This document shows positions 1 through 64,000 of a stretch of 64,000 bases of DNA, in pieces. Within the stretch, counting starts at the first letter, position 1; every line of letters begins with the position of its first letter. This stretch comes from Evansella clarkii (lineage in GTDB: Bacteria > Bacillota > Bacilli > Bacillales > Salisediminibacteriaceae), in contig NZ_KV917376.1 in assembly GCF_002019695.1 (NCBI RefSeq), positions 3,252,040-3,316,039 of the forward strand, given 5' to 3'. A program made the translations under genes and the position numbers. The notes beneath the pieces were generated by a model. The model did not search any database and was not told where the DNA came from. It was given only the letters and a program-made list of their open reading frames with translations.

Positions 1-324
1 AGGGGGCCGACAATCTATGGAAAGACAAAACCTGATATTCTTGCCCCGGGCGTAAATATCATTGCTGCAAGATCACCTGGTTCTTATATTGATAAGTCTT
101 CAAAAGGAAGCAGAGTGGGAGCAGAATATATTTCTTTATCAGGCACCTCTATGGCAACACCTGTATGCGCTGGAATTGTGGCTTTAATGCTGCAGCACAA
201 TCCTCAGTTAACACCGAAAAGAATAAAAAGGCGACTGAGAAAAGGTACTGTGTTATGGAATGACAGGGATCCTGATATTTACGGTGCAGGTTATATTAAC
301 GGAGAGAATTCGGTACCCAACTAA
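1..324 (+). CDS. S8 family serine peptidase, C-terminal part (cut by window start)
   Basis: The frame is open from base 1, so the 5' part lies outside the window. The visible 107 residues carry the subtilase segment KPDILAPGVNIIAA and then the catalytic-serine block GTSMATPVCAGIVALML (Ser at about visible residue 50). The short tail ending near YGAGYIN resembles AprX-type subtilases, which end soon after the catalytic domain. The family cleaves peptide bonds with an Asp-His-Ser triad; the Asp and His lie upstream of the window. A start at 115 would remove conserved sequence and is not real. Whether it is secreted or intracellular cannot be judged. Confidence 0.9.
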   Translation, partial: RGPTIYGKTKPDILAPGVNIIAARSPGSYIDKSSKGSRVGAEYISLSGTSMATPVCAGIVALMLQHNPQLTPKRIKRRLRKGTVLWNDRDPDIYGAGYINGENSVPN

Positions 325-428
325 TGAACAGACGACAGGGAGATTCGGCTGGGTGTGTTTTCCTCAAAGTTCCGTTTCGATCCCTGGTTGAGATGAAACT
401 CACTCGATTTTAAAATAATCAGCAAAAA

Positions 429-640
429 ATTAAACGGAGATTTTCCGTTTATATGCAGAATGGAGTCCATCGCGGGCTGAAATAAGAGGAGGTTTGACCG
501 TTTAGCAAAGCAAAAACTCCCATTTTCGAACTTTTCGAGTTAATAGGCGGAATCTCTCCGTCTATTTCAGCGTTAATTTATAGTAACTATGATTTAAGCG
601 GAATCCTTCCGTCTAATAATTGAATCGGTTGCTTAAGCTA
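429..640. repeat. Dispersed intergenic repeat A, copy 1
   Basis: About 212 bp, alignable by eye over its whole length with 48481-48691. Both copies contain small self-complementary motifs of the form CGGA-N-TCCG (for example GCGGAATCTCTCCGTCTA here), a shared CCCATTTTCG block and an ATTTAAGCGGAATCC block. There are no coding signs. This looks like a non-coding intergenic repeat of a family with several genomic copies. Confidence 0.75.
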
Positions 641-727
641 AACGCCCACCCGAAAAGTACAAAACAGTTTGTTCATGGATGGGGATTTCGCAGAAAATCT
701 GATTAATAAAGAAAAACATACTAACAT

Positions 728-770
728 TAGTAGCACAGACCAAGGCCATGGTCTGTGCTACTATTTTTTT
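728..770. terminator. Perfect 15-bp hairpin with T-run before the IS110 gene
   Basis: Arms 728-742 and 749-763 are perfectly complementary around a 6-base loop and are followed by seven T residues. It fits an intrinsic terminator that would stop transcription entering the insertion sequence. It could also be a structured part of the element's left end. Confidence 0.6.
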
Positions 771-774
771 ATAG

Positions 775-935
775 TAGAAGTGAAGAAAGGCCGGACAGCC
801 TCTGGGACCAAGATAAGAGTCCGTATCAAAAAACCGGCCAACTTCACACCCTTGTTTGAATCAGTTTAGTATGTTGGGTCCAAGAGATCGTGTATAAGAA
901 AATGGAATCAATAAGGCGCTGTGAAGACTTCTATG
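775..935 (+). ncRNA. Candidate IS110 bridge RNA region
   Basis: IS110 elements of the IS621 type encode a structured guide (bridge) RNA in the non-coding left end next to the recombinase gene. The stretch between the hairpin and the TTG start is non-coding and can fold. GTGAAG (780-785) pairs with CTTCAC (842-847), and GGCCGG (789-794) pairs with CCGGCC (834-839), giving two stacked 6-bp helices around a large apical region that contains further complementarity. Position and folding fit a bridge RNA. The donor- and target-binding loops were not identified, so this is an inference. Confidence 0.35.
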
Positions 936-936
936 A

Positions 937-2184
937 TTGGCTAAAAAGGAGAAGGTTCGTTTGAAGCATGTCATCGCACTTGATGTCAGTAAAGGAAAAA
1001 GTACTTTTGCTATTTATGACCGGTATAAACAATGTGAATTGGAAGGGGAATTAACTCATACTCGGATTGATTTTGAACGGCTTCATCACAGAATTGAAGA
1101 AATGACGGTTTTGGATAAACAAGCCCCCGAAATTGTGTTTGAAGCAACAGGTATTTACTCAAAACCACTGGAAAAGTTCCTGGCGACTAAAGGCCATACA
1201 TACTGCCGTATGAATCCATTGGAAGCGAATTTACAAATGGCTAAGATGCGTCGTCATAAAACAGATATTAGCGATGCCCACGAGCTTGCGAAAACACACT
1301 TTAGTATGGCTCGCGAAGCGACATACCAACAAGATGACTACTTTGAACAAATGCGGGCGATTACACGTTACTATGATGAAATTGATGAAGAGATGATCCT
1401 CTTACGCAGTAGAATGCATGCGATTTTACATCTATCATTTCCGGAATTGGAACAGCTCATTACACCAAGTTCCGCGTTATTTTTAAATCTCGTACAGCTC
1501 TATCCCCATTCGGCACAATTACGAGCACTTTCAAAAACGATTATTAAAAACCGTTTGAAAGAGAACACCCGAAAGAATTTATCTTTAAAACGCGCAGAGG
1601 AGAAAGCCATTGTATTATTGAAAGCTGCCGAAAATTCGTATCCAGCTATTGATCCGTCGGACATTCGTTGTGATCAAGCAAGGGATTATGCTCGACGTAT
1701 TGCGGATTTGATGGAGAAAAAGGTTCAGCTCGTCAAACAAATGGTAACTATCTCAGAAGGGAGAAAAGAATATAAGGTCTTGCGTTCATTTCCAGGAATC
1801 GGAGATTCAACAGCGTGTCGACTGATTGGCGAACTAGGGGATATCCGCCGTTTTAAAAACGCCAAACAGTTAAACGCTTACGCGGGCATTGATATCATGC
1901 GCTATCAATCCGGTAATATGCAATATCGTGATCGAATAAATAAAAGAGGTAATAAGAAGCTGCGGAAAATTTTATTTTTTATGATTTGTTCAATGCTTAT
2001 GGCAAAAGGAAAACCTAATCACTTCGTGGACTATTATTACAAATTAAAAAAGCAACCTCAGAGTAAGCCTCATAAGGTCGCTGTTGTGGCGTGTATGAAT
2101 AAGTTCCTGAAAGTGACGTTTCAACTTATCACACACGGCATATTGTACGATTATGAGTCCGCACTACCAGCTCAAAGATCGTAA
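937..2184 (+). CDS. IS110-family transposase (DEDD recombinase)
   Basis: This 415-residue protein has an N-terminal RuvC-like DEDD domain: ALDVSKGKS (first Asp), VFEATGIY (Glu) and TDISDAHELAK (final Asp residues). A coiled middle follows, then the C-terminal Tnp_20 domain FPGIGDSTACRLIGELGDI, with a QSG serine motif in RYQSGN that fits the catalytic serine of these recombinases. The start is TTG at 937, giving MAKKEKVRLKH; an ATG at 933 stops after two codons. The length is normal for the family and there is no frameshift. The enzyme catalyses RNA-guided excision and insertion of its element in characterised relatives. Confidence 0.93.
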   Translation: MAKKEKVRLKHVIALDVSKGKSTFAIYDRYKQCELEGELTHTRIDFERLHHRIEEMTVLDKQAPEIVFEATGIYSKPLEKFLATKGHTYCRMNPLEANLQMAKMRRHKTDISDAHELAKTHFSMAREATYQQDDYFEQMRAITRYYDEIDEEMILLRSRMHAILHLSFPELEQLITPSSALFLNLVQLYPHSAQLRALSKTIIKNRLKENTRKNLSLKRAEEKAIVLLKAAENSYPAIDPSDIRCDQARDYARRIADLMEKKVQLVKQMVTISEGRKEYKVLRSFPGIGDSTACRLIGELGDIRRFKNAKQLNAYAGIDIMRYQSGNMQYRDRINKRGNKKLRKILFFMICSMLMAKGKPNHFVDYYYKLKKQPQSKPHKVAVVACMNKFLKVTFQLITHGILYDYESALPAQRS

Positions 2185-2260
2185 CGAAGTTTGATTCAAC
2201 TATAGCACATTGACCTTTCGAAAAACAGGAAAGCGTAAGGTCTTTTTGTGATACAAAAAC

Positions 2261-2302
2261 TTGGGTGTAGGAGGACGGGGTCCCCCTTCCTCCTACACCC
2301 AA
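2261..2302. terminator. Perfect 15-bp hairpin downstream of the IS110 transposase
   Basis: Arms 2261-2275 and 2288-2302 are perfectly complementary, and the loop contains GGGGTCCCC, which can pair further. There is no T-run after it on the plus strand, although TTTTTG lies just before it. It could be a bidirectional terminator or a structural part of the element's right end. Confidence 0.5.
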
Positions 2303-2355
2303 AAATGAAATGTAAAAGAAATTAACAAAAATGCGTTGACTAAAGGTAAGAAAGA

Positions 2356-2749
2356 GGCTGGGACAGAAATAAGTATTTAATATGAAAAAAAACGAATGAT
2401 GAACTCATTTAGCGTAGGAAATATACGACTGTCTCTTCCTCTGTGAGCATTGCTTTGAAGCGTATCCGTCGAGACAAATCGAAGCATTTACTGGGAAGCT
2501 CATGCTCTTTCCTGCGGGAATAGCATGAGCAGAAGACCCCGCAGGTTGGTTTTTACCGAGGAGGCTGTCTCTTCCTCTTCCAGATTAGCTCCGGAGGATA
2601 TACGTCGAGACAAATCGGAGCATTCGCGGAGAAGTAACCCTCTTTGAGGCCATGCCCGCGACGCGAAGTATATTTCCGGAGCGAGGTCTATGCTACTCTT
2701 CTGATTCTCATTCGTTTTTTCTTTTGTTGTATATACTTTGGTCCCAGCC
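2356..2749. repeat. 394-bp MITE-like element with inverted ends (repeat family B)
   Basis: The outer ends are exact inverted 9-mers, GGCTGGGAC at 2356-2364 and GTCCCAGCC at 2741-2749. The inverted similarity continues inward for about 50 bases (AAAACGAATGATGAAC against the complement of GATTCTCATTCGTTTT). Inside are two related blocks, near 2435 and 2555, each with CTGTCTCTTCCTCT and CGTCGAGACAAATCG. The same blocks recur at 8738-8870 and in fragments at 33865 and 40565. It has no transposase gene. A 107-residue frame across it on the minus strand is not supported. Confidence 0.6.
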
Positions 2750-2822
2750 ACAATTCTTGTATCTTTTAATAGAAAAGCACCCGATAACGTAACCCTTAAG
2801 GCGTTTCCCGCTCTGCAAATCA

Positions 2823-5084
2823 TTATCTTCCCTTTTTCATTACTGTTAATTCGTAAGGTTCGAGAAAAGTGAATTCCCCCGTTACTTCTTTCCCGTCTAC
2901 CTCACTATTGCCGGGAAATTCATTTGTTGCCATAACCCGCCATTTCCCAGGGGATGGGAGATGAAGCTCAAATCTCCTTTTCGTTGGATTTACATAAATG
3001 ACAAAATCCTCACGGTCACCGAACAGGGCAAAGCCGAAAACAGGCGCTGGAGTCTGAAGGATGTGAAGGCGTCTCCGTACTTCCTCTTTTGAGGTAAGGC
3101 GGAAAACACTGTATTGTTTCCTTACGCTAATAAGATTTCTTATAAAGTGAATATTCTCTTCCTCTGTCTCTCTTATCGTCCAGTCAAGCTGATTGATCGT
3201 ATCCCCAGAGAGGTAACTGTTGCCGTCTCCTTGCTTTGAACGGAACCATTCCTGGCCTGCATGAATGAAGGGCACGCCCTGACTTAGCAAGGTGATGCCT
3301 GTTGCGAGCTGGTGAATTTTCTTCCTGTCTGTGTCGCTTTCCTCTTCATTTGTTTTAAGCAGGCGGTCCCATAAAGTATGGTTATCATGGCATTCTGTGT
3401 AATTGATTGTCTGAGTTATATCAGAAACAACAGGATGGCCGAATTCTTCCAGACTGCATCCGGAGACGAGATGGGGCAGCCGTTCGATAAACCGGCCTTT
3501 ACCGTTCGAATAGCCTGTATCATGCATATTAAACAAACTTCCCTTAAGAGTGTCTCTGAAAAAGTCATTAAAAAACATTATTCCCGGAAGTTTATGAGAA
3601 TGGTTTGTAACAGCTTTACGATCTGCAGGCAGGGCAGTATATAAATCCCACCCTTCGCCTAAAACAATGATTTTCACATTTTCCTGGTCGCATCGCTTTC
3701 GAACCTGTTTCATTGTTTCTATATCGAGGATCCCCATTAAATCAAACCGGAAGCCATCCACCTTAAATTCTGTCAGCCAGTAATCTACAGATTCAATGAT
3801 AAACTTTCGGCCCATAGTCTTTTCTGAAGAGAAGTCATTCCCAACTCCCGTTCCATTGCTCAGTGTTCCGTCTTCATGGTAACGAAAATAATAGCCTGGC
3901 ACCAGCTTTTGAAAAGCGGATTCCTCAATTTTATAAACGTGATTGAAAACAACATCAAGGATGACGCTCAGTCCTTCCTGGTGAAAGGCGTTGATCATAG
4001 TTTTACATTCTGTAATTCTGGCTGCCGGATCCCCGGGTGAAAGGGAATAGCTTCCTTCAGGCACCTGGAAAAACAGGGGATCGTATCCCCAGTTATAGTC
4101 TTTTTCCGGATCAAGCTCATCAACCCGGGCAAAATCATTGATTGGAAGCAGCTGAACATGAGTACAGCCAAGTTCTTTAATATAACTGATACCAGTAGAA
4201 AAACCGTTGTTTGTCTTTGTATTCCGTTCTGTGAGACCGGAGAATTTTCCTTTGTGCTTCATACCGCTTTCTCTATGGCTTGTGGCATCACGTACATGCA
4301 ATTCATAGATGACAGCGTCCGTAACTTCATTTAAGGAGGGTCGCTTGCTGTCAGGCAGCCAGCTGATGCTTACTTTCTCCTGGTCAATTACTACTGATTT
4401 AGTACTGTTTGGCAGCAGAGACTTTGCATATGGGTCGTTAACTAACTCTGTCTTACCGTTAACTGTAACTTCATATTGGTAAGCTGAACCATGCCAGTAT
4501 CCAGGAACCGTGCACTCCCAGACCCCATTTTTTTGTCGATTCATTGAGTAGTTAACATTATTCAAATATAATTCTATCTCTGTGGCTGTGGGGGCCCAGA
4601 CTGCGAAGGTTGTTTCTTCTTTCCCGCATAGCGCGCCAAGTTTTTCGTCAGTGGCCGCATAATGAGTATCAAACCAGTCAGTGCGAACTATCGCGCCGGC
4701 ATATACAGGAAAAACATCTCCGGCCAAATGCAGCTCAAGCCTCTCTCCCACAGGAAGTTCCTGGGTGGATGAGAAAAATAATTTATTATCGTCAGTCACT
4801 TCTGAAATCGAAACAGAAATAACAGATTCATCCATTATTTTTTTAATAAAGGGTTGAGTCTCAGCATGAAGCAGATGTGCAACATCATTATATGTTAAAC
4901 TCAAAATATTTTTATCCTCGATCCAGGCTACATGATTTTCCACAAGAGCAACCCCTTTGAAGTTTTCTATTTTATTTATTGTATGCAAAAACTGTTGAGG
5001 ACGGCTTTTGATTAGTTCCCTGAAATAAAAAATCAACAAAAATATTGGGAACTGTCCGTTCCTCCAATTATATACAGGATGCAA
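2823..5084 (-). CDS. pulA: Type I pullulanase (glycogen debranching, GH13)
   Basis: It hydrolyses alpha-1,6 branches in pullulan, starch or glycogen. An N-terminal carbohydrate-binding-like region is followed by the CBM48 segment TTFAVWAPTATEIELYL and the GH13 barrel. The barrel has the pullulanase signature YNWGYDP, region I DVVFNHVY, nucleophile Asp448 in GFRFDLMG, acid/base Glu477 in GEGWD and region IV ECHDNHTLWD. There is no signal peptide, so it is cytoplasmic like Bacillus AmyX. The AmyX counterpart lies next to the glg operon in B. subtilis; here it is divergent from glgB, which supports a role in glycogen breakdown. The first 40 or so residues look poor and no ribosome site precedes 5084, so the true start may be further in. 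Confidence 0.92.
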   Translation of the reverse strand: MHPVYNWRNGQFPIFLLIFYFRELIKSRPQQFLHTINKIENFKGVALVENHVAWIEDKNILSLTYNDVAHLLHAETQPFIKKIMDESVISVSISEVTDDNKLFFSSTQELPVGERLELHLAGDVFPVYAGAIVRTDWFDTHYAATDEKLGALCGKEETTFAVWAPTATEIELYLNNVNYSMNRQKNGVWECTVPGYWHGSAYQYEVTVNGKTELVNDPYAKSLLPNSTKSVVIDQEKVSISWLPDSKRPSLNEVTDAVIYELHVRDATSHRESGMKHKGKFSGLTERNTKTNNGFSTGISYIKELGCTHVQLLPINDFARVDELDPEKDYNWGYDPLFFQVPEGSYSLSPGDPAARITECKTMINAFHQEGLSVILDVVFNHVYKIEESAFQKLVPGYYFRYHEDGTLSNGTGVGNDFSSEKTMGRKFIIESVDYWLTEFKVDGFRFDLMGILDIETMKQVRKRCDQENVKIIVLGEGWDLYTALPADRKAVTNHSHKLPGIMFFNDFFRDTLKGSLFNMHDTGYSNGKGRFIERLPHLVSGCSLEEFGHPVVSDITQTINYTECHDNHTLWDRLLKTNEEESDTDRKKIHQLATGITLLSQGVPFIHAGQEWFRSKQGDGNSYLSGDTINQLDWTIRETEEENIHFIRNLISVRKQYSVFRLTSKEEVRRRLHILQTPAPVFGFALFGDREDFVIYVNPTKRRFELHLPSPGKWRVMATNEFPGNSEVDGKEVTGEFTFLEPYELTVMKKGR

Positions 5085-5492
5085 AAAAATGTATATAAAT
5101 ACAATGTTATTTTAGTATAATTTGTTCGACAAATGTCCCTATCTTAAGCTATTTTTCAGATGAATTTGTTGAAAGATTCTTTTACAAACATAAAGAAATA
5201 TACACTGAAATCGTCTATAATAACGAGTAAATGTTAAGGGATGCACAAAGGGATTAAGTAGAAAAAATAGAATGTTAGTTTTTTCGTTCACTAATTTGTT
5301 GAAATATTATTTAATAATTCTGCATTATGTAAAAGTTAATCTCTATAATTAGCTTTAAACCAGATTTTGAAAGCAAAAAAACTACATAAAAGTTTACCCT
5401 CCAGGTATTTCCTGACGGAGGTCTGACATTACTGTTCAGAATCTTCTGTCTTATTTCCTGACTTCGTTTTTGTTCTGAAAGGAGTAGTATGC
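5085..5492. other. Divergent control region between pulA and glgB
   Basis: These 408 AT-rich bases must hold promoters for both directions. TATAAT-like strings occur at about 5116 and 5216, but no well-spaced -35 partner was found, so no promoter is called. Just before glgB there are repeated CTGAC/GTTCTGAA strings and the glgB ribosome site GGAG at 5481. Confidence 0.4.
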
Positions 5493-7415
5493 ATGCTGTA
5501 TAACATCACAGAAGAAGAAGTTTATTTATTCCACCAGGGAACCAATTATCACAGCTACCAGCTGCTTGGCTGCCACAAGATTGAGTGGAACGGAGAAACT
5601 GGCCTCCGCTTCGCCGTCTGGGCTCCAAATGCAAGTGAAGTACTGGTTGCGGGAGAATTTAACAACTGGGATGGATCTTTTTATAAATTAACAAGGCTTA
5701 CAAAGGAAGGATTATGGGCTGGTTTTTTTACCGGCATCTCCGGAAAAGAGTCGTACAAATATGAAATAAAGACGACAGATGGACGGACTTTGTTAAAGTC
5801 CGACCCTTATGCCTCTCAATGGGAGTTAAGGCCGGCAACCGCTTCATTGACGCCGGGGGAAGAAGAATACAAATGGTCGGACAGTGTCTGGCAAAAAGCG
5901 AAAAGCAGGTATGTTCCCTATGAATCTCCTGTTTCTATTTACGAAGTCCACTTAGGATCGTGGAAGAAAAAGGAGGATGGGGAGTTTCTGTCCTACCGTG
6001 AACTTGCAGATGAATTAATACCTTACGTTAAATCTCTCGGTTACACCCATATTGAACTGCTTCCACTTGCAGAACATCCTCTGGATATATCCTGGGGGTA
6101 TCAGATAACCGGGTATTTTGCTGTGACATCAAGGTACGGCAGCAGGGAAGACCTTAAATACTTTGTGGACCAGTGCCACCTTGAAAATATCGGTGTCATT
6201 ATGGACTGGGTCCCTGGGCATTTTTGCAAGGATGAATTTGCCCTAAGAGAATTTGACGGCAAACCACTATATGAATACACAGATCCGAGAAAATCTGAAA
6301 AAAGGACGTGGGGAACGCTCACTTTCGATTTCGGCCGCCCTGAGGTTCAAAGCTTTCTCATATCAAATGCTCTTTACTGGCTGGAGGAATATCACATAGA
6401 CGGTCTGCGCGTTGATGCTGTTGCCAGCATGCTTTCGTTAAATTTTGATAAGCATGATGATGAGGAAAAAATCACTAATTCCTTTGGGGGAGATGAAAAC
6501 CTCGAAGCTCACGCGTTTATCAGAAAGCTTAATAAAGTTGTGTTTGAATACGAGCCGAATGCCCTGATGATGGCGGAAGACAGCTCAGACCTGCCTCTTG
6601 TTACCTCTCCGGTTTACACCGGGGGACTGGGGTTTAATTTCAAATGGAATATGGGCTGGATGAACGACATGCTGAAATATATGAAGTATGATCCGGTGCA
6701 CAGAAAATGGCATCACAATTTGATTACCTTTTCATTCATGTATACCAATTCAGAGAACTTTCTGCTTCCATTATCCCACGATGAAGTTGTCCACGGAAAA
6801 AAGTCCCTCCTTGATAAAATGCCTGGGGATCAATGGCAGCAGTTTGCGAACCTCAGGCTTTTGTATGGATATATGTACACTCATCCCGGTAAAAAGCTGC
6901 TGTTTATGGGCGGGGAGCTGGCACAGTATGCGGAGTGGAAAGATAAAGAGCAGCTCGACTGGCATTTGCTTCAATATCCGTTTCATAAAGGAATCTTTGA
7001 TTATGTAAAATCATTAAATTATTTTTACCGGGAAAACGGTGAACTTTACGAACTTGATCACGAACCGGAAGGCTTTCAATGGATTGATCCCCATAATATT
7101 GACCAGAGCGTCATTGCTTTCAGGAGGCGGGGCAAAAGACCAGGTGATGAATTAATTGTCGTCTGTAATTTCACTCCGAACGTGTATTTCAATTATAAAG
7201 TCGGTGTTCCTGAGCCAGGAATTTATAAGGAAGTATTTAATTCGGATTCCTCCGAATACGGAGGGTCCGGCCAAATAAATGAAGGAGAACATTTTAGTTT
7301 TCCGGAGAAATGGCATGGGCTGCATCAGCATATAAAGCTCAAAGTCCCGCCACTGGCAATCTCGATTTTTAAAAAAGAGGAAACGACTTCTCGCCTTAAG
7401 GAGGCTGGTGAATAA
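5493..7415 (+). CDS. glgB: 1,4-alpha-glucan branching enzyme
   Basis: It makes alpha-1,6 branches in glycogen. The 640-residue length fits Bacillus GlgB. An N-terminal CBM48 domain (LRFAVWAPNASEVLVAGEFNNW) precedes a GH13 barrel with region I DWVPGHF, nucleophile Asp308 in LRVDAV, acid/base Glu362 in MMAEDSS and Asp430 in LSHDEVVHGK. The residue after the catalytic Glu is Asp, where the family normally has AEEST; the catalytic residues themselves are kept. ATG 5493 is chosen because GGAG lies 8 bases upstream; an ATG at 5489 stops after four codons. First gene of glgBCDAP; its stop abuts the glgC start. Confidence 0.97.
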   Translation: MLYNITEEEVYLFHQGTNYHSYQLLGCHKIEWNGETGLRFAVWAPNASEVLVAGEFNNWDGSFYKLTRLTKEGLWAGFFTGISGKESYKYEIKTTDGRTLLKSDPYASQWELRPATASLTPGEEEYKWSDSVWQKAKSRYVPYESPVSIYEVHLGSWKKKEDGEFLSYRELADELIPYVKSLGYTHIELLPLAEHPLDISWGYQITGYFAVTSRYGSREDLKYFVDQCHLENIGVIMDWVPGHFCKDEFALREFDGKPLYEYTDPRKSEKRTWGTLTFDFGRPEVQSFLISNALYWLEEYHIDGLRVDAVASMLSLNFDKHDDEEKITNSFGGDENLEAHAFIRKLNKVVFEYEPNALMMAEDSSDLPLVTSPVYTGGLGFNFKWNMGWMNDMLKYMKYDPVHRKWHHNLITFSFMYTNSENFLLPLSHDEVVHGKKSLLDKMPGDQWQQFANLRLLYGYMYTHPGKKLLFMGGELAQYAEWKDKEQLDWHLLQYPFHKGIFDYVKSLNYFYRENGELYELDHEPEGFQWIDPHNIDQSVIAFRRRGKRPGDELIVVCNFTPNVYFNYKVGVPEPGIYKEVFNSDSSEYGGSGQINEGEHFSFPEKWHGLHQHIKLKVPPLAISIFKKEETTSRLKEAGE

Positions 7416-8564
7416 ATGAAAAAAGAATGTGTAGGGATGCTGTTAGCTGGAGGAGAAGGAAAACGCCTTGGTGCATTAACAAAAAATCTGGCAAAGCCTG
7501 CAGTTCATTTCGGAGGAAAATACAGAATTATTGACTTCACACTGAGCAATTGTACGAATTCAGGAATTCATACCGTTGGCGTTCTGACCCAGTATTCTCC
7601 GCTGGAATTAAACAAACATATTGGAATAGGAAAACCATGGGACCTTGACAGGCAGACAGACGGTGTAACGATTTTATCTCCATACACTGCTAAAGACGGA
7701 GGAAGCTGGTATTCCGGAACTGCGGATGCTATCTATCAGAACACACACTATATCGACCAGTATGATCCGGAATATGTGCTTGTAATTTCCGGAGACCATA
7801 TTTATCACATGGATTACAAAAAGCTTTTACAGCACCATAAAGAGTCAGAGGCTGACGCTACTATTTCGGTAATGTCTGTACCATGGGAGGAAGCTTCGCG
7901 CTTCGGAATTTTAAACACGACGGAAGATCTAAGAATCTATGAATTTGATGAGAAACCGGCAAACCCAAAAAGTAATCTTGCTTCAATGGGTATCTATATT
8001 TTTACCTGGGATAAACTGAAGCGCTATTTAAAAGAAGATGCTGTAAACAGCAGGTCCAGCCATGATTTCGGGAAAGATATCATCCCGGCGATGCTCTACG
8101 ATGATCTCAAACTTTACGCTTACAAATTTAATGGCTACTGGAAAGATGTGGGGACAGTACAAAGCTACTGGGAAGCAAACATGGACCTTCTTGACGAGGA
8201 TCTGAGCCTTTCTCTGAACAATAAGAACTGGCGGATGTATTCCAACGATTCTAACTTCCCGCCACAGTTCATCGGGGAAAGCGCCATCGTTAAACACTCT
8301 CTCATAAATTCAGGATGCTGGGTGTGCGGAACGGTGGAAAGCTCTATTTTATTCAGGAATGTAACGGTTCACCGGGGAAGCACAATCTATCAGTCTATCC
8401 TTCACCCTGGAGTAAAGGTTGGTAAACACTGTACGCTCGAGCGGGTCATCGTGAAGGAGAATACAGAGATACCTGTAGGAACCCATATACGCTCAAACCC
8501 AGATGAAGAACCACTGATCATTGACGAAGAAAAATTAGCAGAAATACTTTATCAGAAAAAATAG
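7416..8564 (+). CDS. glgC: Glucose-1-phosphate adenylyltransferase, catalytic subunit
   Basis: It makes ADP-glucose from glucose-1-phosphate and ATP, the committed step of bacterial glycogen synthesis. The nucleotidyltransferase motif [14 protein letters not shown] at the N-terminus, [16 protein letters not shown] and the [10 protein letters not shown] segment are intact. A C-terminal left-handed beta-helix of hexapeptide type follows ([18 protein letters not shown]). At 382 residues it is normal length. The ATG directly follows the glgB stop, so the two are translationally coupled. In B. subtilis GlgC works with GlgD, whose gene follows here after an inserted repeat. Confidence 0.97.
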
Positions 8565-8574
8565 GCTCTGTTAA

Positions 8575-8880
8575 GGACATATACTGTTCTATTAGAAATG
8601 GTGATTGTAGCTACAGGTACGAGACGCCTTCGGAAATAGCATTAGCTACGAGCGAAGCACCATGAAAACACTACGAGTTGTCTCGACGCATGCAGCTTCG
8701 GAGTGATGCTCTAAGAGGAAGAGACAGAAGTCTCTACATAAGGCAGCTGTTTCTTCCTCTGCCAGCTTAGCTTCGTAGAATATCCGTCGAAACAAATCGA
8801 CGAGTATCGGCGAAGTAACGCTCTTTGAAGCAATGCCCGAGGCAAGCGAGTGTCCTGAAGCGAAAATCATCATAATTTTA
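8575..8880. repeat. Repeat family B copy lying inside the glg operon
   Basis: The 343-base gap between glgC and glgD is filled by repeat B sequence. It holds a GACGCCTTCGGAAATAGCAT block that matches, inverted, the repeat at 40565-40715. The 8738-8870 block matches the two inner units of the 2356-2749 element (CTTCCTCTGCCAG, ATATCCGTCG, ACAAATCG). The block ending GAAGCAATGCCCGAGGCAAG also matches 40570-40605 inverted. There is no T-run terminator, so read-through to glgD is expected. A 75-residue minus-strand frame here is not supported. Confidence 0.7.
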
Positions 8881-8907
8881 CAAAGCCAATAATAAAGGAG
8901 GATCCCG

Positions 8908-10014
8908 ATGAAATCAATGATGGGTCTTATTAACCTAGAACACGAGCACCACTTTTTTCACGAACTGACATATTTCCGTACCGGAGCATCAATACCTTTC
9001 GCCGGCCGCTACCGGCTGATTGATTTTGCCTTATCAAACATGGTCAATTCCAGAATTCAGGAAGTCGCTATATTTACGAGAAACAAATACCGGTCTCTCA
9101 TGGACCATCTCGGAACAGGAGAGAACTGGGAGCTGGACAGAAGAAACGGAGGTTTGTTTATCCTTCCCCCGGACTGGAACGATCCGTCGGACATCTCAAA
9201 GGGCGACCTGAAGCACTTTCATAATAACAGAGATTACTTTAACAGAAGTAAATCTTCTTATGTCCTTGTGAGCGGCAGCCAATTTATTGCGAATACAGAT
9301 TATAAAGAGGCTTTTCAGTTTCATCTGGATCGCAATGCTGATGTAACCCTTGTTTCTACAGAGGTAAAGACACTGCTCCCTGAGCATGATTCGTGCCTGA
9401 AACTTTCGGCAGACGGGGATGGGTGGGTTACAGAGATTACAAATGATAAGAAAAATAACCTTACCTATACCGGAGTGTATATTTTAAGCAAGGACCTCCT
9501 GATGGAGCTTGTCGATGACTGTATCGCCCATCATAAGGACCACTTTTTTATCCATGGTATAAAAGAAAAGCTTGGGGAATTAAATATTCAGACTTACAAA
9601 TATGAAGGTTACAGTGCGTTCATTAACTCCATTGAAAGCTATTACCGGCATAATATGAATCTGCTGAATGAGGAAGAGTATATTGACCTCTTTTATAAAG
9701 AGCCTTTTATCCGTACGAAAATCAGTAATCAGCCTCCTGCCAAGTACAGGTTCGAATCGAGTGTGAAAAAGTCCATTCTCGCTAACGGCTGTATTATTGA
9801 CGGAAACGTTGAAGGGAGCATTCTATTCCGAGGAGTAGAAGTGAAAGAAGGAGCCACTGTAAAAAATTCGATCATAATGCAGCGGTGCGTCATTGAGCCT
9901 GGAGTCCATCTGGAGAATGTCATCCTTGATAAGGATGTTCATGTAAAAGGAGACCAGAGATTCATAGGTTCTAAAGATAAGCCGTATGTTGTGGCAAAGC
10001 GGCAGGTAATCTGA
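8908..10014 (+). CDS. glgD: GlgD, regulatory paralogue of ADP-glucose pyrophosphorylase
   Basis: This 368-residue homologue of GlgC aligns along its length (FAGRYRLIDFALSNMVNS, then a C-terminal beta-helix with GCIIDGNVEGSILFRGVEV). It lacks the N-terminal GGxGxRL nucleotidyltransferase loop, as Bacillus GlgD proteins do; these are regulatory or stabilising partners of GlgC. The start is supported by AAAGGAGG at about 8895. It belongs to the glg operon by strand and order, although a repeat separates it from glgC. Confidence 0.95.
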   Translation: MKSMMGLINLEHEHHFFHELTYFRTGASIPFAGRYRLIDFALSNMVNSRIQEVAIFTRNKYRSLMDHLGTGENWELDRRNGGLFILPPDWNDPSDISKGDLKHFHNNRDYFNRSKSSYVLVSGSQFIANTDYKEAFQFHLDRNADVTLVSTEVKTLLPEHDSCLKLSADGDGWVTEITNDKKNNLTYTGVYILSKDLLMELVDDCIAHHKDHFFIHGIKEKLGELNIQTYKYEGYSAFINSIESYYRHNMNLLNEEEYIDLFYKEPFIRTKISNQPPAKYRFESSVKKSILANGCIIDGNVEGSILFRGVEVKEGATVKNSIIMQRCVIEPGVHLENVILDKDVHVKGDQRFIGSKDKPYVVAKRQVI

Positions 10015-10037
10015 ACAGCTGAAGGGAGAGAACTAAA

Positions 10038-11462
10038 GTGAAGAATATATTACACGTAGCTTCAGAATGCACACCATTTATCAAAACTGGAGGACTTGCA
10101 GATGTCATCGGCTCTCTTCCTCAGGCATTAAAAAAGAATGAACGGATGGACACCCGGGTCATTCTTCCTCTTTACGATGAAATACCGGAAAAATTCCGGG
10201 AACAGATGGAGTATAAATCCTCCTTTGATGTGCCTCTTGGATGGCGAAACCAGGAAGCAAGCCTTTTTACATTGGAACATAATAATATTTTATATTATTT
10301 CATTTCCAACGATTATTATTTCACCCGTAAAGGGGTATATGGTTATTACGACGACGGGGAGCGCTTCGTTTTTTTCAGCAGGGCAGTGATTGAAGCACTT
10401 CCTCATCTTGATTTTGAACCAGACGTGCTGCACGCCCATGACTGGCAGACTGGAATGGTAGTAGCACTTGCAAAAATAATGCAGCCGGTTGAAAACCTAA
10501 AAACTGTATTTACGATCCATAATATTAAGTACCAGGGTGTTATGCCCCTTGGGACATTTGATGATTTCTTTAATTTGTCCGAAGAGCATATTGGGGGCAT
10601 GGAATGGAACGGCATGCTGAATTGCATGAAAAGCGGACTTTACCATGCAGATAAAATAACAACAGTGAGCCCAAGCTATGCGGAAGAAATTAAAGATCCG
10701 TATTTCGGAGAAGGCCTTCATCCAGTGCTTCAGGAAAGGGCGATTGATTTAACCGGAGTGCTTAACGGTATTGACACGGATGATTATAATCCGATGAAAG
10801 ATCCTTATATCCCGGTTCACTACCGTTCTTCCAGAGGCAAGAAAAAGGAAAATAAACTGGCGGTCCAGCAGAAACTGGGACTGCCTGAGAATGGGGAAAC
10901 CCCAGTATATATAATTATCACAAGACTTGTTGAGCAAAAAGGGCTTCACCTTGTCCAGCATATCCTTAATGAGTTTCTCATCGAGGATGTACAGCTCATC
11001 ATTCTCGGAACAGGTGACGAGGAGTTTGAAACCTACTTTTCAGATGCCTCAAACCGTTACCAGGGCAAACTGGTCACCATGCTTACGTTTGACGAGGGTC
11101 TGGCCCGTCAGCTTTATGCAAGTGCAGACTTTTTCGTTATGCCGTCTAAATTTGAACCATGCGGCCTGTCTCAGCTTATTGCCCTGCAGTATAAGGCTGC
11201 ACCGATCGTCAGGGAAACAGGCGGCCTGAAGGATACTGTCATTCCTTATAATGAAATCACCGGAGAAGGGAACGGCTTCAGTTTCAGTAATTATAATGCC
11301 CACGAACTTCTGGAAGTGCTGCGTTATTCTCTTGAAATTTACAATACACCAGAGCACTGGCATCAGCTGCTGAAAAACATTAATAAAAGCCAGTTCAGCT
11401 GGAAGGATTCTGCAAGGGACTATGCTTCCATTTATTCAGAATTAACAACAATTTATGCATAG
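10038..11462 (+). CDS. glgA: Glycogen synthase (ADP-glucose, GT5)
   Basis: It transfers glucose from ADP-glucose to the non-reducing end of an alpha-1,4-glucan. The N-terminal signature is PFIKTGGLADVIGSLP with the ADP-glucose-binding Lys16. HAHDWQTG follows, and the C-terminal GT-B motif PSKFEPCGLSQLIA is near residue 370. At 474 residues it is the usual length. The start is GTG at 10038 with GGGAGAG upstream. It is followed after 13 bases by glgP, whose ribosome site AGGAGG begins right after the glgA stop. Confidence 0.97.
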   Translation: MKNILHVASECTPFIKTGGLADVIGSLPQALKKNERMDTRVILPLYDEIPEKFREQMEYKSSFDVPLGWRNQEASLFTLEHNNILYYFISNDYYFTRKGVYGYYDDGERFVFFSRAVIEALPHLDFEPDVLHAHDWQTGMVVALAKIMQPVENLKTVFTIHNIKYQGVMPLGTFDDFFNLSEEHIGGMEWNGMLNCMKSGLYHADKITTVSPSYAEEIKDPYFGEGLHPVLQERAIDLTGVLNGIDTDDYNPMKDPYIPVHYRSSRGKKKENKLAVQQKLGLPENGETPVYIIITRLVEQKGLHLVQHILNEFLIEDVQLIILGTGDEEFETYFSDASNRYQGKLVTMLTFDEGLARQLYASADFFVMPSKFEPCGLSQLIALQYKAAPIVRETGGLKDTVIPYNEITGEGNGFSFSNYNAHELLEVLRYSLEIYNTPEHWHQLLKNINKSQFSWKDSARDYASIYSELTTIYA

Positions 11463-11475
11463 GAGGTAGGATCCC

Positions 11476-13908
11476 TTGACCCAATTCACATTCACCGCTG
11501 AAGAATTTACGGATCGAATAACGAATAAGCTGAAGGTGCAAAAAGGAAAAACGTTAACGGATGCATCAAAGAAAGATTTATATTATGCTGTATCATCGAT
11601 TGTTAACGAAGAATTGATGCCTCTCTGGCTGGAGACACAAAATAAATATAAAGAAAAAAACTGTAAGCAGATTTATTATTTATCTATGGAGTTTCTGGTA
11701 GGTACTATGCTCGAGAACAATCTGATGAACTGCGGTATGCTCGATGCGGCTAACAGTTCTCTGAAGGAACTCGGTTACGAACCTGAAGAAATATACTCTC
11801 AGGAACATGATGCTGGTCTTGGCAACGGAGGTCTCGGCCGTCTTGCAGCATGTTTCCTTGATTCTATGGCTTCCCTGAAGTATCCGGGCCACGGCTTTGG
11901 CATCAGATATAAATATGGATTATTTGAACAGCGCATTATCCATGGTAATCAGATTGAACTCCCTGATTACTGGCTGAAAGATGAATATCCATGGGAAAAC
12001 CGAAAAGAGGAAGAAGCAGTATGCATCCATTTTCGCGGGGATGTACATATGTTCAAGAAAAATGACGGCAGCCTGGAATTTAAATATGAAAATACAGATA
12101 AAGTAATGGCGGTTCCGTATGATATCCCGGTCGCCGGTTACAAGAACAAAGTGGTTAATACGCTCCGTCTCTGGAATGCGGAAGCGCCTTTTAATAATAC
12201 TGATTATTCTGCTGGTAAATCACAGTATTACCGGGATCTTGACCATAAGCATTCTATTGAACAAATCAGCGGTTTTTTATATCCAGACGATTCTAACTAC
12301 GAGGGGAAAGAACTCAGGTTGAAGCAGCAGTATTTCCTTGTTTCTTCCAGCATCCAGAACATTATCCGGAATTTCAAAAAGAATTCAAGAAAGTCTATCA
12401 GGCACCTCCCTGAAAAAGTTGTCATTCAGATTAATGATACTCATCCGAGCCTTGCAGTCCCGGAACTAATGAGAATCCTTATGGATGAAGAACGCCTTGG
12501 CTGGGATGATGCCTGGAATATCACTACAAAAGTGATGGCTTACACAAACCATACTACATTAAGTGAAGCCCTTGAAAAATGGCCGGTACAAATGCTTCAG
12601 CATCTATTACCGCGTATTTACATGATTATCGATGAGATTAACGAGCGTTTTTGCAAGGGAATCTGGTTTGATCATGAGGGATTAAGGGATAAAATACCTG
12701 AACTGGCGGTAATAGCGGATGACCAGGTCCATATGGCAAGACTCGCTATTGTAGGGAGCTTCAGTGTAAACGGGGTCGCACGGCTTCATACGGATATATT
12801 AAAAAAGAAGGAAATGAAGGATTTTTACGCGTTATTTCCGGACCGGTTCAATAACAAAACAAATGGGATTACTCACAGAAGATGGCTTTTGCAGGCGAAT
12901 CCAAATTTAGCAAGCCTGATTACCGAAGTTATCGGCAGCCAGTGGATTCAGCGTCCAAACCAGCTGATAAGCCTTCTTCGTTATTCAAAGGACCGACCAT
13001 TTCTCGAAAAAGCAGATAAAGTAAAACACGAAAATAAAAGAGCACTTGCTAATTTTATTCATGACCGTACCGGGATCCTGGTGGACGATCAGTCGATCTT
13101 CGATGTTCAGATTAAACGGCTTCATGAATATAAGCGGCAGCTCCTGAACATTTTCCACGTTATTTACTTATATAATGAGCTAAAGGATAATCCCGGGCTT
13201 GATATTACTCCGAGGACCTTTATTTTTGGCGCTAAAGCAGCTCCAGGCTACTACATGGCAAAAGAAGTAATCAAGCTGATTAATAAAGCTGCTTCCATTA
13301 TTAATTACGACAAAGACATTAATGGAAAATTAAAAGTTGTTTTCCTTGAAAACTATAATGTGAGCCTTGCTGAAAAGATTATCCCGGCTGCTGATATAAG
13401 TGAGCAGATTTCTACGGCAAGTAAAGAAGCATCCGGGACAGGTAATATGAAAATGATGATGAACGGTGCGTTAACAGTGGGTACCCTTGATGGAGCGAAT
13501 ATTGAGATCCGGGACCTGGTAGGGGACCGTAATATCTTTATTTTCGGCCTTACAGCTGATGAAGTTCTTAGTTATTATAATCATGGCGGTTATGATGCTA
13601 CAGCAGTATATAATACGGACGACAGAATAAAGCGGATTATGGACCAGCTGAATGAGGGAGGCTTTGGTTCCCAGGAGATTGAGTTTAAAGATATTTATTA
13701 TCACATTCTGTACCATAATGATCCTTATTTTGTTCTGAAGGACTTCGATTCTTATATTGAAACACATGAACTTGTGGAACAGGCATACAGAGACAGACTC
13801 ACATGGCTGAATATGAGTGTCACGAATGTCGCTTACTCCGGAAAGTTTTCCAGTGACAGGACGATTCAGGAGTATGCAGAAGAAATCTGGAAATTGAATA
13901 AAGTGTAA
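11476..13908 (+). CDS. glgP: Glycogen phosphorylase
   Basis: It releases glucose-1-phosphate from glycogen. The 810-residue GT35 protein has the PLP block EASGTGNMKMMMNGALTVGT, with the PLP lysine expected at Lys659. It also has GLGNGGLGRLAACFLDSMA and the RRWLLQANPNL segment typical of the family. The start is TTG at 11476, 5 bases after AGGAGGTAGG. It is the last gene of the glg operon and is followed by a strong terminator. Synthesis and breakdown enzymes in one transcript is the usual Bacillus arrangement. Confidence 0.97.
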   Translation: MTQFTFTAEEFTDRITNKLKVQKGKTLTDASKKDLYYAVSSIVNEELMPLWLETQNKYKEKNCKQIYYLSMEFLVGTMLENNLMNCGMLDAANSSLKELGYEPEEIYSQEHDAGLGNGGLGRLAACFLDSMASLKYPGHGFGIRYKYGLFEQRIIHGNQIELPDYWLKDEYPWENRKEEEAVCIHFRGDVHMFKKNDGSLEFKYENTDKVMAVPYDIPVAGYKNKVVNTLRLWNAEAPFNNTDYSAGKSQYYRDLDHKHSIEQISGFLYPDDSNYEGKELRLKQQYFLVSSSIQNIIRNFKKNSRKSIRHLPEKVVIQINDTHPSLAVPELMRILMDEERLGWDDAWNITTKVMAYTNHTTLSEALEKWPVQMLQHLLPRIYMIIDEINERFCKGIWFDHEGLRDKIPELAVIADDQVHMARLAIVGSFSVNGVARLHTDILKKKEMKDFYALFPDRFNNKTNGITHRRWLLQANPNLASLITEVIGSQWIQRPNQLISLLRYSKDRPFLEKADKVKHENKRALANFIHDRTGILVDDQSIFDVQIKRLHEYKRQLLNIFHVIYLYNELKDNPGLDITPRTFIFGAKAAPGYYMAKEVIKLINKAASIINYDKDINGKLKVVFLENYNVSLAEKIIPAADISEQISTASKEASGTGNMKMMMNGALTVGTLDGANIEIRDLVGDRNIFIFGLTADEVLSYYNHGGYDATAVYNTDDRIKRIMDQLNEGGFGSQEIEFKDIYYHILYHNDPYFVLKDFDSYIETHELVEQAYRDRLTWLNMSVTNVAYSGKFSSDRTIQEYAEEIWKLNKV

Positions 13909-13914
13909 AGGAAG

Positions 13915-13949
13915 TACCCGCAAATTTAATTTTTGCGGGTATTTTTTCT
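13915..13949 (+). terminator. Terminator of the glg operon
   Basis: A 10-bp stem (TACCCGCAAA at 13915-13924 with TTTGCGGGTA at 13932-13941) is followed by TTTTTTCT, seven bases after the glgP stop. Confidence 0.9.
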
Positions 13950-14050
13950 GTTTTTGGAAAAAGTAATGTTGTCTGGTAAAAAATACAATTTTTACTTGAG
14001 CCGAAAAAATCTGACAGAACGGTTTGGAAGACATGAAAGGAGTGTACATA

Positions 14051-15637
14051 ATGGAAAAAAGACCACATAAAGAAGATCAGGCTAACCAGGCCAGCCATAA
14101 TGATGAAGAAACACTGACTAACCGGCAGGGACACTTAGTAAAAGACAACCAAAACGTAAGGACAGTTGGAAACAGAGGGCCTACTACCCTTGAAAATTAC
14201 GATTTTCTCGAGAAAATCACCCATTTCGACAGGGAGAAGGTACCGGAGCGTATTGTGCACGCAAGAGGTGCAGGTGCACATGGATATTTCCAGTCGTACG
14301 GCAAAGTTGGAGACGAGCCGATTTCCAAGTATACAAGGGCGAAAGTATTTACAAATACGGAAGCTCAAACACCGGTTTTTGTACGCTTTTCGACCGTAGT
14401 GCATGGAAACCATTCTCCTGAAACCTTACGGGATCCACGTGGTTTTGCGGTGAAGTTCTATACTGAAGACGGGAACTGGGACTTAGTTGGTAACAATCTG
14501 AAGATATTTTTTATCAGAGATCCATTGAAATTTCCTGATATGATTCATGCTTTCAGGCCAGACCCAGTGACTAACGTTCAGAATATGGAGCGTTTCTTTG
14601 ATTTTTGCTGCAATTCGCCGGAAACCACTCATATGGTTACCTTCGTCTTATCTCCATGGGGGATCCCTGCAAATTACCGGCAGATGCAGGGTTCAGGGGT
14701 TCATGCATATAAATGGGTTAATGAGGAAGGGAAAGCAGTACTCGTAAAATACCACTGGGAACCTGTACAGGGAATTCGCAATCTGACTCAGAAGGAAGCG
14801 GATCAAATCGTTTCCAAAGATTTTAACCATGCTACAGTGGATTTATATGAAGCCATCGAAAAAGGAGACTACCCTGAATGGGAGCTTTATGTGCAGATAA
14901 TGGAAGACGGAGAGCACCCGGAGCTTGATTTTGATCCTCTTGATTCGACAAAGCTGTGGTATAAAGAGGATTATCCATGGCAGAAGGTTGGTAAAATGGT
15001 TCTTAATAAAAACCCTGAGAATTATTTTGCGGAAGTGGAACAAGCTGCTTTCGGTACAGGTGTGCTGGTCGATGGCCTTGATTTTTCCGATGATAAGATG
15101 CTTCAGGGAAGAACGTTCTCCTACTCAGATACTCAGCGCTACCGTGTTGGGGCAAACTACCTTCAGCTGCCGATTAACAGGCCGAGAAAAGGAGTAGCCA
15201 CCAACCAGGAAGGTGGACAAATGGATTACCGGACCAACTTTGGGGAGGGAGAAGATAAGCACATTAATTATGAACCTTCTTCAATTGGCGGTCTGCAAGA
15301 AGCTAAAAGAGAACATCAGCCACATGAACCGTATGTGGAAGGCAAGCTGACAAGGAAGGCAATCTCCCGTGAGAACAATTTCGGGCAGGCGGGGGAAACG
15401 TACAGAAGGCTTGCTGATTGGGAAAAGGATGAATTAATTAAAAACCTCGTAGACAATTTGTCTGACTGCCGCAAAGAAATACAGGATAAAATGGTTGATA
15501 ACTTTACACAAGCCGATGAAGAGTACGGACGGCGAGTGAGAGAAGGGCTGGAAAAAGGCGGCGTCAGTATGGAAGACAAGCAGGATGAAGCTGTTGAAAA
15601 AGCCCAAGAGCTAAGCCATCCATCAGATCCATATTAA
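14051..15637 (+). CDS. Heme catalase (KatX-like)
   Basis: It breaks down hydrogen peroxide. The 528-residue mono-functional heme catalase has distal His70 in [14 protein letters not shown], the [22 protein letters not shown] block with its Asn, and proximal heme ligand Tyr358 in [15 protein letters not shown] 14051 is chosen because AAAGGAG lies 8 bases before it; a TTG at 14024 would add nine unlikely residues. The WELYVQIM and [10 protein letters not shown] stretches and the length recall B. subtilis KatX, the spore-germination catalase, but that assignment is tentative. Single gene with its own terminator. Confidence 0.95.
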
Positions 15638-15645
15638 TAACGGAG

Positions 15646-15686
15646 AACAGCCTGGGGAATAGACCTTCCTCAGGCTGTTTTTTTGT
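15646..15686 (+). terminator. Terminator after catalase
   Basis: AACAGCCTG (15646-15654) pairs with CAGGCTGTT (15671-15679), followed by a run of seven T residues. Confidence 0.9.
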
Positions 15687-15771
15687 AATTACAGGTTTTA
15701 TACAGTTTCCTTATTTTTAAGAACCCTGCAGGATTAAAGACAGGTTTCAGGCTTTAGTAAAAGAGGGATAC

Positions 15772-15786
15772 TGTAAATCGTTTACA
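15772..15786. promoter_or_regulatory. Palindrome upstream of the phnD promoter, possible operator
   Basis: TGTAAATCGTTTACA is a perfect 6+3+6 inverted repeat, 27 bases upstream of the predicted -35 of the phnD transcript. It resembles a catabolite-responsive element but has one extra central base, so it may be bound by CcpA poorly or by another regulator. Confidence 0.45.
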
Positions 15787-15812
15787 TAATTAAAGGAATG
15801 GGAAGAGTAATT

Positions 15813-15843
15813 TTGAGATTTCTATGCAGTATAGTGATATAAT
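15813..15843 (+). promoter_or_regulatory. Predicted sigma-A promoter of the phnD-phnE-phnC genes
   Basis: TTGAGA (15813-15818), a 19-base spacer and TATAAT (15838-15843) preceded by TGA, making an extended -10. It lies 85 bases before the phnD start. Confidence 0.6.
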
Positions 15844-15927
15844 GACTGAGTTAAGCAATCAGTTTATCATATTTTTCCTATAAGGTTACACAAGGTTTGA
15901 TTGCTATCATTTAAGAGGGTCGAAAGG

Positions 15928-16941
15928 ATGAAAAATAAAATGAAAAGATTTAAACTTACGGGCACAATAATGTTAGCAGCTGGAGTGCTCCTTGCTGGGT
16001 GTGGAGGAGAAAACGAAACACCTGAAAACAATGACAATCTGACGAATAACGAAGATAACAATAATACAACTGCTAATAACGATAATGTTGATGAAACTGA
16101 AAATGATCCGGCAGTGGACAGTGAAGTGTTCCGTGTAGCAGTAATTCCTTCACAGTCTATCGGCGAAATGCAGACAGGACTTGATAACTTACAGGAAACC
16201 CTTACAGAAGCACTGGATATGGCAGTAGAAGTGGAACATTATCCAAATTACAATGCTGTAGTGGAAGCAATTAATTACAGCCATATAGAATTAGCTTTTC
16301 TTGGGCCCCTTACGTACTTAATCGCCCACGAACAGAGCGGGGCACAGGCAATACTTACTCAGGAGATAGATGGAGAGCCATATTATTATTCCTATATGAT
16401 TTCCCATGTGGACCAGCCGTGGGACACATTAGATGAAGCACTCGAAAACCCGGGCCCTGGAGAAATTGATTTTGCCTTTGCGAGCATTTCTTCCACCTCT
16501 GGTTCTTTAATCCCTGGGACAGAGCTCGTTAACCGAGGCGTATTTGAAGATGAGAATAATCATGAATTTGCTTCTGTTCGCTACACTGGATCCCATGATG
16601 TAACTGCAAGAGTTGTGGAAGACCAGACAGTGGACATCGGCGCTATTGACAGTGCTATTTACAATTCCCTGGTGGAAGAAGGTGCGGTGGATGATGACCA
16701 GATAAAAGTAATCTGGCAGTCGGAACAGCTGTACCAATACCCTTGGGTAGTTCCTCATGATATGAGCGACGAGCTGATTACGGAAGTACAGGAAGCGTTC
16801 ATAAATATTGATGATCCGGAAATTCTTCGTATTTTTGGAGGAGCCAGCGCCTTTGTTGAAGCTGATGACAGCCAGTACGAAGATGTTCTGGAAGCAGCCA
16901 GAGAATTTAACATGCTCGACCCTGAAACACTGGAAGACTAA
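15928..16941 (+). CDS. phnD: PhnD-type phosphonate/phosphite ABC transporter solute-binding lipoprotein
   Basis: The N-terminal lipoprotein signal MKNKMKRFKLTG...LLAGC is followed by an Asn/Asp/Thr-rich linker of about 45 residues and a PhnD-like domain. That domain has the segments FRVAVIPSQS, VEHYPNYNAVVEAI and ASISSTSGSLIPG. It captures the substrate outside the membrane for PhnE and PhnC. ATG 15928 has AGAGGG 8 bases upstream; an upstream TTG at 15901 is unlikely. The family covers phosphonate, phosphite and related substrates, and the exact ligand cannot be read. The acidic linker suits a salty or alkaline habitat. Confidence 0.9.
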   Translation: MKNKMKRFKLTGTIMLAAGVLLAGCGGENETPENNDNLTNNEDNNNTTANNDNVDETENDPAVDSEVFRVAVIPSQSIGEMQTGLDNLQETLTEALDMAVEVEHYPNYNAVVEAINYSHIELAFLGPLTYLIAHEQSGAQAILTQEIDGEPYYYSYMISHVDQPWDTLDEALENPGPGEIDFAFASISSTSGSLIPGTELVNRGVFEDENNHEFASVRYTGSHDVTARVVEDQTVDIGAIDSAIYNSLVEEGAVDDDQIKVIWQSEQLYQYPWVVPHDMSDELITEVQEAFINIDDPEILRIFGGASAFVEADDSQYEDVLEAAREFNMLDPETLED

Positions 16942-16986
16942 GGTGGATTGTTAATTATAATGAAAGAATGGAAAGAACGGTTGAGG

Positions 16987-17017
16987 AATGGGTCAGGGAA
17001 TGCCCGCCCATTTCTTT
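16987..17017 (+). terminator. Hairpin between phnD and phnE, possible attenuator
   Basis: AATGGG (16987-16992) pairs with CCCATT (17007-17012), with an inner GGG/CCC helix, followed by TCTTTTCT. It is weak. It may lower permease and ATPase expression relative to the binding protein. Confidence 0.5.
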
Positions 17018-17089
17018 TCTGTTTTAAGAACACTTTAACAAATTACTGCTTTATAATAAAACGGCAGGCGGCAGAAAGGAGGCAGAAGT

Positions 17090-17851
17090 TTGACCTGGTT
17101 TAATAAGAAAAGTTTAATTTACATAGTTATATTGATTGCACTTACATGGTGGAGCATGGATATCACCGGCTTTGAACTGGAGAAGTTTGCAAATTTCTCT
17201 AATATGATTTCGTTCATCGAAACAAGATTTCTTCCCCCTGACTGGGCAATACTTCCGCTGCTTATCCGGGAAAGCCTGATAACATTAGGAATAGCCTTTC
17301 TGGGGACTTTCTTTGCCCTTCTTGCCGCGATCCCTCTTAGTTTTGCAGCTGCGAATAATACGAGCAGAAATAATTTTATTTATTATTTTAGCCGTTTTTC
17401 TCTGTCAGGGCTTCGTTCAGTGCCGGAAATTGTATTCGGTTTATTGTTTGTCGTGGTAATTGGTCTTGGCCCTTTTGCGGCGGTGCTGGCAATACTTCTT
17501 CATAATATAGGGGTGCTTGGAAAGCTAATTTCCGAACTGATTGAGGCTTCAGACCGCGGGCCTCAGGAAGCGATGAAATCAGTGGGAGCAACCCATGGAA
17601 TTGGCAGTCTTTTTGCGATTATTCCACAAATCTGGCCTAATGTTCTGTCTAATTATTTTTACCGGTTCGAAGTAGCGATCAGGACATCCCTAATTCTTGG
17701 TTTTGTTGGCGGGGGAGGCCTCGGACAGCAAATATTTAATCAGTACCAGAGCTTTTATTATCAGGGAATGGCTGTATCAATCGTCTTGATTATGGTGCTC
17801 GTCATTATCGTGGACATGTTCGGTTCTTTTGTCCGGAAGAGAATTATCTAG
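17090..17851 (+). CDS. phnE: PhnE-type ABC transporter permease
   Basis: This 253-residue membrane protein has about six hydrophobic segments. The EAA loop EAMKSVGATHGIGSLFAIIPQ contacts the ATPase, and LGFVGGGGLGQQIFNQYQ near the C-terminus is typical of PhnE. The start is TTG 17090 after AAAGGAGG. It is followed after 12 bases by phnC, so D, E and C are one transport unit. The order D-E-C differs from the common C-D-E. Confidence 0.93.
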   Translation: MTWFNKKSLIYIVILIALTWWSMDITGFELEKFANFSNMISFIETRFLPPDWAILPLLIRESLITLGIAFLGTFFALLAAIPLSFAAANNTSRNNFIYYFSRFSLSGLRSVPEIVFGLLFVVVIGLGPFAAVLAILLHNIGVLGKLISELIEASDRGPQEAMKSVGATHGIGSLFAIIPQIWPNVLSNYFYRFEVAIRTSLILGFVGGGGLGQQIFNQYQSFYYQGMAVSIVLIMVLVIIVDMFGSFVRKRII

Positions 17852-17863
17852 GAGGCTTCACTT

Positions 17864-18598
17864 ATGATCCATTTACAAGACATCACAGTAAGATATCCGG
17901 GTGTGCCTGATGATGCACTGAAAAAGATAAATCTGTCCTTTGAAAAAGGAGAATTTGTCTGTGTTTTAGGCAGGAGCGGCTCTGGCAAGTCAACTTTCAT
18001 CCGGACACTTAACGGATTGCAGCCATTAACAAAAGGGACGATAAATATACTTGGGAAGCATCTGCAGACCCTGAACAAAAAAGAGCAGCGCCTTTTAAGG
18101 ACTAATATAGGTATGATTTTTCAGCACTTCCACCTCATTCCCCGGCTAACTGTGAAACAGAATGTGCTTACTGGAATTTTTGGCAGGAAGAAGGTATACG
18201 AAAATTTGCTGGGGATTTTCTCTGCTGAGGAGAAAAAAGCAGCAGAGCAATATTTACAGGAAGTAGAGCTGCTGCCCTTTGCAAACAGGAAAGTAGAGCA
18301 GCTTAGTGGAGGCCAGAAACAGAGAGTCGCTATTGCGAGAGCAATGGTCCAGGAACCGGAGATCCTTCTGGGGGACGAGCCTGTTGCAAGCCTTGACCCA
18401 AGTACGGCTCAAAGTATTTTTAATATACTTCGTACAATTCATGATGAAAAAGAGCTCATTTCTATTATTAATGTACACGATGTGCAGCTCGCTAAAAAAT
18501 TTGCCACGCGTATTATCGGTTTGAATAAAGGTAATCTGGTCTATGATGGAAAACCTGAGGAATTCAATGATGAAGTATATGAACGGATCTATGGATAA
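17864..18598 (+). CDS. phnC: PhnC-type ABC transporter ATP-binding protein
   Basis: ATPase driving phosphonate-type import. Walker A is GRSGSGKST near residue 37, followed by Q-loop IFQHFHLI, signature LSGGQKQRVAIARAM, Walker B ILLGDEP and switch His in INVHDVQLA. At 244 residues it is close to PhnC length. The ribosome site GGAGG sits 9 bases before ATG 17864. It is the last gene of the transporter operon and is followed by a terminator. Confidence 0.95.
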   Translation: MIHLQDITVRYPGVPDDALKKINLSFEKGEFVCVLGRSGSGKSTFIRTLNGLQPLTKGTINILGKHLQTLNKKEQRLLRTNIGMIFQHFHLIPRLTVKQNVLTGIFGRKKVYENLLGIFSAEEKKAAEQYLQEVELLPFANRKVEQLSGGQKQRVAIARAMVQEPEILLGDEPVASLDPSTAQSIFNILRTIHDEKELISIINVHDVQLAKKFATRIIGLNKGNLVYDGKPEEFNDEVYERIYG

Positions 18599-18602
18599 CA
18601 GT

Positions 18603-18641
18603 GAAGGACCGCCAGCGGCAGGCTGACAGTCCTTCTTTTTT
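18603..18641 (+). terminator. Terminator after phnC
   Basis: GAAGGAC (18603-18609) pairs with GTCCTTC (18629-18635), followed by TTTTTT. Confidence 0.85.
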
Positions 18642-18717
18642 ATACTATAAGAAAGTATAAAATTTTAGCAACGTCGCCGTCTCGACGCTGATAAAATTTT
18701 TAGGATTATAGTATAAA
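18639..18717. repeat. Long imperfect inverted repeat between convergent genes
   Basis: TTTATACTATAA (18639-18650) is the exact complement of TTATAGTATAAA (18706-18717). Inside, AAAATTTTAGCA pairs almost fully with TGATAAAATTTT, and GTCG pairs with CGAC at the tip. It lies between phnC and a convergent membrane-protein gene and may serve as a two-way stop or be a small palindromic repeat. Confidence 0.55.
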
Positions 18718-18768
18718 TGCAACTACGCCTCTGTCTTCGCCTTAAGGCTAGCAATCGGCGAGTTTTCT

Positions 18769-20151
18769 TTATATCCACCCCGCCAGCCTGAAGAAATACA
18801 GGGTAGTAGTAAGTAAAGCTGCTGACAGTATGGCGAACTTGTAGTTCTGCCTGATGATAGCAGTCGGTGGCTGGTTCATCAGTCTGGAAGTCATTAGCAC
18901 CTGCCCCGAAAAAGGGGACATTTGTGTTGCGGCGGTCCAGGCCAGAAGGAGAACGATCGCCATATACTCCGGACTCACGCCGAATTTTTCAGGGCTTAAT
19001 GAACTTCCGATGCCAATTATTATAATTACAGGATGTATACCGATTTGCGCCAGTGCGATTGCCACAGTGACGATAAACATGCTTAATAAGTAAACAGAGC
19101 CGAACGAAGCCTGGAACAACCACCCGGAAATGACAGTTCCCGCTTCTGTATAGGACAGAGCCATTCCAAAGAAACCGGCACTTATAAAAACAGCAAGTTC
19201 GTTTTTGATTTTCAAAAAAGAATTCTGGACTTGTTCCGCAACATCGTATATATAGTATCTCAAAAGCCGGGACGCAGCTGCCCATATAAAAGGGAATACA
19301 AGGGCAAGCAATGATACAACAGTGAGCATATTTACCGGCAGCAGGAAATCGAGCAGAAATGAAAGAGCAATTAATGTAATACTGAACATGTACAGCGGAG
19401 TAAGTGACTGACTAAGTTTTTTTCCTTTTTCTCTGCCTTTGTTACTAACGACTGGGTCTTCCGGAAATTTAATTTGCGCAAACAAAAAGTATGATATTAC
19501 GAGATAAATAACGGCAAGAATTATGACATATAGCCCAATATCAAACCAGGAAAGATCAAACATGACAAGTACTAACCCGACGTTTACAAAGTAAGGGGAC
19601 CAAAGCATACAAAAGCCAAAAGCTCTCATTATATTCAGGCTGAGCCGTTTATCCCTGTATGCTGTGAAACTTTCCTCGGCCATTCGCTTTACGATAGCCA
19701 TTGATCCATAGTTCAGAATAATTCCCATTGATGCAGTAAGCATATAACTCAGCCGGTAAGGGTGACGGCCGCCTTTCTGTTCCATTTCCTGAACTTTTTC
19801 CTTTAAGGCAGAAAGGTAACCGCCTGTCGACATAAACGTACCGATCAGAGGTATTAACAGAAATAAAGATAATAGATTCGTATTTTCCCCAAACCCAAGC
19901 ATGGCGATACTTAGTGGAACTCCTTCCAGATAAAAACAGATTGTCCCTACAATAAGCAGGACAGATACTACTATTCTGCTTACGTTTGAAATAAAGAAAA
20001 ATGCTGCTGCGAAAAGAACAGCTGCAATGGTGCTATATGTAAAAAGCAGGATGTAACTCGGAAAAAACTGTTCCATTAAATAAAATACAGCTGTTAAATA
20101 GCATAAGACACCCAGGAATGTAAAGATTCTATTTTGTTTCGTAATCCACAT
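18769..20151 (-). CDS. Multi-spanning membrane protein, putative transporter
   Basis: This 460-residue protein has about 12 hydrophobic segments and no soluble domain. A polar loop near residue 235 (NKGREKGKKL) suggests two halves. Segments such as MLTASMGIILNYGSMAIVKR and LAWTAATQMSPFSGQ recall ion-transporter-superfamily carriers, but I do not recognise the family. It is transcribed towards phnC and stands alone. ATG 20151 has AAAGGGGA about 7 bases upstream on its strand. Confidence 0.8.
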   Translation of the reverse strand: MWITKQNRIFTFLGVLCYLTAVFYLMEQFFPSYILLFTYSTIAAVLFAAAFFFISNVSRIVVSVLLIVGTICFYLEGVPLSIAMLGFGENTNLLSLFLLIPLIGTFMSTGGYLSALKEKVQEMEQKGGRHPYRLSYMLTASMGIILNYGSMAIVKRMAEESFTAYRDKRLSLNIMRAFGFCMLWSPYFVNVGLVLVMFDLSWFDIGLYVIILAVIYLVISYFLFAQIKFPEDPVVSNKGREKGKKLSQSLTPLYMFSITLIALSFLLDFLLPVNMLTVVSLLALVFPFIWAAASRLLRYYIYDVAEQVQNSFLKIKNELAVFISAGFFGMALSYTEAGTVISGWLFQASFGSVYLLSMFIVTVAIALAQIGIHPVIIIIGIGSSLSPEKFGVSPEYMAIVLLLAWTAATQMSPFSGQVLMTSRLMNQPPTAIIRQNYKFAILSAALLTTTLYFFRLAGWI

Positions 20152-20411
20152 CCCCTTTCTGTAAAAATATTTACTATTATCTGTTACACATTATAGTACC
20201 ATAACAGATAAAAGTTTCGTAACACTAAGCTTCATATGCTGCTAAGTTAAAGGAAACAAAAATACTCAGTAATAAAGTAGAAAATTCGGTGATTTTACAC
20301 AAAAAAGTACTTTCCATTTTTGCAAAAAGTCATTATAATTTTTCCATAAAGCGGTATTGCTCCAGTAATAATTTATTAAAATAAAAAAGGCTTAGCTGAG
20401 GAGAGAACATA

Positions 20412-21290
20412 ATGGAAGAGCTCAGGTTTCTTTCTGACTACAAAGAAACAGATACATACCGCCGCAGCTTTTCAGATCTTGCTCTGAAAGTTTTTGGGAT
20501 AAATTTTGAAGAATGGTATGAGAAGGGGTTTTGGGATGATTCTTATGTCTGCTATTCCTTTTTTGACCGCGGTGAAATAGCAGCGAACGTTTCAGCCAGC
20601 AAACTTGATATAGTTATGGAAGGACAGAAAATCAGTGCTGTTCAAATAGGCACCGTAATGACAGCTCCTGAATTCAGGAACAAAGGCCTTGCTGCAACTC
20701 TTCTTAACAAAGTTTTAGAGAAGTATGAGAGTATAGCAGACATAATTTATTTGTTTGCAAATGAATCAGTACTTACTTTTTATCCGAAATTTGGTTTTAA
20801 TATGGTAAGGGAGAACAGTTATTCACTCAGGCTGGACGTTAGTAATTCGGCCTCACCTCTTCGGAAGCTTGATCCCAGGTCCAGGGAAGACATGGAAATG
20901 ATCGGAAGGCTCTATGAAAAGAAAGCCTTATTATCCAGAAAAATCGATGTAGAACAAGCGAAAGGAATTCTGCTGTTCCATTGCCTCCATACATTCAGGG
21001 ACAGTATGTATTATTCCAGCCAGGAAAATGCGGTGCTCATATACAAGATTGAAGGGGAAAAGCTTCATATTTACGATGTTATCTGTACCAGAAAAATGCT
21101 TTTCCACGAAGTCATCGGTAATATACCTTGCGAAAATATCAGGGAAATAATATTTCATTTCACACCGGATTTTCCAGACATGAAACCGAGCAGCAGAGTA
21201 AAGCAGGCAGAAAATGATGTGTTGTTTGTTAAGAACATAAACACATTTTTGCCGAGGTTTTTCACATTACCTGTAACATCCCATGCATAA
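20412..21290 (+). CDS. GNAT-family N-acetyltransferase
   Basis: The 292-residue protein has an N-terminal GNAT fold. Motif A is IGTVMTAPEFRNKGLAATLL, with the acetyl-CoA pyrophosphate loop RNKGLA near residue 95, and motif B is LFANESVLTFYPKFGF. A second, less conserved half of about 140 residues follows, as in two-domain Eis-like acetyltransferases. The acceptor is unknown. ATG 20412 follows GAGGAGAG. It stands alone between two terminated units. Confidence 0.88.
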   Translation: MEELRFLSDYKETDTYRRSFSDLALKVFGINFEEWYEKGFWDDSYVCYSFFDRGEIAANVSASKLDIVMEGQKISAVQIGTVMTAPEFRNKGLAATLLNKVLEKYESIADIIYLFANESVLTFYPKFGFNMVRENSYSLRLDVSNSASPLRKLDPRSREDMEMIGRLYEKKALLSRKIDVEQAKGILLFHCLHTFRDSMYYSSQENAVLIYKIEGEKLHIYDVICTRKMLFHEVIGNIPCENIREIIFHFTPDFPDMKPSSRVKQAENDVLFVKNINTFLPRFFTLPVTSHA

Positions 21291-21371
21291 TAAAGATAAA
21301 ACGATCTCCTGGAAAAGGCCGAGGGAGTATGGATTATTTCGTGCTCCGGCAAACTATATATTTTAAATAAG

Positions 21372-21392
21372 ACCGGGGATTCCCCGGTTTTT
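21372..21392 (+). terminator. Terminator after the acetyltransferase gene
   Basis: ACCGGGG and CCCCGGT form a compact hairpin followed by TTTTT. Confidence 0.75.
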
Positions 21393-21667
21393 GTAATCTA
21401 AAAGAGATATAAAAAAATTCGACAAAATTATGTGAAATTGCGATTTTTTTCCGAATAGCATTTTCTTTTGTCAAAATTTTTGGTATATTTATCTACATAT
21501 TATAAATTATCATAATTTTTCCTGTTCATCAGCAAGTGTTTTTAGCAGAATCATTTAATCTTTTTGATCCGTAGGGCATATACATAACTAGTAGTATACG
21601 GACTCAGGGTAATAATGATTTCTCCTGTAAAAAAATATGAAAAATCCATTATGTAAGGAGTGCTCAT

Positions 21668-21877
21668 ATGTATAAAGTCCATCCCGATGTAAAGGAAATG
21701 CTGCACCTGTCTGAGAAAACGACGGAAGAACTAAAAAAACAGTATAATTTATTAGTATCAGAATTAAAGATTGCGAGAAATGCATATGAGTTTGAAAGAG
21801 CCTCAGATGTGAAAACGGAAATGGTTTATATTATTGAGGAACTTAAAAACCGTAAGGAACTGAAAACCGCAAGATAA
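21668..21877 (+). CDS. Small helical protein, UVR-motif-like
   Basis: These 69 residues are highly charged and probably all helix. The stretch ELKIARNAYEFERASDVKTEM resembles the UvrB/UvrC interaction (UVR) motif seen in UvrB, UvrC and McsA, but the match is loose. AAGGAG lies 7 bases before ATG 21668, which supports translation. Function unknown. An inverted repeat (AGGCAGG/CCTGCCT) follows at 21893-21918 without a T-run. Confidence 0.65.
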   Translation: MYKVHPDVKEMLHLSEKTTEELKKQYNLLVSELKIARNAYEFERASDVKTEMVYIIEELKNRKELKTAR

Positions 21878-22072
21878 GACGAGAAAAATGGCCAGGCAGG
21901 TTCCTCTGAAGCCTGCCTTACAGATTTAATGGTAAAAGTCTCGCTGCATCTTGGGGAGGCTCGGGTATCGAAGCATGCTTTCCGGCATGGTGTGAAATTT
22001 TATGATAGGATAAGGTTAATGAGAAGCGGGTGGTCTTCTTCTTTTTTTATAGTTAAATGGAGGCTTTATATT

Positions 22073-22273
22073 ATGAATATCACACCTTATCTTATCTTCG
22101 CGGCTCTAATATGCGTTATAGCTCTAATAATTACTATAATGGTGGGGATCAACCCTCACGATGAATCTTATCAGAAAAAAACGAGAAACCGGATTACATT
22201 ACTGACAAGTTTTTATATTATAGCTTTTATACCAGCTTTACTTTTTGCAATATTTTATTTTGCACTAAGGTAA
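22073..22273 (+). CDS. Small two-segment membrane protein
   Basis: These 66 residues form two hydrophobic helices (ITPYLIFAALICVIALIITI and LLTSFYIIAFIPALLFAIF) joined by a charged loop. ATG 22073 follows GGAGG by 9 bases; a longer reading from 21929 lacks a ribosome site and crosses a hairpin. Function unknown. It has its own terminator. Confidence 0.7.
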   Translation: MNITPYLIFAALICVIALIITIMVGINPHDESYQKKTRNRITLLTSFYIIAFIPALLFAIFYFALR

Positions 22274-22294
22274 GGCCGCATTAATATTAAAATC

Positions 22295-22331
22295 AGACGC
22301 CAGGAAGAGAAATCTTTCTGGCGTCTTTTTT
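22295..22331 (+). terminator. Terminator after the small membrane protein gene
   Basis: AGACGCCAG (22295-22303) pairs with CTGGCGTCT (22318-22326), followed by a T-run. Confidence 0.9.
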
Positions 22332-22396
22332 ATACAAAAAATAGAATTATTTGAAACTTTAACTGTTTTGATTCGTCTATCATAATAGGGGGTGAG

Positions 22397-22903
22397 ATGA
22401 TGAAGGCAGCTTCTCTCGGATTATTGATTATATTATTACTTTCTGGCTGTACAGGAAGGGAAGAATTAAGTGAAACCGCAGAGCAAGTGAAAGGCTACTT
22501 AGAGGAACATGGGTATGAGATTGTATCATATGAAGGGGATAATACATATGAAGTAACACTTGAGAACCTGAAAACAGTCCATGGGGAATATGTCTGGTCT
22601 GTACAGAGAGTGAGCCCTGAGTCTTTTGTGGGAAAAACCCTTGTCACTGAGGAGTTTCTCGTAAGGAATCACCCCCTTGACCGGTACTTTTACGGTCGCC
22701 AGCCGTATTATCTTGACAGTACACAGGTCACGGTTTATTTATACGATGGGGACATTATTGGCGGTACATCCTTTCCTGCAGCTGAGGAACCTCTTGACGG
22801 TGTTTTTTATTCTCTTGACGGAAAAAACACAACAGAGATTCACGGCAGTTATCAATCCTGGTATAAAAACTGGAACTCAATTATTACTGATTTAGGGGGC
22901 TGA
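22397..22903 (+). CDS. Hypothetical lipoprotein
   Basis: 168 residues with a short lipoprotein signal (MMKAASLGLLIILLLSGC, lipobox LLSGC), so probably anchored on the outer face of the membrane. The rest is a small mixed alpha/beta domain with no motif I recognise. GGGGGTGAG lies just upstream of the tandem ATG codons; either may be used. It is a single gene with a terminator. Confidence 0.8.
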   Translation: MMKAASLGLLIILLLSGCTGREELSETAEQVKGYLEEHGYEIVSYEGDNTYEVTLENLKTVHGEYVWSVQRVSPESFVGKTLVTEEFLVRNHPLDRYFYGRQPYYLDSTQVTVYLYDGDIIGGTSFPAAEEPLDGVFYSLDGKNTTEIHGSYQSWYKNWNSIITDLGG

Positions 22904-22942
22904 ACGTTCAGGATGAGCCTAACCGAATAACTGTTAAATAAT

Positions 22943-22974
22943 CACGCCCATTCATTTGCAGGGCGTGTTTTTTC
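22943..22974 (+). terminator. Terminator after the lipoprotein gene
   Basis: CACGCCC (22943-22949) pairs with GGGCGTG (22961-22967), followed by TTTTTT. Confidence 0.88.
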
Positions 22975-23072
22975 ATTTGCGTTTATATGGAGGGATGGGC
23001 GTTAGCAGGAATAATAACTTGTGAACCGTACAAAATATATTTGTTAAACCTCATATGAACAGGAGGATTAAG

Positions 23073-23615
23073 ATGAAAGTTTATATTTTGCACGCAAGTA
23101 TGTACGGTCATACTGAAATTCTGGCTAATGCTGTAACAGAAGGAGTTAATCAGGCAGAAGGAGTTGAGGGGATTCTAAAGTCAGTTGAAGATACGGACCC
23201 GGAAGAATTAAGAGACGCTGCAGGAATAATTTGGGGTTCCTCAGGTTATTTTGGAGAGCCTAATCCGAAGATGGCTACTTTCTTTTCTAAACTGGGCGGT
23301 TTGTGGGTGAGCGGGGGCCTTCAAGGTAAAGCTGGCGGGGTGTTTGCCACTGCATCGTCCCAGCATGGGGGAGTGGAAAATGTGTGCCGTGCATTGCAAA
23401 CACCAATGCAGCACCATGGTATGATTCTTGTATCAAATACTGGCCCTCTGAATGAAGATCGAGTGAATTATGGCAATCCCTATGGTGCCACGTCAGTAAT
23501 TCCTGTGGAGTCATCACCTGAAGCTCCGATGAATGAGCCGAACAACTCCGAAATGGAACTTGCCCGGCAGTATGGCAAACTTGTCGCAGAGGCTGCAGCT
23601 AAACTGGCGAAATAA
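23073..23615 (+). CDS. Flavodoxin-family protein (WrbA-like quinone reductase)
   Basis: The 180-residue flavodoxin-like fold has the FMN phosphate loop ASMYGHTEIL at residues 8-17, GIIWGSSGYFGEPNPKMATF and the ATASSQHGG block near residue 98, all as in WrbA-type NAD(P)H:quinone oxidoreductases. It is shorter than WrbA (about 200). ATG 23073 is chosen because AGGAGG lies 6 bases before it; an ATG at 23055 precedes the ribosome site. It probably reduces quinones by two electrons in the cytoplasm. A weak hairpin follows at 23620-23641. Confidence 0.88.
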   Translation: MKVYILHASMYGHTEILANAVTEGVNQAEGVEGILKSVEDTDPEELRDAAGIIWGSSGYFGEPNPKMATFFSKLGGLWVSGGLQGKAGGVFATASSQHGGVENVCRALQTPMQHHGMILVSNTGPLNEDRVNYGNPYGATSVIPVESSPEAPMNEPNNSEMELARQYGKLVAEAAAKLAK

Positions 23616-23807
23616 TTAGAGGCTGGGAAAAACCCCAGCCTTTATGTATTTTAATTTGCAACAGAGGCTAACTGTAATTTTATTATGTAAACTTCCTTTT
23701 TAATTCTTTTTCTCTTCTAACATCGGTAACGCGAACCTATAATTATGCCACACTAATATATATACGAATAAATCCCCATTCATAACCTCCCCTTATAAAA
23801 GGTCAGA

Positions 23808-23922
23808 TTATCAACTTATCAACAACAAGCAGAGGCTCCAGCCACCGAAAAACACTTATCCACAGTTTTTAACCCTTTACCCACAGGCGCTAACTTGTCG
23901 TGTCCTTCTGCGGAGGACACGA
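23808..23922 (+). promoter_or_regulatory. Cluster of DnaA-box-like 9-mers and a hairpin
   Basis: The 480-base gap before ccpN holds no gene. It contains one perfect DnaA box, TTATCCACA (23856-23864), and near matches TTATCAACT (23808), TTATCAACA (23816-23824) and TTACCCACA (23877-23885), all on the same strand. A perfect 9-bp hairpin, TCGTGTCCT with AGGACACGA (23898-23922), follows. Bacilli carry regulatory DnaA-box clusters away from the origin, and this could be one. Confidence 0.45.
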
Positions 23923-24064
23923 ATGAGGCGACCTGTATAAAGAATATAACAGGTGAATTAAATGACTATAACAGATATGAGGGTAATGTTTTTAGTGTTA
24001 TTTTTAAATAATATATTAGTTTTATAAGTATATTTAAAAACAATATGTTCACTTTTTTGTTAAA

Positions 24065-24075
24065 TGTGATATACT
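24065..24075 (+). promoter_or_regulatory. Predicted CcpN operator overlapping the ccpN promoter
   Basis: TGTGATATACT matches every position of the published CcpN consensus TRTGHYATAYW. The same bases contain an extended -10 (TG-A-TATACT at 24067-24075), with a weak TGTTCA about 18 bases further up. A repressor here would block the gene's own promoter. Confidence 0.55.
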
Positions 24076-24125
24076 AATTTTAAAAAGTATGACTTATTAA
24101 TTCGGTCACACGGGAGGTGGGGTTT

Positions 24126-24761
24126 ATGATCAAACTGACTGAACGACAGGAAAGAATCTTATCTTTTTTAACCACCGATCAGCCGGTCACTGGTGAACAG
24201 CTTGCTGAAAAGCTTTCTGTCACCAGGGCGACATTAAGGCCGGATCTGGCGGTTTTATCTATGAGCGGGTTAATGGAAGGAAAACCACGTGTCGGTTATG
24301 TACTAAATTCTAAGAATAAGAAAAAAGCCTCGTTGTTTGAAGCACAGCTGGTAAAAGATTTCAAAGGAAGGCCTGTTGCAGTGCCTGAAACTTCCTCTTT
24401 ATACGATGCAGTTGTTCAGCTTTGTCTGGAGAGAACCAGCTGCCTGTATGTGGTTAACAGTGATGGTGGATTAACCGGAGCTTTATCGAAAAAGGACTTG
24501 CTAATGGCTTCCATAAATAATACGAATCTGGAAAGTCTTCCTGTAAGTGTGGTGATGGCACGAATGCCTAACTTAGTTGTTACGGAAGACCAGGAAACTT
24601 TACTGGAAGCTGCGAAAAAACTGGTAGAGCATGAAATCGATTCTCTACCCGTTATCGCTGTAAAATCTGAGAAGCCATTTTTTGCTGAATTAACAGGAAC
24701 TATCACAAAAACCACTATTGCCAAAGCCTATTATGAACTTATGGATAACTACTCCAGATAA
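24126..24761 (+). CDS. ccpN: CcpN, repressor of gluconeogenic genes
   Basis: The 211-residue repressor has an N-terminal winged helix ([33 protein letters not shown]) followed by a pair of CBS domains (about 80-205) that sense adenine nucleotides. In B. subtilis CcpN represses gapB, pckA and sr1 on glycolytic carbon. ATG 24126 is preferred because GGGAGGTGG lies just before it; a GTG at 24117 overlaps the ribosome site. It heads a run with the PPDK regulator and PPDK, which matches a role at the PEP/pyruvate node. Confidence 0.95.
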
Positions 24762-24778
24762 GAAAGCAGGTGGAGAAC

Positions 24779-25597
24779 ATGGAGAGGAAAGAAACAGTTT
24801 TTGTAGTCTCGGATTCCGTGGGGGAAACTGCCCAGTTTGTTGTGCAGGCTGCAGTAAGCCAGTTTAGCGGCGGAACCATGGATATCCGGCGCCATTCCTA
24901 TGTGGAAGAAGCGGAAGATATTGAAGATGTTATTCAGGAAGCAAAGTATATGAATTCTATCATTGCATACACACTTGTAATTCCTGAGTTAAAAGATTAT
25001 CTGGATCGACGTGCAAAAGAGGAAGATATTACCTCTGTTGATTTAATGAGTCCTCTTTTGAATGCTCTTTCTGATAAATTTCAAAAGAAGCCTAAAAATG
25101 AGCCGGGAATGGTACGAAAGCTTGACGATGCCTATTTTCGCAAAATAGAGGCGATTGAATTTGCAGTTAAATATGATGACGGCCGGGATCCAAGAGGAAT
25201 AAAAAAAGCGGATATCGTCCTGATTGGTGTTTCCCGCACATCAAAAACACCTTTATCTATGTATCTGGCACATCATCGTTTTAAGGTAGCCAATGTCCCC
25301 CTCGTTCCTGAAGTTGCTCCGCCGGAAGAGTTGTATGAGGTACCGAGAAAAAAATGTGTCGGCCTGATCATTTCACCGGATAAGCTGAATGAAATCAGGA
25401 AAGAACGGCTGAAAGCCCTCGGCCTGACAGCGGAGTCTTCTTATGCCCGCCTGGACAGAATTCTCGAGGAACTAGAGCATGCAGATAAAATAATGAAACG
25501 GGTTGGCTGCCCTGTAATTGATGTCTCTAATAAAGCTGTGGAAGAAACAGCTAATCTTATATTAGAAAACTTTAAAATGGAGAGGAGCTCTGTTTAG
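24779..25597 (+). CDS. Pyruvate, phosphate dikinase regulatory protein (PDRP, DUF299)
   Basis: It switches PPDK by ADP-dependent phosphorylation of a threonine and by Pi-dependent dephosphorylation. The N-terminal start [18 protein letters not shown] and the P-loop-like [15 protein letters not shown] (near residue 150) are hallmarks of the family (YqfL in B. subtilis). ATG 24779 is preferred over GTG 24770, which lies within the AGGTGGAG ribosome site. Its TAG overlaps the PPDK GTG by one base, so the two are translationally coupled and the pair is complete, unlike in B. subtilis, which lacks PPDK. Confidence 0.95.
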
Positions 25598-28257
25598 TGG
25601 ATAAATTTGTATACCTTTTCAATGAAGGCAACAGTAAGATGAAAGAGTTATTAGGAGGTAAAGGGGCTAACCTTGCTGAGATGACAAGGATTGGTTTACC
25701 AGTCCCTTATGGTTTTACCATTTCCACAACAGCATGTAATGCTTATTACGAAGCTGGCAAAAGCGTTTCGCCGGAACTGAGATTTGAAATTTACGAAGCT
25801 TTAGCCAGACTGGAGGAGCAAACTGGCAAAAGGCTTGGTGATACATCAAATCCCCTGCTCGTTTCTGTACGTTCCGGAGCAGTATTTTCCATGCCTGGAA
25901 TGATGGATACTGTTTTGAATCTGGGAATGACCGACGAAACAGTGGAAGGTTTGGCGAAGCTTACTGAAAATCCGAGATTTGCTTATGACTCTTACCGCAG
26001 ATTTATCCAGATGTTCAGCGATGTGGTGCTGGGAGTTGATGTTTTCTATTTTGAGCAGCTGCTCGAGGAAACAAGGGAAGAAAAAGGGTACACTACCGAC
26101 CCTGAATTAACAGCAGAAGACTGGAAAGAAGTAATCGGAGAATATAAAAAAATTGTAAAAAAACATACACGTAAGGCTTTTCCCCAGGACCCTAAGGAAC
26201 AGCTGCTTTTATCGATCCAGGCAGTTTTTGATTCCTGGCATAATCAGAGAGCTGTTGTTTACAGACGACTCAACAAAATTCCGGACCACTTAGGAACAGC
26301 TGTTAACATTCAGAGTATGGTGTTCGGAAACATGGGCAATGATTCAGGGACTGGTGTGGCCTTTACAAGAAACCCCTCCACTGGCGAAAAGAAGCTCTAT
26401 GGGGAATACTTAATCAACGCTCAGGGGGAGGATGTTGTTGCCGGCATCCGGACTCCACAGCCAATCAGTACGTTGAAAGATGAGATGCCGGACGTTTATG
26501 ATCAATTTGTCGAGACATGCAATCATCTGGAAAACCATTACAAAGATATGCAGGATATTGAGTTTACAGTGGAACGGGGCCAGTTATTCATCTTGCAGAC
26601 AAGAACAGGAAAACGGACAGCGGAAGCTGCTATTCGTATAGCTGTGGAGCTGGTAAACGATGAAGTAATTGAAAAACAGGAAGCGCTCCTTCGTATTGAC
26701 CCGGAACAGCTTGATCAGCTGCTGCATCGCCGCATTGATGATTCGTTTGTTCGGAACCATATTGCTAAAGGACTGCCGGCTTCACCTGGTGCTGCTACAG
26801 GGCAGGTCGTATTTGACGCGGATGAAGCGGAAAGACTTACAGGCGACGGAAGAAAGGTTATACTCGTTCGGCCTGAAACCACACCCGACGATATTCACGG
26901 AATCATTTCCGCTCAGGCGGTTGTAACAAGCCGTGGCGGGATGACTTCTCATGCTGCAGTGGTAGCAAGAGGGATGGGCAAGGCGTGTATTTGCGGATGT
27001 GAAGCTCTGAAGATTGATTTGAAAAATAAGCAGTTTTCTGCAGGAGATACAGTCGTAAACTACGGAGAAATCATTACAATTGACGGTTCTACAGGTGAAA
27101 TCATGCTGGGGGAAATTCCTATGATAGAACCGGAACTATCCGATGACTTCCGGACTCTTTTGTCATGGGCAGATGATGAGCGGAAATTGAAAGTCCGTAC
27201 AAACGCCGACAATCCTCAGGACTCAAGAAAAGCAGTGGAATTTGGAGCGGAAGGAATCGGCCTCTGCCGGACGGAACATATGTTTATGGATGCATCACGG
27301 GTTCCAGTTGTTCAGCGGATGATCCTTTCTGATACTTTAGAAGAAAGACTTGAAGCACTGGAACAGCTTCTTCCAATGCAGCAGGAAGACTTTGAAGGAA
27401 TTTTCGAAGCAATGGAAGACCGCCCTGTTACAGTCAGGCTTCTGGACCCGCCGCTTCACGAATTCATGCCGGACAAGGAAGAACTGTTAGTTGACATAAC
27501 GAAGTTACAGTTAACTTACCCTGATTCTCCTGAATTAAAGGAGAAAGAGCAGCTGCTCAGAAAAGTACGCCAGCTTGATGAATTTAATCCAATGCTTGGC
27601 CACCGTGGCTGCAGACTCGGAATGATTCACCCGGAGATTTATGAGATGCAGGTCAAAGCTATTTTTTATGCGGCTGCAAAACTGGTAAACAAAGGGATGA
27701 AAGTCATTCCTGAGATAATGATTCCTCTTGTAGGCCATGTAAATGAGCTAAAAGAAATGAGAAAGCTTGTTGTAAACACAGCTGAACAGATCGCTGATGA
27801 AACTGGCACACAAGTGGATTACACTGTCGGCACGATGATTGAAGTACCCCGGGCTGCTCTCACAGCTGACGAAATTGCGGTGGAAGCAGATTTCTTTTCC
27901 TTCGGTACAAACGATTTAACACAAACTACTTTCGGATACAGCCGTGATGATGCAGAAGGCAAGTTTCTTCAGGCGTATATTGAAAATAAAGTCCTGCCTG
28001 AAAATCCTTTCGCGGTGCTTGACCAGAACGGTGTAGGAAAGTTAGTTGAAACGGGAGTGAAACTCGGCAGAACAGCAAGGTCTGAACTGAAAACGGGAAT
28101 TTGCGGGGAGCATGGCGGTGAGAAATCATCCATTGAATTCTGTTATAATGCCGGGCTTGATTATGTGAGTTGTTCTCCATACCGTGTGCCGCTCGCAAGG
28201 CTTGCAGCAGCACAGGCAACGATTCGTAATAGTAAAACGGAAGCTGTTATGAAATAA
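25597..28257 (+). CDS. ppdK: Pyruvate, phosphate dikinase
   Basis: It interconverts pyruvate + ATP + Pi and PEP + AMP + PPi. The 886-residue protein has an N-terminal ATP-grasp domain (LGGKGANLAEM, SVRSGAVFSMPGMMDTVLNLG), the swivelling phosphohistidine domain with catalytic His452 in GGMTSHAAVVARG, and a C-terminal PEP/pyruvate barrel with Cys836 in GICGEHGG. The length is normal. The GTG start overlaps the PDRP stop. Under CcpN it would favour PEP formation during gluconeogenesis or act as a PPi-linked pyruvate kinase substitute. Confidence 0.97.
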   Translation: MDKFVYLFNEGNSKMKELLGGKGANLAEMTRIGLPVPYGFTISTTACNAYYEAGKSVSPELRFEIYEALARLEEQTGKRLGDTSNPLLVSVRSGAVFSMPGMMDTVLNLGMTDETVEGLAKLTENPRFAYDSYRRFIQMFSDVVLGVDVFYFEQLLEETREEKGYTTDPELTAEDWKEVIGEYKKIVKKHTRKAFPQDPKEQLLLSIQAVFDSWHNQRAVVYRRLNKIPDHLGTAVNIQSMVFGNMGNDSGTGVAFTRNPSTGEKKLYGEYLINAQGEDVVAGIRTPQPISTLKDEMPDVYDQFVETCNHLENHYKDMQDIEFTVERGQLFILQTRTGKRTAEAAIRIAVELVNDEVIEKQEALLRIDPEQLDQLLHRRIDDSFVRNHIAKGLPASPGAATGQVVFDADEAERLTGDGRKVILVRPETTPDDIHGIISAQAVVTSRGGMTSHAAVVARGMGKACICGCEALKIDLKNKQFSAGDTVVNYGEIITIDGSTGEIMLGEIPMIEPELSDDFRTLLSWADDERKLKVRTNADNPQDSRKAVEFGAEGIGLCRTEHMFMDASRVPVVQRMILSDTLEERLEALEQLLPMQQEDFEGIFEAMEDRPVTVRLLDPPLHEFMPDKEELLVDITKLQLTYPDSPELKEKEQLLRKVRQLDEFNPMLGHRGCRLGMIHPEIYEMQVKAIFYAAAKLVNKGMKVIPEIMIPLVGHVNELKEMRKLVVNTAEQIADETGTQVDYTVGTMIEVPRAALTADEIAVEADFFSFGTNDLTQTTFGYSRDDAEGKFLQAYIENKVLPENPFAVLDQNGVGKLVETGVKLGRTARSELKTGICGEHGGEKSSIEFCYNAGLDYVSCSPYRVPLARLAAAQATIRNSKTEAVMK

Positions 28258-28276
28258 ATTAAAGGTTTTATAGTTG

Positions 28277-28306
28277 AGCAGGGACGTAAGCGGTCCCTGC
28301 TTTTTA
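28277..28306 (+). terminator. Terminator of the ccpN-PDRP-ppdK operon
   Basis: AGCAGGGA (28277-28284) pairs with TCCCTGCT (28294-28301), followed by TTTTT. Confidence 0.85.
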
Positions 28307-28334
28307 CATTTAAGGACTATCGAGATTCAAAAAA

Positions 28335-28425
28335 GCAACACAGTGGAAGCGGATCTACATTCCGTTAAATGGGGAAAAAGGGTGCTTCAGGGGGTTGCTG
28401 CGGATCCTTATTCCGTTAATAGCAT
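28335..28425. repeat. Two short CGGA/TCCG palindromic motifs, related to repeat A
   Basis: GCGGATCTACATTCCGTTAA and GCGGATCCTTATTCCGTTAA lie about 70 bases apart in the gap after ppdK. Their layout (GCGGA, short spacer, TTCCG, TTAA) is like the small palindromes inside repeat A at 429 and 48481. The rest of 28306-28670 shows nothing clear except a possible hairpin around GCCTGGCG at about 28550. Confidence 0.45.
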
Positions 28426-28670
28426 AAATGTTGGTGATTTCATTGGTGAAATAAGGAGTAGCGAAACCTGGTTCCTAAAGCCTGCTTAAATCGTTGGGAT
28501 GTGTAGAAATAGTGTACAAAATATTTAGTAACATGCCGGGCATATAAACGCCTGGCGTTTTCTTTTTCAGGCTTACCCAGATTTACTCTATTTTCCCACC
28601 TATACATAAGGAAAAATTAGAAAAAATAAAGTTGAAAAGAAAATCTAAGCTAAGAAGGGAAGTGAATGTA

Positions 28671-29612
28671 TTGAATAAAAAAGGTTTTATGTTATATATA
28701 TGTTTTGTATTATTATTCCTTGCAGCTGCTTGCAATACAGCAACTGATGAGGAAAATGCAAGACATTATGGTTATACCTATAACAACAACCAGTATCCTA
28801 ACGAGGGTGAGATTAACCGGTTTGAGATGGGTGATGACAATAATCTCCGCCACTACACGAACAACATTTCTGCTGAAAGTACCGACACACCAAGCAGTAA
28901 GTATCCACATACGAAAGCTGTGCAAATCCAGGAAGCTAAATTTGACTTCCAGGTAGTCAAGGGAGATGACGGCAAGCGTTATGGAGGTGGAGAGCAAGGC
29001 GGAGCTAATGCTGAACAACGCCAGGGTCTTATGAACCGTATCCGACAGGGAATCGGCGGAGGCCAGGGAGGCGAAGGAGGAGCCGGCGGAGATGCAGGTG
29101 AACAGCAGCAGCCGGGACAACAGCAGGATACAGCTGCTCCGGATCAGCAGCAAGGTGCACCTGTGACCGATCAGGATCAACAGGAACGACAACAGGAACA
29201 GCAGGAGCAACAGCAGGAACAGCCAAGCGGCGGAATAAGCCAGGCGGAACAGCGTGTTATTGAATTAACAAATGAACAGCGCCGCAACAATGGATTGTCA
29301 GAGCTTGAGGCACACGGGCAGTTAAGCAATGTGGCAAGGACGAAATCCAATGACATGCAGGAAAACAATTATTTTTCCCATACAAGTCCAACATATGGGT
29401 CGCCATTCGATATGATCCGCGACCATGATGTGGAATTTAATGCGGCAGCGGAAAATATCGCTCAGGGGCAGCAGACGCCGGAGCAGGTGGTGGAATCGTG
29501 GATGAACAGTGAGGGTCACCGTGGGAACATACTTAACGGGAACTTTACTCATATTGGGGTAGGGTATGACGAAAATGGCCACCACTGGACGCAAATGTTT
29601 ATAACTCAGTAA
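28671..29612 (+). CDS. CAP-domain (SCP/YkwD-like) lipoprotein
   Basis: TTG 28671 is chosen because GGGAAGTG precedes it and the product starts with a lipoprotein signal ending in the lipobox LAAAC. The 313 residues comprise an acidic N-terminal region, a Gly-rich stretch near 110-130, a Gln-rich linker (about 130-185) and a C-terminal CAP domain of about 125 residues. The CAP domain has QRVIELTNEQRRNNGL, YFSHTSPTYG, AAENIAQG and SWMNSEGHRGNIL. CAP proteins of this kind are found in bacilli and often in spores; biochemical activity is generally unknown. Its 3' hairpin sits just before the proS promoter. Confidence 0.88.
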   Translation: MNKKGFMLYICFVLLFLAAACNTATDEENARHYGYTYNNNQYPNEGEINRFEMGDDNNLRHYTNNISAESTDTPSSKYPHTKAVQIQEAKFDFQVVKGDDGKRYGGGEQGGANAEQRQGLMNRIRQGIGGGQGGEGGAGGDAGEQQQPGQQQDTAAPDQQQGAPVTDQDQQERQQEQQEQQQEQPSGGISQAEQRVIELTNEQRRNNGLSELEAHGQLSNVARTKSNDMQENNYFSHTSPTYGSPFDMIRDHDVEFNAAAENIAQGQQTPEQVVESWMNSEGHRGNILNGNFTHIGVGYDENGHHWTQMFITQ

Positions 29613-29615
29613 AAA

Positions 29616-29649
29616 AATAAGGAGCAGGCTATGGAGCCTGCTCCTTATT
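29616..29649. terminator. 15-bp perfect hairpin between the CAP gene and the proS promoter
   Basis: AATAAGGAGCAGGCT (29616-29630) pairs perfectly with AGCCTGCTCCTTATT (29635-29649) around a 4-base loop. An A-run precedes it, so it has a T-run only in the minus direction. It probably insulates the two units. Confidence 0.75.
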
Positions 29650-29653
29650 AATG

Positions 29654-29682
29654 TTGACATTATCTTCCTCGCCCGGTATAAT
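29654..29682 (+). promoter_or_regulatory. Consensus sigma-A promoter of the proS T-box transcript
   Basis: TTGACA (29654-29659), exactly 17 bases, then TATAAT (29677-29682). Both hexamers are perfect, as is common for T-box genes whose control lies after initiation. Confidence 0.92.
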
Positions 29683-29688
29683 TTCCTC

Positions 29689-29919
29689 AAATAACTGAAA
29701 CGCTGATGAGGATTAGTAAAGCAGTCGATGTTTCTTCAGAGAGGGGACCATTTGGTGAGAGGTTTCTGTAACAGCTGTTCGAACCTGCCTCTGAGTTCTG
29801 TGCATTATAGCACAGCGGATGAGTCAATCCGTTATCAAATAGAGAGTATAAAGCCTTGCTTTGTAAATAAGGGTGGTACCGCCAATCAATGGTCCCTTTA
29901 TTCAGAGCAGGGCTTTTTT
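29689..29919 (+). ncRNA. Proline-specific T-box leader of proS
   Basis: The conserved T-box AAGGGTGGTACCGCC is at 29869-29883. An intrinsic terminator forms from 29851-29873 with 29894-29915 and ends in six T residues. Upstream are the AGTA turn and GGTGAGAGG-type distal loop of stem I, and a specifier context GAA-CCT-G with the Pro codon CCT at 29784-29786. Uncharged tRNA-Pro would pair at both sites and switch the leader to read-through. It lies upstream of proS, as expected, although 767 bases separate its terminator from the start codon. Confidence 0.92.
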
Positions 29920-29968
29920 GTTTAAAATTTGGCTCTGGTTATTAGTAATAGAAATTTCGGTGCTGAAT

Positions 29969-30618
29969 CTGGACAAATATTTGAGTTATGGCTGAGATTT
30001 GTCCAGCAAAGCGATTAATCTGGACAAATTAGCCGTCTGGGAGTGAGATTTGTCCAGCAAAATGTCATTGCAGGACAAATTTAAGTAAAACAGACAGGAA
30101 TTTGTCCAGGTAATATCCTAATAATGGAATATATTGAAAAATTTATCACCTAATCTGGACAAATAATTGTTTTATGGCTGAGATTTGTCCAGCAAAGCGA
30201 TTAATCTGGACAAATTAGCCGTCTGGGAGTGAGATTTGTCCAGCAAAATGTCATTGCAGGACAAATTTAAGTAAAACAGACAGGAATTTGTCCAGGTAAT
30301 ATCCTAATAATGGAATATATTGAAAAATTTATCACCTAATCTGGACAAATAATTGTTTTATGGCTGAGATTTGTCCAGCAAAGCGATTAATCTGGACAAA
30401 TTAGCCGTCTGGGAGTGAGATTTGTCCAGCAAAATGTCATTGCAGGACAAATTTAAGTAAAACAAACAGAATTTGTCCAGGCAATATCCTAATAATGGAA
30501 TATACTGAAAATTTTATCACCTAATCTGGACAAATCTTTGTTTTATGGCTGAGATTTGTCCAGCAAAGCAAAATTGCAGGACAATCCTTGTCAAAATCAC
30601 AGAATTTGTCCAGAAAGC
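29969..30618. repeat. Tandem array of a 186-bp unit made of inverted 10-mers, in the proS leader
   Basis: There are three full units (starting at 29969, 30155 and 30341; 186, 186 and 185 bp) and a partial fourth from 30526. Within a unit CTGGACAAAT and ATTTGTCCAG alternate. Two 10-bp hairpin pairs have loops of exactly 18 bases, and a third pair uses CAGGACAAAT with AATTTGTCCAG. Units 2 and 3 are nearly identical. The array fills the gap between the T-box terminator and proS and has no coding frame. It is not CRISPR-like, because the repeats alternate in orientation. Confidence 0.9.
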
Positions 30619-30686
30619 CCATCCTGATGTAACTGACCAGGCCGGATCAAACGGCATCAACAAAAAATATAAAAGAGGTGCTTATT

Positions 30687-32117
30687 ATGGCAAAAGAGTT
30701 TGTTAAAGATATTACTTCCATGGACGAAGATTTCGCCCAGTGGTACACGGACGTTGTCACCAAAGCGGATCTGGTAGACTATTCCAGCGTGAGGGGTTCC
30801 ATGATTATCCGGCCCTACGGATATGCATTGTGGGAAAATATTAAAGGTGCCCTTGACAGAAGAATTAAGGAAACTGGGCATGAAAATGTATATATGCCGC
30901 TTTTTATACCGGAGAGTCTGCTCGAAAAAGAAAAAGACCATATTGAAGGGTTCGCCCCTGAGGTAGCTTGGGTGACACACGGCGGTTCAGAGGAACTTAC
31001 CGAACGCCTTTGTGTCAGACCTACTTCTGAAGTGCTTTTCTGCGAGCATTATAAAAATATTATCCATTCATTCAGAGACCTGCCAAAGCTGTATAATCAG
31101 TGGTCCAATGTTGTTCGATGGGAAAAAACGACACGTCCGTTCCTGAGAACACTGGAGTTTTTATGGCAGGAAGGGCATACTTGCCACGCAACAGACGAGG
31201 AAGCATTAGAAGAAACGGAAAAAATGCTGGATGTTTATGCGGAAATAGCAGAGAAATATCTTGCTATTCCTGTAATCAAAGGCCAGAAAACAGAAAAAGA
31301 AAAATTCGCCGGAGCAAAGCTCACATATACGATCGAGAGCCTGATGCATGACGGTAAAGCATTGCAGACAGCGACTTCCCATCATTTCGGCGACGGTTTT
31401 GCAAAAGCCTTCGGAATTCAGTACACAGATAAAGACGGCAAACTGCAGTATGTACATCAGACATCGTGGGGTTTTACAACAAGGGTTATTGGCGCGATGA
31501 TTATGGTGCATGGAGACGACCGGGGACTCATCATTCCGCCAAAAGTGGCTCCGACTGAACTGATGATTCTTCCGATTGCCCAGCATAAAGAAGGGGTTCT
31601 TGACCATGCGTATGAGCTGAATGAAAAGCTCTCAGCTAAGTTCAGAACAGGTATAGATGCCAGCGACAAAAAACCTGGCTGGAAATTCAATGAATATGAG
31701 ATGAAGGGTGTTCCTCTGAGACTTGAAGTGGGTCCTAAAGATATTGAAAAGGGGCAGGCAGTACTTGTTCGGCGAGATACCGGAGAAAAAGAATTTGTCC
31801 CGCAGGATCAGCTGGAAACGAGAATATCCGACTTGTTAGAGGAAATCCAGCAAAACTTGTTTAATAAAGCAAAAGAAAAGCAGCAAGAAAAAACATACAC
31901 CGCGACAAACTATGAGGAATTTAAACAAACGTTTGATCAAAAGTCAGGATTCGTCAAAGCCATGTGGTGCGGCGAGACTGCGTGTGAAGAAAAAATTAAA
32001 GAGGAAACCGGAGTAACTTCCCGCTGTATCCCAAAAGAAGGAGAGAAGATCTCTGAAGAATGTGTTTGCTGCGGGAAAGAAGCTGAAAAAATGGTCTACT
32101 GGGCTAAAGCATACTAA
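30687..32117 (+). CDS. proS: Prolyl-tRNA synthetase, archaeal/eukaryal type (ProS type 3)
   Basis: It charges tRNA-Pro. The 476-residue class II synthetase of the short form lacks the bacterial insertion domain. It has the start [20 protein letters not shown], motif 2 [10 protein letters not shown], the catalytic block [25 protein letters not shown], an anticodon-binding domain and a C-terminal zinc-type domain with Cys pairs ([18 protein letters not shown]) ending in Tyr. ATG 30687 is preferred because AGAGGTG lies 8 bases upstream; GTG 30678 sits in that site. The proline T-box upstream confirms the identity. Confidence 0.97.
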
Positions 32118-32121
32118 GAGA

Positions 32122-32158
32122 AAAAACCGTTCCTGGCAGAGCATCAGGTACGGTTTTT
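32122..32158 (+). terminator. Terminator after proS
   Basis: AAAAACCGT pairs with ACGGTTTTT, with an inner CCTG/CAGG helix, ending in T residues. Confidence 0.85.
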
Positions 32159-32166
32159 CCGTTATC

Positions 32167-32298
32167 TTATTCCTGTTCAGGGTCCTCATCATCGCCAAAC
32201 GTCGTGAAGAAATAAATGAACAAAATAAGACTGATCCCGATTATAAATGAAGCGGTCCTGGTCGTTCGTACTGCCGGAAACATCTCAGTTAAGGCCAA
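32167..32298 (-). CDS. 43-residue single-pass membrane protein
   Basis: The frame begins at TTG 32298 (or ATG 32283), with GGGAG about 8 bases before the TTG on the minus strand. It encodes MALTEMFPAV, a basic Arg-rich stretch, one hydrophobic helix (SFIIGISLILFIYFF) and a very acidic tail (GDDEDPEQE). The positive-then-hydrophobic-then-acidic layout predicts an inserted helix with the N-terminus inside. It follows a minus-strand gene in the same direction after 7 bases. I do not recognise a named family. Confidence 0.55.
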   Translation of the reverse strand: MALTEMFPAVRTTRTASFIIGISLILFIYFFTTFGDDEDPEQE

Positions 32299-32304
32299 TT
32301 ACAA

Positions 32305-32757
32305 TCACTCCCTTATATGATTTTCAATCAGCTTAGGATTCAAATTTAAATGCTCGCATAATAATTTATATATATTGTCATGAGGATCCTCCAGTCCTGG
32401 CAGAGTCGGCCGTAAATGCGGCAGGCCAAGGAGAGGACCACCTACATTTATTGAAAGTCCGGCAGGGTTAAGTACCACACCTGTAACAGAAAACTGCCCG
32501 GTAATCAGAAACTTGGCGATGAATATATCAATAAGATCTATAGTGAGGTTTACTAGTGGATTTCCCGTTTTACTCACAAGCCTTTGCTGTCCGGTGATCG
32601 GGCCGCCTAAAGACGCGCGAAAACCCCTTGGTGTTACAAAGACGCCAATGATTGTTATCTGGCCGGTAAGGAGCAGGATCGCCGTAATTATTGCTAAACT
32701 CCTTTTGATACTCCTGACTTTTTCCAGTGCTTTAATTATTTCCTGCTGGTTAGCCAT
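32305..32757 (-). CDS. Hypothetical protein with an internal duplication
   Basis: 150 residues, with a charged N-terminus followed by a hydrophobic segment. Two copies of a motif of about 33 residues then occur: LTGQITIIGVFVTPRGF with SLGGPITG, and ITGQFSVTGVVLNPAGL with NVGGPLLG. The C-terminus is hydrophilic. The gene lies between proS and an SDR on the opposite strand and probably forms a pair with the 43-residue gene downstream of it. Family not recognised. Confidence 0.75.
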   Translation of the reverse strand: MANQQEIIKALEKVRSIKRSLAIITAILLLTGQITIIGVFVTPRGFRASLGGPITGQQRLVSKTGNPLVNLTIDLIDIFIAKFLITGQFSVTGVVLNPAGLSINVGGPLLGLPHLRPTLPGLEDPHDNIYKLLCEHLNLNPKLIENHIRE

Positions 32758-32950
32758 ATCACCACACCCTCTGTATTTTATCCTATTCTGAAAATCAGTT
32801 ATTGTTGTAAGAATTAAGGCTTTTAGCAGAAAAACAGGAACCTGTCCCGCTCATTTAATTAATTTGGATTATAATAAGATGAAAAAGAGTTTTTAATGAA
32901 GCAGCCGCATTTATCTTTCGATTACATAGAATGTGTTAGGAGTTTATAAA

Positions 32951-33796
32951 ATGGATAAAAAAATCGCACTAATAACGGGAACAAGTACAGGGCTCGGTTT
33001 TCATACTGCTCTTAAGCTTGCTGAAAATGGGTATACTGTGGTTGCTGCTATGAGAAATACTGAGAAAAAACAGAGACTTGAGGATGAAGCAGCACGTTTA
33101 CGTATAGAGAAAAACATTGATATCGTTAAAATGGATGTTACAGAACAGTCAGAAATTACAGCCATACAAAAATATGTTCAGGATAAATATGGGAAACTGG
33201 ATGTATTAATTAATAATGCCGGTTATTCACTTGGAGGAGTGACTGAGCACCTGGACACTGCCGACTGGAAAGGTCAGTTTAACACAAATTTGTTCGGTGC
33301 AGTCGCTGTCACGAAGGCCTTTCTCCCGTTAATGAGAAAAAACGGGAAAGGGAAGATTATAAACATTGGGAGCATCAGCGGGAGATTCGGTTTCCCTGGC
33401 TTAGGCCCTTATGCAGCATCAAAATTTGCATTGGAAGGCTTCAGTGAATCCCTCAGACTTGAGCTGCTGAATTTCAATATTAGTGTCAGCATAATTGAAG
33501 CAGGATCCTATAAAACTAAAATATGGGAAAAAGGGATGGGAGGTGTGAATACTGAGGAAGAAAATGAGTATTCCACACTTATCCGGAATCTGCATAAGGC
33601 AGCCGGTAACTCTGCTGAAGGAGCAGCTGAGCCTGGAGAAGTGGCAGAATTAATTTTGAAAATCTGCCGGACCGCCAAACCAAAACTACGATACCAAACA
33701 GGAAAAGGGATCAGGACAGCGACCTTCCTGAAGGGGATTCTGCCCTGGTCCTTTTTTGAACGGTTAATTTTGAGAAAAATTTACTCGAAAAAATGA
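32951..33796 (+). CDS. Short-chain dehydrogenase/reductase
   Basis: 281 residues with the classical SDR cofactor motif TGTSTGLG (about residues 9-16), NNAGYSLGG near 85, catalytic Ser in NIGSISG and the YxxxK pair in GPYAASKFALEGF. The cofactor is NAD(P); the substrate is unknown. ATG 32951 is preferred because TAGGAG lies 8 bases upstream; GTG 32933 would overlap it. It is a single gene with no clear partner. Confidence 0.9.
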   Translation: MDKKIALITGTSTGLGFHTALKLAENGYTVVAAMRNTEKKQRLEDEAARLRIEKNIDIVKMDVTEQSEITAIQKYVQDKYGKLDVLINNAGYSLGGVTEHLDTADWKGQFNTNLFGAVAVTKAFLPLMRKNGKGKIINIGSISGRFGFPGLGPYAASKFALEGFSESLRLELLNFNISVSIIEAGSYKTKIWEKGMGGVNTEEENEYSTLIRNLHKAAGNSAEGAAEPGEVAELILKICRTAKPKLRYQTGKGIRTATFLKGILPWSFFERLILRKIYSKK

Positions 33797-33864
33797 ATAT
33801 GTTTACATGAATCAATTTCATAATTCAAGATTTTCATCATTAATACGAACATTATCTTATAATG

Positions 33865-34030
33865 TTACTCTGTTGGTCGATTTTCGCTTCAGACGGACGC
33901 GTTCTGCGGGCACGGCTTCAACTAATTTTTGACGACTGAATGCCGTCAAATATGGATTTTCAGCTTTTGATGCTTTTCCCGCCAGAGTCGCCCTCTTACG
34001 CTGCAATCGAAAAGTAATGTTCATCTTTTT
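33865..34030. repeat. Diverged copy of repeat family B
   Basis: CGATTTTCGCTTCAGACGGA and GCGGGCACGGCTTCAACT follow the same order as GATTTTCACTACAGGACGCT and CGGGCATTGCTTCAGCT at 40570-40612. Both end with a GCTRCAATC block. It lies in the 364-base gap between the SDR and patatin genes. Nothing else is evident in that gap. Confidence 0.5.
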
Positions 34031-34160
34031 TATGGAAAGTCTATATATAAAATTCATTCACTTGTAAAAAAGGCAAGGAAGTAAAATCTGCCAGAAATAC
34101 CTTTAAATGAAATGTTCTCGGGGTACATACTAAAAAACTGCATTTTTGGAGGAATTTGCT

Positions 34161-35069
34161 ATGCGCATTTTATGTCTGGACGGCGGAGGGATTCGTGGTA
34201 TTTTTTCCGCTGCAATTCTTCAGGAGATAGAACAAGAATGCGGAAAACCAGTAAATGAAATGTTTGATATGATTGCAGGCACCAGTACAGGTTCCATTAT
34301 CGCGGCTTCAGTAGTTTTAAATAAAGGCTTAAATGAAGTAAAAGAAAAATATAAAACGCATGGGAAAGTGATTTTTACTCCGCAGGCTAAAATTGGACTG
34401 TTTAAAACCGTATATAATGATAAAGAAATGCGAAAGTACTTCAGGGAGCAATTTGGAGAAGTAAGCCTCTCTGAAATAAAGAAACCATTACTCATTCCTT
34501 CTGTGAACATTAGTGAAGGCTCCCCCTATGTGTACCGGTCAAATTACCGGAAGGATGTGCAGGAAGATTTGTCGGTAAAAGTTTGGGACGCCGTCCTTTC
34601 TTCCTGTTCAGCGCCAGTTTATTTTCCGCCAAATAATGTACAAAATAAATATTTAACGGCAGATGGAGGGTTATGGGCCAATAATCCTTCACTCGTATGC
34701 CTTACAGAAGCTGTCCACTACTTTAAAGAACCGATGGATCAGGTGAGAATCCTTTCCATAGGAACAGGAGAGCAGAAAATAAATTTTGAAATAAATTCTA
34801 AGAAATCCTGGGGAATTAAAGAGTGGCTTCCTTTTCATCTCCAGTCCAGAAGAATTACACCAAAACTGCTGGACCTTGCAATGCACTTGTCGTCCGAAGC
34901 AGTTTCCGAACAATGTGAAAAGCTGATGGGTAAAAATTATTTACGGCTGAACGCCGATCTTGGAAAAGAAGTCCCGTTTGATGAAATGGAAAGTATTGAG
35001 GAGCTTGTTGAGCTCTCTAAGCAAGTAATCAAGAACAAGAAAAGTGAAGTTCTGGAATTTTTACGTTAG
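34161..35069 (+). CDS. Patatin-like phospholipase
   Basis: The 302-residue patatin fold has the oxyanion loop DGGGIRG at residues 6-12, nucleophile Ser in GTSTG (about 41-45) and the catalytic Asp in DGGLWANNP near 172. The family consists of acyl hydrolases acting on lipids. ATG 34161 is chosen because GGAGGAA lies 6 bases upstream; TTG 34146 begins within that site. No signal peptide is present. No nucleotidyltransferase neighbour is seen, so there is no sign of a CBASS effector role. Confidence 0.9.
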   Translation: MRILCLDGGGIRGIFSAAILQEIEQECGKPVNEMFDMIAGTSTGSIIAASVVLNKGLNEVKEKYKTHGKVIFTPQAKIGLFKTVYNDKEMRKYFREQFGEVSLSEIKKPLLIPSVNISEGSPYVYRSNYRKDVQEDLSVKVWDAVLSSCSAPVYFPPNNVQNKYLTADGGLWANNPSLVCLTEAVHYFKEPMDQVRILSIGTGEQKINFEINSKKSWGIKEWLPFHLQSRRITPKLLDLAMHLSSEAVSEQCEKLMGKNYLRLNADLGKEVPFDEMESIEELVELSKQVIKNKKSEVLEFLR

Positions 35070-35288
35070 CTTATATGGAGGTGGCTGGGGCTTTGGTGTT
35101 CTCTTTCGGTTAGTTCGGGCATGCGGGAGCTTCCAGCGTCCCCGAACTCTATAATTTCCCCTGAGTTCAGGCATCCCGCGATAAACTTTCATTCCCCCTC
35201 CCCTGACTAATTTCCAACTAACTTTGTGCAAGTCTGATAGAATATTGTTAAAATATAAATAGTTTCGATAGTAAAAAGGGGGCTCCTC

Positions 35289-37256
35289 ATGTTTAACGAA
35301 TGGAGAAAACGACTGGAAGAAGAATTCTCAGGAAAACAGGCATACAGATATGCGGAAAGAATAGCCCAATTTCATCGGATACAGGCTTCCACCGGCTATC
35401 GGGAAGCTGCTCATACAGCTGCCAGTATGCTGAAACGTGACGGCGTGGAAGCGGAAATTATTAGTTACCCGGCTAAAAAAGGGGAGCGTTTTTTAGCACA
35501 CCGGAGTTTTCAGGAATGGCACTGCAACCACGGTGAGCTTTGGATTGAAGGAGAAAACAGGCAAAGAATTGCCAGATATAATGAAGAAGAAATCTCCATC
35601 ATACAGCGAAGCGTCTCCACACCGCCAGAGGGAGTATATGGTGAACTTGCAGTTGTGGAAAATGCCGAAGACCCTGAAAGCTATAAAGATATAGATATTA
35701 AAGGGAAAATCGCTCTTGTAAGAGGAAACCAGTTCCTTGTTCATGATCTTGCTGTAGAAAAGCATGGAGCAGCGGGGCTTATTTTTGACAACCTGAATGA
35801 ATATCCGCCGATCAGAACCAGGCTTGATATGCCAGATGCTATTCAATACACTTCCTACTGGTGGCACGGTGACGAGAAAAAATCATTCGGCTTTGCTGTT
35901 TCGCCGCGTACAGGAGAAATACTAAGAAAAAAAGCTGAAAAAGAAACAGTAAGGCTTTTTGCAAAAGTGAATGCCGAACTATATGACGGTAATTTTGAGA
36001 ATATTGAATATTACATACCTGGTAAGAAAAAGGAAGAAATCCTCCTTGTAAGCCACCTTTGTCACCCGTATCCCGGCGGCCAGGATAATGCTTCCGGACC
36101 CGGGACATTGATGGAAACTATGCGCGCATTGAATGAACTCATTTCTTCCGGAAGGCTGCCGGAACCTGACTTAAGTATCCGCTTTCTGATGATGCCGGAA
36201 ATGACTGGAACATATGCATACTTTGACCAGCACCCGGAACGCATACCACTGACCGTGGCTGCATTAAACCTGGACATGGTCGGGGCAGACCAGCAAAAAG
36301 GGGGAGGGCCATTATGTATTGAACAGCCGCCGATGGCCACTCCTACGTTCACAGACCGGTTCGCTTATAAATTATTTGAGTCTGTCAGTGTGGATACGAG
36401 CAATTTTACAGGTACGGCCTCTTACAGCACAGTCAATTTTGTGAAGACGAGGTTCTCCGGGGGCAGCGATCATTATGTTATTTCCGATCCTTCCATCGGT
36501 ATTCCATGCCCGATGCTCATTCAGTGGCCGGATAAAAACTACCATACAACAGCTGATACGACACACGGGCTAGACCCGGGAATGATGAAAAAAACAGGGT
36601 TGACCACGGCACTGTATGCGTATGGGCTGGCAAACGGAACGGAAGACGAATGGATTTCCATTCTCCTCGATGATATTGCTTCGAGATACACCGATTTGGT
36701 TAAAAATGTAAACTGGTTTTTCCAGAAGGTTCATTTGGCTGAAGATTGGCAGGATACTCTGGATTTTTATACTGATTACGAGGATAAAGCACTGAGTTCT
36801 TATTTACTGTATGCTCACGCGAGGGGATTTTCCCGTCTCGAGGATAAGACAGCGGAAGCGCTTGTTCAGCTGGCCAAGCAGTTTGATGCCATCGAAGACT
36901 GGGCAGGGGACAAGGCGAAGTTATATGGCGGAAAGAATGATGGTATGGCTTCTGTGGGCAGGCTTCCGGAATATTTTGGAAGTAAAGTGTTCAAAAGGGT
37001 ATACGAAGGACCGTATTCTTTACTTTTTGAGCTGGACAGACTTCCAGTTGATGAAAAATTAACTTGGTATCAGACAGTAAAAGAGACTAACCCTGAACAA
37101 GGCTACGATACTTTTATCCAGTACTGGATGGATGGAGAACAAAATCTCACAGAAGTACTGGAGCTTGTCAAAAAAGAAACAGGCATGTATAACCCGGTTT
37201 TTGCAGAAAAATTCATAGAAATATCGAAAAGATTAGGACTTATTGAAGAAGTTTAA
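35289..37256 (+). CDS. M28-type metallopeptidase with a PA-like insert (DUF4910-like)
   Basis: The 655-residue protein has a PA-like domain at about 100-200 (KGKIALVRGNQF, EKHGAAGLIFDN). A zinc aminopeptidase core follows: VSHLCHPYPGGQDNASG (His and bridging Asp), MMPEMTGTYAY (Glu), LNLDMVG (Asp) and GGSDHYV (His). The C-terminal third of about 200 residues is helical and of unknown role. There is no signal peptide, so it is likely cytoplasmic. The substrate is unknown. ATG 35289 follows AAAAGGGGG. The stop codon lies in an 18-base palindrome. Confidence 0.88.
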   Translation: MFNEWRKRLEEEFSGKQAYRYAERIAQFHRIQASTGYREAAHTAASMLKRDGVEAEIISYPAKKGERFLAHRSFQEWHCNHGELWIEGENRQRIARYNEEEISIIQRSVSTPPEGVYGELAVVENAEDPESYKDIDIKGKIALVRGNQFLVHDLAVEKHGAAGLIFDNLNEYPPIRTRLDMPDAIQYTSYWWHGDEKKSFGFAVSPRTGEILRKKAEKETVRLFAKVNAELYDGNFENIEYYIPGKKKEEILLVSHLCHPYPGGQDNASGPGTLMETMRALNELISSGRLPEPDLSIRFLMMPEMTGTYAYFDQHPERIPLTVAALNLDMVGADQQKGGGPLCIEQPPMATPTFTDRFAYKLFESVSVDTSNFTGTASYSTVNFVKTRFSGGSDHYVISDPSIGIPCPMLIQWPDKNYHTTADTTHGLDPGMMKKTGLTTALYAYGLANGTEDEWISILLDDIASRYTDLVKNVNWFFQKVHLAEDWQDTLDFYTDYEDKALSSYLLYAHARGFSRLEDKTAEALVQLAKQFDAIEDWAGDKAKLYGGKNDGMASVGRLPEYFGSKVFKRVYEGPYSLLFELDRLPVDEKLTWYQTVKETNPEQGYDTFIQYWMDGEQNLTEVLELVKKETGMYNPVFAEKFIEISKRLGLIEEV

Positions 37257-37269
37257 ACGATCGTTTAAA
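37252..37269. promoter_or_regulatory. 18-bp perfect palindrome before cobB, possible operator
   Basis: TTTAAACGATCGTTTAAA is exactly self-complementary with no spacer and overlaps the end of the upstream gene. It is followed by A residues, not T, so it is not a terminator. TetR-type repressors often bind such AAAC-N-GTTT palindromes. Confidence 0.4.
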
Positions 37270-37316
37270 AAAATGACTAGTATAGTCGAATAGACCAATA
37301 GCAGGAGGGTGTTTTC

Positions 37317-38699
37317 TTGCCAGATAAGCGAATTATTATTGCAGGTACAGGAAGCGGGACGGGAAAAACAACGGTTACTTTAGGGCTGATGGCGGCGCTC
37401 AGTCAAAAAGGATATGAAGTTCAGGGCTTTAAATGCGGTCCTGACTTCATTGATCCTTCCTATCATACAGCTGTAACCGGCAGAGTATCCCGAAACCTTG
37501 ACAGCTGGCTTCTCAGTGAAGAGACTCTGAAGGATGTTTATATAAAAGGCAGCAGCAAGGCAGATATATCTGTCATTGAAGGAGTGATGGGCCTCTTTGA
37601 CGGGAAAGGCCCTTTAACTAACGAAGGGAGTACCGCTGAAATAAGCAGAATTACAAACACAAAGGTTATTCTTGTCGTCGATTGCTACAGCATGGCAAGA
37701 AGCGCCGCTGCAATCGTGCAGGGCTTTCAGAACTTTACCGATGAAATTACTATCGCCGGTGTCATTGCGAACCGTGTCGGAGGAGAAGGGCATTACAAGA
37801 TAATAAAAGAAGCAGTTGAAAAAGAATGCGGTGTACCTGTGATCGGGTATTTACCTTATAACCAAGATATTGAACTGCCGGAAAGGCATCTTGGGCTGGT
37901 GCCTTCAATAGAAAGAGGGGATCTGGACGATTTCTTTACGGGGCTAGGTGAGTCTTTTTCTGAAACAGTAAACCTGGATTTGCTCTTGGAACTGTCAGTA
38001 TCAGAGTATCCGGACATTTCAGACAAACCTTATTTTTCGCCTGAAAAGAAGGCAAGTGTACGGATCGCTGTGGCAAAAGATGAAGCATTCAGTTTCTATT
38101 ACGAGGAAAACTTTGAAATTCTCGAGTCCTGTGGAGCTGAATTAGTTTTCTTTTCTCCATTAAAGAGGGAGCTTCTTCCAGAAGATGTCCATGGGCTGTA
38201 TATAGGCGGCGGTTTTCCGGAAGTATTTGCAAAAGAACTTGAAGAACAGAAGGAAGTTAAAAAATCGATTCTTATTTCAGTGGAAAAAGGACTGCCGGTG
38301 CTGGCAGAGTGCGGTGGTTTTATGTTTTTGTGTGAAAAGATTATTGCCACCGATGGTTCTGAATACAAGATGGCCGGAGCAATACCCGGCGTTGTAAAAA
38401 TGCAGGAGTCACTTGCTGCAATCGGGTATCGGGAGCTTACGGGTGCATATGGAAACTATTTGCTGCCAGGAGACACAACTGCAAGAGGCCATGAATTTCA
38501 CTATTCTGTTTTTCATACTGACGGGGAATATATCGCTGCATGGAAAACAACAGGAACGGAAAATGTGAAGCGGGAAGGATATCAGGACGGGAATCTTATG
38601 GCAGGATATACTCATTTTCATTTTGCCTCTTGCCCTTTGATGGCGGAACGATGGATCAGGAAGTGTGAAGAGTGGAAGCAATTAAACTTTGACATTTGA
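37317..38699 (+). CDS. cobB: Cobyrinate a,c-diamide synthase (CobB/CbiA)
   Basis: It amidates carboxylates a and c of the corrin ring using ATP and glutamine. The 460 residues have an N-terminal P-loop amidoligase domain (GTGSGTGKTTVTLGLM, KCGPDFIDPSYH) and a C-terminal triad-type glutaminase domain with catalytic Cys332 in LAECGGFMFL and a late HFHFAS block. The start is TTG 37317 after AGGAGG. It is a lone corrin gene here, so the rest of the pathway, or salvage only, lies elsewhere. It is about 5 kb from the cobalamin-controlled nrd genes. Confidence 0.93.
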   Translation: MPDKRIIIAGTGSGTGKTTVTLGLMAALSQKGYEVQGFKCGPDFIDPSYHTAVTGRVSRNLDSWLLSEETLKDVYIKGSSKADISVIEGVMGLFDGKGPLTNEGSTAEISRITNTKVILVVDCYSMARSAAAIVQGFQNFTDEITIAGVIANRVGGEGHYKIIKEAVEKECGVPVIGYLPYNQDIELPERHLGLVPSIERGDLDDFFTGLGESFSETVNLDLLLELSVSEYPDISDKPYFSPEKKASVRIAVAKDEAFSFYYEENFEILESCGAELVFFSPLKRELLPEDVHGLYIGGGFPEVFAKELEEQKEVKKSILISVEKGLPVLAECGGFMFLCEKIIATDGSEYKMAGAIPGVVKMQESLAAIGYRELTGAYGNYLLPGDTTARGHEFHYSVFHTDGEYIAAWKTTGTENVKREGYQDGNLMAGYTHFHFASCPLMAERWIRKCEEWKQLNFDI

Positions 38700-38725
38700 T
38701 AAGTTAAATAAGTGTGCGAACAGTA

Positions 38726-38760
38726 AAAGAGGGCCCCTTCAGAATAAGGGAGCCCTCTTT
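38726..38760. terminator. Two-way terminator between cobB and the convergent binding-protein gene
   Basis: AAAGAGGGC (38726-38734) pairs with GCCCTCTTT (38752-38760), with an inner CCCTT/AAGGG helix. A- and T-runs on each side suit both directions. Confidence 0.85.
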
Positions 38761-38765
38761 ATAAA

Positions 38766-40382
38766 TTAGTCGTTAAGTGTTACATCACGAAGGAAATAAA
38801 AACCGCTTGGATACTGCCAGAAGCCTTCAACTTCATCCCTGACACCTGCATTCAGATCCGGGAAGAAGAGATAAGCGTATGGAGATTCCTCTGCAAGCTC
38901 ATTTTGAACTTCTTCATAAAGGTCTAAACGAATATCCTGGTCTGTTTCCTGGCGTGCCTGGTCAAGGAGTTCATCGATTCTCTCATTTTCAATGAAAGAC
39001 CTGTTTCCTGGTACCCCTTTGTTGTCAGAATGGAAAACAGCATAAAGGCCGTAGTCTCCATCCATTGTTACTGTGCCCCAGCTTCCGAGGAACATTTCTG
39101 TTTCCCCTTGCTGCGCACGCTCCAGGTAAGTACCGAACTCTGTCATGTCAATGTCCACTTCCACACCGATTTCGGACAGCTGGTGCTGGATAAGCTGAGC
39201 AATATCCTGGCGCTGGCGTTCATCATCCGTAAGAATGGTCGTTTCGAAACCATCAGGATATCCTGCTTCCGCAAGAAGTTCCCTCGCTGCTTCAAGATTA
39301 TGTTCAATGTAATCGATATCTTCACTGTAACCTAATACGTCTGGTGCGAGCGGACCGTGTGCTACTGTACCGAGATCATTCAGCACCCCGTCTACCATAT
39401 CTTCTTTATTAATTGCCATATGCAAAGCCTGGCGGACACGAGGATCATCAAACGGCTCTACTTCCGTATTGAACCCTAAATATTCCATTCGGGAACTGCT
39501 TACTTGCTGGATGGAAGTACCGTCAGCATTTTCTACTCTGTCAACATCACTTGGGTTAACAGGATATGTTATATGGATACCGCCTGTTTCAAGCTCACCG
39601 ATCCTGGTTAAATCTTCCGGAATAACATTAAATGTAACGGAGTTAACACCGGCTTCCTCTTCTGCCCAGTAATCTTCATTTTTAACAAGCCTTACATATT
39701 CTCCGGACACATGCTCGTCAAATTGAAAATAACCAGTTCCTGAAGGACTGTCATTTGCTGCGGAAAAAGGGTTGTCCCCGTTTTCCATTGCTTCATAAGA
39801 TGCTTCTACAAGTTCCGGGCTGATAATGCTTCCCCCGGTGTGAGCCAGGTGTGCCGGGAGCGGTGCGAAAGGAAATTCAGTTTCAATGTGCACCGTGAAA
39901 TCATCCACAACAGAAACATCCGTAATCATGCCAAACAGGAATCCGACTGGAGATGCCACCTCTTCGTCCCTTACACGGTCCAGGCTCATTTTAACGACTT
40001 CAGCGTTAAGCTCAGAACCATCATGGAAAGTAACCCCTTCACGGATTTTTGCTTCCCAAACTGTATCCTCGATTTGCTCCAGGCTTTCTGCCAGGGCTGG
40101 TTGAATTTCCATGTTTTCGTCCTGATAAACTAAACCATCATAAATCGTATTATTAATACTATTGGACACATTTTCATTTGCTCCATGCGGATCCAGTGAA
40201 ACTGGGTCGGACACAATACCGATTCTCAGATCTCCGCTTGCGGACTCACCTGAATTTTCTGCATTGTTGTCAGGGCTTTGATTATCATTGCCTCCATTTT
40301 CATCTGGTTCGCTAGCACATGCTGTGAAAATAAGGCTGCTTGCAAGAATCGCTGCTGTAAATAATGTTTTCTTTCTTTTCAA
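38766..40382 (-). CDS. Peptide/nickel-type ABC transporter solute-binding lipoprotein (SBP family 5)
   Basis: The 538-residue protein has a lipoprotein signal (MKRKKTLFTAAILASS then lipobox FTAC), an acidic Asn/Asp/Glu linker, and the family 5 fold: SDPVSLDPHGANENVS, EGVTFHDGSELNAEVV, GTGYFQF and DPRVRQALHMAINKE. It binds oligopeptides, glutathione-like compounds or similar ligands outside the cell. No permease or ATPase gene is next to it, so it is an orphan binding protein that must use a transporter encoded elsewhere. It is highly acidic overall. Confidence 0.92.
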   Translation of the reverse strand: MKRKKTLFTAAILASSLIFTACASEPDENGGNDNQSPDNNAENSGESASGDLRIGIVSDPVSLDPHGANENVSNSINNTIYDGLVYQDENMEIQPALAESLEQIEDTVWEAKIREGVTFHDGSELNAEVVKMSLDRVRDEEVASPVGFLFGMITDVSVVDDFTVHIETEFPFAPLPAHLAHTGGSIISPELVEASYEAMENGDNPFSAANDSPSGTGYFQFDEHVSGEYVRLVKNEDYWAEEEAGVNSVTFNVIPEDLTRIGELETGGIHITYPVNPSDVDRVENADGTSIQQVSSSRMEYLGFNTEVEPFDDPRVRQALHMAINKEDMVDGVLNDLGTVAHGPLAPDVLGYSEDIDYIEHNLEAARELLAEAGYPDGFETTILTDDERQRQDIAQLIQHQLSEIGVEVDIDMTEFGTYLERAQQGETEMFLGSWGTVTMDGDYGLYAVFHSDNKGVPGNRSFIENERIDELLDQARQETDQDIRLDLYEEVQNELAEESPYAYLFFPDLNAGVRDEVEGFWQYPSGFYFLRDVTLND

Positions 40383-40564
40383 TTTTAAAACCCCCTTAAT
40401 CTTATCGGCTAACTATTATATTAAACCACAACTGTAAAAAAAAGAGTATAACTATTTTTTCGCTATATTATCCTTTAATTCCTGTATGTTTTTCACTTTA
40501 AATTGCATCCTAATACTGTTAATTGCCATGAGTAATTTATTTTTTAAGCTCTGTTAAACTTAAT

Positions 40565-40715
40565 TGTTGATTTTCACTACAGGACGCTCGCTTGCCTCGG
40601 GCATTGCTTCAGCTACCTCAGAAGCCAAAAGGCTTCCGAGGGGATCTTCAGCTAATGCTATTCCCGAAGGCGTCTCGCCTCCTTTCGCTACAATCAACAG
40701 TGTAAAAATCAACAT
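40565..40715. repeat. Repeat family B copy upstream of the csgA-like gene
   Basis: AGGACGCTCGCTTGCCTCGG with GCATTGCTTCAGCT, and GCTAATGCTATTCCCGAAGG with CGTCTCG, are the inverted counterparts of sequence at 8820-8870 and 8615-8650. TTGATTTTCACTAC near the left end and AATCAACAGTG near the right end are roughly inverted too. The remaining bases between 40383 and 40753 are AT-rich with no clear feature. Confidence 0.65.
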
Positions 40716-40753
40716 TAGACTTTAACAAATTTTTAAGAAGCAGGTGAAAGCAA

Positions 40754-41005
40754 ATGGATGAGACACTTGGCTATTTACGGGAATCTTTGTCAAATTACCT
40801 GGAGACGAGCCCTCCATGCATCGCTCTTTATAAGAAGCTTCTTCATAACCATTATGAGGACGAACTTGCCTTTGTAAGAGACCTTGATGTGGAAGAAATT
40901 AATCTACTGAATACAGTGCTTCAAAAGGAACTTGAATATGCGAGAGAAACCCAGGACGACAAGCGGGCAGGGGAACTTACTGAAATATTCGAGCTGTTAT
41001 TTTAA
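40754..41005 (+). CDS. csgA: CsgA-like sporulation protein
   Basis: These 83 residues start MDETLGYLRESLSNYLE and are rich in charged helix (FVRDLDVEEINLLNTVLQKELEYAR). This looks like B. subtilis CsgA, a sigma-G-dependent sporulation-specific protein of about 82 residues; the match is from memory and not verified. AGGTGA lies 6 bases before ATG 40754. Three more very small genes follow on the same strand with short gaps, consistent with a spore-gene cluster. Confidence 0.7.
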   Translation: MDETLGYLRESLSNYLETSPPCIALYKKLLHNHYEDELAFVRDLDVEEINLLNTVLQKELEYARETQDDKRAGELTEIFELLF

Positions 41006-41052
41006 ACAAAGCCTTTGTCTTAAGTGAAAACAGCAAATAAAGGGGTGTACAT

Positions 41053-41325
41053 ATGAAGGAGGAAGAGGTGCAAAGATGTGTTTTTCACCTGGAAGATGAG
41101 GAGGAAAAGCTTGTTGTGCACGGGGAAATCAGCGGCGAATCAGAGGTGGAGTATCATGATGATTTAAAGCTGAAGGCTGTGATTGCCCTGCTTAACTCTG
41201 TTGACCAGGTTAACTTCACAAAAGCAGAAAAAGGCGCTCAGTTTAATGAGTTTATGGAGGAAATCCAGGATGTGCTTTCGGAGATGAAAAGTAACGAGCA
41301 CTTTCAGGGAAAAATCAATGAGTGA
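41053..41325 (+). CDS. Small acidic hypothetical protein
   Basis: 90 residues with pI clearly acidic (KEEEVQRCVFHLEDEEEKL, NEFMEEIQDVLSEMKS). It has no signal, membrane segment or motif. AAGGGGTG precedes the ATG. It lies 47 bases after the csgA-like gene and 10 bases before the next, so is probably cotranscribed. Function unknown. Confidence 0.7.
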   Translation: MKEEEVQRCVFHLEDEEEKLVVHGEISGESEVEYHDDLKLKAVIALLNSVDQVNFTKAEKGAQFNEFMEEIQDVLSEMKSNEHFQGKINE

Positions 41326-41335
41326 GGTGTTCTGA

Positions 41336-41551
41336 ATGGGTAATGAAGAGAAAAACAAGAAAGGTGATATTAAACAAAAAGCTAATGCAACGTTAGGAGG
41401 CATGGGCCTTTACGGAACAACGGGAAACACAGAGATTGAAGGCTATGAAATGTCAGGAGACATTGAAAATGCGGGGCGTCTCGATAAAGGTTTTAAAAGA
41501 GATGCAGGAACTGAGGGAGCATCTGCTTCTATAGAGCAGGATGACGATTAA
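41336..41551 (+). CDS. Small hydrophilic, probably disordered protein
   Basis: 71 residues, rich in Gly, Glu, Lys and Asp (QKANATLGGMGLYGTTG, EQDDD at the end), with no cysteine. Low complexity and the csgA-like context suggest a spore-core or stress-type protein, but I do not recognise it. A GAGGTG site lies 5 bases before ATG 41336. Confidence 0.65.
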   Translation: MGNEEKNKKGDIKQKANATLGGMGLYGTTGNTEIEGYEMSGDIENAGRLDKGFKRDAGTEGASASIEQDDD

Positions 41552-41594
41552 TATGCTGTTGTAAGAGGGCAGATGAAGAGAGGGGGGCAGTATA

Positions 41595-41735
41595 ATGGGA
41601 AAACAGCGAGGGCACAGAAGCAATGATCCGGCCATACCTGGCACGAGAAGTGTAAATCCCCTGGGAAAATCACCAGATGATAAACATGCCGGCGAAGTTT
41701 TAAGCCAAGGAAACGAAGCGGCTAAAAAAAGATAA
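41595..41735 (+). CDS. 46-residue basic small protein, spore-protein-like
   Basis: Reads MGKQRGHRSNDPAIPGTRSV, then NPLGKSPDDKHAGEVLSQGN and EAAKKR. It is very hydrophilic, basic and Pro/Gly-containing, like minor small acid-soluble spore proteins, but not clearly one of the named Ssp families. AGAGGGGGG lies upstream and a terminator follows 30 bases after the stop. It ends the csgA-like cluster. Confidence 0.6.
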   Translation: MGKQRGHRSNDPAIPGTRSVNPLGKSPDDKHAGEVLSQGNEAAKKR

Positions 41736-41764
41736 TACGAAATAAATCACTGTGCATTACAGAA

Positions 41765-41789
41765 GCTCATCGGGTGATGAGCTTTTTTC
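41765..41789 (+). terminator. Terminator of the small-gene cluster
   Basis: GCTCATC (41765-41771) pairs with GATGAGC (41776-41782), followed by TTTTTT. Confidence 0.9.
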
Positions 41790-42194
41790 AGCTTGGAAAC
41801 ATATAGGGGGGCAGGCAGAGTTACGGACTTGAAACGGATAATCTACTCTGGTTAAGACGATTGAGTATTTAGGCCCGGCTGTCAGAGAGGCCCCTCGACT
41901 GTAGTGAATAAGACCCGCGTGATAGTCAGGATGAATTGCGATTTTATTATTTTTAGGTAATATATCACGATCGGATGCAGTACGTTACTTTACACAGACA
42001 TTAGACCTATCCATCTAATTAATTTTGTTTTCGTTAAATGCTTGTTCAGGCTGTATTACCTATACCTCCGGCAAGGACGTTTCGGGGAACAGATAGAAGG
42101 TCCAAAGACCCAGTAGTGTAATTGTTAATATAAGATTTTTATAGAATACAGGTTTTTATGATTGCATATTATGACATTATTCGATATACTCAAT

Positions 42195-42241
42195 ACACAA
42201 AATACTGTTGCAGAAATAACTGACAACACAATATATTGATA
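42195..42241 (+). promoter_or_regulatory. Two NrdR boxes overlapping the nrdA promoter
   Basis: ACACAAAATACTGTTG (42195-42210) and ACACAATATATTGATA (42226-42241) both fit the NrdR box ACACWATATMTTGTGT, the second better. Their starts are 31 bases apart, about three helical turns, which is the usual arrangement. A plausible promoter, TTGCAG (42208) with TATATT (42232), lies under the pair. The upstream stretch 41790-42190 shows no gene. Confidence 0.7.
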
Positions 42242-42252
42242 TTTTGCAGAAA

Positions 42253-42424
42253 AACAGGTGCTTAAATCAGAGCTTAAAAGGGAATCCGGTGAAAAGCCGG
42301 AGCTGTCCCCGCAACTGTAAATGCTGACGAAATGAGAAATCCACTGTACAGAGTGGCTGCAAGGCCGCTGTATGGGAAGGCTCAGAGTAGAAAGAAGCAT
42401 AAGCCAGGAGACCTGCCTGTTTTT
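42253..42424 (+). ncRNA. Cobalamin (B12) riboswitch of nrdA
   Basis: The conserved core is complete: AATCCGGTGAAAAGCCGGAG, CTGTCCCCGCAACTGTAA and the B12 box AAGCCAGGAGACCTGCC. P1 closes from AAACAGG (42253-42259) with CCTGTTT (42416-42422). The class is adenosylcobalamin-responsive in most cases. A terminator at 42558 is the likely expression platform. Confidence 0.95.
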
Positions 42425-42557
42425 CGAATAGTTTCATGGCTTCGGGGAATGAGTTCATGAGGCGGCAGGCGCTGGAAACCTATACATACATCTATGATTT
42501 AACATATTTTATTATTCTCAGGTTTCTGTTCTATTTTTATGTTTGCCGTTCTCTCTG

Positions 42558-42584
42558 ACTCTTCCTTTATGGAAGAGTTTTTTT
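42558..42584 (+). terminator. Expression-platform terminator of the B12 riboswitch
   Basis: ACTCTTCC (42558-42565) pairs with GGAAGAGT (42571-42578), followed by seven T residues, between riboswitch and nrdA. B12 binding would favour termination. Confidence 0.85.
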
Positions 42585-42639
42585 GTTTTCATAACCTCGT
42601 CCCTGGCAGGATCATCATTTTTAAAAAGGAGAGAGCTAA

Positions 42640-44811
42640 ATGGCGGTACAAACAAATAATTTAATTGAAATAAGACAGGAGTTTTCCAGCTTAAACTGGA
42701 ATGGCTGGCCGGAAGAAAAAAGTACGGATGATCAGCTGCTCGCTGCACTTGAGAGGATTACGATGGACGAACCGGACTGGACGTATGTTGCTGCCCGGCT
42801 GAGGCTCGCTAAATTTTATGAAGAAATTGGGAGCAGAAGAAACGCTGCATCTGAGAATGTATATGAAGCATTTCCCCAATCGGTTGAACATCTTGTAGCG
42901 AAGGGGCTGTATCACCCGTTCCTCATTAATAAATATTCTGTGAAGGAAAGAGAGGAGCTGGCAGGACTGCTTGACCCTGAAAAAGACAAAGCATTTACTT
43001 ATCTCGGACTTCATACTTTAATCGACCGCTATGTCACAAAAGACTTTGACGGCAATAAACTGGAGCTCCCGCAGGAAAGGTTCATGATCATTGCGATGAC
43101 ACTTATGCAGGACGAACCTGAGGAGAAACGGCTTGAATATATTAAAGAAGCCTATTGGGCGTTATCGAATTTATATATGACAGTGGCAACCCCAACACTG
43201 GCAAACGCAGGAAAGACACATGGGCAGCTGTCCAGCTGCTTCATCGATACGATGGATGATAGTCTCCGTGGTATTTTTGACAGCACGACAGATGCGGCTA
43301 CTTTAAGCAAAAACGGGGGCGGAATTGGGATTTATTTAGGAAAAATCCGTTCCCAGGGTTCTTCTATTAAAGGCCATAAAGGTACTTCCTCAGGTGTGCT
43401 TCCATGGATGAAACAGCTGAACAATACAGCGGTAAGCGTGGATCAGCTTGGCCAGAGACAAGGTGCTATCGCTGTTTATCTGGATGTCTGGCATAAAGAT
43501 ATTTTCTCTTTTCTTGACGCCAAACTTAATAACGGCGACGAGCGGAAGCGGACCCATGATATTTTTACCGGAGTATCCCTCCCGGATCTGTTCATGGAGA
43601 AGGTGGAAGAGCGGGGAGACTGGCACTTGTTTGACCCTCATGAAGTGAGGCAGACGATGGGTTATTCTCTGGAAGATTTTTTTGATGAGAAAAAAGGCGG
43701 CGGAAGCTTTCGCCAGAAATACGAAGAATGTGTGAATGAGCCGGAGTTAAGCAGAAAAACAGTTCCGGCAATTGAAATTATGAAACGGATTATGATTTCC
43801 CAGTTAGAAACGGGTACACCGTACATGTTTTACCGTGACGAAGCGAACCGGATGAATCCGAACCAGCACTGCGGAATGATCTACGGCTCGAATCTTTGTA
43901 CTGAAATTATGCAGAATATGAGCCCGACGACAGTGATGGAAGAAAAGACGGCAGACGGAAAAATCATTATTACTAAAGAGGCGGGGGATTATGTTGTCTG
44001 CAATTTAAGCTCAGTAAATCTGTCTTCCGCTGTAACAGATGATGTCCTAGAGCGGCTCATTCCTATCCAGGTTAGAATGCTCGATAATGTAATTGATATT
44101 AACGATATTGAAGTGCTTCAGGCTAAACAGACGAACCGGAAATACAGGGCAATCGGACTCGGCACATACGGCTGGCACCATCTGCTCGCTTTGAAAGGAA
44201 TTCGCTGGGAGTCGGAGGAAGCGGTACAGTTTGCTGATGAGCTGTATGAAAAAATTGCTTTTTTAACGATTCAGGCAAGCATGGAGCTGGCAAAAGAGAA
44301 GGGCTGTTATGCAAAGTTTGAAGGATCAGATTGGGAATCAGGAGAATATTTCAGGTTAAGAAACTATGAAACTGTGAATTGGACGGAACTTGCAGGTGAA
44401 GTGAGAAAAAACGGGTTGCGGAACGGTTATTTAATGGCTGTTGCACCGAATTCCTCCACTGCAATAATCGCCGGCACAACAGCTTCCATTGATCCGATCT
44501 ATCGTAAAGAGTATGCAGAGGAGAAAAAGAATTTCCGAATCCCGGTGACAGCTCCAGATATCTCACCGAAAACAACCTGGTTTTATAAGTCAGCACATGA
44601 AACAGACCAGTTGTGGAGCGTTAAGCAAAACGGTGCAAGGCAGAAGCATATCGATCAGGGAATTTCTTTCAATCTGTATGTTAAAAACACAATCAAAGCG
44701 AAGGAACTCCTGGAACTGCATATGAGCGCGTGGAAAAACGGGCTGAAAACAACTTATTATGTCCGGTCCACATCCAGTGAAATTGAAGATTGCGATAGCT
44801 GTGCAAGCTGA
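42640..44811 (+). CDS. nrdA: Ribonucleoside-diphosphate reductase, class I large subunit
   Basis: It reduces ribonucleotides to deoxyribonucleotides. The 723 residues have no N-terminal ATP cone. The active site shows LSSCFIDTM (first redox Cys), NLCTEI (thiyl radical Cys and Glu), VVCNLSSVNLS (second redox Cys) and the C-terminal CDSC pair that receives electrons from thioredoxin or glutaredoxin. ATG 42640 follows AAGGAGAG. nrdB follows 32 bases downstream. Control by NrdR boxes and a B12 riboswitch implies a B12-dependent reductase elsewhere in the genome. Confidence 0.95.
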   Translation: MAVQTNNLIEIRQEFSSLNWNGWPEEKSTDDQLLAALERITMDEPDWTYVAARLRLAKFYEEIGSRRNAASENVYEAFPQSVEHLVAKGLYHPFLINKYSVKEREELAGLLDPEKDKAFTYLGLHTLIDRYVTKDFDGNKLELPQERFMIIAMTLMQDEPEEKRLEYIKEAYWALSNLYMTVATPTLANAGKTHGQLSSCFIDTMDDSLRGIFDSTTDAATLSKNGGGIGIYLGKIRSQGSSIKGHKGTSSGVLPWMKQLNNTAVSVDQLGQRQGAIAVYLDVWHKDIFSFLDAKLNNGDERKRTHDIFTGVSLPDLFMEKVEERGDWHLFDPHEVRQTMGYSLEDFFDEKKGGGSFRQKYEECVNEPELSRKTVPAIEIMKRIMISQLETGTPYMFYRDEANRMNPNQHCGMIYGSNLCTEIMQNMSPTTVMEEKTADGKIIITKEAGDYVVCNLSSVNLSSAVTDDVLERLIPIQVRMLDNVIDINDIEVLQAKQTNRKYRAIGLGTYGWHHLLALKGIRWESEEAVQFADELYEKIAFLTIQASMELAKEKGCYAKFEGSDWESGEYFRLRNYETVNWTELAGEVRKNGLRNGYLMAVAPNSSTAIIAGTTASIDPIYRKEYAEEKKNFRIPVTAPDISPKTTWFYKSAHETDQLWSVKQNGARQKHIDQGISFNLYVKNTIKAKELLELHMSAWKNGLKTTYYVRSTSSEIEDCDSCAS

Positions 44812-44843
44812 TTAAGTTTCACAAAAATTGAGGGGGAATTGAT

Positions 44844-45878
44844 ATGACGTTAAAACAAAGAAAACTATATGATACAGCTGCGCCTAATGCATCTACCGGG
44901 ATTATAAACGGGGAAAGCTCGAACGTTCTGAACTGGGACGATGTGAGATTTTCCTGGGCATACCCGCTCTATAAAAATATGCTTGCAAATTTCTGGACTC
45001 CTTTTGAAATTAATATGGCTAACGATATAAGACAATACGAAACGCTTGAGACGAAGGAAAGGGAAGCCTTTGATAAAATTATCGGACTCCTCGCTTTTCT
45101 TGACAGCATCCAGACAGATTATTCGATGCATGTGGCCAGGTATTTAACGGATTCAAGCCTGTCCGCACTGATGACAGTACTTTCCTTCCAGGAAGTGGTT
45201 CATAACCAGAGCTATTCTTATGTTCTCTCGAGTCTGACAACGAAGCAGAAGCAGGACGAGATTTTTGAATACTGGAAGCACGATAAAGTATTGAGGGAAC
45301 GTAATGATTTTATCGCAGAAGGTTATGAGCGTTTTGTAGCTGACCCGACACCTCAGACGTTTCTGGAGTCCATTGTTTACGATGTTATTCTCGAAGGGCT
45401 GAATTTCTATTCCGGGTTTAGTTACTTCTATAATCTGGCGAGAAACCAGAAGATGGTGTCCACCTCAACAATGATAAATTATATTAACCGTGATGAGCAG
45501 CAGCATGTATATTTGTTTTCAAATATATTTAAAGAGCTGTTAAATGAAAACCCTGAATTAAATACGGCGGAGAATCACAGATTTGTTCAGGAAACGTTTG
45601 TACGTGGGGCGGAGCTTGAAATTAACTGGGCAAGGCATATTATTGGCGATGAGATCAGCGGGATTAACATGGAGGATCTTGAAGCATATATCAAATTTAT
45701 TGCGAATAAGCGTGTGAACCAGCTTGGTGTGGAGCGCCCCTTTGAAGGATACCGCCAGAACCCAATGCGCTGGATAAAAGTGTACGAGGATGTAAACAGC
45801 GGGAAGACAGACTTTTTTGAGCAAAAATCCCGCCAGTATACGAAAGTTTCAGATGATAATGGATTTGATGACTTGTAA
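44844..45878 (+). CDS. nrdB: Ribonucleoside-diphosphate reductase, class I small subunit
   Basis: The 344-residue ferritin-like radical subunit has metal ligands in LLAFLDSIQ (Asp), EVVHNQSYSY (Glu, His), VILEGLNFY (Glu) and NRDEQQHVYLF (Glu, His). The radical Tyr is likely the one in NQSY, four residues after the ligand His. The C-terminal peptide ends GFDDL, which docks into NrdA. GAGGGGG lies just upstream of ATG 44844. It forms an operon with nrdA. No nrdI gene is adjacent. Confidence 0.95.
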   Translation: MTLKQRKLYDTAAPNASTGIINGESSNVLNWDDVRFSWAYPLYKNMLANFWTPFEINMANDIRQYETLETKEREAFDKIIGLLAFLDSIQTDYSMHVARYLTDSSLSALMTVLSFQEVVHNQSYSYVLSSLTTKQKQDEIFEYWKHDKVLRERNDFIAEGYERFVADPTPQTFLESIVYDVILEGLNFYSGFSYFYNLARNQKMVSTSTMINYINRDEQQHVYLFSNIFKELLNENPELNTAENHRFVQETFVRGAELEINWARHIIGDEISGINMEDLEAYIKFIANKRVNQLGVERPFEGYRQNPMRWIKVYEDVNSGKTDFFEQKSRQYTKVSDDNGFDDL

Positions 45879-45929
45879 GCAGGTTTTGGAAGACATTCAT
45901 ATTAAGTTGAGTGGGATTTAGGAGAAGAA

Positions 45930-46057
45930 GAACCTGAATGCTCTTACACTGCTTGAGCTGGAGCAATTCTGTGACTCAAGGGATGCAAGACGCTCTTGCA
46001 CTACTTGAGCTCGAGTAATTATGTCACTCAAAGTATGCAAGATGCACTTGCAACTTA
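45930..46057. repeat. 52-bp tandem repeat, two and a half copies, after nrdB
   Basis: Units at 45930-45981 and 45982-46033 share GCTCTTRCACT, CTTGAGCTSGAGYAATT and TGTSACTCAA. A partial third unit (ATGCAAGATGCACTTGCA) ends near 46057. There is no reading frame. The rest of 45879-46226 has a small GCTGGA-N-TCCAGC hairpin and the terminator below. Confidence 0.75.
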
Positions 46058-46183
46058 CCTGAAATGAATTAAGTCTGTTTATAAGAGAATCTAAAGAGCT
46101 ATTTTACCTTTCTGGAAAAAAAATTATTGAGAAAGATAACGCTGGAGCGTCCAGCATGCCCATTTTAAGAAAACATCATCTTA

Positions 46184-46217
46184 AAAAGGAACGCAAGCCC
46201 AGGCTTGCGTTCCTTTT
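46184..46217. terminator. Two-way terminator between nrdB and mtnE
   Basis: AAAAGGAACGCAAGCC (46184-46199) pairs perfectly with GGCTTGCGTTCCTTTT (46202-46217). It lies at the 3' ends of both convergent genes. Confidence 0.88.
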
Positions 46218-46226
46218 CCTTCTATA

Positions 46227-47399
46227 TTAATACAAATTTAATTTTCCAATTCTCTCGACTGCTTCCTGGATTCTTTCTTCGGTAGTCAGAAGTCCGATGC
46301 GGACATATCCTTCGCCGTGTTCACCAAATCCGTTGCCTGGTGCAGTCGCTACATGAGCTTTTTCAATGAGCATGTCTGCGAATTCTTCAGAAGTGTAACC
46401 TTCAGCTACTGGCATCCAGGCAAAGAAGGATCCTTTTGGAAATTTAATATCACAGCCGATTTTCTGCATGCCTTCAACAAAGATATTCCGCCGACGTTCA
46501 TAAATCTCCAAAAGTTCCTGAACCGGTTCCTGGCTTCCAAGCAGAGCATCTGCAGCTGCTTCCTGGACAGCTCCGAAAAGGCTGACATACATGTGGTCCT
46601 GAATAAGGTTAAGTGCTTCGATCACTGAAGGATTTCCAACGGCGAATGCCACCCGCCAGCCAGCCATATTATATGTTTTTGACATGGTATAGATTTCAAT
46701 TCCAGTCTCCTTTGCCCCCGGGACCTGCAGAAAGCTTATTGGTTTTTTGTTATCAAAACCGATTGCGCCATAGGCAAAATCATGAACTACACAAATATTA
46801 TGTTTTTCGCCAATCTCGACTGTTTCTTCAAAAAATTCTTTTGTTGCTGTGGCGGCGGTAGGATTATTTGGGTAATTTAAAAATATTAATTTTGCCTGCT
46901 TCAGATCTTTCTGTGAGATTTCGTTGTAATCAGGCAGGTAATTATTTTTTTCCACAAGAGGCATAAAAACAGGTTTTGCATCGGCCATCACAATGCCTGA
47001 CATATAATCTGGATAGCCTGGGTCAGGGAGGAGGGCGGTGTCCCCCGGGTTTAACAGGCACTGGCTTAGTTCCACTAGCCCAGCCTTAGCGCCAAACAAC
47101 ACGGCTACTTCTTTTTCGGGGTCTAAGTCTACATCGTAATCACGTTTATAAAACTTACAAACTGCTTCTTTCAGCTCGGGTACGCCTCTGAAAGGAGAAT
47201 ATTTATGGTGAAGAGGATTCTCTGCAGCTGACCGCAGCGAGTGAACTATATATTCCGGCGTAGGAAGGTCCGGGTTTCCCTGCCCGAGGTTAATGATGTC
47301 ATATCCTTTCTTTTTGGCATGCTGCACTTTTTTAACGAGCTTTGCAAAAAATTGTTCCGGCAGTCTTGCCAGCATTTCGGATTGCTCGAACGATTTCAT
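46227..47399 (-). CDS. mtnE: Methionine-salvage aminotransferase MtnE-like
   Basis: The 390-residue class I/II PLP aminotransferase has INLGQGNPDLPTPEYI near the N-terminus, NYPNNPTAATAT, DFAYGAIGF, PLP lysine in YTMSKTYNMAGWR and a C-terminal VRIGLLTTEERI. In B. subtilis YkrV/MtnE converts 2-keto-4-methylthiobutyrate to methionine. The neighbouring divergent mtnU homologue supports this assignment. ATG 47399 is preferred because CTGGAG lies 10 bases upstream; GTG 47408 is too close to it. Other mtn genes are not in the window. Confidence 0.85.
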   Translation of the reverse strand: MKSFEQSEMLARLPEQFFAKLVKKVQHAKKKGYDIINLGQGNPDLPTPEYIVHSLRSAAENPLHHKYSPFRGVPELKEAVCKFYKRDYDVDLDPEKEVAVLFGAKAGLVELSQCLLNPGDTALLPDPGYPDYMSGIVMADAKPVFMPLVEKNNYLPDYNEISQKDLKQAKLIFLNYPNNPTAATATKEFFEETVEIGEKHNICVVHDFAYGAIGFDNKKPISFLQVPGAKETGIEIYTMSKTYNMAGWRVAFAVGNPSVIEALNLIQDHMYVSLFGAVQEAAADALLGSQEPVQELLEIYERRRNIFVEGMQKIGCDIKFPKGSFFAWMPVAEGYTSEEFADMLIEKAHVATAPGNGFGEHGEGYVRIGLLTTEERIQEAVERIGKLNLY

Positions 47400-47573
47400 G
47401 ACTATCACACTCCAGTAATTTTCTGACGGTATGTATATTCCTTACACCTACTATAACAAAAACAGAGCAATGGTTGTAAAATTTAAAAAGTTTGGAATTG
47501 TTGACGGAAGGGAAGGCGGATGTCATACTTTGTACAAAACGAACCATCCGGAACATAAGGGGAGGAAGAAAAA

Positions 47574-48362
47574 GTGCATACAAGAACTGCAATAGTACAA
47601 ATGGATATTGCTTTTGGCGACCTGGATAAAAATTATGAAACAGTGAAGAAAAACATTATAAAAGCGGCGAAAGAACACGCAGATGTTGTAGTACTGCCTG
47701 AACTTTGGCCAACAGGCTATGCTTTAACGCGACTTGATGAGCTTGCCGATAAAGGCGGCAAAAAATCCACGGACTTTATCGCTGAGCTGGCGAGAGAGTA
47801 TAAAATCAATATTGTTGCAGGCTCTGTCCCGAAAGAAACATCGGCCGGAGTGACAAATACGATGTTCGTTTTCAACAGGAGCGGAGAGCTTGTGAAAGAA
47901 TACAGTAAAGCCCATCTTTTCCGGCTGATGGAGGAAGAAAAGTATTTAGCTGAGGGGAATAAGGATGGCTTGTTTGAACTTGACGGCACAAAGAGTGCCG
48001 GGGTGATCTGCTATGACATCCGTTTCCCGGAGTGGATCCGAACTCATATGCTTGACGATACGAAAGTGCTTTATGTGGTCGCCGAGTGGCCGAAACCACG
48101 GACAAATCACTGGAGAACCCTCCTCATAAGCAGGGCGATTGAGAATCAGTGCTATGTAGTAGCTTGTAATCGGATTGGTTCCGACCCTAATAATGAATTT
48201 GGCGGCCATTCCATCGTTATTAACCCTTGGGGCGATATTGTTGCTGAAGCAGAAGAGGACGAAACAATTCTTTATGCGGACCTTGATCTTGACGAAGTTG
48301 ATAAAGTCAGGGAGAAAATTCCTGTTTTCACTGACAGAAGGCCGGACTTATATAAATTATAG
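47574..48362 (+). CDS. mtnU: Carbon-nitrogen hydrolase family protein, MtnU-like
   Basis: The 262-residue nitrilase-superfamily protein has the catalytic Glu in VVLPELWPTG, Lys in EYSKAHLF and Cys in GVICYDIRFPEW. It resembles B. subtilis YkrU/MtnU, probably an omega-amidase that acts on keto-acid amides formed during methionine salvage. The start is GTG 47574 with GGGGAGGAAG upstream. It is divergent from mtnE across 174 bases, in which no SAM riboswitch is visible. Confidence 0.87.
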   Translation: MHTRTAIVQMDIAFGDLDKNYETVKKNIIKAAKEHADVVVLPELWPTGYALTRLDELADKGGKKSTDFIAELAREYKINIVAGSVPKETSAGVTNTMFVFNRSGELVKEYSKAHLFRLMEEEKYLAEGNKDGLFELDGTKSAGVICYDIRFPEWIRTHMLDDTKVLYVVAEWPKPRTNHWRTLLISRAIENQCYVVACNRIGSDPNNEFGGHSIVINPWGDIVAEAEEDETILYADLDLDEVDKVREKIPVFTDRRPDLYKL

Positions 48363-48426
48363 AAAACAGGAAGCTTCCTGCTTAGGGTTCCGTCTTAAGG
48401 TGCTTCTCTTACAGTCGTATTTAAAA

Positions 48427-48456
48427 ACTCGCCATAGTGATTGGCGAGTTTTTTTA
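48427..48456 (+). terminator. Terminator after mtnU
   Basis: ACTCGCC (48427-48433) pairs with GGCGAGT (48443-48449), followed by seven T residues. Confidence 0.9.
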
Positions 48457-48480
48457 TTCGCGGATAAGAGGCGAAAGTTA

Positions 48481-48691
48481 AATAAGCGGAGGTTTTCCGC
48501 TTATATGTAAAGTGGAGGTTGTTTCGGGGTGATATAAGGGGAGGGTTTCCGGTTATATAAAGCAAAACCGCCCATTTTCGTAATTTTATGGTTAATAAGC
48601 GGAATTTCTCCGTCTAATTATGAGTTTTTAGATATTAATTACGATTTAAGCGGAATCCCTCCGTCTATTTATTAAATCGACTGCTTAGCCT
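48481..48691. repeat. Dispersed intergenic repeat A, copy 2
   Basis: About 211 bp, colinear with 429-640: GGAGGTTTTCCGCTTATATG, GCCCATTTTCG, GCGGAATTTCTCCGTCTAAT, ATTTAAGCGGAATCCCTCCG, then AATCGACTGCTTA. It lies between mtnU and a convergent TerC-like gene, so it is at the 3' ends of both genes. The remaining bases to 48816 show nothing more. Confidence 0.75.
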
Positions 48692-48816
48692 GAAAACCTA
48701 ACATGATCCTGGATGAATAATAATGATAATGACGTATGCCAATTCATACGTCAAGTACCTTTGTATATTAAGAATGAACCCGAAAACGGAGGCTACCTGT
48801 TTCTATGCTAAATTTC

Positions 48817-49494
48817 CTAGAACCGGTTATTTTTCAAAGAAACATGGAGGCCAAGACAGATAATCAAAAGTGCTGTTATCTTGGAAAACATAGGAAGAAT
48901 GTTCACAGAAGGAAAGCTGTGATCAAATGACAGAAGCAGCGTGAATATAAGCTGGTCGTTCACGATATTTTCCATAGCTACATAACCAATAAATGAGGCA
49001 GCAATTACATAAAAGAAGGGAAAGTACTTTAATATATCAAATACAACCCTGGAAAAAACAAGCAGTGTAAAAAGACTGCAGGCAAACCCTAAAAAAACAA
49101 CCAACGGTGTTTCGGAAATCTGGGAAACGATTAATACACCATCAATGGACAGAAGAAGATCGATTAAAATAACATACAGCAAAATATTAAGAAGGGCCGG
49201 CGCTCGTTTCCCGGTTAAATCCACCTGGTCAACAGCCATTTTCCACGCAATGATTATAAGAATTAAACCAACTGCGAGTTCAAATCCAGGAATTCCATAT
49301 ACATAATGGACTACACTAACGTACACGGTTCTGTTAAGGGCCATGAATACAGCTAGGAATAAAACAACTGCAAAGGACGAAGCATAGCGTTTCAGAATCG
49401 TTACGTAAATTATTATATTATCCAAGTCACTTATAAAACTTATGAGGAAAACCGTTAACAGTTCGGGCAATTGCATCACCTTAAAAAGTGTCAT
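48817..49494 (-). CDS. TerC/YjbE-like integral membrane protein
   Basis: 225 residues with six to seven hydrophobic helices. Acidic motifs lie within membrane segments: ISDLDNIIIY near residue 20 and LIDLLLSIDGVLI near 115. These are the two paired-Asp positions of the TerC family, linked to metal efflux or metalation of exported proteins. The match is partial and the protein is diverged. The C-terminus is hydrophobic. It stands alone. Metal-dependent control cannot be seen. Confidence 0.7.
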   Translation of the reverse strand: MTLFKVMQLPELLTVFLISFISDLDNIIIYVTILKRYASSFAVVLFLAVFMALNRTVYVSVVHYVYGIPGFELAVGLILIIIAWKMAVDQVDLTGKRAPALLNILLYVILIDLLLSIDGVLIVSQISETPLVVFLGFACSLFTLLVFSRVVFDILKYFPFFYVIAASFIGYVAMENIVNDQLIFTLLLSFDHSFPSVNILPMFSKITALLIICLGLHVSLKNNRF

Positions 49495-49840
49495 AGTAAA
49501 AATGTATGACCATTTTTAAGTAACTTGTCTCTCCTGAGGTGTTTTTCTGTTAATTTTTACTGTTAGTTTTGTTACAAAGTGACGATCATTTTTCGGTTTG
49601 AAAATTAAAACAGGATGTTCAGTTCATCAAAATGAAGAAATATGCTGTCTGTTGGCAGAAAGAGTTCTTGGTTTTTAAACGATTGTTTAAATATGTCGTA
49701 ATTAACAGTGGTTTATTGTTGCCTGTTCGGTATTTTGCTGCTCTCGGGTATAACATTAATTTCCTTGATTCAACAACAGCCGGTCCTCACAAAATAACAT
49801 GGAAGCACTTTTATTTTTATTGTGTTAAGGGGGCGAGACA
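49495..49840. other. Intergenic stretch without a supported gene
   Basis: A frame at 49632-49844 (70 residues) lacks a ribosome site and has no family features. The AT-rich sequence probably holds promoters for the TerC-like gene and the small genes that follow; none could be defined. TTTTTAAACGATTGTTTAAA near 49671 is a partial palindrome like the one at 37252. Confidence 0.4.
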
Positions 49841-49981
49841 ATGACAAGGAAACGAAAAGGGCAGCGAAACGCGGGCATTACAAATAACCAGACACCAACG
49901 GAAAGCCTTCCTGATGTGGAGGAAGAATACCGCCGCAGCAACCATAACCGGCCAAAAATGGGACCTGGCTCCAGAGGATAA
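49841..49981 (+). CDS. 46-residue basic hydrophilic small protein
   Basis: Begins MTKRKRKGQ-like (MTRKRKGQRNAGITNNQ) and ends RPKMGPGSRG. It is highly basic at the start, with no hydrophobic segment. AAGGGGGCGAG lies 6 bases before ATG 49841. It is first of three consecutive tiny frames with ribosome-site-like sequence, which suggests a small-protein cluster, perhaps spore-related. Not recognised. Confidence 0.5.
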   Translation: MTRKRKGQRNAGITNNQTPTESLPDVEEEYRRSNHNRPKMGPGSRG

Positions 49982-50052
49982 ACGAAAAATAAGACAGGGC
50001 ACAAAGAGGAAAGCAATTTGAGCACTATCTTGACTAAAAAGGAGGAAGAATA

Positions 50053-50151
50053 ATGGACAGGCAAAAAACAAAACAGAAAAGAAGCAATATAGAAATTGAA
50101 ACAAAAGAAATTCCTGAAGTGGAAACGGAAACTCCTCACCCAGGAACATAG
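50053..50151 (+). CDS. 32-residue hydrophilic small protein
   Basis: MDRQKTKQKRSNIEIETKEI continues to PHPGT. A strong AAAGGAGGAAG site lies 6 bases before ATG 50053, which is the main support. Basic start, acidic Glu/Thr repeat in the middle. Function unknown; it could be a spore component. Confidence 0.45.
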   Translation: MDRQKTKQKRSNIEIETKEIPEVETETPHPGT

Positions 50152-50221
50152 GAATTCAGTCTTCAAAACGATTCTTTTGCAACTGGGGAGAACGAATACT
50201 TGAGGGAGTATAAAACAGCAG

Positions 50222-50368
50222 ATGAAATTTAATAGTGAACCGAAAGAAATACTTGGGAAAAGAACTGGTAAAGAAACGGACCTGCTTGTACAGAAAGGAC
50301 TGGAAGAAGGAAAAAGAAAAGCTGCCAAAACAAAAGATACCGGTGGTAAATATTGCGGGGGTTTATAA
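50222..50368 (+). CDS. 48-residue charged small protein
   Basis: MKFNSEPKEILGKRTGKETD runs through a Lys/Glu-rich middle to KYCGGL. GAGGGAG lies about 13 bases before the ATG, a long spacing, so the start or the gene itself is uncertain. It follows two similar tiny genes on the same strand. Confidence 0.35.
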   Translation: MKFNSEPKEILGKRTGKETDLLVQKGLEEGKRKAAKTKDTGGKYCGGL

Positions 50369-50431
50369 TATAACCTTCCTTTGTACAGACTAACAATAGA
50401 TAAACGTTCGGTCTGGAAGGGAAGTGTTCTT

Positions 50432-50887
50432 ATGCTGAAACATCTGATTGCTTTTGGATTAAAACTTGGTTATGTATCACTTGTTGCACTGACGGTCCTT
50501 TCTATCGCAGATATACCGATAACCTGGATATTACTTATTGCCCTGGCAGTAACCATTCCTGCATATATTGCTGATGTTATTGCCTTCCCGCAGTTTGGTA
50601 ACTTTATTGCGACACTCGCTGACTTTGTCATGTATACTTTTGTCCTGGCAATTCTGCTTGTAAGCTTTGTGGACGGGAGCATAAGAAGCCTTCTGTTAGC
50701 TGCCGGCATAGGGGGAACCCTCGTTTTTTTCGAAGCCATTTACCACGAGTTTATCATGAAAAAAGTGGTGAAAGTAAAAGGGGCAAATCCTTTGTTCGGG
50801 AAATTTGAAATGCAGACAGAATTCGCGGAAGAGATGGATATTAAGGAAGCGGTTAAAAAGGACAGTGAAGAAAAAAAGCCTCATTGA
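50432..50887 (+). CDS. DUF2512 (YndM-like) membrane protein
   Basis: 151 residues with four hydrophobic helices (KLGYVSLVALTVLSIADI, WILLIALAVTIPAYIADVI, FVMYTFVLAILLVSFV, LLLAAGIGGTLVFFEAIYHE) and a charged C-terminal tail ending in the terminator. The pattern fits the DUF2512/YndM family of unknown function. ATG 50432 is preferred because AAGGGAAG lies 7 bases upstream; an upstream TTG at 50381 lacks one. Confidence 0.78.
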   Translation: MLKHLIAFGLKLGYVSLVALTVLSIADIPITWILLIALAVTIPAYIADVIAFPQFGNFIATLADFVMYTFVLAILLVSFVDGSIRSLLLAAGIGGTLVFFEAIYHEFIMKKVVKVKGANPLFGKFEMQTEFAEEMDIKEAVKKDSEEKKPH

Positions 50888-50900
50888 AGAGGCTTTTTTT
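50871..50900. terminator. Two-way terminator overlapping the end of the DUF2512 gene
   Basis: AAAAAAAGCCTC (50871-50882) pairs with GAGGCTTTTTTT (50889-50900). The stop codon of the upstream gene is in the loop. It serves the convergent gene at 50914 as well. Confidence 0.88.
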
Positions 50901-50913
50901 CCTTTATATACGC

Positions 50914-51237
50914 TTAATGCTCAAAGCCGCGATTTATTTTCTCAAACACATCATCCAGATTCTCTAACCCATGAGCTTCCGGCTCATCTCCTGCGTCCGA
51001 TTCAATCACCCATTCCCGTTTTACAGGTGCAAGCTGATTATCTTCGTTTTTTCTGTAAGGGAGGTGAATCATATACACTCTGTCATCCTTACGGACAGTA
51101 TAGCCCATATGGTATTGATCCCCTTCTCCTTCTTCTTCAAACACTGATATATCCTCTAAATTGTATTTTTCCATCAGCGGTTCGAAAGAGTGCATCAAAT
51201 CATTTACTATCGTTTCCCGTGGAAGAAAATCCATCAC
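50914..51237 (-). CDS. Conserved acidic protein of unknown function
   Basis: 107 residues, no signal or membrane segment, strongly acidic (VFEEEGEGDQYHMGYTV, ESDAGDEPEAHGLENLDDVF). The mixed strand-and-helix pattern suggests one small globular domain. AAAGGGGG lies upstream of the start on the minus strand. I suspect a small Bacillaceae-specific family but cannot name it. Confidence 0.72.
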   Translation of the reverse strand: MMDFLPRETIVNDLMHSFEPLMEKYNLEDISVFEEEGEGDQYHMGYTVRKDDRVYMIHLPYRKNEDNQLAPVKREWVIESDAGDEPEAHGLENLDDVFEKINRGFEH

Positions 51238-51584
51238 AAATCCCCCTTTTATATTGTCCTGCTTTTAATATGAGTATAATCAGGCCGGTTCATACCAACA
51301 CACCTCGACATTACCCCTGGTAAAGTGGGACTAAATACCCTACTGATGGCCTACCCTCAACTGATAAAACTGTAATATTAAGCTCCTGATAGAGTTTATC
51401 AAACAAATACCCAGTTTTTTATAAAAAACAAGTCGAATATTTAGGTAATTGGTCCAGGAGGGGAAACCGAACAGGGCGTGTAATATTATTAATTGTTGGA
51501 ATTTTTTGAATACATTGGTGCAGGAAAGGGGGGAAATGGTCGCCTTTGTACATAAAAAACTATTAAGAGGGGTGTTGTAAAGGG

Positions 51585-54011
51585 ATGCAGAAGCGATTTA
51601 TGAAGGGGATTTTGTTGTTTTTAGCTGCGCTGCTTATTTTGTCCACGTTTAGTGTAAATGTTTTTGCAGGGGGAAAAAACGAAACAAGCAGAGAATTGGA
51701 CACAGCTGAATTATTTGGGGAAATTGATATTTCTTCCAGTGTACCAGAGACAGTTATTGTTGAATTAGAAGAAGAATCAATCATTGAAGCGAAGCATAAA
51801 GGAAAAAGGCAGTCTGCTGCAAATCTCAAATCAGAACGGGGAAAAGTTATCTCCGACCTCAAAAGCAAAACGAAGAACGCAGAAGTTAACCACGAATACG
51901 ATTATTTATTCTCCGGTTTTTCCGTTGAAATTCCTGCAAATGAAATTCCAAAATTATTAACTGTACCGGGTGTAAAGGCTGTCTATCCAAACGTGGAATA
52001 TACAGTGGATGCAATGGAGCTCGACTGGGACGCTGTAAACCCTGAAATGATGGAGAGTGCTCCTTTTATCGGTTCTGACCTGGCCTGGGACGCAGGTTAT
52101 ACAGGGGAAGGAATTACAGTAGCAGTCATTGACACTGGTACTGACTATACGCACCCTGATTTAGCTCATGCCTTTGGTGACTACAAAGGGTATGATTTTG
52201 TAGATAATAATGACGATCCTCAGGAAACACCTCCTGGCGACCCGCGTGGCGGATCCACTAACCATGGAACTCACGTAGCAGGAACTGTTGCTGCTAACGG
52301 CGAGATTATGGGAGTGGCTCCTCATGCTAATTTATTGGCTTATCGTGTTCTCGGTCCTGGAGGAAGCGGTACAACTGAAAATGTAGTAGCTGGTATTGAA
52401 AGAGCAGTACAGGACGGGGCAGATATCATGAACCTGTCTTTAGGAAATTCACAGAATGACCCTGACTTTGCGACCAGTATAGCGCTTGACTGGGCAATGG
52501 CAGAGGGCGTTGTGGCTGTAACATCTAACGGAAACAGCGGTCCGGATAACTGGACAGTAGGATCGCCGGGAACTTCCCGTGAGGCAATCTCTGTAGGTGC
52601 GAACCGACTTCCTTATAATGTCTTCTCTTCTGAAATTTTCACTTCAGAAGGTGTGGAATATCCATCTGCCAAAGTAATGGGCTTTCCAAGTGAGGAAGAG
52701 CTTCTCGAGCTAAATGATGGTGAATATGAGTTTGTTGATGTTGGTCTTGGAGCTGTCTCAGATTTTGAAGGAAAAGACGTTGAAGGTAAGATTGCTTTAA
52801 TATCCCGCGGTGATTTCGCTTTCGTTGATAAAGCAGAGAACGCGAAACATGCAGGAGCAGTAGGGGCAATTATCTACAACAACGTAGCAGGAGAACATCC
52901 TGACGTTCCAGGTATGGCTGTACCTACTATTAAAACAACTTTGGCAGACGGTCAGCAGTTGTTAGCTGAACTGGAAGCTGGAAACAATACGGTTTCTTTC
53001 GATATTGAGTTTTCTCATGAAGTTGGAGAAACAGTGGCGGACTTCTCTTCCCGCGGCCCGGTAATGAATAACTGGATGATTAAGCCTGATGTTGGGGCAC
53101 CTGGTGTAAACATTGTAAGCACCATCCCGACTCATAATCCTGATAACCCGCATGGTTACGCTGCATTCCAGGGAACAAGTATGTCAGCACCACATGTAGC
53201 AGGAGCTGCAGCTTTAATTTTGGAGGCTAACCCTGACTGGGGAGTGGATAACGTTAAATCAGCACTGATGAATACTGCTGAAACGGTGATCGACCCTGCA
53301 ACCGGCAAGCCATACCCTCATAATACCCAGGGAGCAGGAAGTATCCGGGTACTTGATGCCATCAATGCGGAAACTCTCGCAGTACCAGGCAGCCATTCTT
53401 TTGGCAAGTTCGTCAAAGACAACGGCCGACAGGTGGAAGGCCAGAGCTTCGAGCTTAAGAACCTTTCAAATGAAAGAAAACGTTACACATTTGATGTTGA
53501 ATTTGATGGCAACCCTGACGGAATCAGAGTAATGACAAGCAACAACCTGAACGTGCAGCCAGGAAAATCACAGAATGTAAGATTTAATGTCCAGGTAGAT
53601 ACTTCCAAATTAGAAGAGGGATATTATGAAGGGACTATAAAGATCAGCGACGGAACGAATACGATTAACGTACCGACTATCCTCTTTGTCGGGGAACCGG
53701 ATTATCCTGTGACTCTTCTGGAAGGTGTCTATTTGGAAAATGCAGGTGACGGGACCTATAATATTGGTTCCATCATCCCTCATGGAGCTGACTATATTGA
53801 GTACGACTTATTTGAGTTTAATAACGGAGCAGTAGGGGACGAAATCAACATTTTTGGTCCATTTACTGATGCTCCGGGTCCAATCCATGAATTTTCCTGG
53901 GACGGATATGTTGACGGAGAAGAAGTGCCAAATGGTCAATATGCGATGTTTGCATACGTAGAGAAAGACGGCCGGGCAGAATACAAAGGCTGGCTCGTAA
54001 CAAAAGACTAA
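51585..54011 (+). CDS. vpr: Vpr-like extracellular subtilisin (S8) with PA domain
   Basis: The 808 residues have a signal peptide (MQKRFMKG...NVFAG), an I9 propeptide domain (about 50-140, DYLFSGFSVEIPANEIPKLL), and the S8 domain with catalytic Asp183 in VIDTGTDYTHPD, His230 in NHGTHVAGT and Ser532 in GTSMSAPHVAG. A PA domain (about 355-470) is inserted between His and Ser, and a beta-rich C-terminal region follows. Length and order match B. subtilis Vpr (about 806). It is a secreted protease for protein degradation; its acidity suits salt. The subtilase tail at 1-324 is a different, AprX-like type. Confidence 0.93.
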   Translation: MQKRFMKGILLFLAALLILSTFSVNVFAGGKNETSRELDTAELFGEIDISSSVPETVIVELEEESIIEAKHKGKRQSAANLKSERGKVISDLKSKTKNAEVNHEYDYLFSGFSVEIPANEIPKLLTVPGVKAVYPNVEYTVDAMELDWDAVNPEMMESAPFIGSDLAWDAGYTGEGITVAVIDTGTDYTHPDLAHAFGDYKGYDFVDNNDDPQETPPGDPRGGSTNHGTHVAGTVAANGEIMGVAPHANLLAYRVLGPGGSGTTENVVAGIERAVQDGADIMNLSLGNSQNDPDFATSIALDWAMAEGVVAVTSNGNSGPDNWTVGSPGTSREAISVGANRLPYNVFSSEIFTSEGVEYPSAKVMGFPSEEELLELNDGEYEFVDVGLGAVSDFEGKDVEGKIALISRGDFAFVDKAENAKHAGAVGAIIYNNVAGEHPDVPGMAVPTIKTTLADGQQLLAELEAGNNTVSFDIEFSHEVGETVADFSSRGPVMNNWMIKPDVGAPGVNIVSTIPTHNPDNPHGYAAFQGTSMSAPHVAGAAALILEANPDWGVDNVKSALMNTAETVIDPATGKPYPHNTQGAGSIRVLDAINAETLAVPGSHSFGKFVKDNGRQVEGQSFELKNLSNERKRYTFDVEFDGNPDGIRVMTSNNLNVQPGKSQNVRFNVQVDTSKLEEGYYEGTIKISDGTNTINVPTILFVGEPDYPVTLLEGVYLENAGDGTYNIGSIIPHGADYIEYDLFEFNNGAVGDEINIFGPFTDAPGPIHEFSWDGYVDGEEVPNGQYAMFAYVEKDGRAEYKGWLVTKD

Positions 54012-54024
54012 GGAACTGAGAGAA

Positions 54025-54058
54025 CCCTGCGGGTAATTAGCCTGCAGGGCTTTTCTTT
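54025..54058 (+). terminator. Terminator after vpr
   Basis: CCCTGC (54025-54030) pairs with GCAGGG (54044-54049), followed by CTTTTCTTTTT. Confidence 0.75.
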
Positions 54059-54241
54059 TTATGTATGTTCTCCAAAATGTAAATCGCTGCAGCAAAATTC
54101 AATTAATTTTTCTGGCAGGATTATGGCGCTGTTTTTTTAACCAAAAAAATGGGTAACGTAATTTAAACAGGGTTTTTACCATCGGAAAGATGTTAAAGAT
54201 ACATAACAGAATATATTCTGAACCGGGGAGGGTACCCAGCT

Positions 54242-55048
54242 ATGAAGCTGTCACATGAAGAGCGAATTCAGCTCCATGAATTTAACAACTTAACGAAATC
54301 GCTGAGTTTTAATATGTACGATGTCTGCTATACGAAAACCCGTAAGGAACGGGAGCAATATATTGAATATATTGATGAGCAGTACAACGCAGAACGCCTG
54401 ACAAAAATACTGAAAAATGTCGCCGACATTATCGGTGCACACGTTTTAAATGTAGCAAAGCAGGATTATGTGCCTCAGGGGGCTAGTGTAACAGTACTTG
54501 TTTCTGAAGGTCCAGTTGTTGAAGTGCCGGAAGAAAACTACGAGGAATCACCAGGTCCTTTGCCGGACAACGTAGTGATGGCCCTTGATAAAAGCCATAT
54601 AACTGTTCACACTTATCCGGAATACCATCCGGTGGAAGGTATCAGTACATTCAGGGCTGACATTGATGTATCTACTTGCGGAGAAATCTCTCCCCTGAAA
54701 GCATTGAACTATTTGATCCATTCCTTCGAAACAGATATTATGACTATGGATTACCGTGTCCGTGGCTTTACAAGGGATAAAAGCGGGCGGAAGCTGTTTA
54801 TCGATCATGATATTAATTCCATACAGAATTATCTGCCAGGCGAGGTAAAAAAGCAGTACGACATGATCGACGTAAACATTTATCAGGAAAATATTTTTCA
54901 TACGAAATGTAAGCTGAAGGATTTTGACCTGGACAATTATTTGTTCGGCCAAAGTAAAGACAAGCTGTCTGATAAGGAAAAAGTAGAGATTACGGAAAAA
55001 CTCAGCAATGAAATGGATGAGATTTTTTACGGGAAAAATATCAGGTGA
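54242..55048 (+). CDS. speD: S-adenosylmethionine decarboxylase proenzyme, large (E. coli) type
   Basis: It makes decarboxylated SAM for spermidine synthesis. At 268 residues it matches the E. coli SpeD class rather than the roughly 126-residue Bacillus SpeH class. The self-cleavage site is [16 protein letters not shown], cut before Ser118, which becomes the pyruvoyl group. [20 protein letters not shown] and a C-terminal [20 protein letters not shown] follow, both typical. ATG 54242 lies after GGGGAGGG. No spermidine synthase gene is adjacent. Confidence 0.95.
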
Positions 55049-55061
55049 ATTAGATAAAAAC

Positions 55062-55102
55062 GAGCCGCCCAGGGGGCAGAAGAATCTGTCCTTGGGCGGC
55101 TC
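55062..55102. terminator. Terminator between speD and the convergent zinc-ribbon gene
   Basis: GAGCCGCCCA (55062-55071) pairs with TGGGCGGCTC (55093-55102). The downstream T content is weak. Confidence 0.8.
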
Positions 55103-55105
55103 TTG

Positions 55106-55354
55106 TTATTGTTGATTCAATTCCGCTTGTTTTATAAATCGCTGTTCATCTTCCACCAGGCCGCAGGATCCGCACTGAACTCTCACTGCAGGTCCGTTAT
55201 AGGCACGGTGGAATGGATCAAGCCCTCCCTCTGTATATTCGTCAATCACTTCACCAGTCTGTGCATCAAGTTTAACAGGCGTCACAACCTGCTCAATAAT
55301 ATTAAATCGGGAACGGTTTGTTTTACAATTCGGACATACATACGGTTTAGACAT
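55106..55354 (-). CDS. Small zinc-ribbon protein
   Basis: 82 residues with two CxxC knuckles, CPNCKTN near the start and CGSCG near residue 62, which would bind one zinc ion. Between them lies a strand-rich segment ([20 protein letters not shown]). The minus-strand start has GGAGGTG 7 bases upstream. Such proteins often bind nucleic acid or partner proteins; no specific role is evident. Confidence 0.78.
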
Positions 55355-55493
55355 ATTTACACCTCCAAAGCCTAGTGTTTCCAGTTATGCTAAATTTAAT
55401 TTATTACCCTGGGTACTTATCCTAAAAATGTTAATAGCGAATAATACCGAAAAAAGTTTTTAAAAGGGGAATAAAATTGGAATTCTTTTCCCC

Positions 55494-55530
55494 GTTCTCT
55501 ATTGACATGTTCTCTATTAAGAACTAAAAT
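55494..55530 (+). promoter_or_regulatory. Eps operon promoter with SinR-like operators
   Basis: TTGACA (55502-55507), 17 bases, TAAAAT (55525-55530). GTTCTCTATT occurs twice, at 55494-55503 and 55509-55518, flanking and entering the -35/spacer. Each contains GTTCTCT, a perfect match to the B. subtilis SinR consensus GTTCTYT. An inverted near match (TAAGAAC) lies at 55518-55524, and two more (CAAGAAC 55591, GTTCTTA 55607) lie in the leader. Confidence 0.72.
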
Positions 55531-55637
55531 AGTGTTAATTAATCATTCGGATTTAGTCTTTTCTATTTTTCAAGCAATTATGTGCATTATCAAGAACATG
55601 GTGGTGGTTCTTAATATCAATCTAGGCGGGTGAAGGA

Positions 55638-56357
55638 ATGGAGCAGCAAAAAGGACGTGAAATTGAATTAAAGAAAATACTTAATGCCCTGAAAAAAAGG
55701 TTCTGGATCATTATCCTGCTGACTGCGGTCTCCACTGCAGCGGGAGTGTTTTATACTTCATACACAAAACCTGACCCACTGTATAATGCTTCGACAAGAA
55801 TGGTGATCCATGAAACATCTAATTTAAAAAACACCCTGATTGTTTTTATTACTGAGAAGCCTGTCCTCGAGGGTGTAGTAAATGAATTGAGACTGGAACG
55901 TTCACCGGAGCAAATATACGGCCAGACAACAGTGCAGACAATCGGTGAATCTCAGATAATTGAAGTAACTGTAACAGACAGAAACCAGGAAACCGCTGCA
56001 CATATTGCGAATTCAATCGCAGAAGTTTTCCAGACTGAAGCAAAGAATGTATTTGATTACAGCGGTATTGATGTTTTATCTGAAGCTGTAGTAGCTGAAT
56101 ATCCAACTCCAATTAACTCTCCAAGCAACCGGATGATTCAGGTAGCATTGATTTTTGGTCTGGTAGCGGGAACCGGCTATGTCCTGCTTCTTGACAGTCT
56201 CGATACGAAAATCAGAACCGAACGGCAGGCGGAGAAACTTCTTGGCTTGCCTGTGCTTGGCGGGGTTACGAAAATCAGCGGGAGATCATTAGTGAAAAAT
56301 AGGGATAAATCAAAGAGTACGGCTGTAAGGGGTGAATTTATTGGCTCTAAAAACTAA
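55638..56357 (+). CDS. epsA: EpsA/CapA-like polysaccharide co-polymerase (Wzz-type)
   Basis: The 239-residue chain-length and export modulator has a cytoplasmic start (EIELKKILNALKKRFW), membrane helix at about 20-40 (IILLTAVSTAAGVFYTS), an extracytoplasmic domain, a second helix at about 165-185 (VALIFGLVAGTGYVLLL) and a short basic cytoplasmic tail. In B. subtilis EpsA activates the partner kinase EpsB. It overlaps the start of the next gene. First gene of the exopolysaccharide operon. Confidence 0.9.
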   Translation: MEQQKGREIELKKILNALKKRFWIIILLTAVSTAAGVFYTSYTKPDPLYNASTRMVIHETSNLKNTLIVFITEKPVLEGVVNELRLERSPEQIYGQTTVQTIGESQIIEVTVTDRNQETAAHIANSIAEVFQTEAKNVFDYSGIDVLSEAVVAEYPTPINSPSNRMIQVALIFGLVAGTGYVLLLDSLDTKIRTERQAEKLLGLPVLGGVTKISGRSLVKNRDKSKSTAVRGEFIGSKN

Positions 56358-57012
56358 GAGAAATGTTTTGCTTCACTATCACGAACCACATTCACAAGTA
56401 GCCGAAGAATTTGAATATATAAAACAAAATATTGAATTTTTATCTTATGAGAGAGGCTGCAGCACTATTTTAGTTACTTCTCCTGAACCGGGAGACGGTA
56501 AATCGTCCATTGCCGCTAATCTTGCAATCAGTCTGGCAAAGACAGGGAAAAAAGTCCTGCTCATAGACTCGCATATAAAAAATCCGTCCCTCCATTCTCT
56601 TTTCGGATTTAAAAATACAGCTGGTTTAGTCAACATCCTGTCGGACCAGAAGACGCTTGAAGAGACGGTAAACAAGACACCTATAGAGAATTTGAAGGTT
56701 CTTACAAGCGGACCGCTGCCATATGATACAGCTAAGCTGCTCAAATCGAGCAAGATGGATGACCTTCTGAAAAAAGCTTCTTTTCAGTTTGCATATGTAG
56801 TCATTGATACACCTTCCATCTTAGATGACAGTACGGCGAAAATACTTTCTGCCAAGTGTGACGGCAGTATACTTGTTCTCAAAAATGGTAAAACAGAGGA
56901 TTCGATTGCTTTAGAAGCGAAAAACGCCCTGGAGCTGTCAAACGCCAGGATCCTTGGAATCATATTCAACAGGAAGAAAAAGCGATTTTCTTTCAAAAGA
57001 AGAACAAGATAA
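56341..57012 (+). CDS. epsB: EpsB/CapB-like tyrosine-kinase-type ATPase, motifs degenerate
   Basis: 223-residue BY-kinase fold. Walker A is SPEPGDGKSSIAANLA near residue 50, and the Walker B-like strand is YVVIDTPSILDD. The Walker A' strand reads LLIDSHIKNPSLHSLFG, where active kinases usually have hhhDxDxR (IDADLRRP). The tail ends in RKKKRFSFKRRTR with no tyrosine cluster, which is the usual autophosphorylation target. TTG 56341 is chosen after AAGGGGTG; GTG 56332 is in that site. It overlaps epsA. It may be a pseudo-kinase or use other residues. Confidence 0.88.
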   Translation: MALKTKRNVLLHYHEPHSQVAEEFEYIKQNIEFLSYERGCSTILVTSPEPGDGKSSIAANLAISLAKTGKKVLLIDSHIKNPSLHSLFGFKNTAGLVNILSDQKTLEETVNKTPIENLKVLTSGPLPYDTAKLLKSSKMDDLLKKASFQFAYVVIDTPSILDDSTAKILSAKCDGSILVLKNGKTEDSIALEAKNALELSNARILGIIFNRKKKRFSFKRRTR

Positions 57013-57079
57013 AAGCTAAGGCCTTATTTTTTTACCTATTATGTTCGTTATTTAGAATTAAAATACGTTATATAGATCT

Positions 57080-57198
57080 GATTGGCAATGTCTCCTTGCC
57101 GTTATCGATGGAGGCACTCGGCTATACTGTGGGTTGAAAAACCTTAGGTGCTTGTCATCGATGGTGTGGTGTGAGGACGGGTTAAATGCCCCTTTACA
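57080..57198 (+). ncRNA. Probable epsC/EAR-type leader RNA
   Basis: In Bacillales the eps-associated RNA sits between the second and third eps genes and promotes processive antitermination. Here the 282-base gap between epsB and epsC holds a foldable region. GGCAA/TTGCC is a first hairpin; ATCGATGGAGGCAC (57103-57118) then pairs with GTGCTTGTCATCGAT (57149-57163) around CTATACTGTGGGTT; a G-rich 3' part follows. An intrinsic terminator follows directly. Assignment rests on position and folding; the consensus was not checked. Confidence 0.6.
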
Positions 57199-57202
57199 TA
57201 AT

Positions 57203-57255
57203 AAGGAGTTTAATTAGAAGCTCATCCGGGTGGATAATTGAACTCCTTTTATTTT
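57203..57255 (+). terminator. Terminator before epsC, target of the EAR element
   Basis: AAGGAGTTTAATTA (57203-57216) pairs with TAATTGAACTCCTT (57235-57248), followed by TTATTTTATTT. It would stop eps transcription after epsB unless read through. Confidence 0.85.
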
Positions 57256-57294
57256 ATTTACCTAAAATATATATAAACGAAGGGAGGGCTGGAG

Positions 57295-59121
57295 GTGTCA
57301 TATTATCAAAAGGCTTCCTTGCTTATTTTTTTTGATTCCTTTCTTATTATTGTCACTATAATTTTAGGCAGCCTGTTAGTCCAGGGGAATTTTTATTACA
57401 GTGATGCATTTCTCTTAACAGCTATTATAGTATTACTCAGTCATTACTTTTTTTCTTACTCTTTTAAGCTGTATAAAAAAGCCTGGGAATATGCCAGCAT
57501 TGGTGAGCTGCTGATTATTTTAAAAATAACTACTATTTCAATAATGTTAGCTGCAGCAGGTCAATTTTTTTATACAGGACACGTTCATATTCGTTTTCTG
57601 ACAGCTATCTGGCTGCTTTATCTCCTGTTCCTTGGAGGAGGGAGGTTCAGCTGGAGAGTTTTCCGGGACACTTACATAAAAAAGGACACCGGCAAAAAAA
57701 GGACACTCATTATTGGCGCAGGGGCAGCAGGAACGATGATCGCAAGGCAGCTTCTTAATAATCATGGCGCTGAACTCCTCCCGGCAGCTTTCATTGATGA
57801 TGATAAAAAGAAGCTTTATCTTGATATTCTCGGTGTTCCGGTGGTAGGGGGAATAAAGGATATTGAGACCACAGTCAACAGACTGAACATTGAAAACATT
57901 ATTATCGCTATTCCTTCGTTAGATAAAAAATCTCTAAATGAGATTTTTCAGGAATGTGCCAAAACGGATGCAGATACTAAAATACTTCCTATGCTTGAGG
58001 ATATTGTAACTGGAAAAATATCCATCAGCCAGTTCCGGGAAGTACAGGTGGAAGATTTGCTCGGCAGAGAGCCAGTTAAACTGGACACGAAGGGGATTTC
58101 AGATTATATAACAGGAAAAGTCGTTCTCGTTACCGGCGCAGGGGGGTCCATTGGGTCGGAAATCTGCCGCCAGGCGGCAGCATTTGAGCCAGCAAAACTT
58201 ATCCTGCTGGGGCATGGTGAGAACAGTATTTATACGATTGAAATGGAACTGAAGGAAGTTTTTAAGGAATCCAAGGTGGAATTCATTCCGGAAATCGCAG
58301 ATGTTCAGGACTATAATAAGCTGCTGCGCATAATGGAGATGCATAAACCTGATGTTATTTATCATGCTGCTGCCCACAAACATGTTCCTTTAATGGAACG
58401 AAGCCCTGAGGAAGCTGTAAAGAATAATATTATCGGCACCTTAAACGCTGCTAAAGCAGCAGACAAAACCGGTATTTCCACTTTTGTTATGATTTCGTCA
58501 GATAAAGCGGTGAATCCCACAAGTGTGATGGGGGCCACGAAAAGATTAGCTGAAATGGTCATCCAGGATATGGATAAGAAAAGCAGTACGAAATTTATTG
58601 CTGTTAGATTCGGAAATGTACTCGGCAGCCGGGGGAGTGTTATTCCACTTTTTAAGAAACAAATTCAAAAAGGCGGACCTGTAACAGTGACTCATCCGGA
58701 TATGGTGAGATACTTTATGACCATCCCTGAAGCATCAAGGCTCGTCATTCAGGCAGGGAGTCTGGCAAAGGGCGGGGAGGTATTTGTCCTGGATATGGGA
58801 GATCCGGTAAAAATCGTGGATCTTGCAAAGAATCTGATCAAGCTCTCCGGACATACAACAGATGAAATACAGATTGAATTTACAGGTATCAGGCCAGGGG
58901 AAAAGCTGTATGAAGAACTGCTTAATAAAAATGAAGTACACGAGCAGCAAATCTATCCGAATATTTATGTTGGTAAAACTTCAGCAGTCTATATAGAAGA
59001 AATAGAAAATATTATGCTGAGATACCCAACAATAACTAATGAAGAATTGCGCAGTGAGCTGATCGGTCTTGCTAACAGAGAATCGTCTGCTGAAAAAGTG
59101 TTAATATCGATGCCAGGATAA
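57295..59121 (+). CDS. epsC: EpsC/CapD-like nucleotide-sugar 4,6-dehydratase/epimerase
   Basis: The 608 residues have four N-terminal membrane helices (about 8-115), a first Rossmann segment (LIIGAGAAGTMIARQLL) and a second SDR-type domain with VTGAGGSIGSEICRQ near residue 280. The active site SSDKAVNPTSVMGATKR has Met where most SDRs have Tyr, as in WbpM/PglF-type UDP-GlcNAc 4,6-dehydratases. It makes a UDP-keto-deoxysugar precursor for the exopolysaccharide. GTG 57295 follows GGAGGGCTGGAG. First gene after the EAR terminator. Confidence 0.92.
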   Translation: MSYYQKASLLIFFDSFLIIVTIILGSLLVQGNFYYSDAFLLTAIIVLLSHYFFSYSFKLYKKAWEYASIGELLIILKITTISIMLAAAGQFFYTGHVHIRFLTAIWLLYLLFLGGGRFSWRVFRDTYIKKDTGKKRTLIIGAGAAGTMIARQLLNNHGAELLPAAFIDDDKKKLYLDILGVPVVGGIKDIETTVNRLNIENIIIAIPSLDKKSLNEIFQECAKTDADTKILPMLEDIVTGKISISQFREVQVEDLLGREPVKLDTKGISDYITGKVVLVTGAGGSIGSEICRQAAAFEPAKLILLGHGENSIYTIEMELKEVFKESKVEFIPEIADVQDYNKLLRIMEMHKPDVIYHAAAHKHVPLMERSPEEAVKNNIIGTLNAAKAADKTGISTFVMISSDKAVNPTSVMGATKRLAEMVIQDMDKKSSTKFIAVRFGNVLGSRGSVIPLFKKQIQKGGPVTVTHPDMVRYFMTIPEASRLVIQAGSLAKGGEVFVLDMGDPVKIVDLAKNLIKLSGHTTDEIQIEFTGIRPGEKLYEELLNKNEVHEQQIYPNIYVGKTSAVYIEEIENIMLRYPTITNEELRSELIGLANRESSAEKVLISMPG

Positions 59122-59156
59122 ATCATCAGTTAAACGTCTAAAAGAGGAGTGTTAGC

Positions 59157-60038
59157 ATGAAAGTGAGAAAAGCAATCATCCCTGCGGCTGGGCTTGGTAC
59201 CCGTTTTTTGCCAGCTACTAAAGCGATGCCGAAAGAGATGCTGCCGATTGTAGACAAACCTACTATCCAGTATATCGTCGAGGAAGCTGTGGAATCAGGG
59301 ATAGAAGATATAATCATTGTTACTGGAAAAGGAAAACGGGCCATCGAGGATCATTTTGACAACTCCTTCGAACTGGAACAGAACCTGCTTCATAAAGGAA
59401 AAATGGAGCTTCTCGATGAGGTGCAGAAGTCATCGAAGCTCGTGGATATTCATTATATCAGGCAGAAGGAACCGAAAGGCCTGGGTCATGCAATCTGGTG
59501 TGCGAGGAAGTTTATTGGAGACGAACCATTCGCCGTGCTTTTGGGAGATGATATTGTCCGTTCGCCAAAACCATGCCTGCAACAGATGATGGAGCAGTAT
59601 GAGCGGTATAACGCTTCTGTACTTGGCGTCCAGACAGTCAGCGAAGAGGAGGTTTCACGTTATGGAATCGTAGATGGCCAGCCAATCGGACACCGTTTTT
59701 ATACTGTAAAGAACTTAGTAGAAAAACCTAAAAGGGAGGAAGCACCTTCCAACCTGGCAATACTCGGACGTTATATACTTAACCCGAGAATTTTTGGAAT
59801 ATTAGAAAATATACAGCCTGGGGCAGGCGGAGAAATTCAGCTTACAGATGCTATTGCAGAGCTTAACAAATTTGAAGCTGTGTATGCTTATGACTTTGAA
59901 GGTGTCAGGTACGATGTCGGGGAAAAAATGGGGTTTATTAAAACAACGATCGACTTTGCAGTGCAAAGAGGAGATTTGAAATACGATGTACTCGAATATT
60001 TATCAGAGGTACTTGAAAAAGAATCGATAAAAGAATAG
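59157..60038 (+). CDS. galU: UTP-glucose-1-phosphate uridylyltransferase
   Basis: It makes UDP-glucose from glucose-1-phosphate and UTP. The 293 residues carry [20 protein letters not shown] at the N-terminus, [19 protein letters not shown] and [10 protein letters not shown], all family signatures (GalU/GtaB). AAGAGGAG lies 8 bases before ATG 59157. It sits between epsC and the glycosyltransferases, a position it does not have in the B. subtilis eps operon, and would supply UDP-sugars locally. Confidence 0.96.
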
Positions 60039-60058
60039 AAAGGGATGGAGGGAGGAAC

Positions 60059-61210
60059 TTGCCGAAAATCTTATATTGTGCCACAGTCGACTACCATTTC
60101 AGCGCATTTCATCTGCCTTATATGAAATGGTTTAAGGAACAAGGCTGGGAAGTACATGTAGCAGCAGCAGGCAAAATGACTTTACCCTTTACAGACCGGA
60201 AATTTAACATACCGATTCAGCGATCTCCATTTAAGCCTGATAACCTGACAGCATACAGGGAACTAAAGACAATCATTCATGAAAATGACTATCAAATTAT
60301 CCACTGCCACACCCCGCTCGGAGGAGTTCTGACGCGGCTGGCTGCCAGAGAGGCGAGGAAAAGGGGAACTAAAGTTTTATATACCGCGCACGGCTTTCAT
60401 TTTTGCAAAGGATCTTCAGCGGTAAACTGGGCGGTTTATTACCCAATTGAAAGATTCTTATCAAGATATACGGACTGCTTAATTACCATTAACGATGAGG
60501 ATTATTTACTTGCGACTAAACATAATTTTAATGTTGGAGAAATTAAACAGATACACGGTGTAGGTGTAGATACGGAACGGTTTAAGCCCGCTGGATTAAA
60601 AGGGAAAGAAGAACTGAGAAAAATATATGGTTACGATCCTGAAGCTTTCCTCATGTTTTACGCTGCAGAATTTAATAAAAATAAAAATCAGCAGCATCTT
60701 TTAAAAATGCTGGCAATGATTAAAGACGAGCTTCCAGAAGCTTGTCTTTTGTTGGCTGGAGAAGGATCTTCCCTGGAAGAATGCAGGAAGCTTGCAGAGC
60801 AATTAGGGATCAGCGGGATGGTTGATTTCCTCGGTTTACGGAAGGATATAGACCAGCTTCTTCCTATGTGCGATGTTTCTGTTGCTTCCAGTTTTCGGGA
60901 AGGGCTTCCGGTCAACGTAATGGAAGCTATGGCTTCGGGTCTGCCTGTAGCAGCTATAGATAACAGAGGCCATAAAGAGCTTATACAGCCTAATAAAAAT
61001 GGCTTTCTGACAGATAAAGACAATGTTGAATTATTTGCTAATAAAATCCTTCTTCTGGCTAAAAATAAGGAGTTGAGAAACAACCTTGGCACTAACGGAA
61101 GGACCTTGATTAAAAGCAAGTACTCAGTCCATCGGGTGCTTGAGGAAAAAGCGCAGCTATATACAAAGTTTATGACCAGCAGGGAGGCATCGCAATGGGA
61201 GGCCCGATAA
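60059..61210 (+). CDS. epsD: EpsD-like glycosyltransferase (GT4)
   Basis: 383-residue GT-B glycosyltransferase. The N-terminal acceptor domain has HFSAFHLPYMKWFKEQGWEV and HCHTPLGGVLTRLAAR; the C-terminal donor domain has SSFREGLPVNVMEAMASGLP near 285-305, the GT4 E-x7-E region. It resembles B. subtilis EpsD. The start is TTG 60059 with GGAGGGAGG just upstream. It overlaps the next gene by 16 bases, so the two are coupled. Confidence 0.9.
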   Translation: MPKILYCATVDYHFSAFHLPYMKWFKEQGWEVHVAAAGKMTLPFTDRKFNIPIQRSPFKPDNLTAYRELKTIIHENDYQIIHCHTPLGGVLTRLAAREARKRGTKVLYTAHGFHFCKGSSAVNWAVYYPIERFLSRYTDCLITINDEDYLLATKHNFNVGEIKQIHGVGVDTERFKPAGLKGKEELRKIYGYDPEAFLMFYAAEFNKNKNQQHLLKMLAMIKDELPEACLLLAGEGSSLEECRKLAEQLGISGMVDFLGLRKDIDQLLPMCDVSVASSFREGLPVNVMEAMASGLPVAAIDNRGHKELIQPNKNGFLTDKDNVELFANKILLLAKNKELRNNLGTNGRTLIKSKYSVHRVLEEKAQLYTKFMTSREASQWEAR

Positions 61211-62295
61211 GAGTATTGCATGTTGTAGTTAATATGAACCGCGGGGGAGCGGAAACACTGTTAATGAACCTATATAGAAATATCGACCGGACGAAGGTGC
61301 AATTCGATTTCCTAACATGCAAAGAGGGGGTTTTTGATAAGGAGATCAAACTGCTGGGAGGGAAAGTACACCGGATTCCCTATGTGACTGAAAAAGGCCA
61401 CTTTGGTTTTACCAAAGCGCTTAATAGTTTTTTTAAGGGGCATCCTGAATACAAAATTGTTCATTCCCATATGGACAAAATGAGCGGGATCATCCTTGAA
61501 AGTGCCCGGAGGTGCGGAGTTCCAGCGAGGATTGCGCATAGCCATAACACTCACAGTGAAGGGGGGACAGCTGCAAAACTGTATAAGTGGTATGCAGGAA
61601 GAAAAATCACAGCAAGTGCGACCCATATGCTGGCATGCTCCAATGCTGCAGCTGACTGGCTGTTTGAAAAAAAAGTAGATTCAGCAAAGATCCTGAAGAA
61701 TGGTATTGACTGCAGTAAATTCAGCTATTCACCAGACATAAGAAAACGTGTAAGAGAAAGTCTGAAACTGAAAAATAACTTTGTCATCGGACATGTTGGC
61801 AGGTTTAATGAGCAGAAAAACCACTATTTTCTAATTGATCTGTTTTATGAAATCACGAAACACGTACCTGCAGCGAAACTGGTTCTCGCCGGAGACGGTC
61901 CGCTCAGGAAGGAAATAGAGAAAAAAGTGTGTGATTTAGAGCTGGACCACCGGGTACATTTTCTCGGTGTAAGAGAGGATATTCATCACCTCGTTCAGGG
62001 GATGGATGTTTTTTTATTTCCTTCCCTTCATGAAGGCCTGCCCGTAACTTTAATCGAGGCGCAGGGCTCGGGACTGCCATGTATTATATCAGACACGATC
62101 ACTGAGGAAGTGGATATGGGTATAAATCTCGTGGATTTTTGTCCATTAGATGAGATTCATCCATGGATTGAGGCAGTGAAGGCTATTTCACAGACTGCTT
62201 CCCCACGGAGAATTTCCTCTGAAACTCTCGCAGAAAAAGGCTATGATATAAAAGCTTCTGCCCAATGGAGCGAAGGGTTTTATTCAGCCATTTAG
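61195..62295 (+). CDS. epsF: EpsF-like glycosyltransferase (GT4)
   Basis: 366-residue GT-B enzyme: VVVNMNRGGAETLLMNLYRN at the start, HSHMDKMSGIILESARR, GHVGRFNEQKNHYFLI, and the GT4 donor motif SLHEGLPVTLIEAQGSGLP near 280. It resembles B. subtilis EpsF in sequence and in following epsD. ATG 61195 lies within the end of epsD, with GGGAGG just upstream. It extends the repeating unit on the cytoplasmic side of the membrane. Confidence 0.9.
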   Translation: MGGPIRVLHVVVNMNRGGAETLLMNLYRNIDRTKVQFDFLTCKEGVFDKEIKLLGGKVHRIPYVTEKGHFGFTKALNSFFKGHPEYKIVHSHMDKMSGIILESARRCGVPARIAHSHNTHSEGGTAAKLYKWYAGRKITASATHMLACSNAAADWLFEKKVDSAKILKNGIDCSKFSYSPDIRKRVRESLKLKNNFVIGHVGRFNEQKNHYFLIDLFYEITKHVPAAKLVLAGDGPLRKEIEKKVCDLELDHRVHFLGVREDIHHLVQGMDVFLFPSLHEGLPVTLIEAQGSGLPCIISDTITEEVDMGINLVDFCPLDEIHPWIEAVKAISQTASPRRISSETLAEKGYDIKASAQWSEGFYSAI

Positions 62296-62310
62296 AAAAG
62301 AGGTGGTAAA

Positions 62311-63189
62311 TTGGCTAAATTATTAACGGTTTTTACTCCTGCATACAATCGTGCTTACTGCCTGCATGAATGCTATGAAAGCCTCGTCCGGCAGACTTGT
62401 CAAGACTTTGTCTGGATGGTTATTGACGATGGCTCTACCGATAATACAAGGGAGCTTGTTGCAGGCTGGATAGCGGAAAAAAAAATAGAAATTCAATACT
62501 ACTGGCAGGAGAATCATGGGATGCACGGTGCCCATAATAGCGCTTATGAGCTAATCGAAACAGAATTAAATGTATGCATCGACTCTGATGATTCTATGCC
62601 GGAAGATGCGGTGGAAAAGATAATTTCTTTCTGGAGAAAACATGGTTCTGAGAAAGTCAGCGGCATTGTTGGCCTGGATGTTTATAAAAATGGAGAAGTA
62701 ATTGGAACGATATTGCCTGAAACAGTGGAGACTTCCACCCTATTTGATTTGTACAGTAAGCATGGTGTAACAGGAGATAAGAAGCTCGTTTACCGGACAG
62801 AGCTGACAAAATACTACCCTTACCCGGTTTTTGAGAACGAGAAGTACGTTGGCCTCGCCTATAAGTATTATAAGCTGGACGAAGATTTTGAATTGCTGCT
62901 TTTGAACGAGCCCCTTTGTATCGTTGAATACCTTCCTGACGGATCGTCGTTAAATATGCTGAGGCAGTACAGAAAAAACCCAAGAGGTTTTGCTTTTTAC
63001 AGAGTGGAACTAATGAAGCTTCCATTTGTTTCAACAAGCTATAAGTTCCGGCAGGCAATACATTATGTTTCCAGCAGCATTCTTATGAGAAACCGGAGTT
63101 TTCTTAAAGAAGCACCAAGTAAACTATTAACACTCCTGGCAATGCCGCTTGGAATGATACTGTATGTATATGTTTTAGTGAAGTCGTAG
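62311..63189 (+). CDS. Family 2 glycosyltransferase
   Basis: 292-residue GT-A enzyme with TVFTPAYNRAYCLHECYES, VIDDGSTDNTRELV (nucleotide-binding Asp) and the DxD-type site NVCIDSDDSMPEDA near residue 92. The last 30 or so residues are hydrophobic. It occupies the place of epsE in the B. subtilis operon, but its sequence is not that of the EpsE flagellar clutch/glycosyltransferase. The start is TTG 62311 after AGAGGTGG. Confidence 0.88.
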   Translation: MAKLLTVFTPAYNRAYCLHECYESLVRQTCQDFVWMVIDDGSTDNTRELVAGWIAEKKIEIQYYWQENHGMHGAHNSAYELIETELNVCIDSDDSMPEDAVEKIISFWRKHGSEKVSGIVGLDVYKNGEVIGTILPETVETSTLFDLYSKHGVTGDKKLVYRTELTKYYPYPVFENEKYVGLAYKYYKLDEDFELLLLNEPLCIVEYLPDGSSLNMLRQYRKNPRGFAFYRVELMKLPFVSTSYKFRQAIHYVSSSILMRNRSFLKEAPSKLLTLLAMPLGMILYVYVLVKS

Positions 63190-63229
63190 ATTTATATATT
63201 GTATGGCAGCTGCAGAAAGGATAAGAGCA

Positions 63230-64000
63230 ATGTCAATTTTGTACGCTAACCTGGCCCTTGTGTTCAGTTTCTCTTTATTTGCAAGGTATATATCATTGCC
63301 GGCTCCTCCTTCTCTGGCTGATCCGGTGCCTGTAAAACCTAATAAACTATTCGCTTTCGGGGCGATGGTTATTCTTGTGATAATTTCCGGGCTCCGCAGA
63401 AATATAGGAGACACTTATTACTACAGACACGCCTATGAAACAACAACTTTCACCTGGGAGATTGTATGGGAAGGAAAGGATATGGGGTTTGGTTTGCTGC
63501 AAATGCTGCTTCAGGAAATTAGCAGAGATCCCCAGATTCTTATTTTTACAACGGCACTTATTACAAACGTTTTAATAGTAATTATCCTTTATAAATATTC
63601 CCGGATGTTTGAGCTGGCATTATATGTTTACATAACTGGCGGCTTATTCCTTGTGTCTATGAACGGAATACGTCAGTTTTTAGCAGCTGCAATTATATTT
63701 GCAGCTACAAAATTTATTATTGATGGAAGCTGGAAAAAGTTCACTCTTGTTGTACTGCTGGCATCAACATTTCATCAAAGTGCCCTAATTTTGATCCCAA
63801 TTTATTTCTTAATCAGGAGAAAAGCCTGGACTAAAACAACGGCATGGCTGCTGGCACTCGCTGTTGTCATTGTAATCGGCTATGAACAGTTTTCAGACTT
63901 ATTGTTTTCTTCCATAAGTAACACACAATATGGAGGTTACAGTGAATTTTCAGAGGGCGGAGCAAGCATTCTCAGAATAGCAGTCACCGCTGCACCATTA
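63230..64000 (+). CDS. epsG: EpsG-like polysaccharide polymerase, N-terminal 257 residues (cut by window end)
   Basis: Membrane protein with about eight hydrophobic segments in the visible part. GLRRNIGDTYYYRHAYE, FGLLQMLLQEISRDPQILIF, VSMNGIRQFLAAAIIFAA and HQSALILIPIYFLIRRKAW agree closely with what I recall of B. subtilis EpsG. ATG 63230 follows AAAGGA by 8 bases. It joins repeat units on the outer face of the membrane, in the Wzy-like role. The frame stays open to base 64000. Confidence 0.9.
   Translation, partial: MSILYANLALVFSFSLFARYISLPAPPSLADPVPVKPNKLFAFGAMVILVIISGLRRNIGDTYYYRHAYETTTFTWEIVWEGKDMGFGLLQMLLQEISRDPQILIFTTALITNVLIVIILYKYSRMFELALYVYITGGLFLVSMNGIRQFLAAAIIFAATKFIIDGSWKKFTLVVLLASTFHQSALILIPIYFLIRRKAWTKTTAWLLALAVVIVIGYEQFSDLLFSSISNTQYGGYSEFSEGGASILRIAVTAAPL

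Follow-up and report, generated by a model that had tools for sequence, protein, structure and literature searches.

Extragenic palindromic repeats are usually attributed to transposases or to RNA folding. Among Gram-positive bacteria, the BOX elements of Streptococcus pneumoniae are modular extragenic repeats, built from oriented A-B-C modules with a variable number of internal modules. The bcr1 and other MITE-type repeats of the Bacillus cereus group occur singly, with inverted repeats at their termini and duplicated target sites. Membership in the REP/BIME class is associated with the binding of gyrase, IHF or DNA polymerase I. In the accessible text of two articles (PMC2817692, PMC3733652), the second of which also names bcr1, REP/BIME elements are described as short inverted repeats with more than 100 copies per genome that are mostly extragenic and lie chiefly between convergent or co-directional genes. 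The same texts describe them as alternating in orientation, with modular spacers and a length that varies between strains (PMC2817692, PMC3733652).

The locus analyzed here belongs to a 64,000-nucleotide stretch of Evansella clarkii DNA, referred to as the window. Between the T-box and proS it carries 11 inverted pairs of 10-mers at 29969-30613, a count that admits up to four mismatches in a pair and interior lengths of 17-19 bp (Table 1). A sequence-only reading of this DNA had described a tandem array of inverted 10-mers with a period of about 186 bp downstream of the T-box, made of three and a half units with three pairs each, two pairs per unit having loops of exactly 18 bases, and about ten strong hairpins in all. 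This description is borne out closely. TRF reports a period of 186 bp with 3.3 copies and 97% matches over 29966-30569, and the arms follow the pattern > 18 < 13 > 18 < 13 > 19 < 45 in three full units plus part of another. In every full unit pairs 1 and 2 have 18-bp interiors, the third interior measures 19, 19 and 18 bp in turn, and the distances between unit starts are 186, 186 and 185 bp. The proposed extent was correct at its start and needed correction at its end, where the final arm stops at 30613 and not at 30618. Sites of the 10-mer with at most one mismatch number 32 in the window, compared with a mean of 5.9 and a largest value of 14 in 100 shuffles; 21 of the 32, every exact site among them, belong to the array. 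The predicted RNA fold of 29920-30680 has an energy of -247 kcal/mol, where 20 shuffles average -169 (z -13), and in the minimum-energy structure the final 28 bases to 30680, including the ribosome site, are unpaired. The possibility of an assembly artefact, raised in the same reading, is unlikely because the congener G003 has an array at the same proS position, with 9 pairs compared to 11.

Table 1. Features of the proS leader and its array (window coordinates)
Feature	Position	Strand	Basis
Consensus sigma-70-type promoter TTGACA-17-TATAAT, ahead of T-box	29654..29682	+	Consensus scan, 12/12 positions
proS T-box leader	29694..29900	+	Rfam RF00230, 110.2 bits vs gathering score 93
Unit 1: three inverted CTGGACAAAT/ATTTGTCCAG pairs, interiors 18, 18, 19 bp, 13-bp joins	29969..30109	.	
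45-bp spacer 1, AT-rich, core AATGGAATA	30110..30154	+	
Unit 2	30155..30295	.	
45-bp spacer 2, sequence identical to spacer 1	30296..30340	+	
Unit 3, third interior 18 bp	30341..30480	.	
45-bp spacer 3	30481..30525	+	
Partial unit 4: an intact pair plus a pair whose left arm (30577-30586) is degenerate	30526..30613	.	
proS, prolyl-tRNA synthetase	30687..32117	+	TIGR00408, 611 bits on ORF

The upstream part of the leader is an ordinary proS T-box, and the array lies behind the RF00230 match and outside it. A consensus scan of the array's + strand gave no promoter-like site, and proS RNA is therefore expected to cross it. The gene itself probably starts at the ATG at 30687 behind AGAGGTG; the mechanically called open reading frame begins at an in-frame GTG at 30678. 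The T-box motif and proS are separated by 813 bp in the genome of the window (G000) and by 678 bp in G003, both with the array. In the next congener, G001, whose ProS is 85% identical, the distance is 93 bp and the array is absent, and G006 and G005 have 316 and 559 bp without a copy of the array repeat. The T-box pattern search gave no match in G002 and G007, and the query ProS protein produced only weak, partial matches in G004 and G008. Among named relatives, the distance has a median of 111 bp and a maximum of 661 bp (78 of 80 loci, those with a recognisable motif), and an array-type inverted pair at proS was found in none of the 80, which are the ProS loci kept for comparison (best 82% identical). 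This variability indicates that the spot tolerates inserts or changes in length, and the proS leader seems merely to carry a copy of the repeat.

The window holds other elements as well. An unrelated tandem repeat with a 52-bp period and a TTGCACTACTTGAGCTCGAGCAA core is located at 45940-46052 between convergent genes that match models for ribonucleotide reductase beta and for an aminotransferase; L181 has what by eye is a similar motif at the place of the G000 array L040. A dispersed noncoding repeat at 33788-34065 is 83% identical to L047:1015-1301, with partial matches in L044 and L046 and no Rfam match at the gathering score. It directly precedes a phospholipase gene (34146-35069), about 2 kb downstream of proS, whose product matches the CBASS cGAMP-activated phospholipase model NF041079 with 247 bits against a cut-off of 200.

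The sequence-only reading had proposed a genome search for the 10-mer pairs, and this search reveals a dispersed family. With a pattern of two 8-base arms separated by 10-38 bases, 164 GGACAAAT...ATTTGTCC pairs are found in G000, 121 in G003, and 0 or 1 in 38 other relatives. They make up at least 25 array loci in G000, all but one of them holding two or more pairs, and at least 21 in G003, both counts being lower bounds as the lists of places may miss weak or late ones. For G000, 24 loci were fetched, including the single pair L167 and the duplicate L046, and one more was recognized by synteny; 155 of the 164 strict pairs fell within loci collected before the last two loci were added. The range of the family is narrow. 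Doublets occur in 2 of 35 family genomes, namely G000 and G003, equivalent to 2 of the 9 genus genomes searched, and a strict triplet occurs in 1 of 397 order genomes, G000 alone, with G003 outside that sample. No match to the repeat was obtained in genome_contigs, viral_contigs, plasmids or phages, collections from which near records are possibly excluded and of which the first two were queried with exact 10-mers. Among the papers listed by literature searches (by sequence text, and on repeats, BIMEs, Bacillus and T-boxes) no published description of the family was met, and the 8-base arm does not appear in the main text of two systematic stem-loop surveys (PMC2267715, PMC1590033).

Across these loci the arrays share a geometry, > 18 < 13 > 18 < 13 > 18 < 45, repeating as an oriented 185-bp unit. 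Distinct interiors are exactly 18 bp long in 145 of 149 cases in G000 and 113 of 121 in G003. Among short spacers, 69 of 73 in G000 and 60 of 64 in G003 measure 13 bp; among long spacers, 30 of 32 and 25 of 28, respectively, measure 45 bp. These counts exclude L046 and set aside ten places where successive arms have the same direction, together with eight gaps of 95-97 bp, the length expected with one decayed pair. The 13-bp spacer often prolongs the palindrome (CAAA-N5-TTTG). In 17 G000 arrays the variable segments have 77 bits of positional information in common, compared to 20 null runs that average 35 and do not exceed 37; in this test the null was given 4 restarts and the real data 20, and unsupervised orientation misframed the proS array with its 19-bp third interior. 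The excess suggests a single oriented 185-bp unit as the common ancestor of the arrays. In L038, L075 and L076, the last with 24 pairs across 1.4 kb, steps of 51 bp follow one another with no 45-bp spacer, which implies that a single pair can amplify on its own too. The two spacer classes differ by 32 bp (45 minus 13), about three helical turns, and 51 bp corresponds to 4.9 turns at 10.5 bp, so that helical phasing of the spacers is only suggestive.

All 46 loci are intergenic when open frames of at least 100 codons stand in for annotated genes and array-overlapping frames are set aside. In G000, 11 of the 25 loci are convergent, 14 co-directional and none divergent, compared with 22 convergent and 47 divergent among 177 control gaps (at least 50 bp, from the fetched loci of both genomes; p 0.0004 and 0.002). 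Leaving out L046 and L167 gives 11 of 23 convergent and none divergent, with p 0.0003 and 0.003 against the genome's own gaps. The bias is weaker in G003, with 7 convergent, 13 co-directional and 1 divergent locus (n = 21; p 0.05 and 0.04 against its own gaps). No shared function was found for 30 neighbouring proteins, taken at or close to 17 of the 25 G000 loci; a STAS domain is present in 2, and 2 lack a Pfam match. The idea of a device specific to leaders, which the sequence-only reading had entertained, finds no support in this distribution of at least 25 loci in G000. Because the units are scattered genome-wide without leader bias, an outcome that the same reading had named as refuting it, a leader-specific RNA or translation element is unsupported, and of the functions it had listed a protein-binding array and a tolerated repeat survive.

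The orientation of the unit allows the arrays to be compared with the direction of replication. The dnaA gene lies at 1.138 Mb in G000 and at 1.930 Mb in G003. As second replichore boundary we used the point opposite dnaA in G003 and 3.42 Mb in G000, inside the interval 3.32-3.51 Mb over which local GC skew switches sign; a G000 boundary directly across from dnaA would fall at about 3.75 Mb, and the choice affects only L051, a locus without a 45-bp spacer. Local skew is consistent with the replichore assignment save at two loci, where it is near zero. Tested on the 23 of 28 locus groups with an intact 45-bp spacer (L046 grouped with L034), this spacer has one direction relative to replication in 20 groups after correction for composition, 16 of them clear against 2 clearly opposite. 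Uncorrected, the figure is 19 of 23; random orientations match this count in 15 of 2000 cases and the margin in 3 of 2000. The strongest exception is the proS group itself (-28.2; 1.1 against 9.0), L041/L084 is a weaker one, and no clear direction emerges for L044/L082 and L076. Replication direction is followed less closely by the 18-bp segments (22 of 28 groups) and the 13-bp segments (21 of 27), a strand bias confounded by purine richness: the leading-strand purine fraction is 0.61 for 18-bp interiors and 0.51, that is no bias, for the 45-bp spacer. Since the idea of polarity arose from part of the data on which it was tested, it calls for independent strains. A leading-strand gene ends at the array in 43 of 46 loci, which makes the directions of replication and transcription inseparable here. 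At convergent loci, though, the array also adjoins the end of a lagging-strand gene, and even so the spacer goes mostly with the leading strand.

Comparison of the two genomes informs us on what has been kept and what has changed in these arrays. Flanks with 89-96% identity define 16 orthologous array loci, and synteny a seventeenth. Hairpin number is unequal in 15 of 16 orthologous array pairs, with 2 against 9 as the extreme and differences of one possibly reflecting decayed arms; the recent amplification proposed for the proS array from sequence alone agrees with this turnover. The spacers of the 16 orthologous pairs carry 386 substitutions and 6 indels, against 1565 substitutions and 172 indels in the remaining noncoding DNA at these loci (Fisher p 5e-10), a comparison in which spacer units within one array are not independent and long spacer indels are undercounted because detection allowed a length change of about 4-5 bp. 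Between nearest orthologous hairpins of these pairs, taken with at most eight interior differences, arms diverge by 4.8% and interiors by 15.0%. Together, the divergence and indel figures indicate that arm sequence and spacer length are held and that spacer sequence is free.

The arms themselves show no excess of paired changes. At 31 of the 46 loci, L046 omitted, same-position changes in both arms amount to 8 of 117 for 18-bp pairs (9.2 expected; 3 complementary) and 5 of 90 for 13-bp pairs (7.6 expected; 3 complementary). All eight double changes in the 18-bp pairs fall at arm position 2, the other positions seldom varying, and this confinement makes the absence of covariation weak evidence. 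Taken with the length kept outside the pairs, the lack of arm covariation favours half-sites on double-stranded DNA. Larger rearrangements are visible as well: L034:2271-4976 and L046 form an inverted duplicate of about 2.7 kb with 99.6-99.9% identity, at 217 kb and 2349 kb of G000, which carries an IS110-type transposase and the whole array. Three orthologous sites are without an array, two of them short but diverged and one with an apparent decayed first arm, and no clean insertion junction or target duplication was found at these three sites.

Among the described systems, REP/BIME is the nearest in layout and placement. The arrays share with it high-copy, short palindromic units in extragenic position, which alternate, form modular arrays and vary in number. 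They differ in showing no complementary arm changes (with low power beyond arm position 2), in having rigid spacer lengths, with 10-bp arms that enclose 18 bp in place of a compact hairpin, and in being organized as a whole oriented unit of 185 bp. By eye, no GTAG/CGTC tag is common to 21 array edges and the spacers. In a search for RAYT-type flanking, no 18-bp-interior pair was found within about 2 kb on either side of 8 Y1_Tnp genes (at most two mismatches per arm, among the matches listed); what these flanks do contain is isolated single sites and, about 2 kb off at one orthologous locus pair, a solitary exact 10-mer in each genome. With tag, flanking RAYT and complementary changes lacking, we describe the array as BIME-like in layout and do not call it a BIME. 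BOX elements have another architecture than alternating 10-mers. The bcr1 and MITE-type repeats resemble the family in being dispersed and lineage-limited among Bacillus relatives, but the arrays here are tandem and no target duplication was seen. The unique spacers of a CRISPR array are not seen here, as spacers recur from unit to unit within arrays. When 16-mers taken from within 1.2 kb of the four G000 Y1_Tnp matches were counted across about 330 kb of fetched DNA, one of these genes proved to have a different recurrent palindromic motif, CCGGGTACGAATGAACCCGG, nearby at L070:1108-1160; the 16-mers of this motif have 5 occurrences in that DNA on both strands, itself included, and the motif is perhaps the own REP of the nearby transposase.

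We give a probability of about one half to the reading that this is a lineage-limited extragenic repeat family of REP/BIME-like layout, that its members are candidate phased protein-binding arrays on double-stranded DNA, and that the proS leader tolerates one copy. The 10-mers would be half-sites for a double-stranded-DNA-binding protein whose subunits occupy fixed helix positions, so that spacer length would be selected and spacer sequence would not. Arrays may grow and shrink via recombination between units, and their shared direction may reflect either how the repeat spread or a bound complex meeting forks or transcription. In the proS leader the array would fill slack between the T-box terminator and the ribosome site, being transcribed through and tolerated. 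The conservation of length could instead stem from recombination that accepts only in-register units. A bolder extension, which we regard as doubtful, would make the arrays a chromosome-wide, polar and helically phased system for an undescribed nucleoid or segregation protein: a stiff protein ladder placed where leading-strand genes end and pointing in one direction relative to replication on both replichores, with the proS copy reversed.

Against a protein-binding array stands the possibility of a non-autonomous mobile element of REP type that a Y1 transposase (RAYT or IS200-like) would move, with polarity arising from insertion into single-stranded lagging-strand DNA. Both G000 and G003 contain four Y1_Tnp matches, array direction is biased relative to replication, and some loci are filled in one species and short or array-less in the other. 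We nevertheless find it unlikely: Y1_Tnp matches occur in 9 of 9 genus genomes and arrays in 2, and neither flanking pairs, a common GTAG-like edge tag nor clean insertion junctions and target duplications were found in the searches described above. Improbable, too, is an RNA element whose hairpins stabilize mRNA 3' ends or bind an RNA protein and, in proS, tune the leader. The very stable RNA fold, the position of arrays at 3' ends, the purine-rich interiors on the leading and usually coding strand, and the expected passage of proS RNA through the array all point in this direction, but the arms show no covariation, the 45-bp spacers, which lie beyond the pairs, keep their length as well, the proS copy has the opposite spacer direction, and its ribosome site is left unpaired. 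A selfish or neutral satellite, functionless and kept uniform through unequal exchange, would fit the presence in only 2 of 9 genus genomes searched, the highly unstable unit number and the absence of a common neighbour function. It is hard to credit nonetheless, as spacers diverge freely between arrays whereas arms and lengths do not, and homogenization within an array cannot alone explain conservation between arrays at separate loci. Finally, a proS-specific regulator placed downstream of the T-box can claim that both species keep an array in this leader; the 24 other G000 loci beside unrelated genes, the short array-less leader of G001 despite its closely similar ProS, and the variable T-box-proS distance with no such pair at any of the 80 relatives' loci make it very improbable.

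The array family represents, in a Bacillus relative, a case that fits neither the transposase nor the RNA-folding account as far as tested. In it spacing, not pairing, is conserved, and direction follows replication or the leading-strand gene. The family therefore offers a direct test of repeats as DNA-protein scaffolds.
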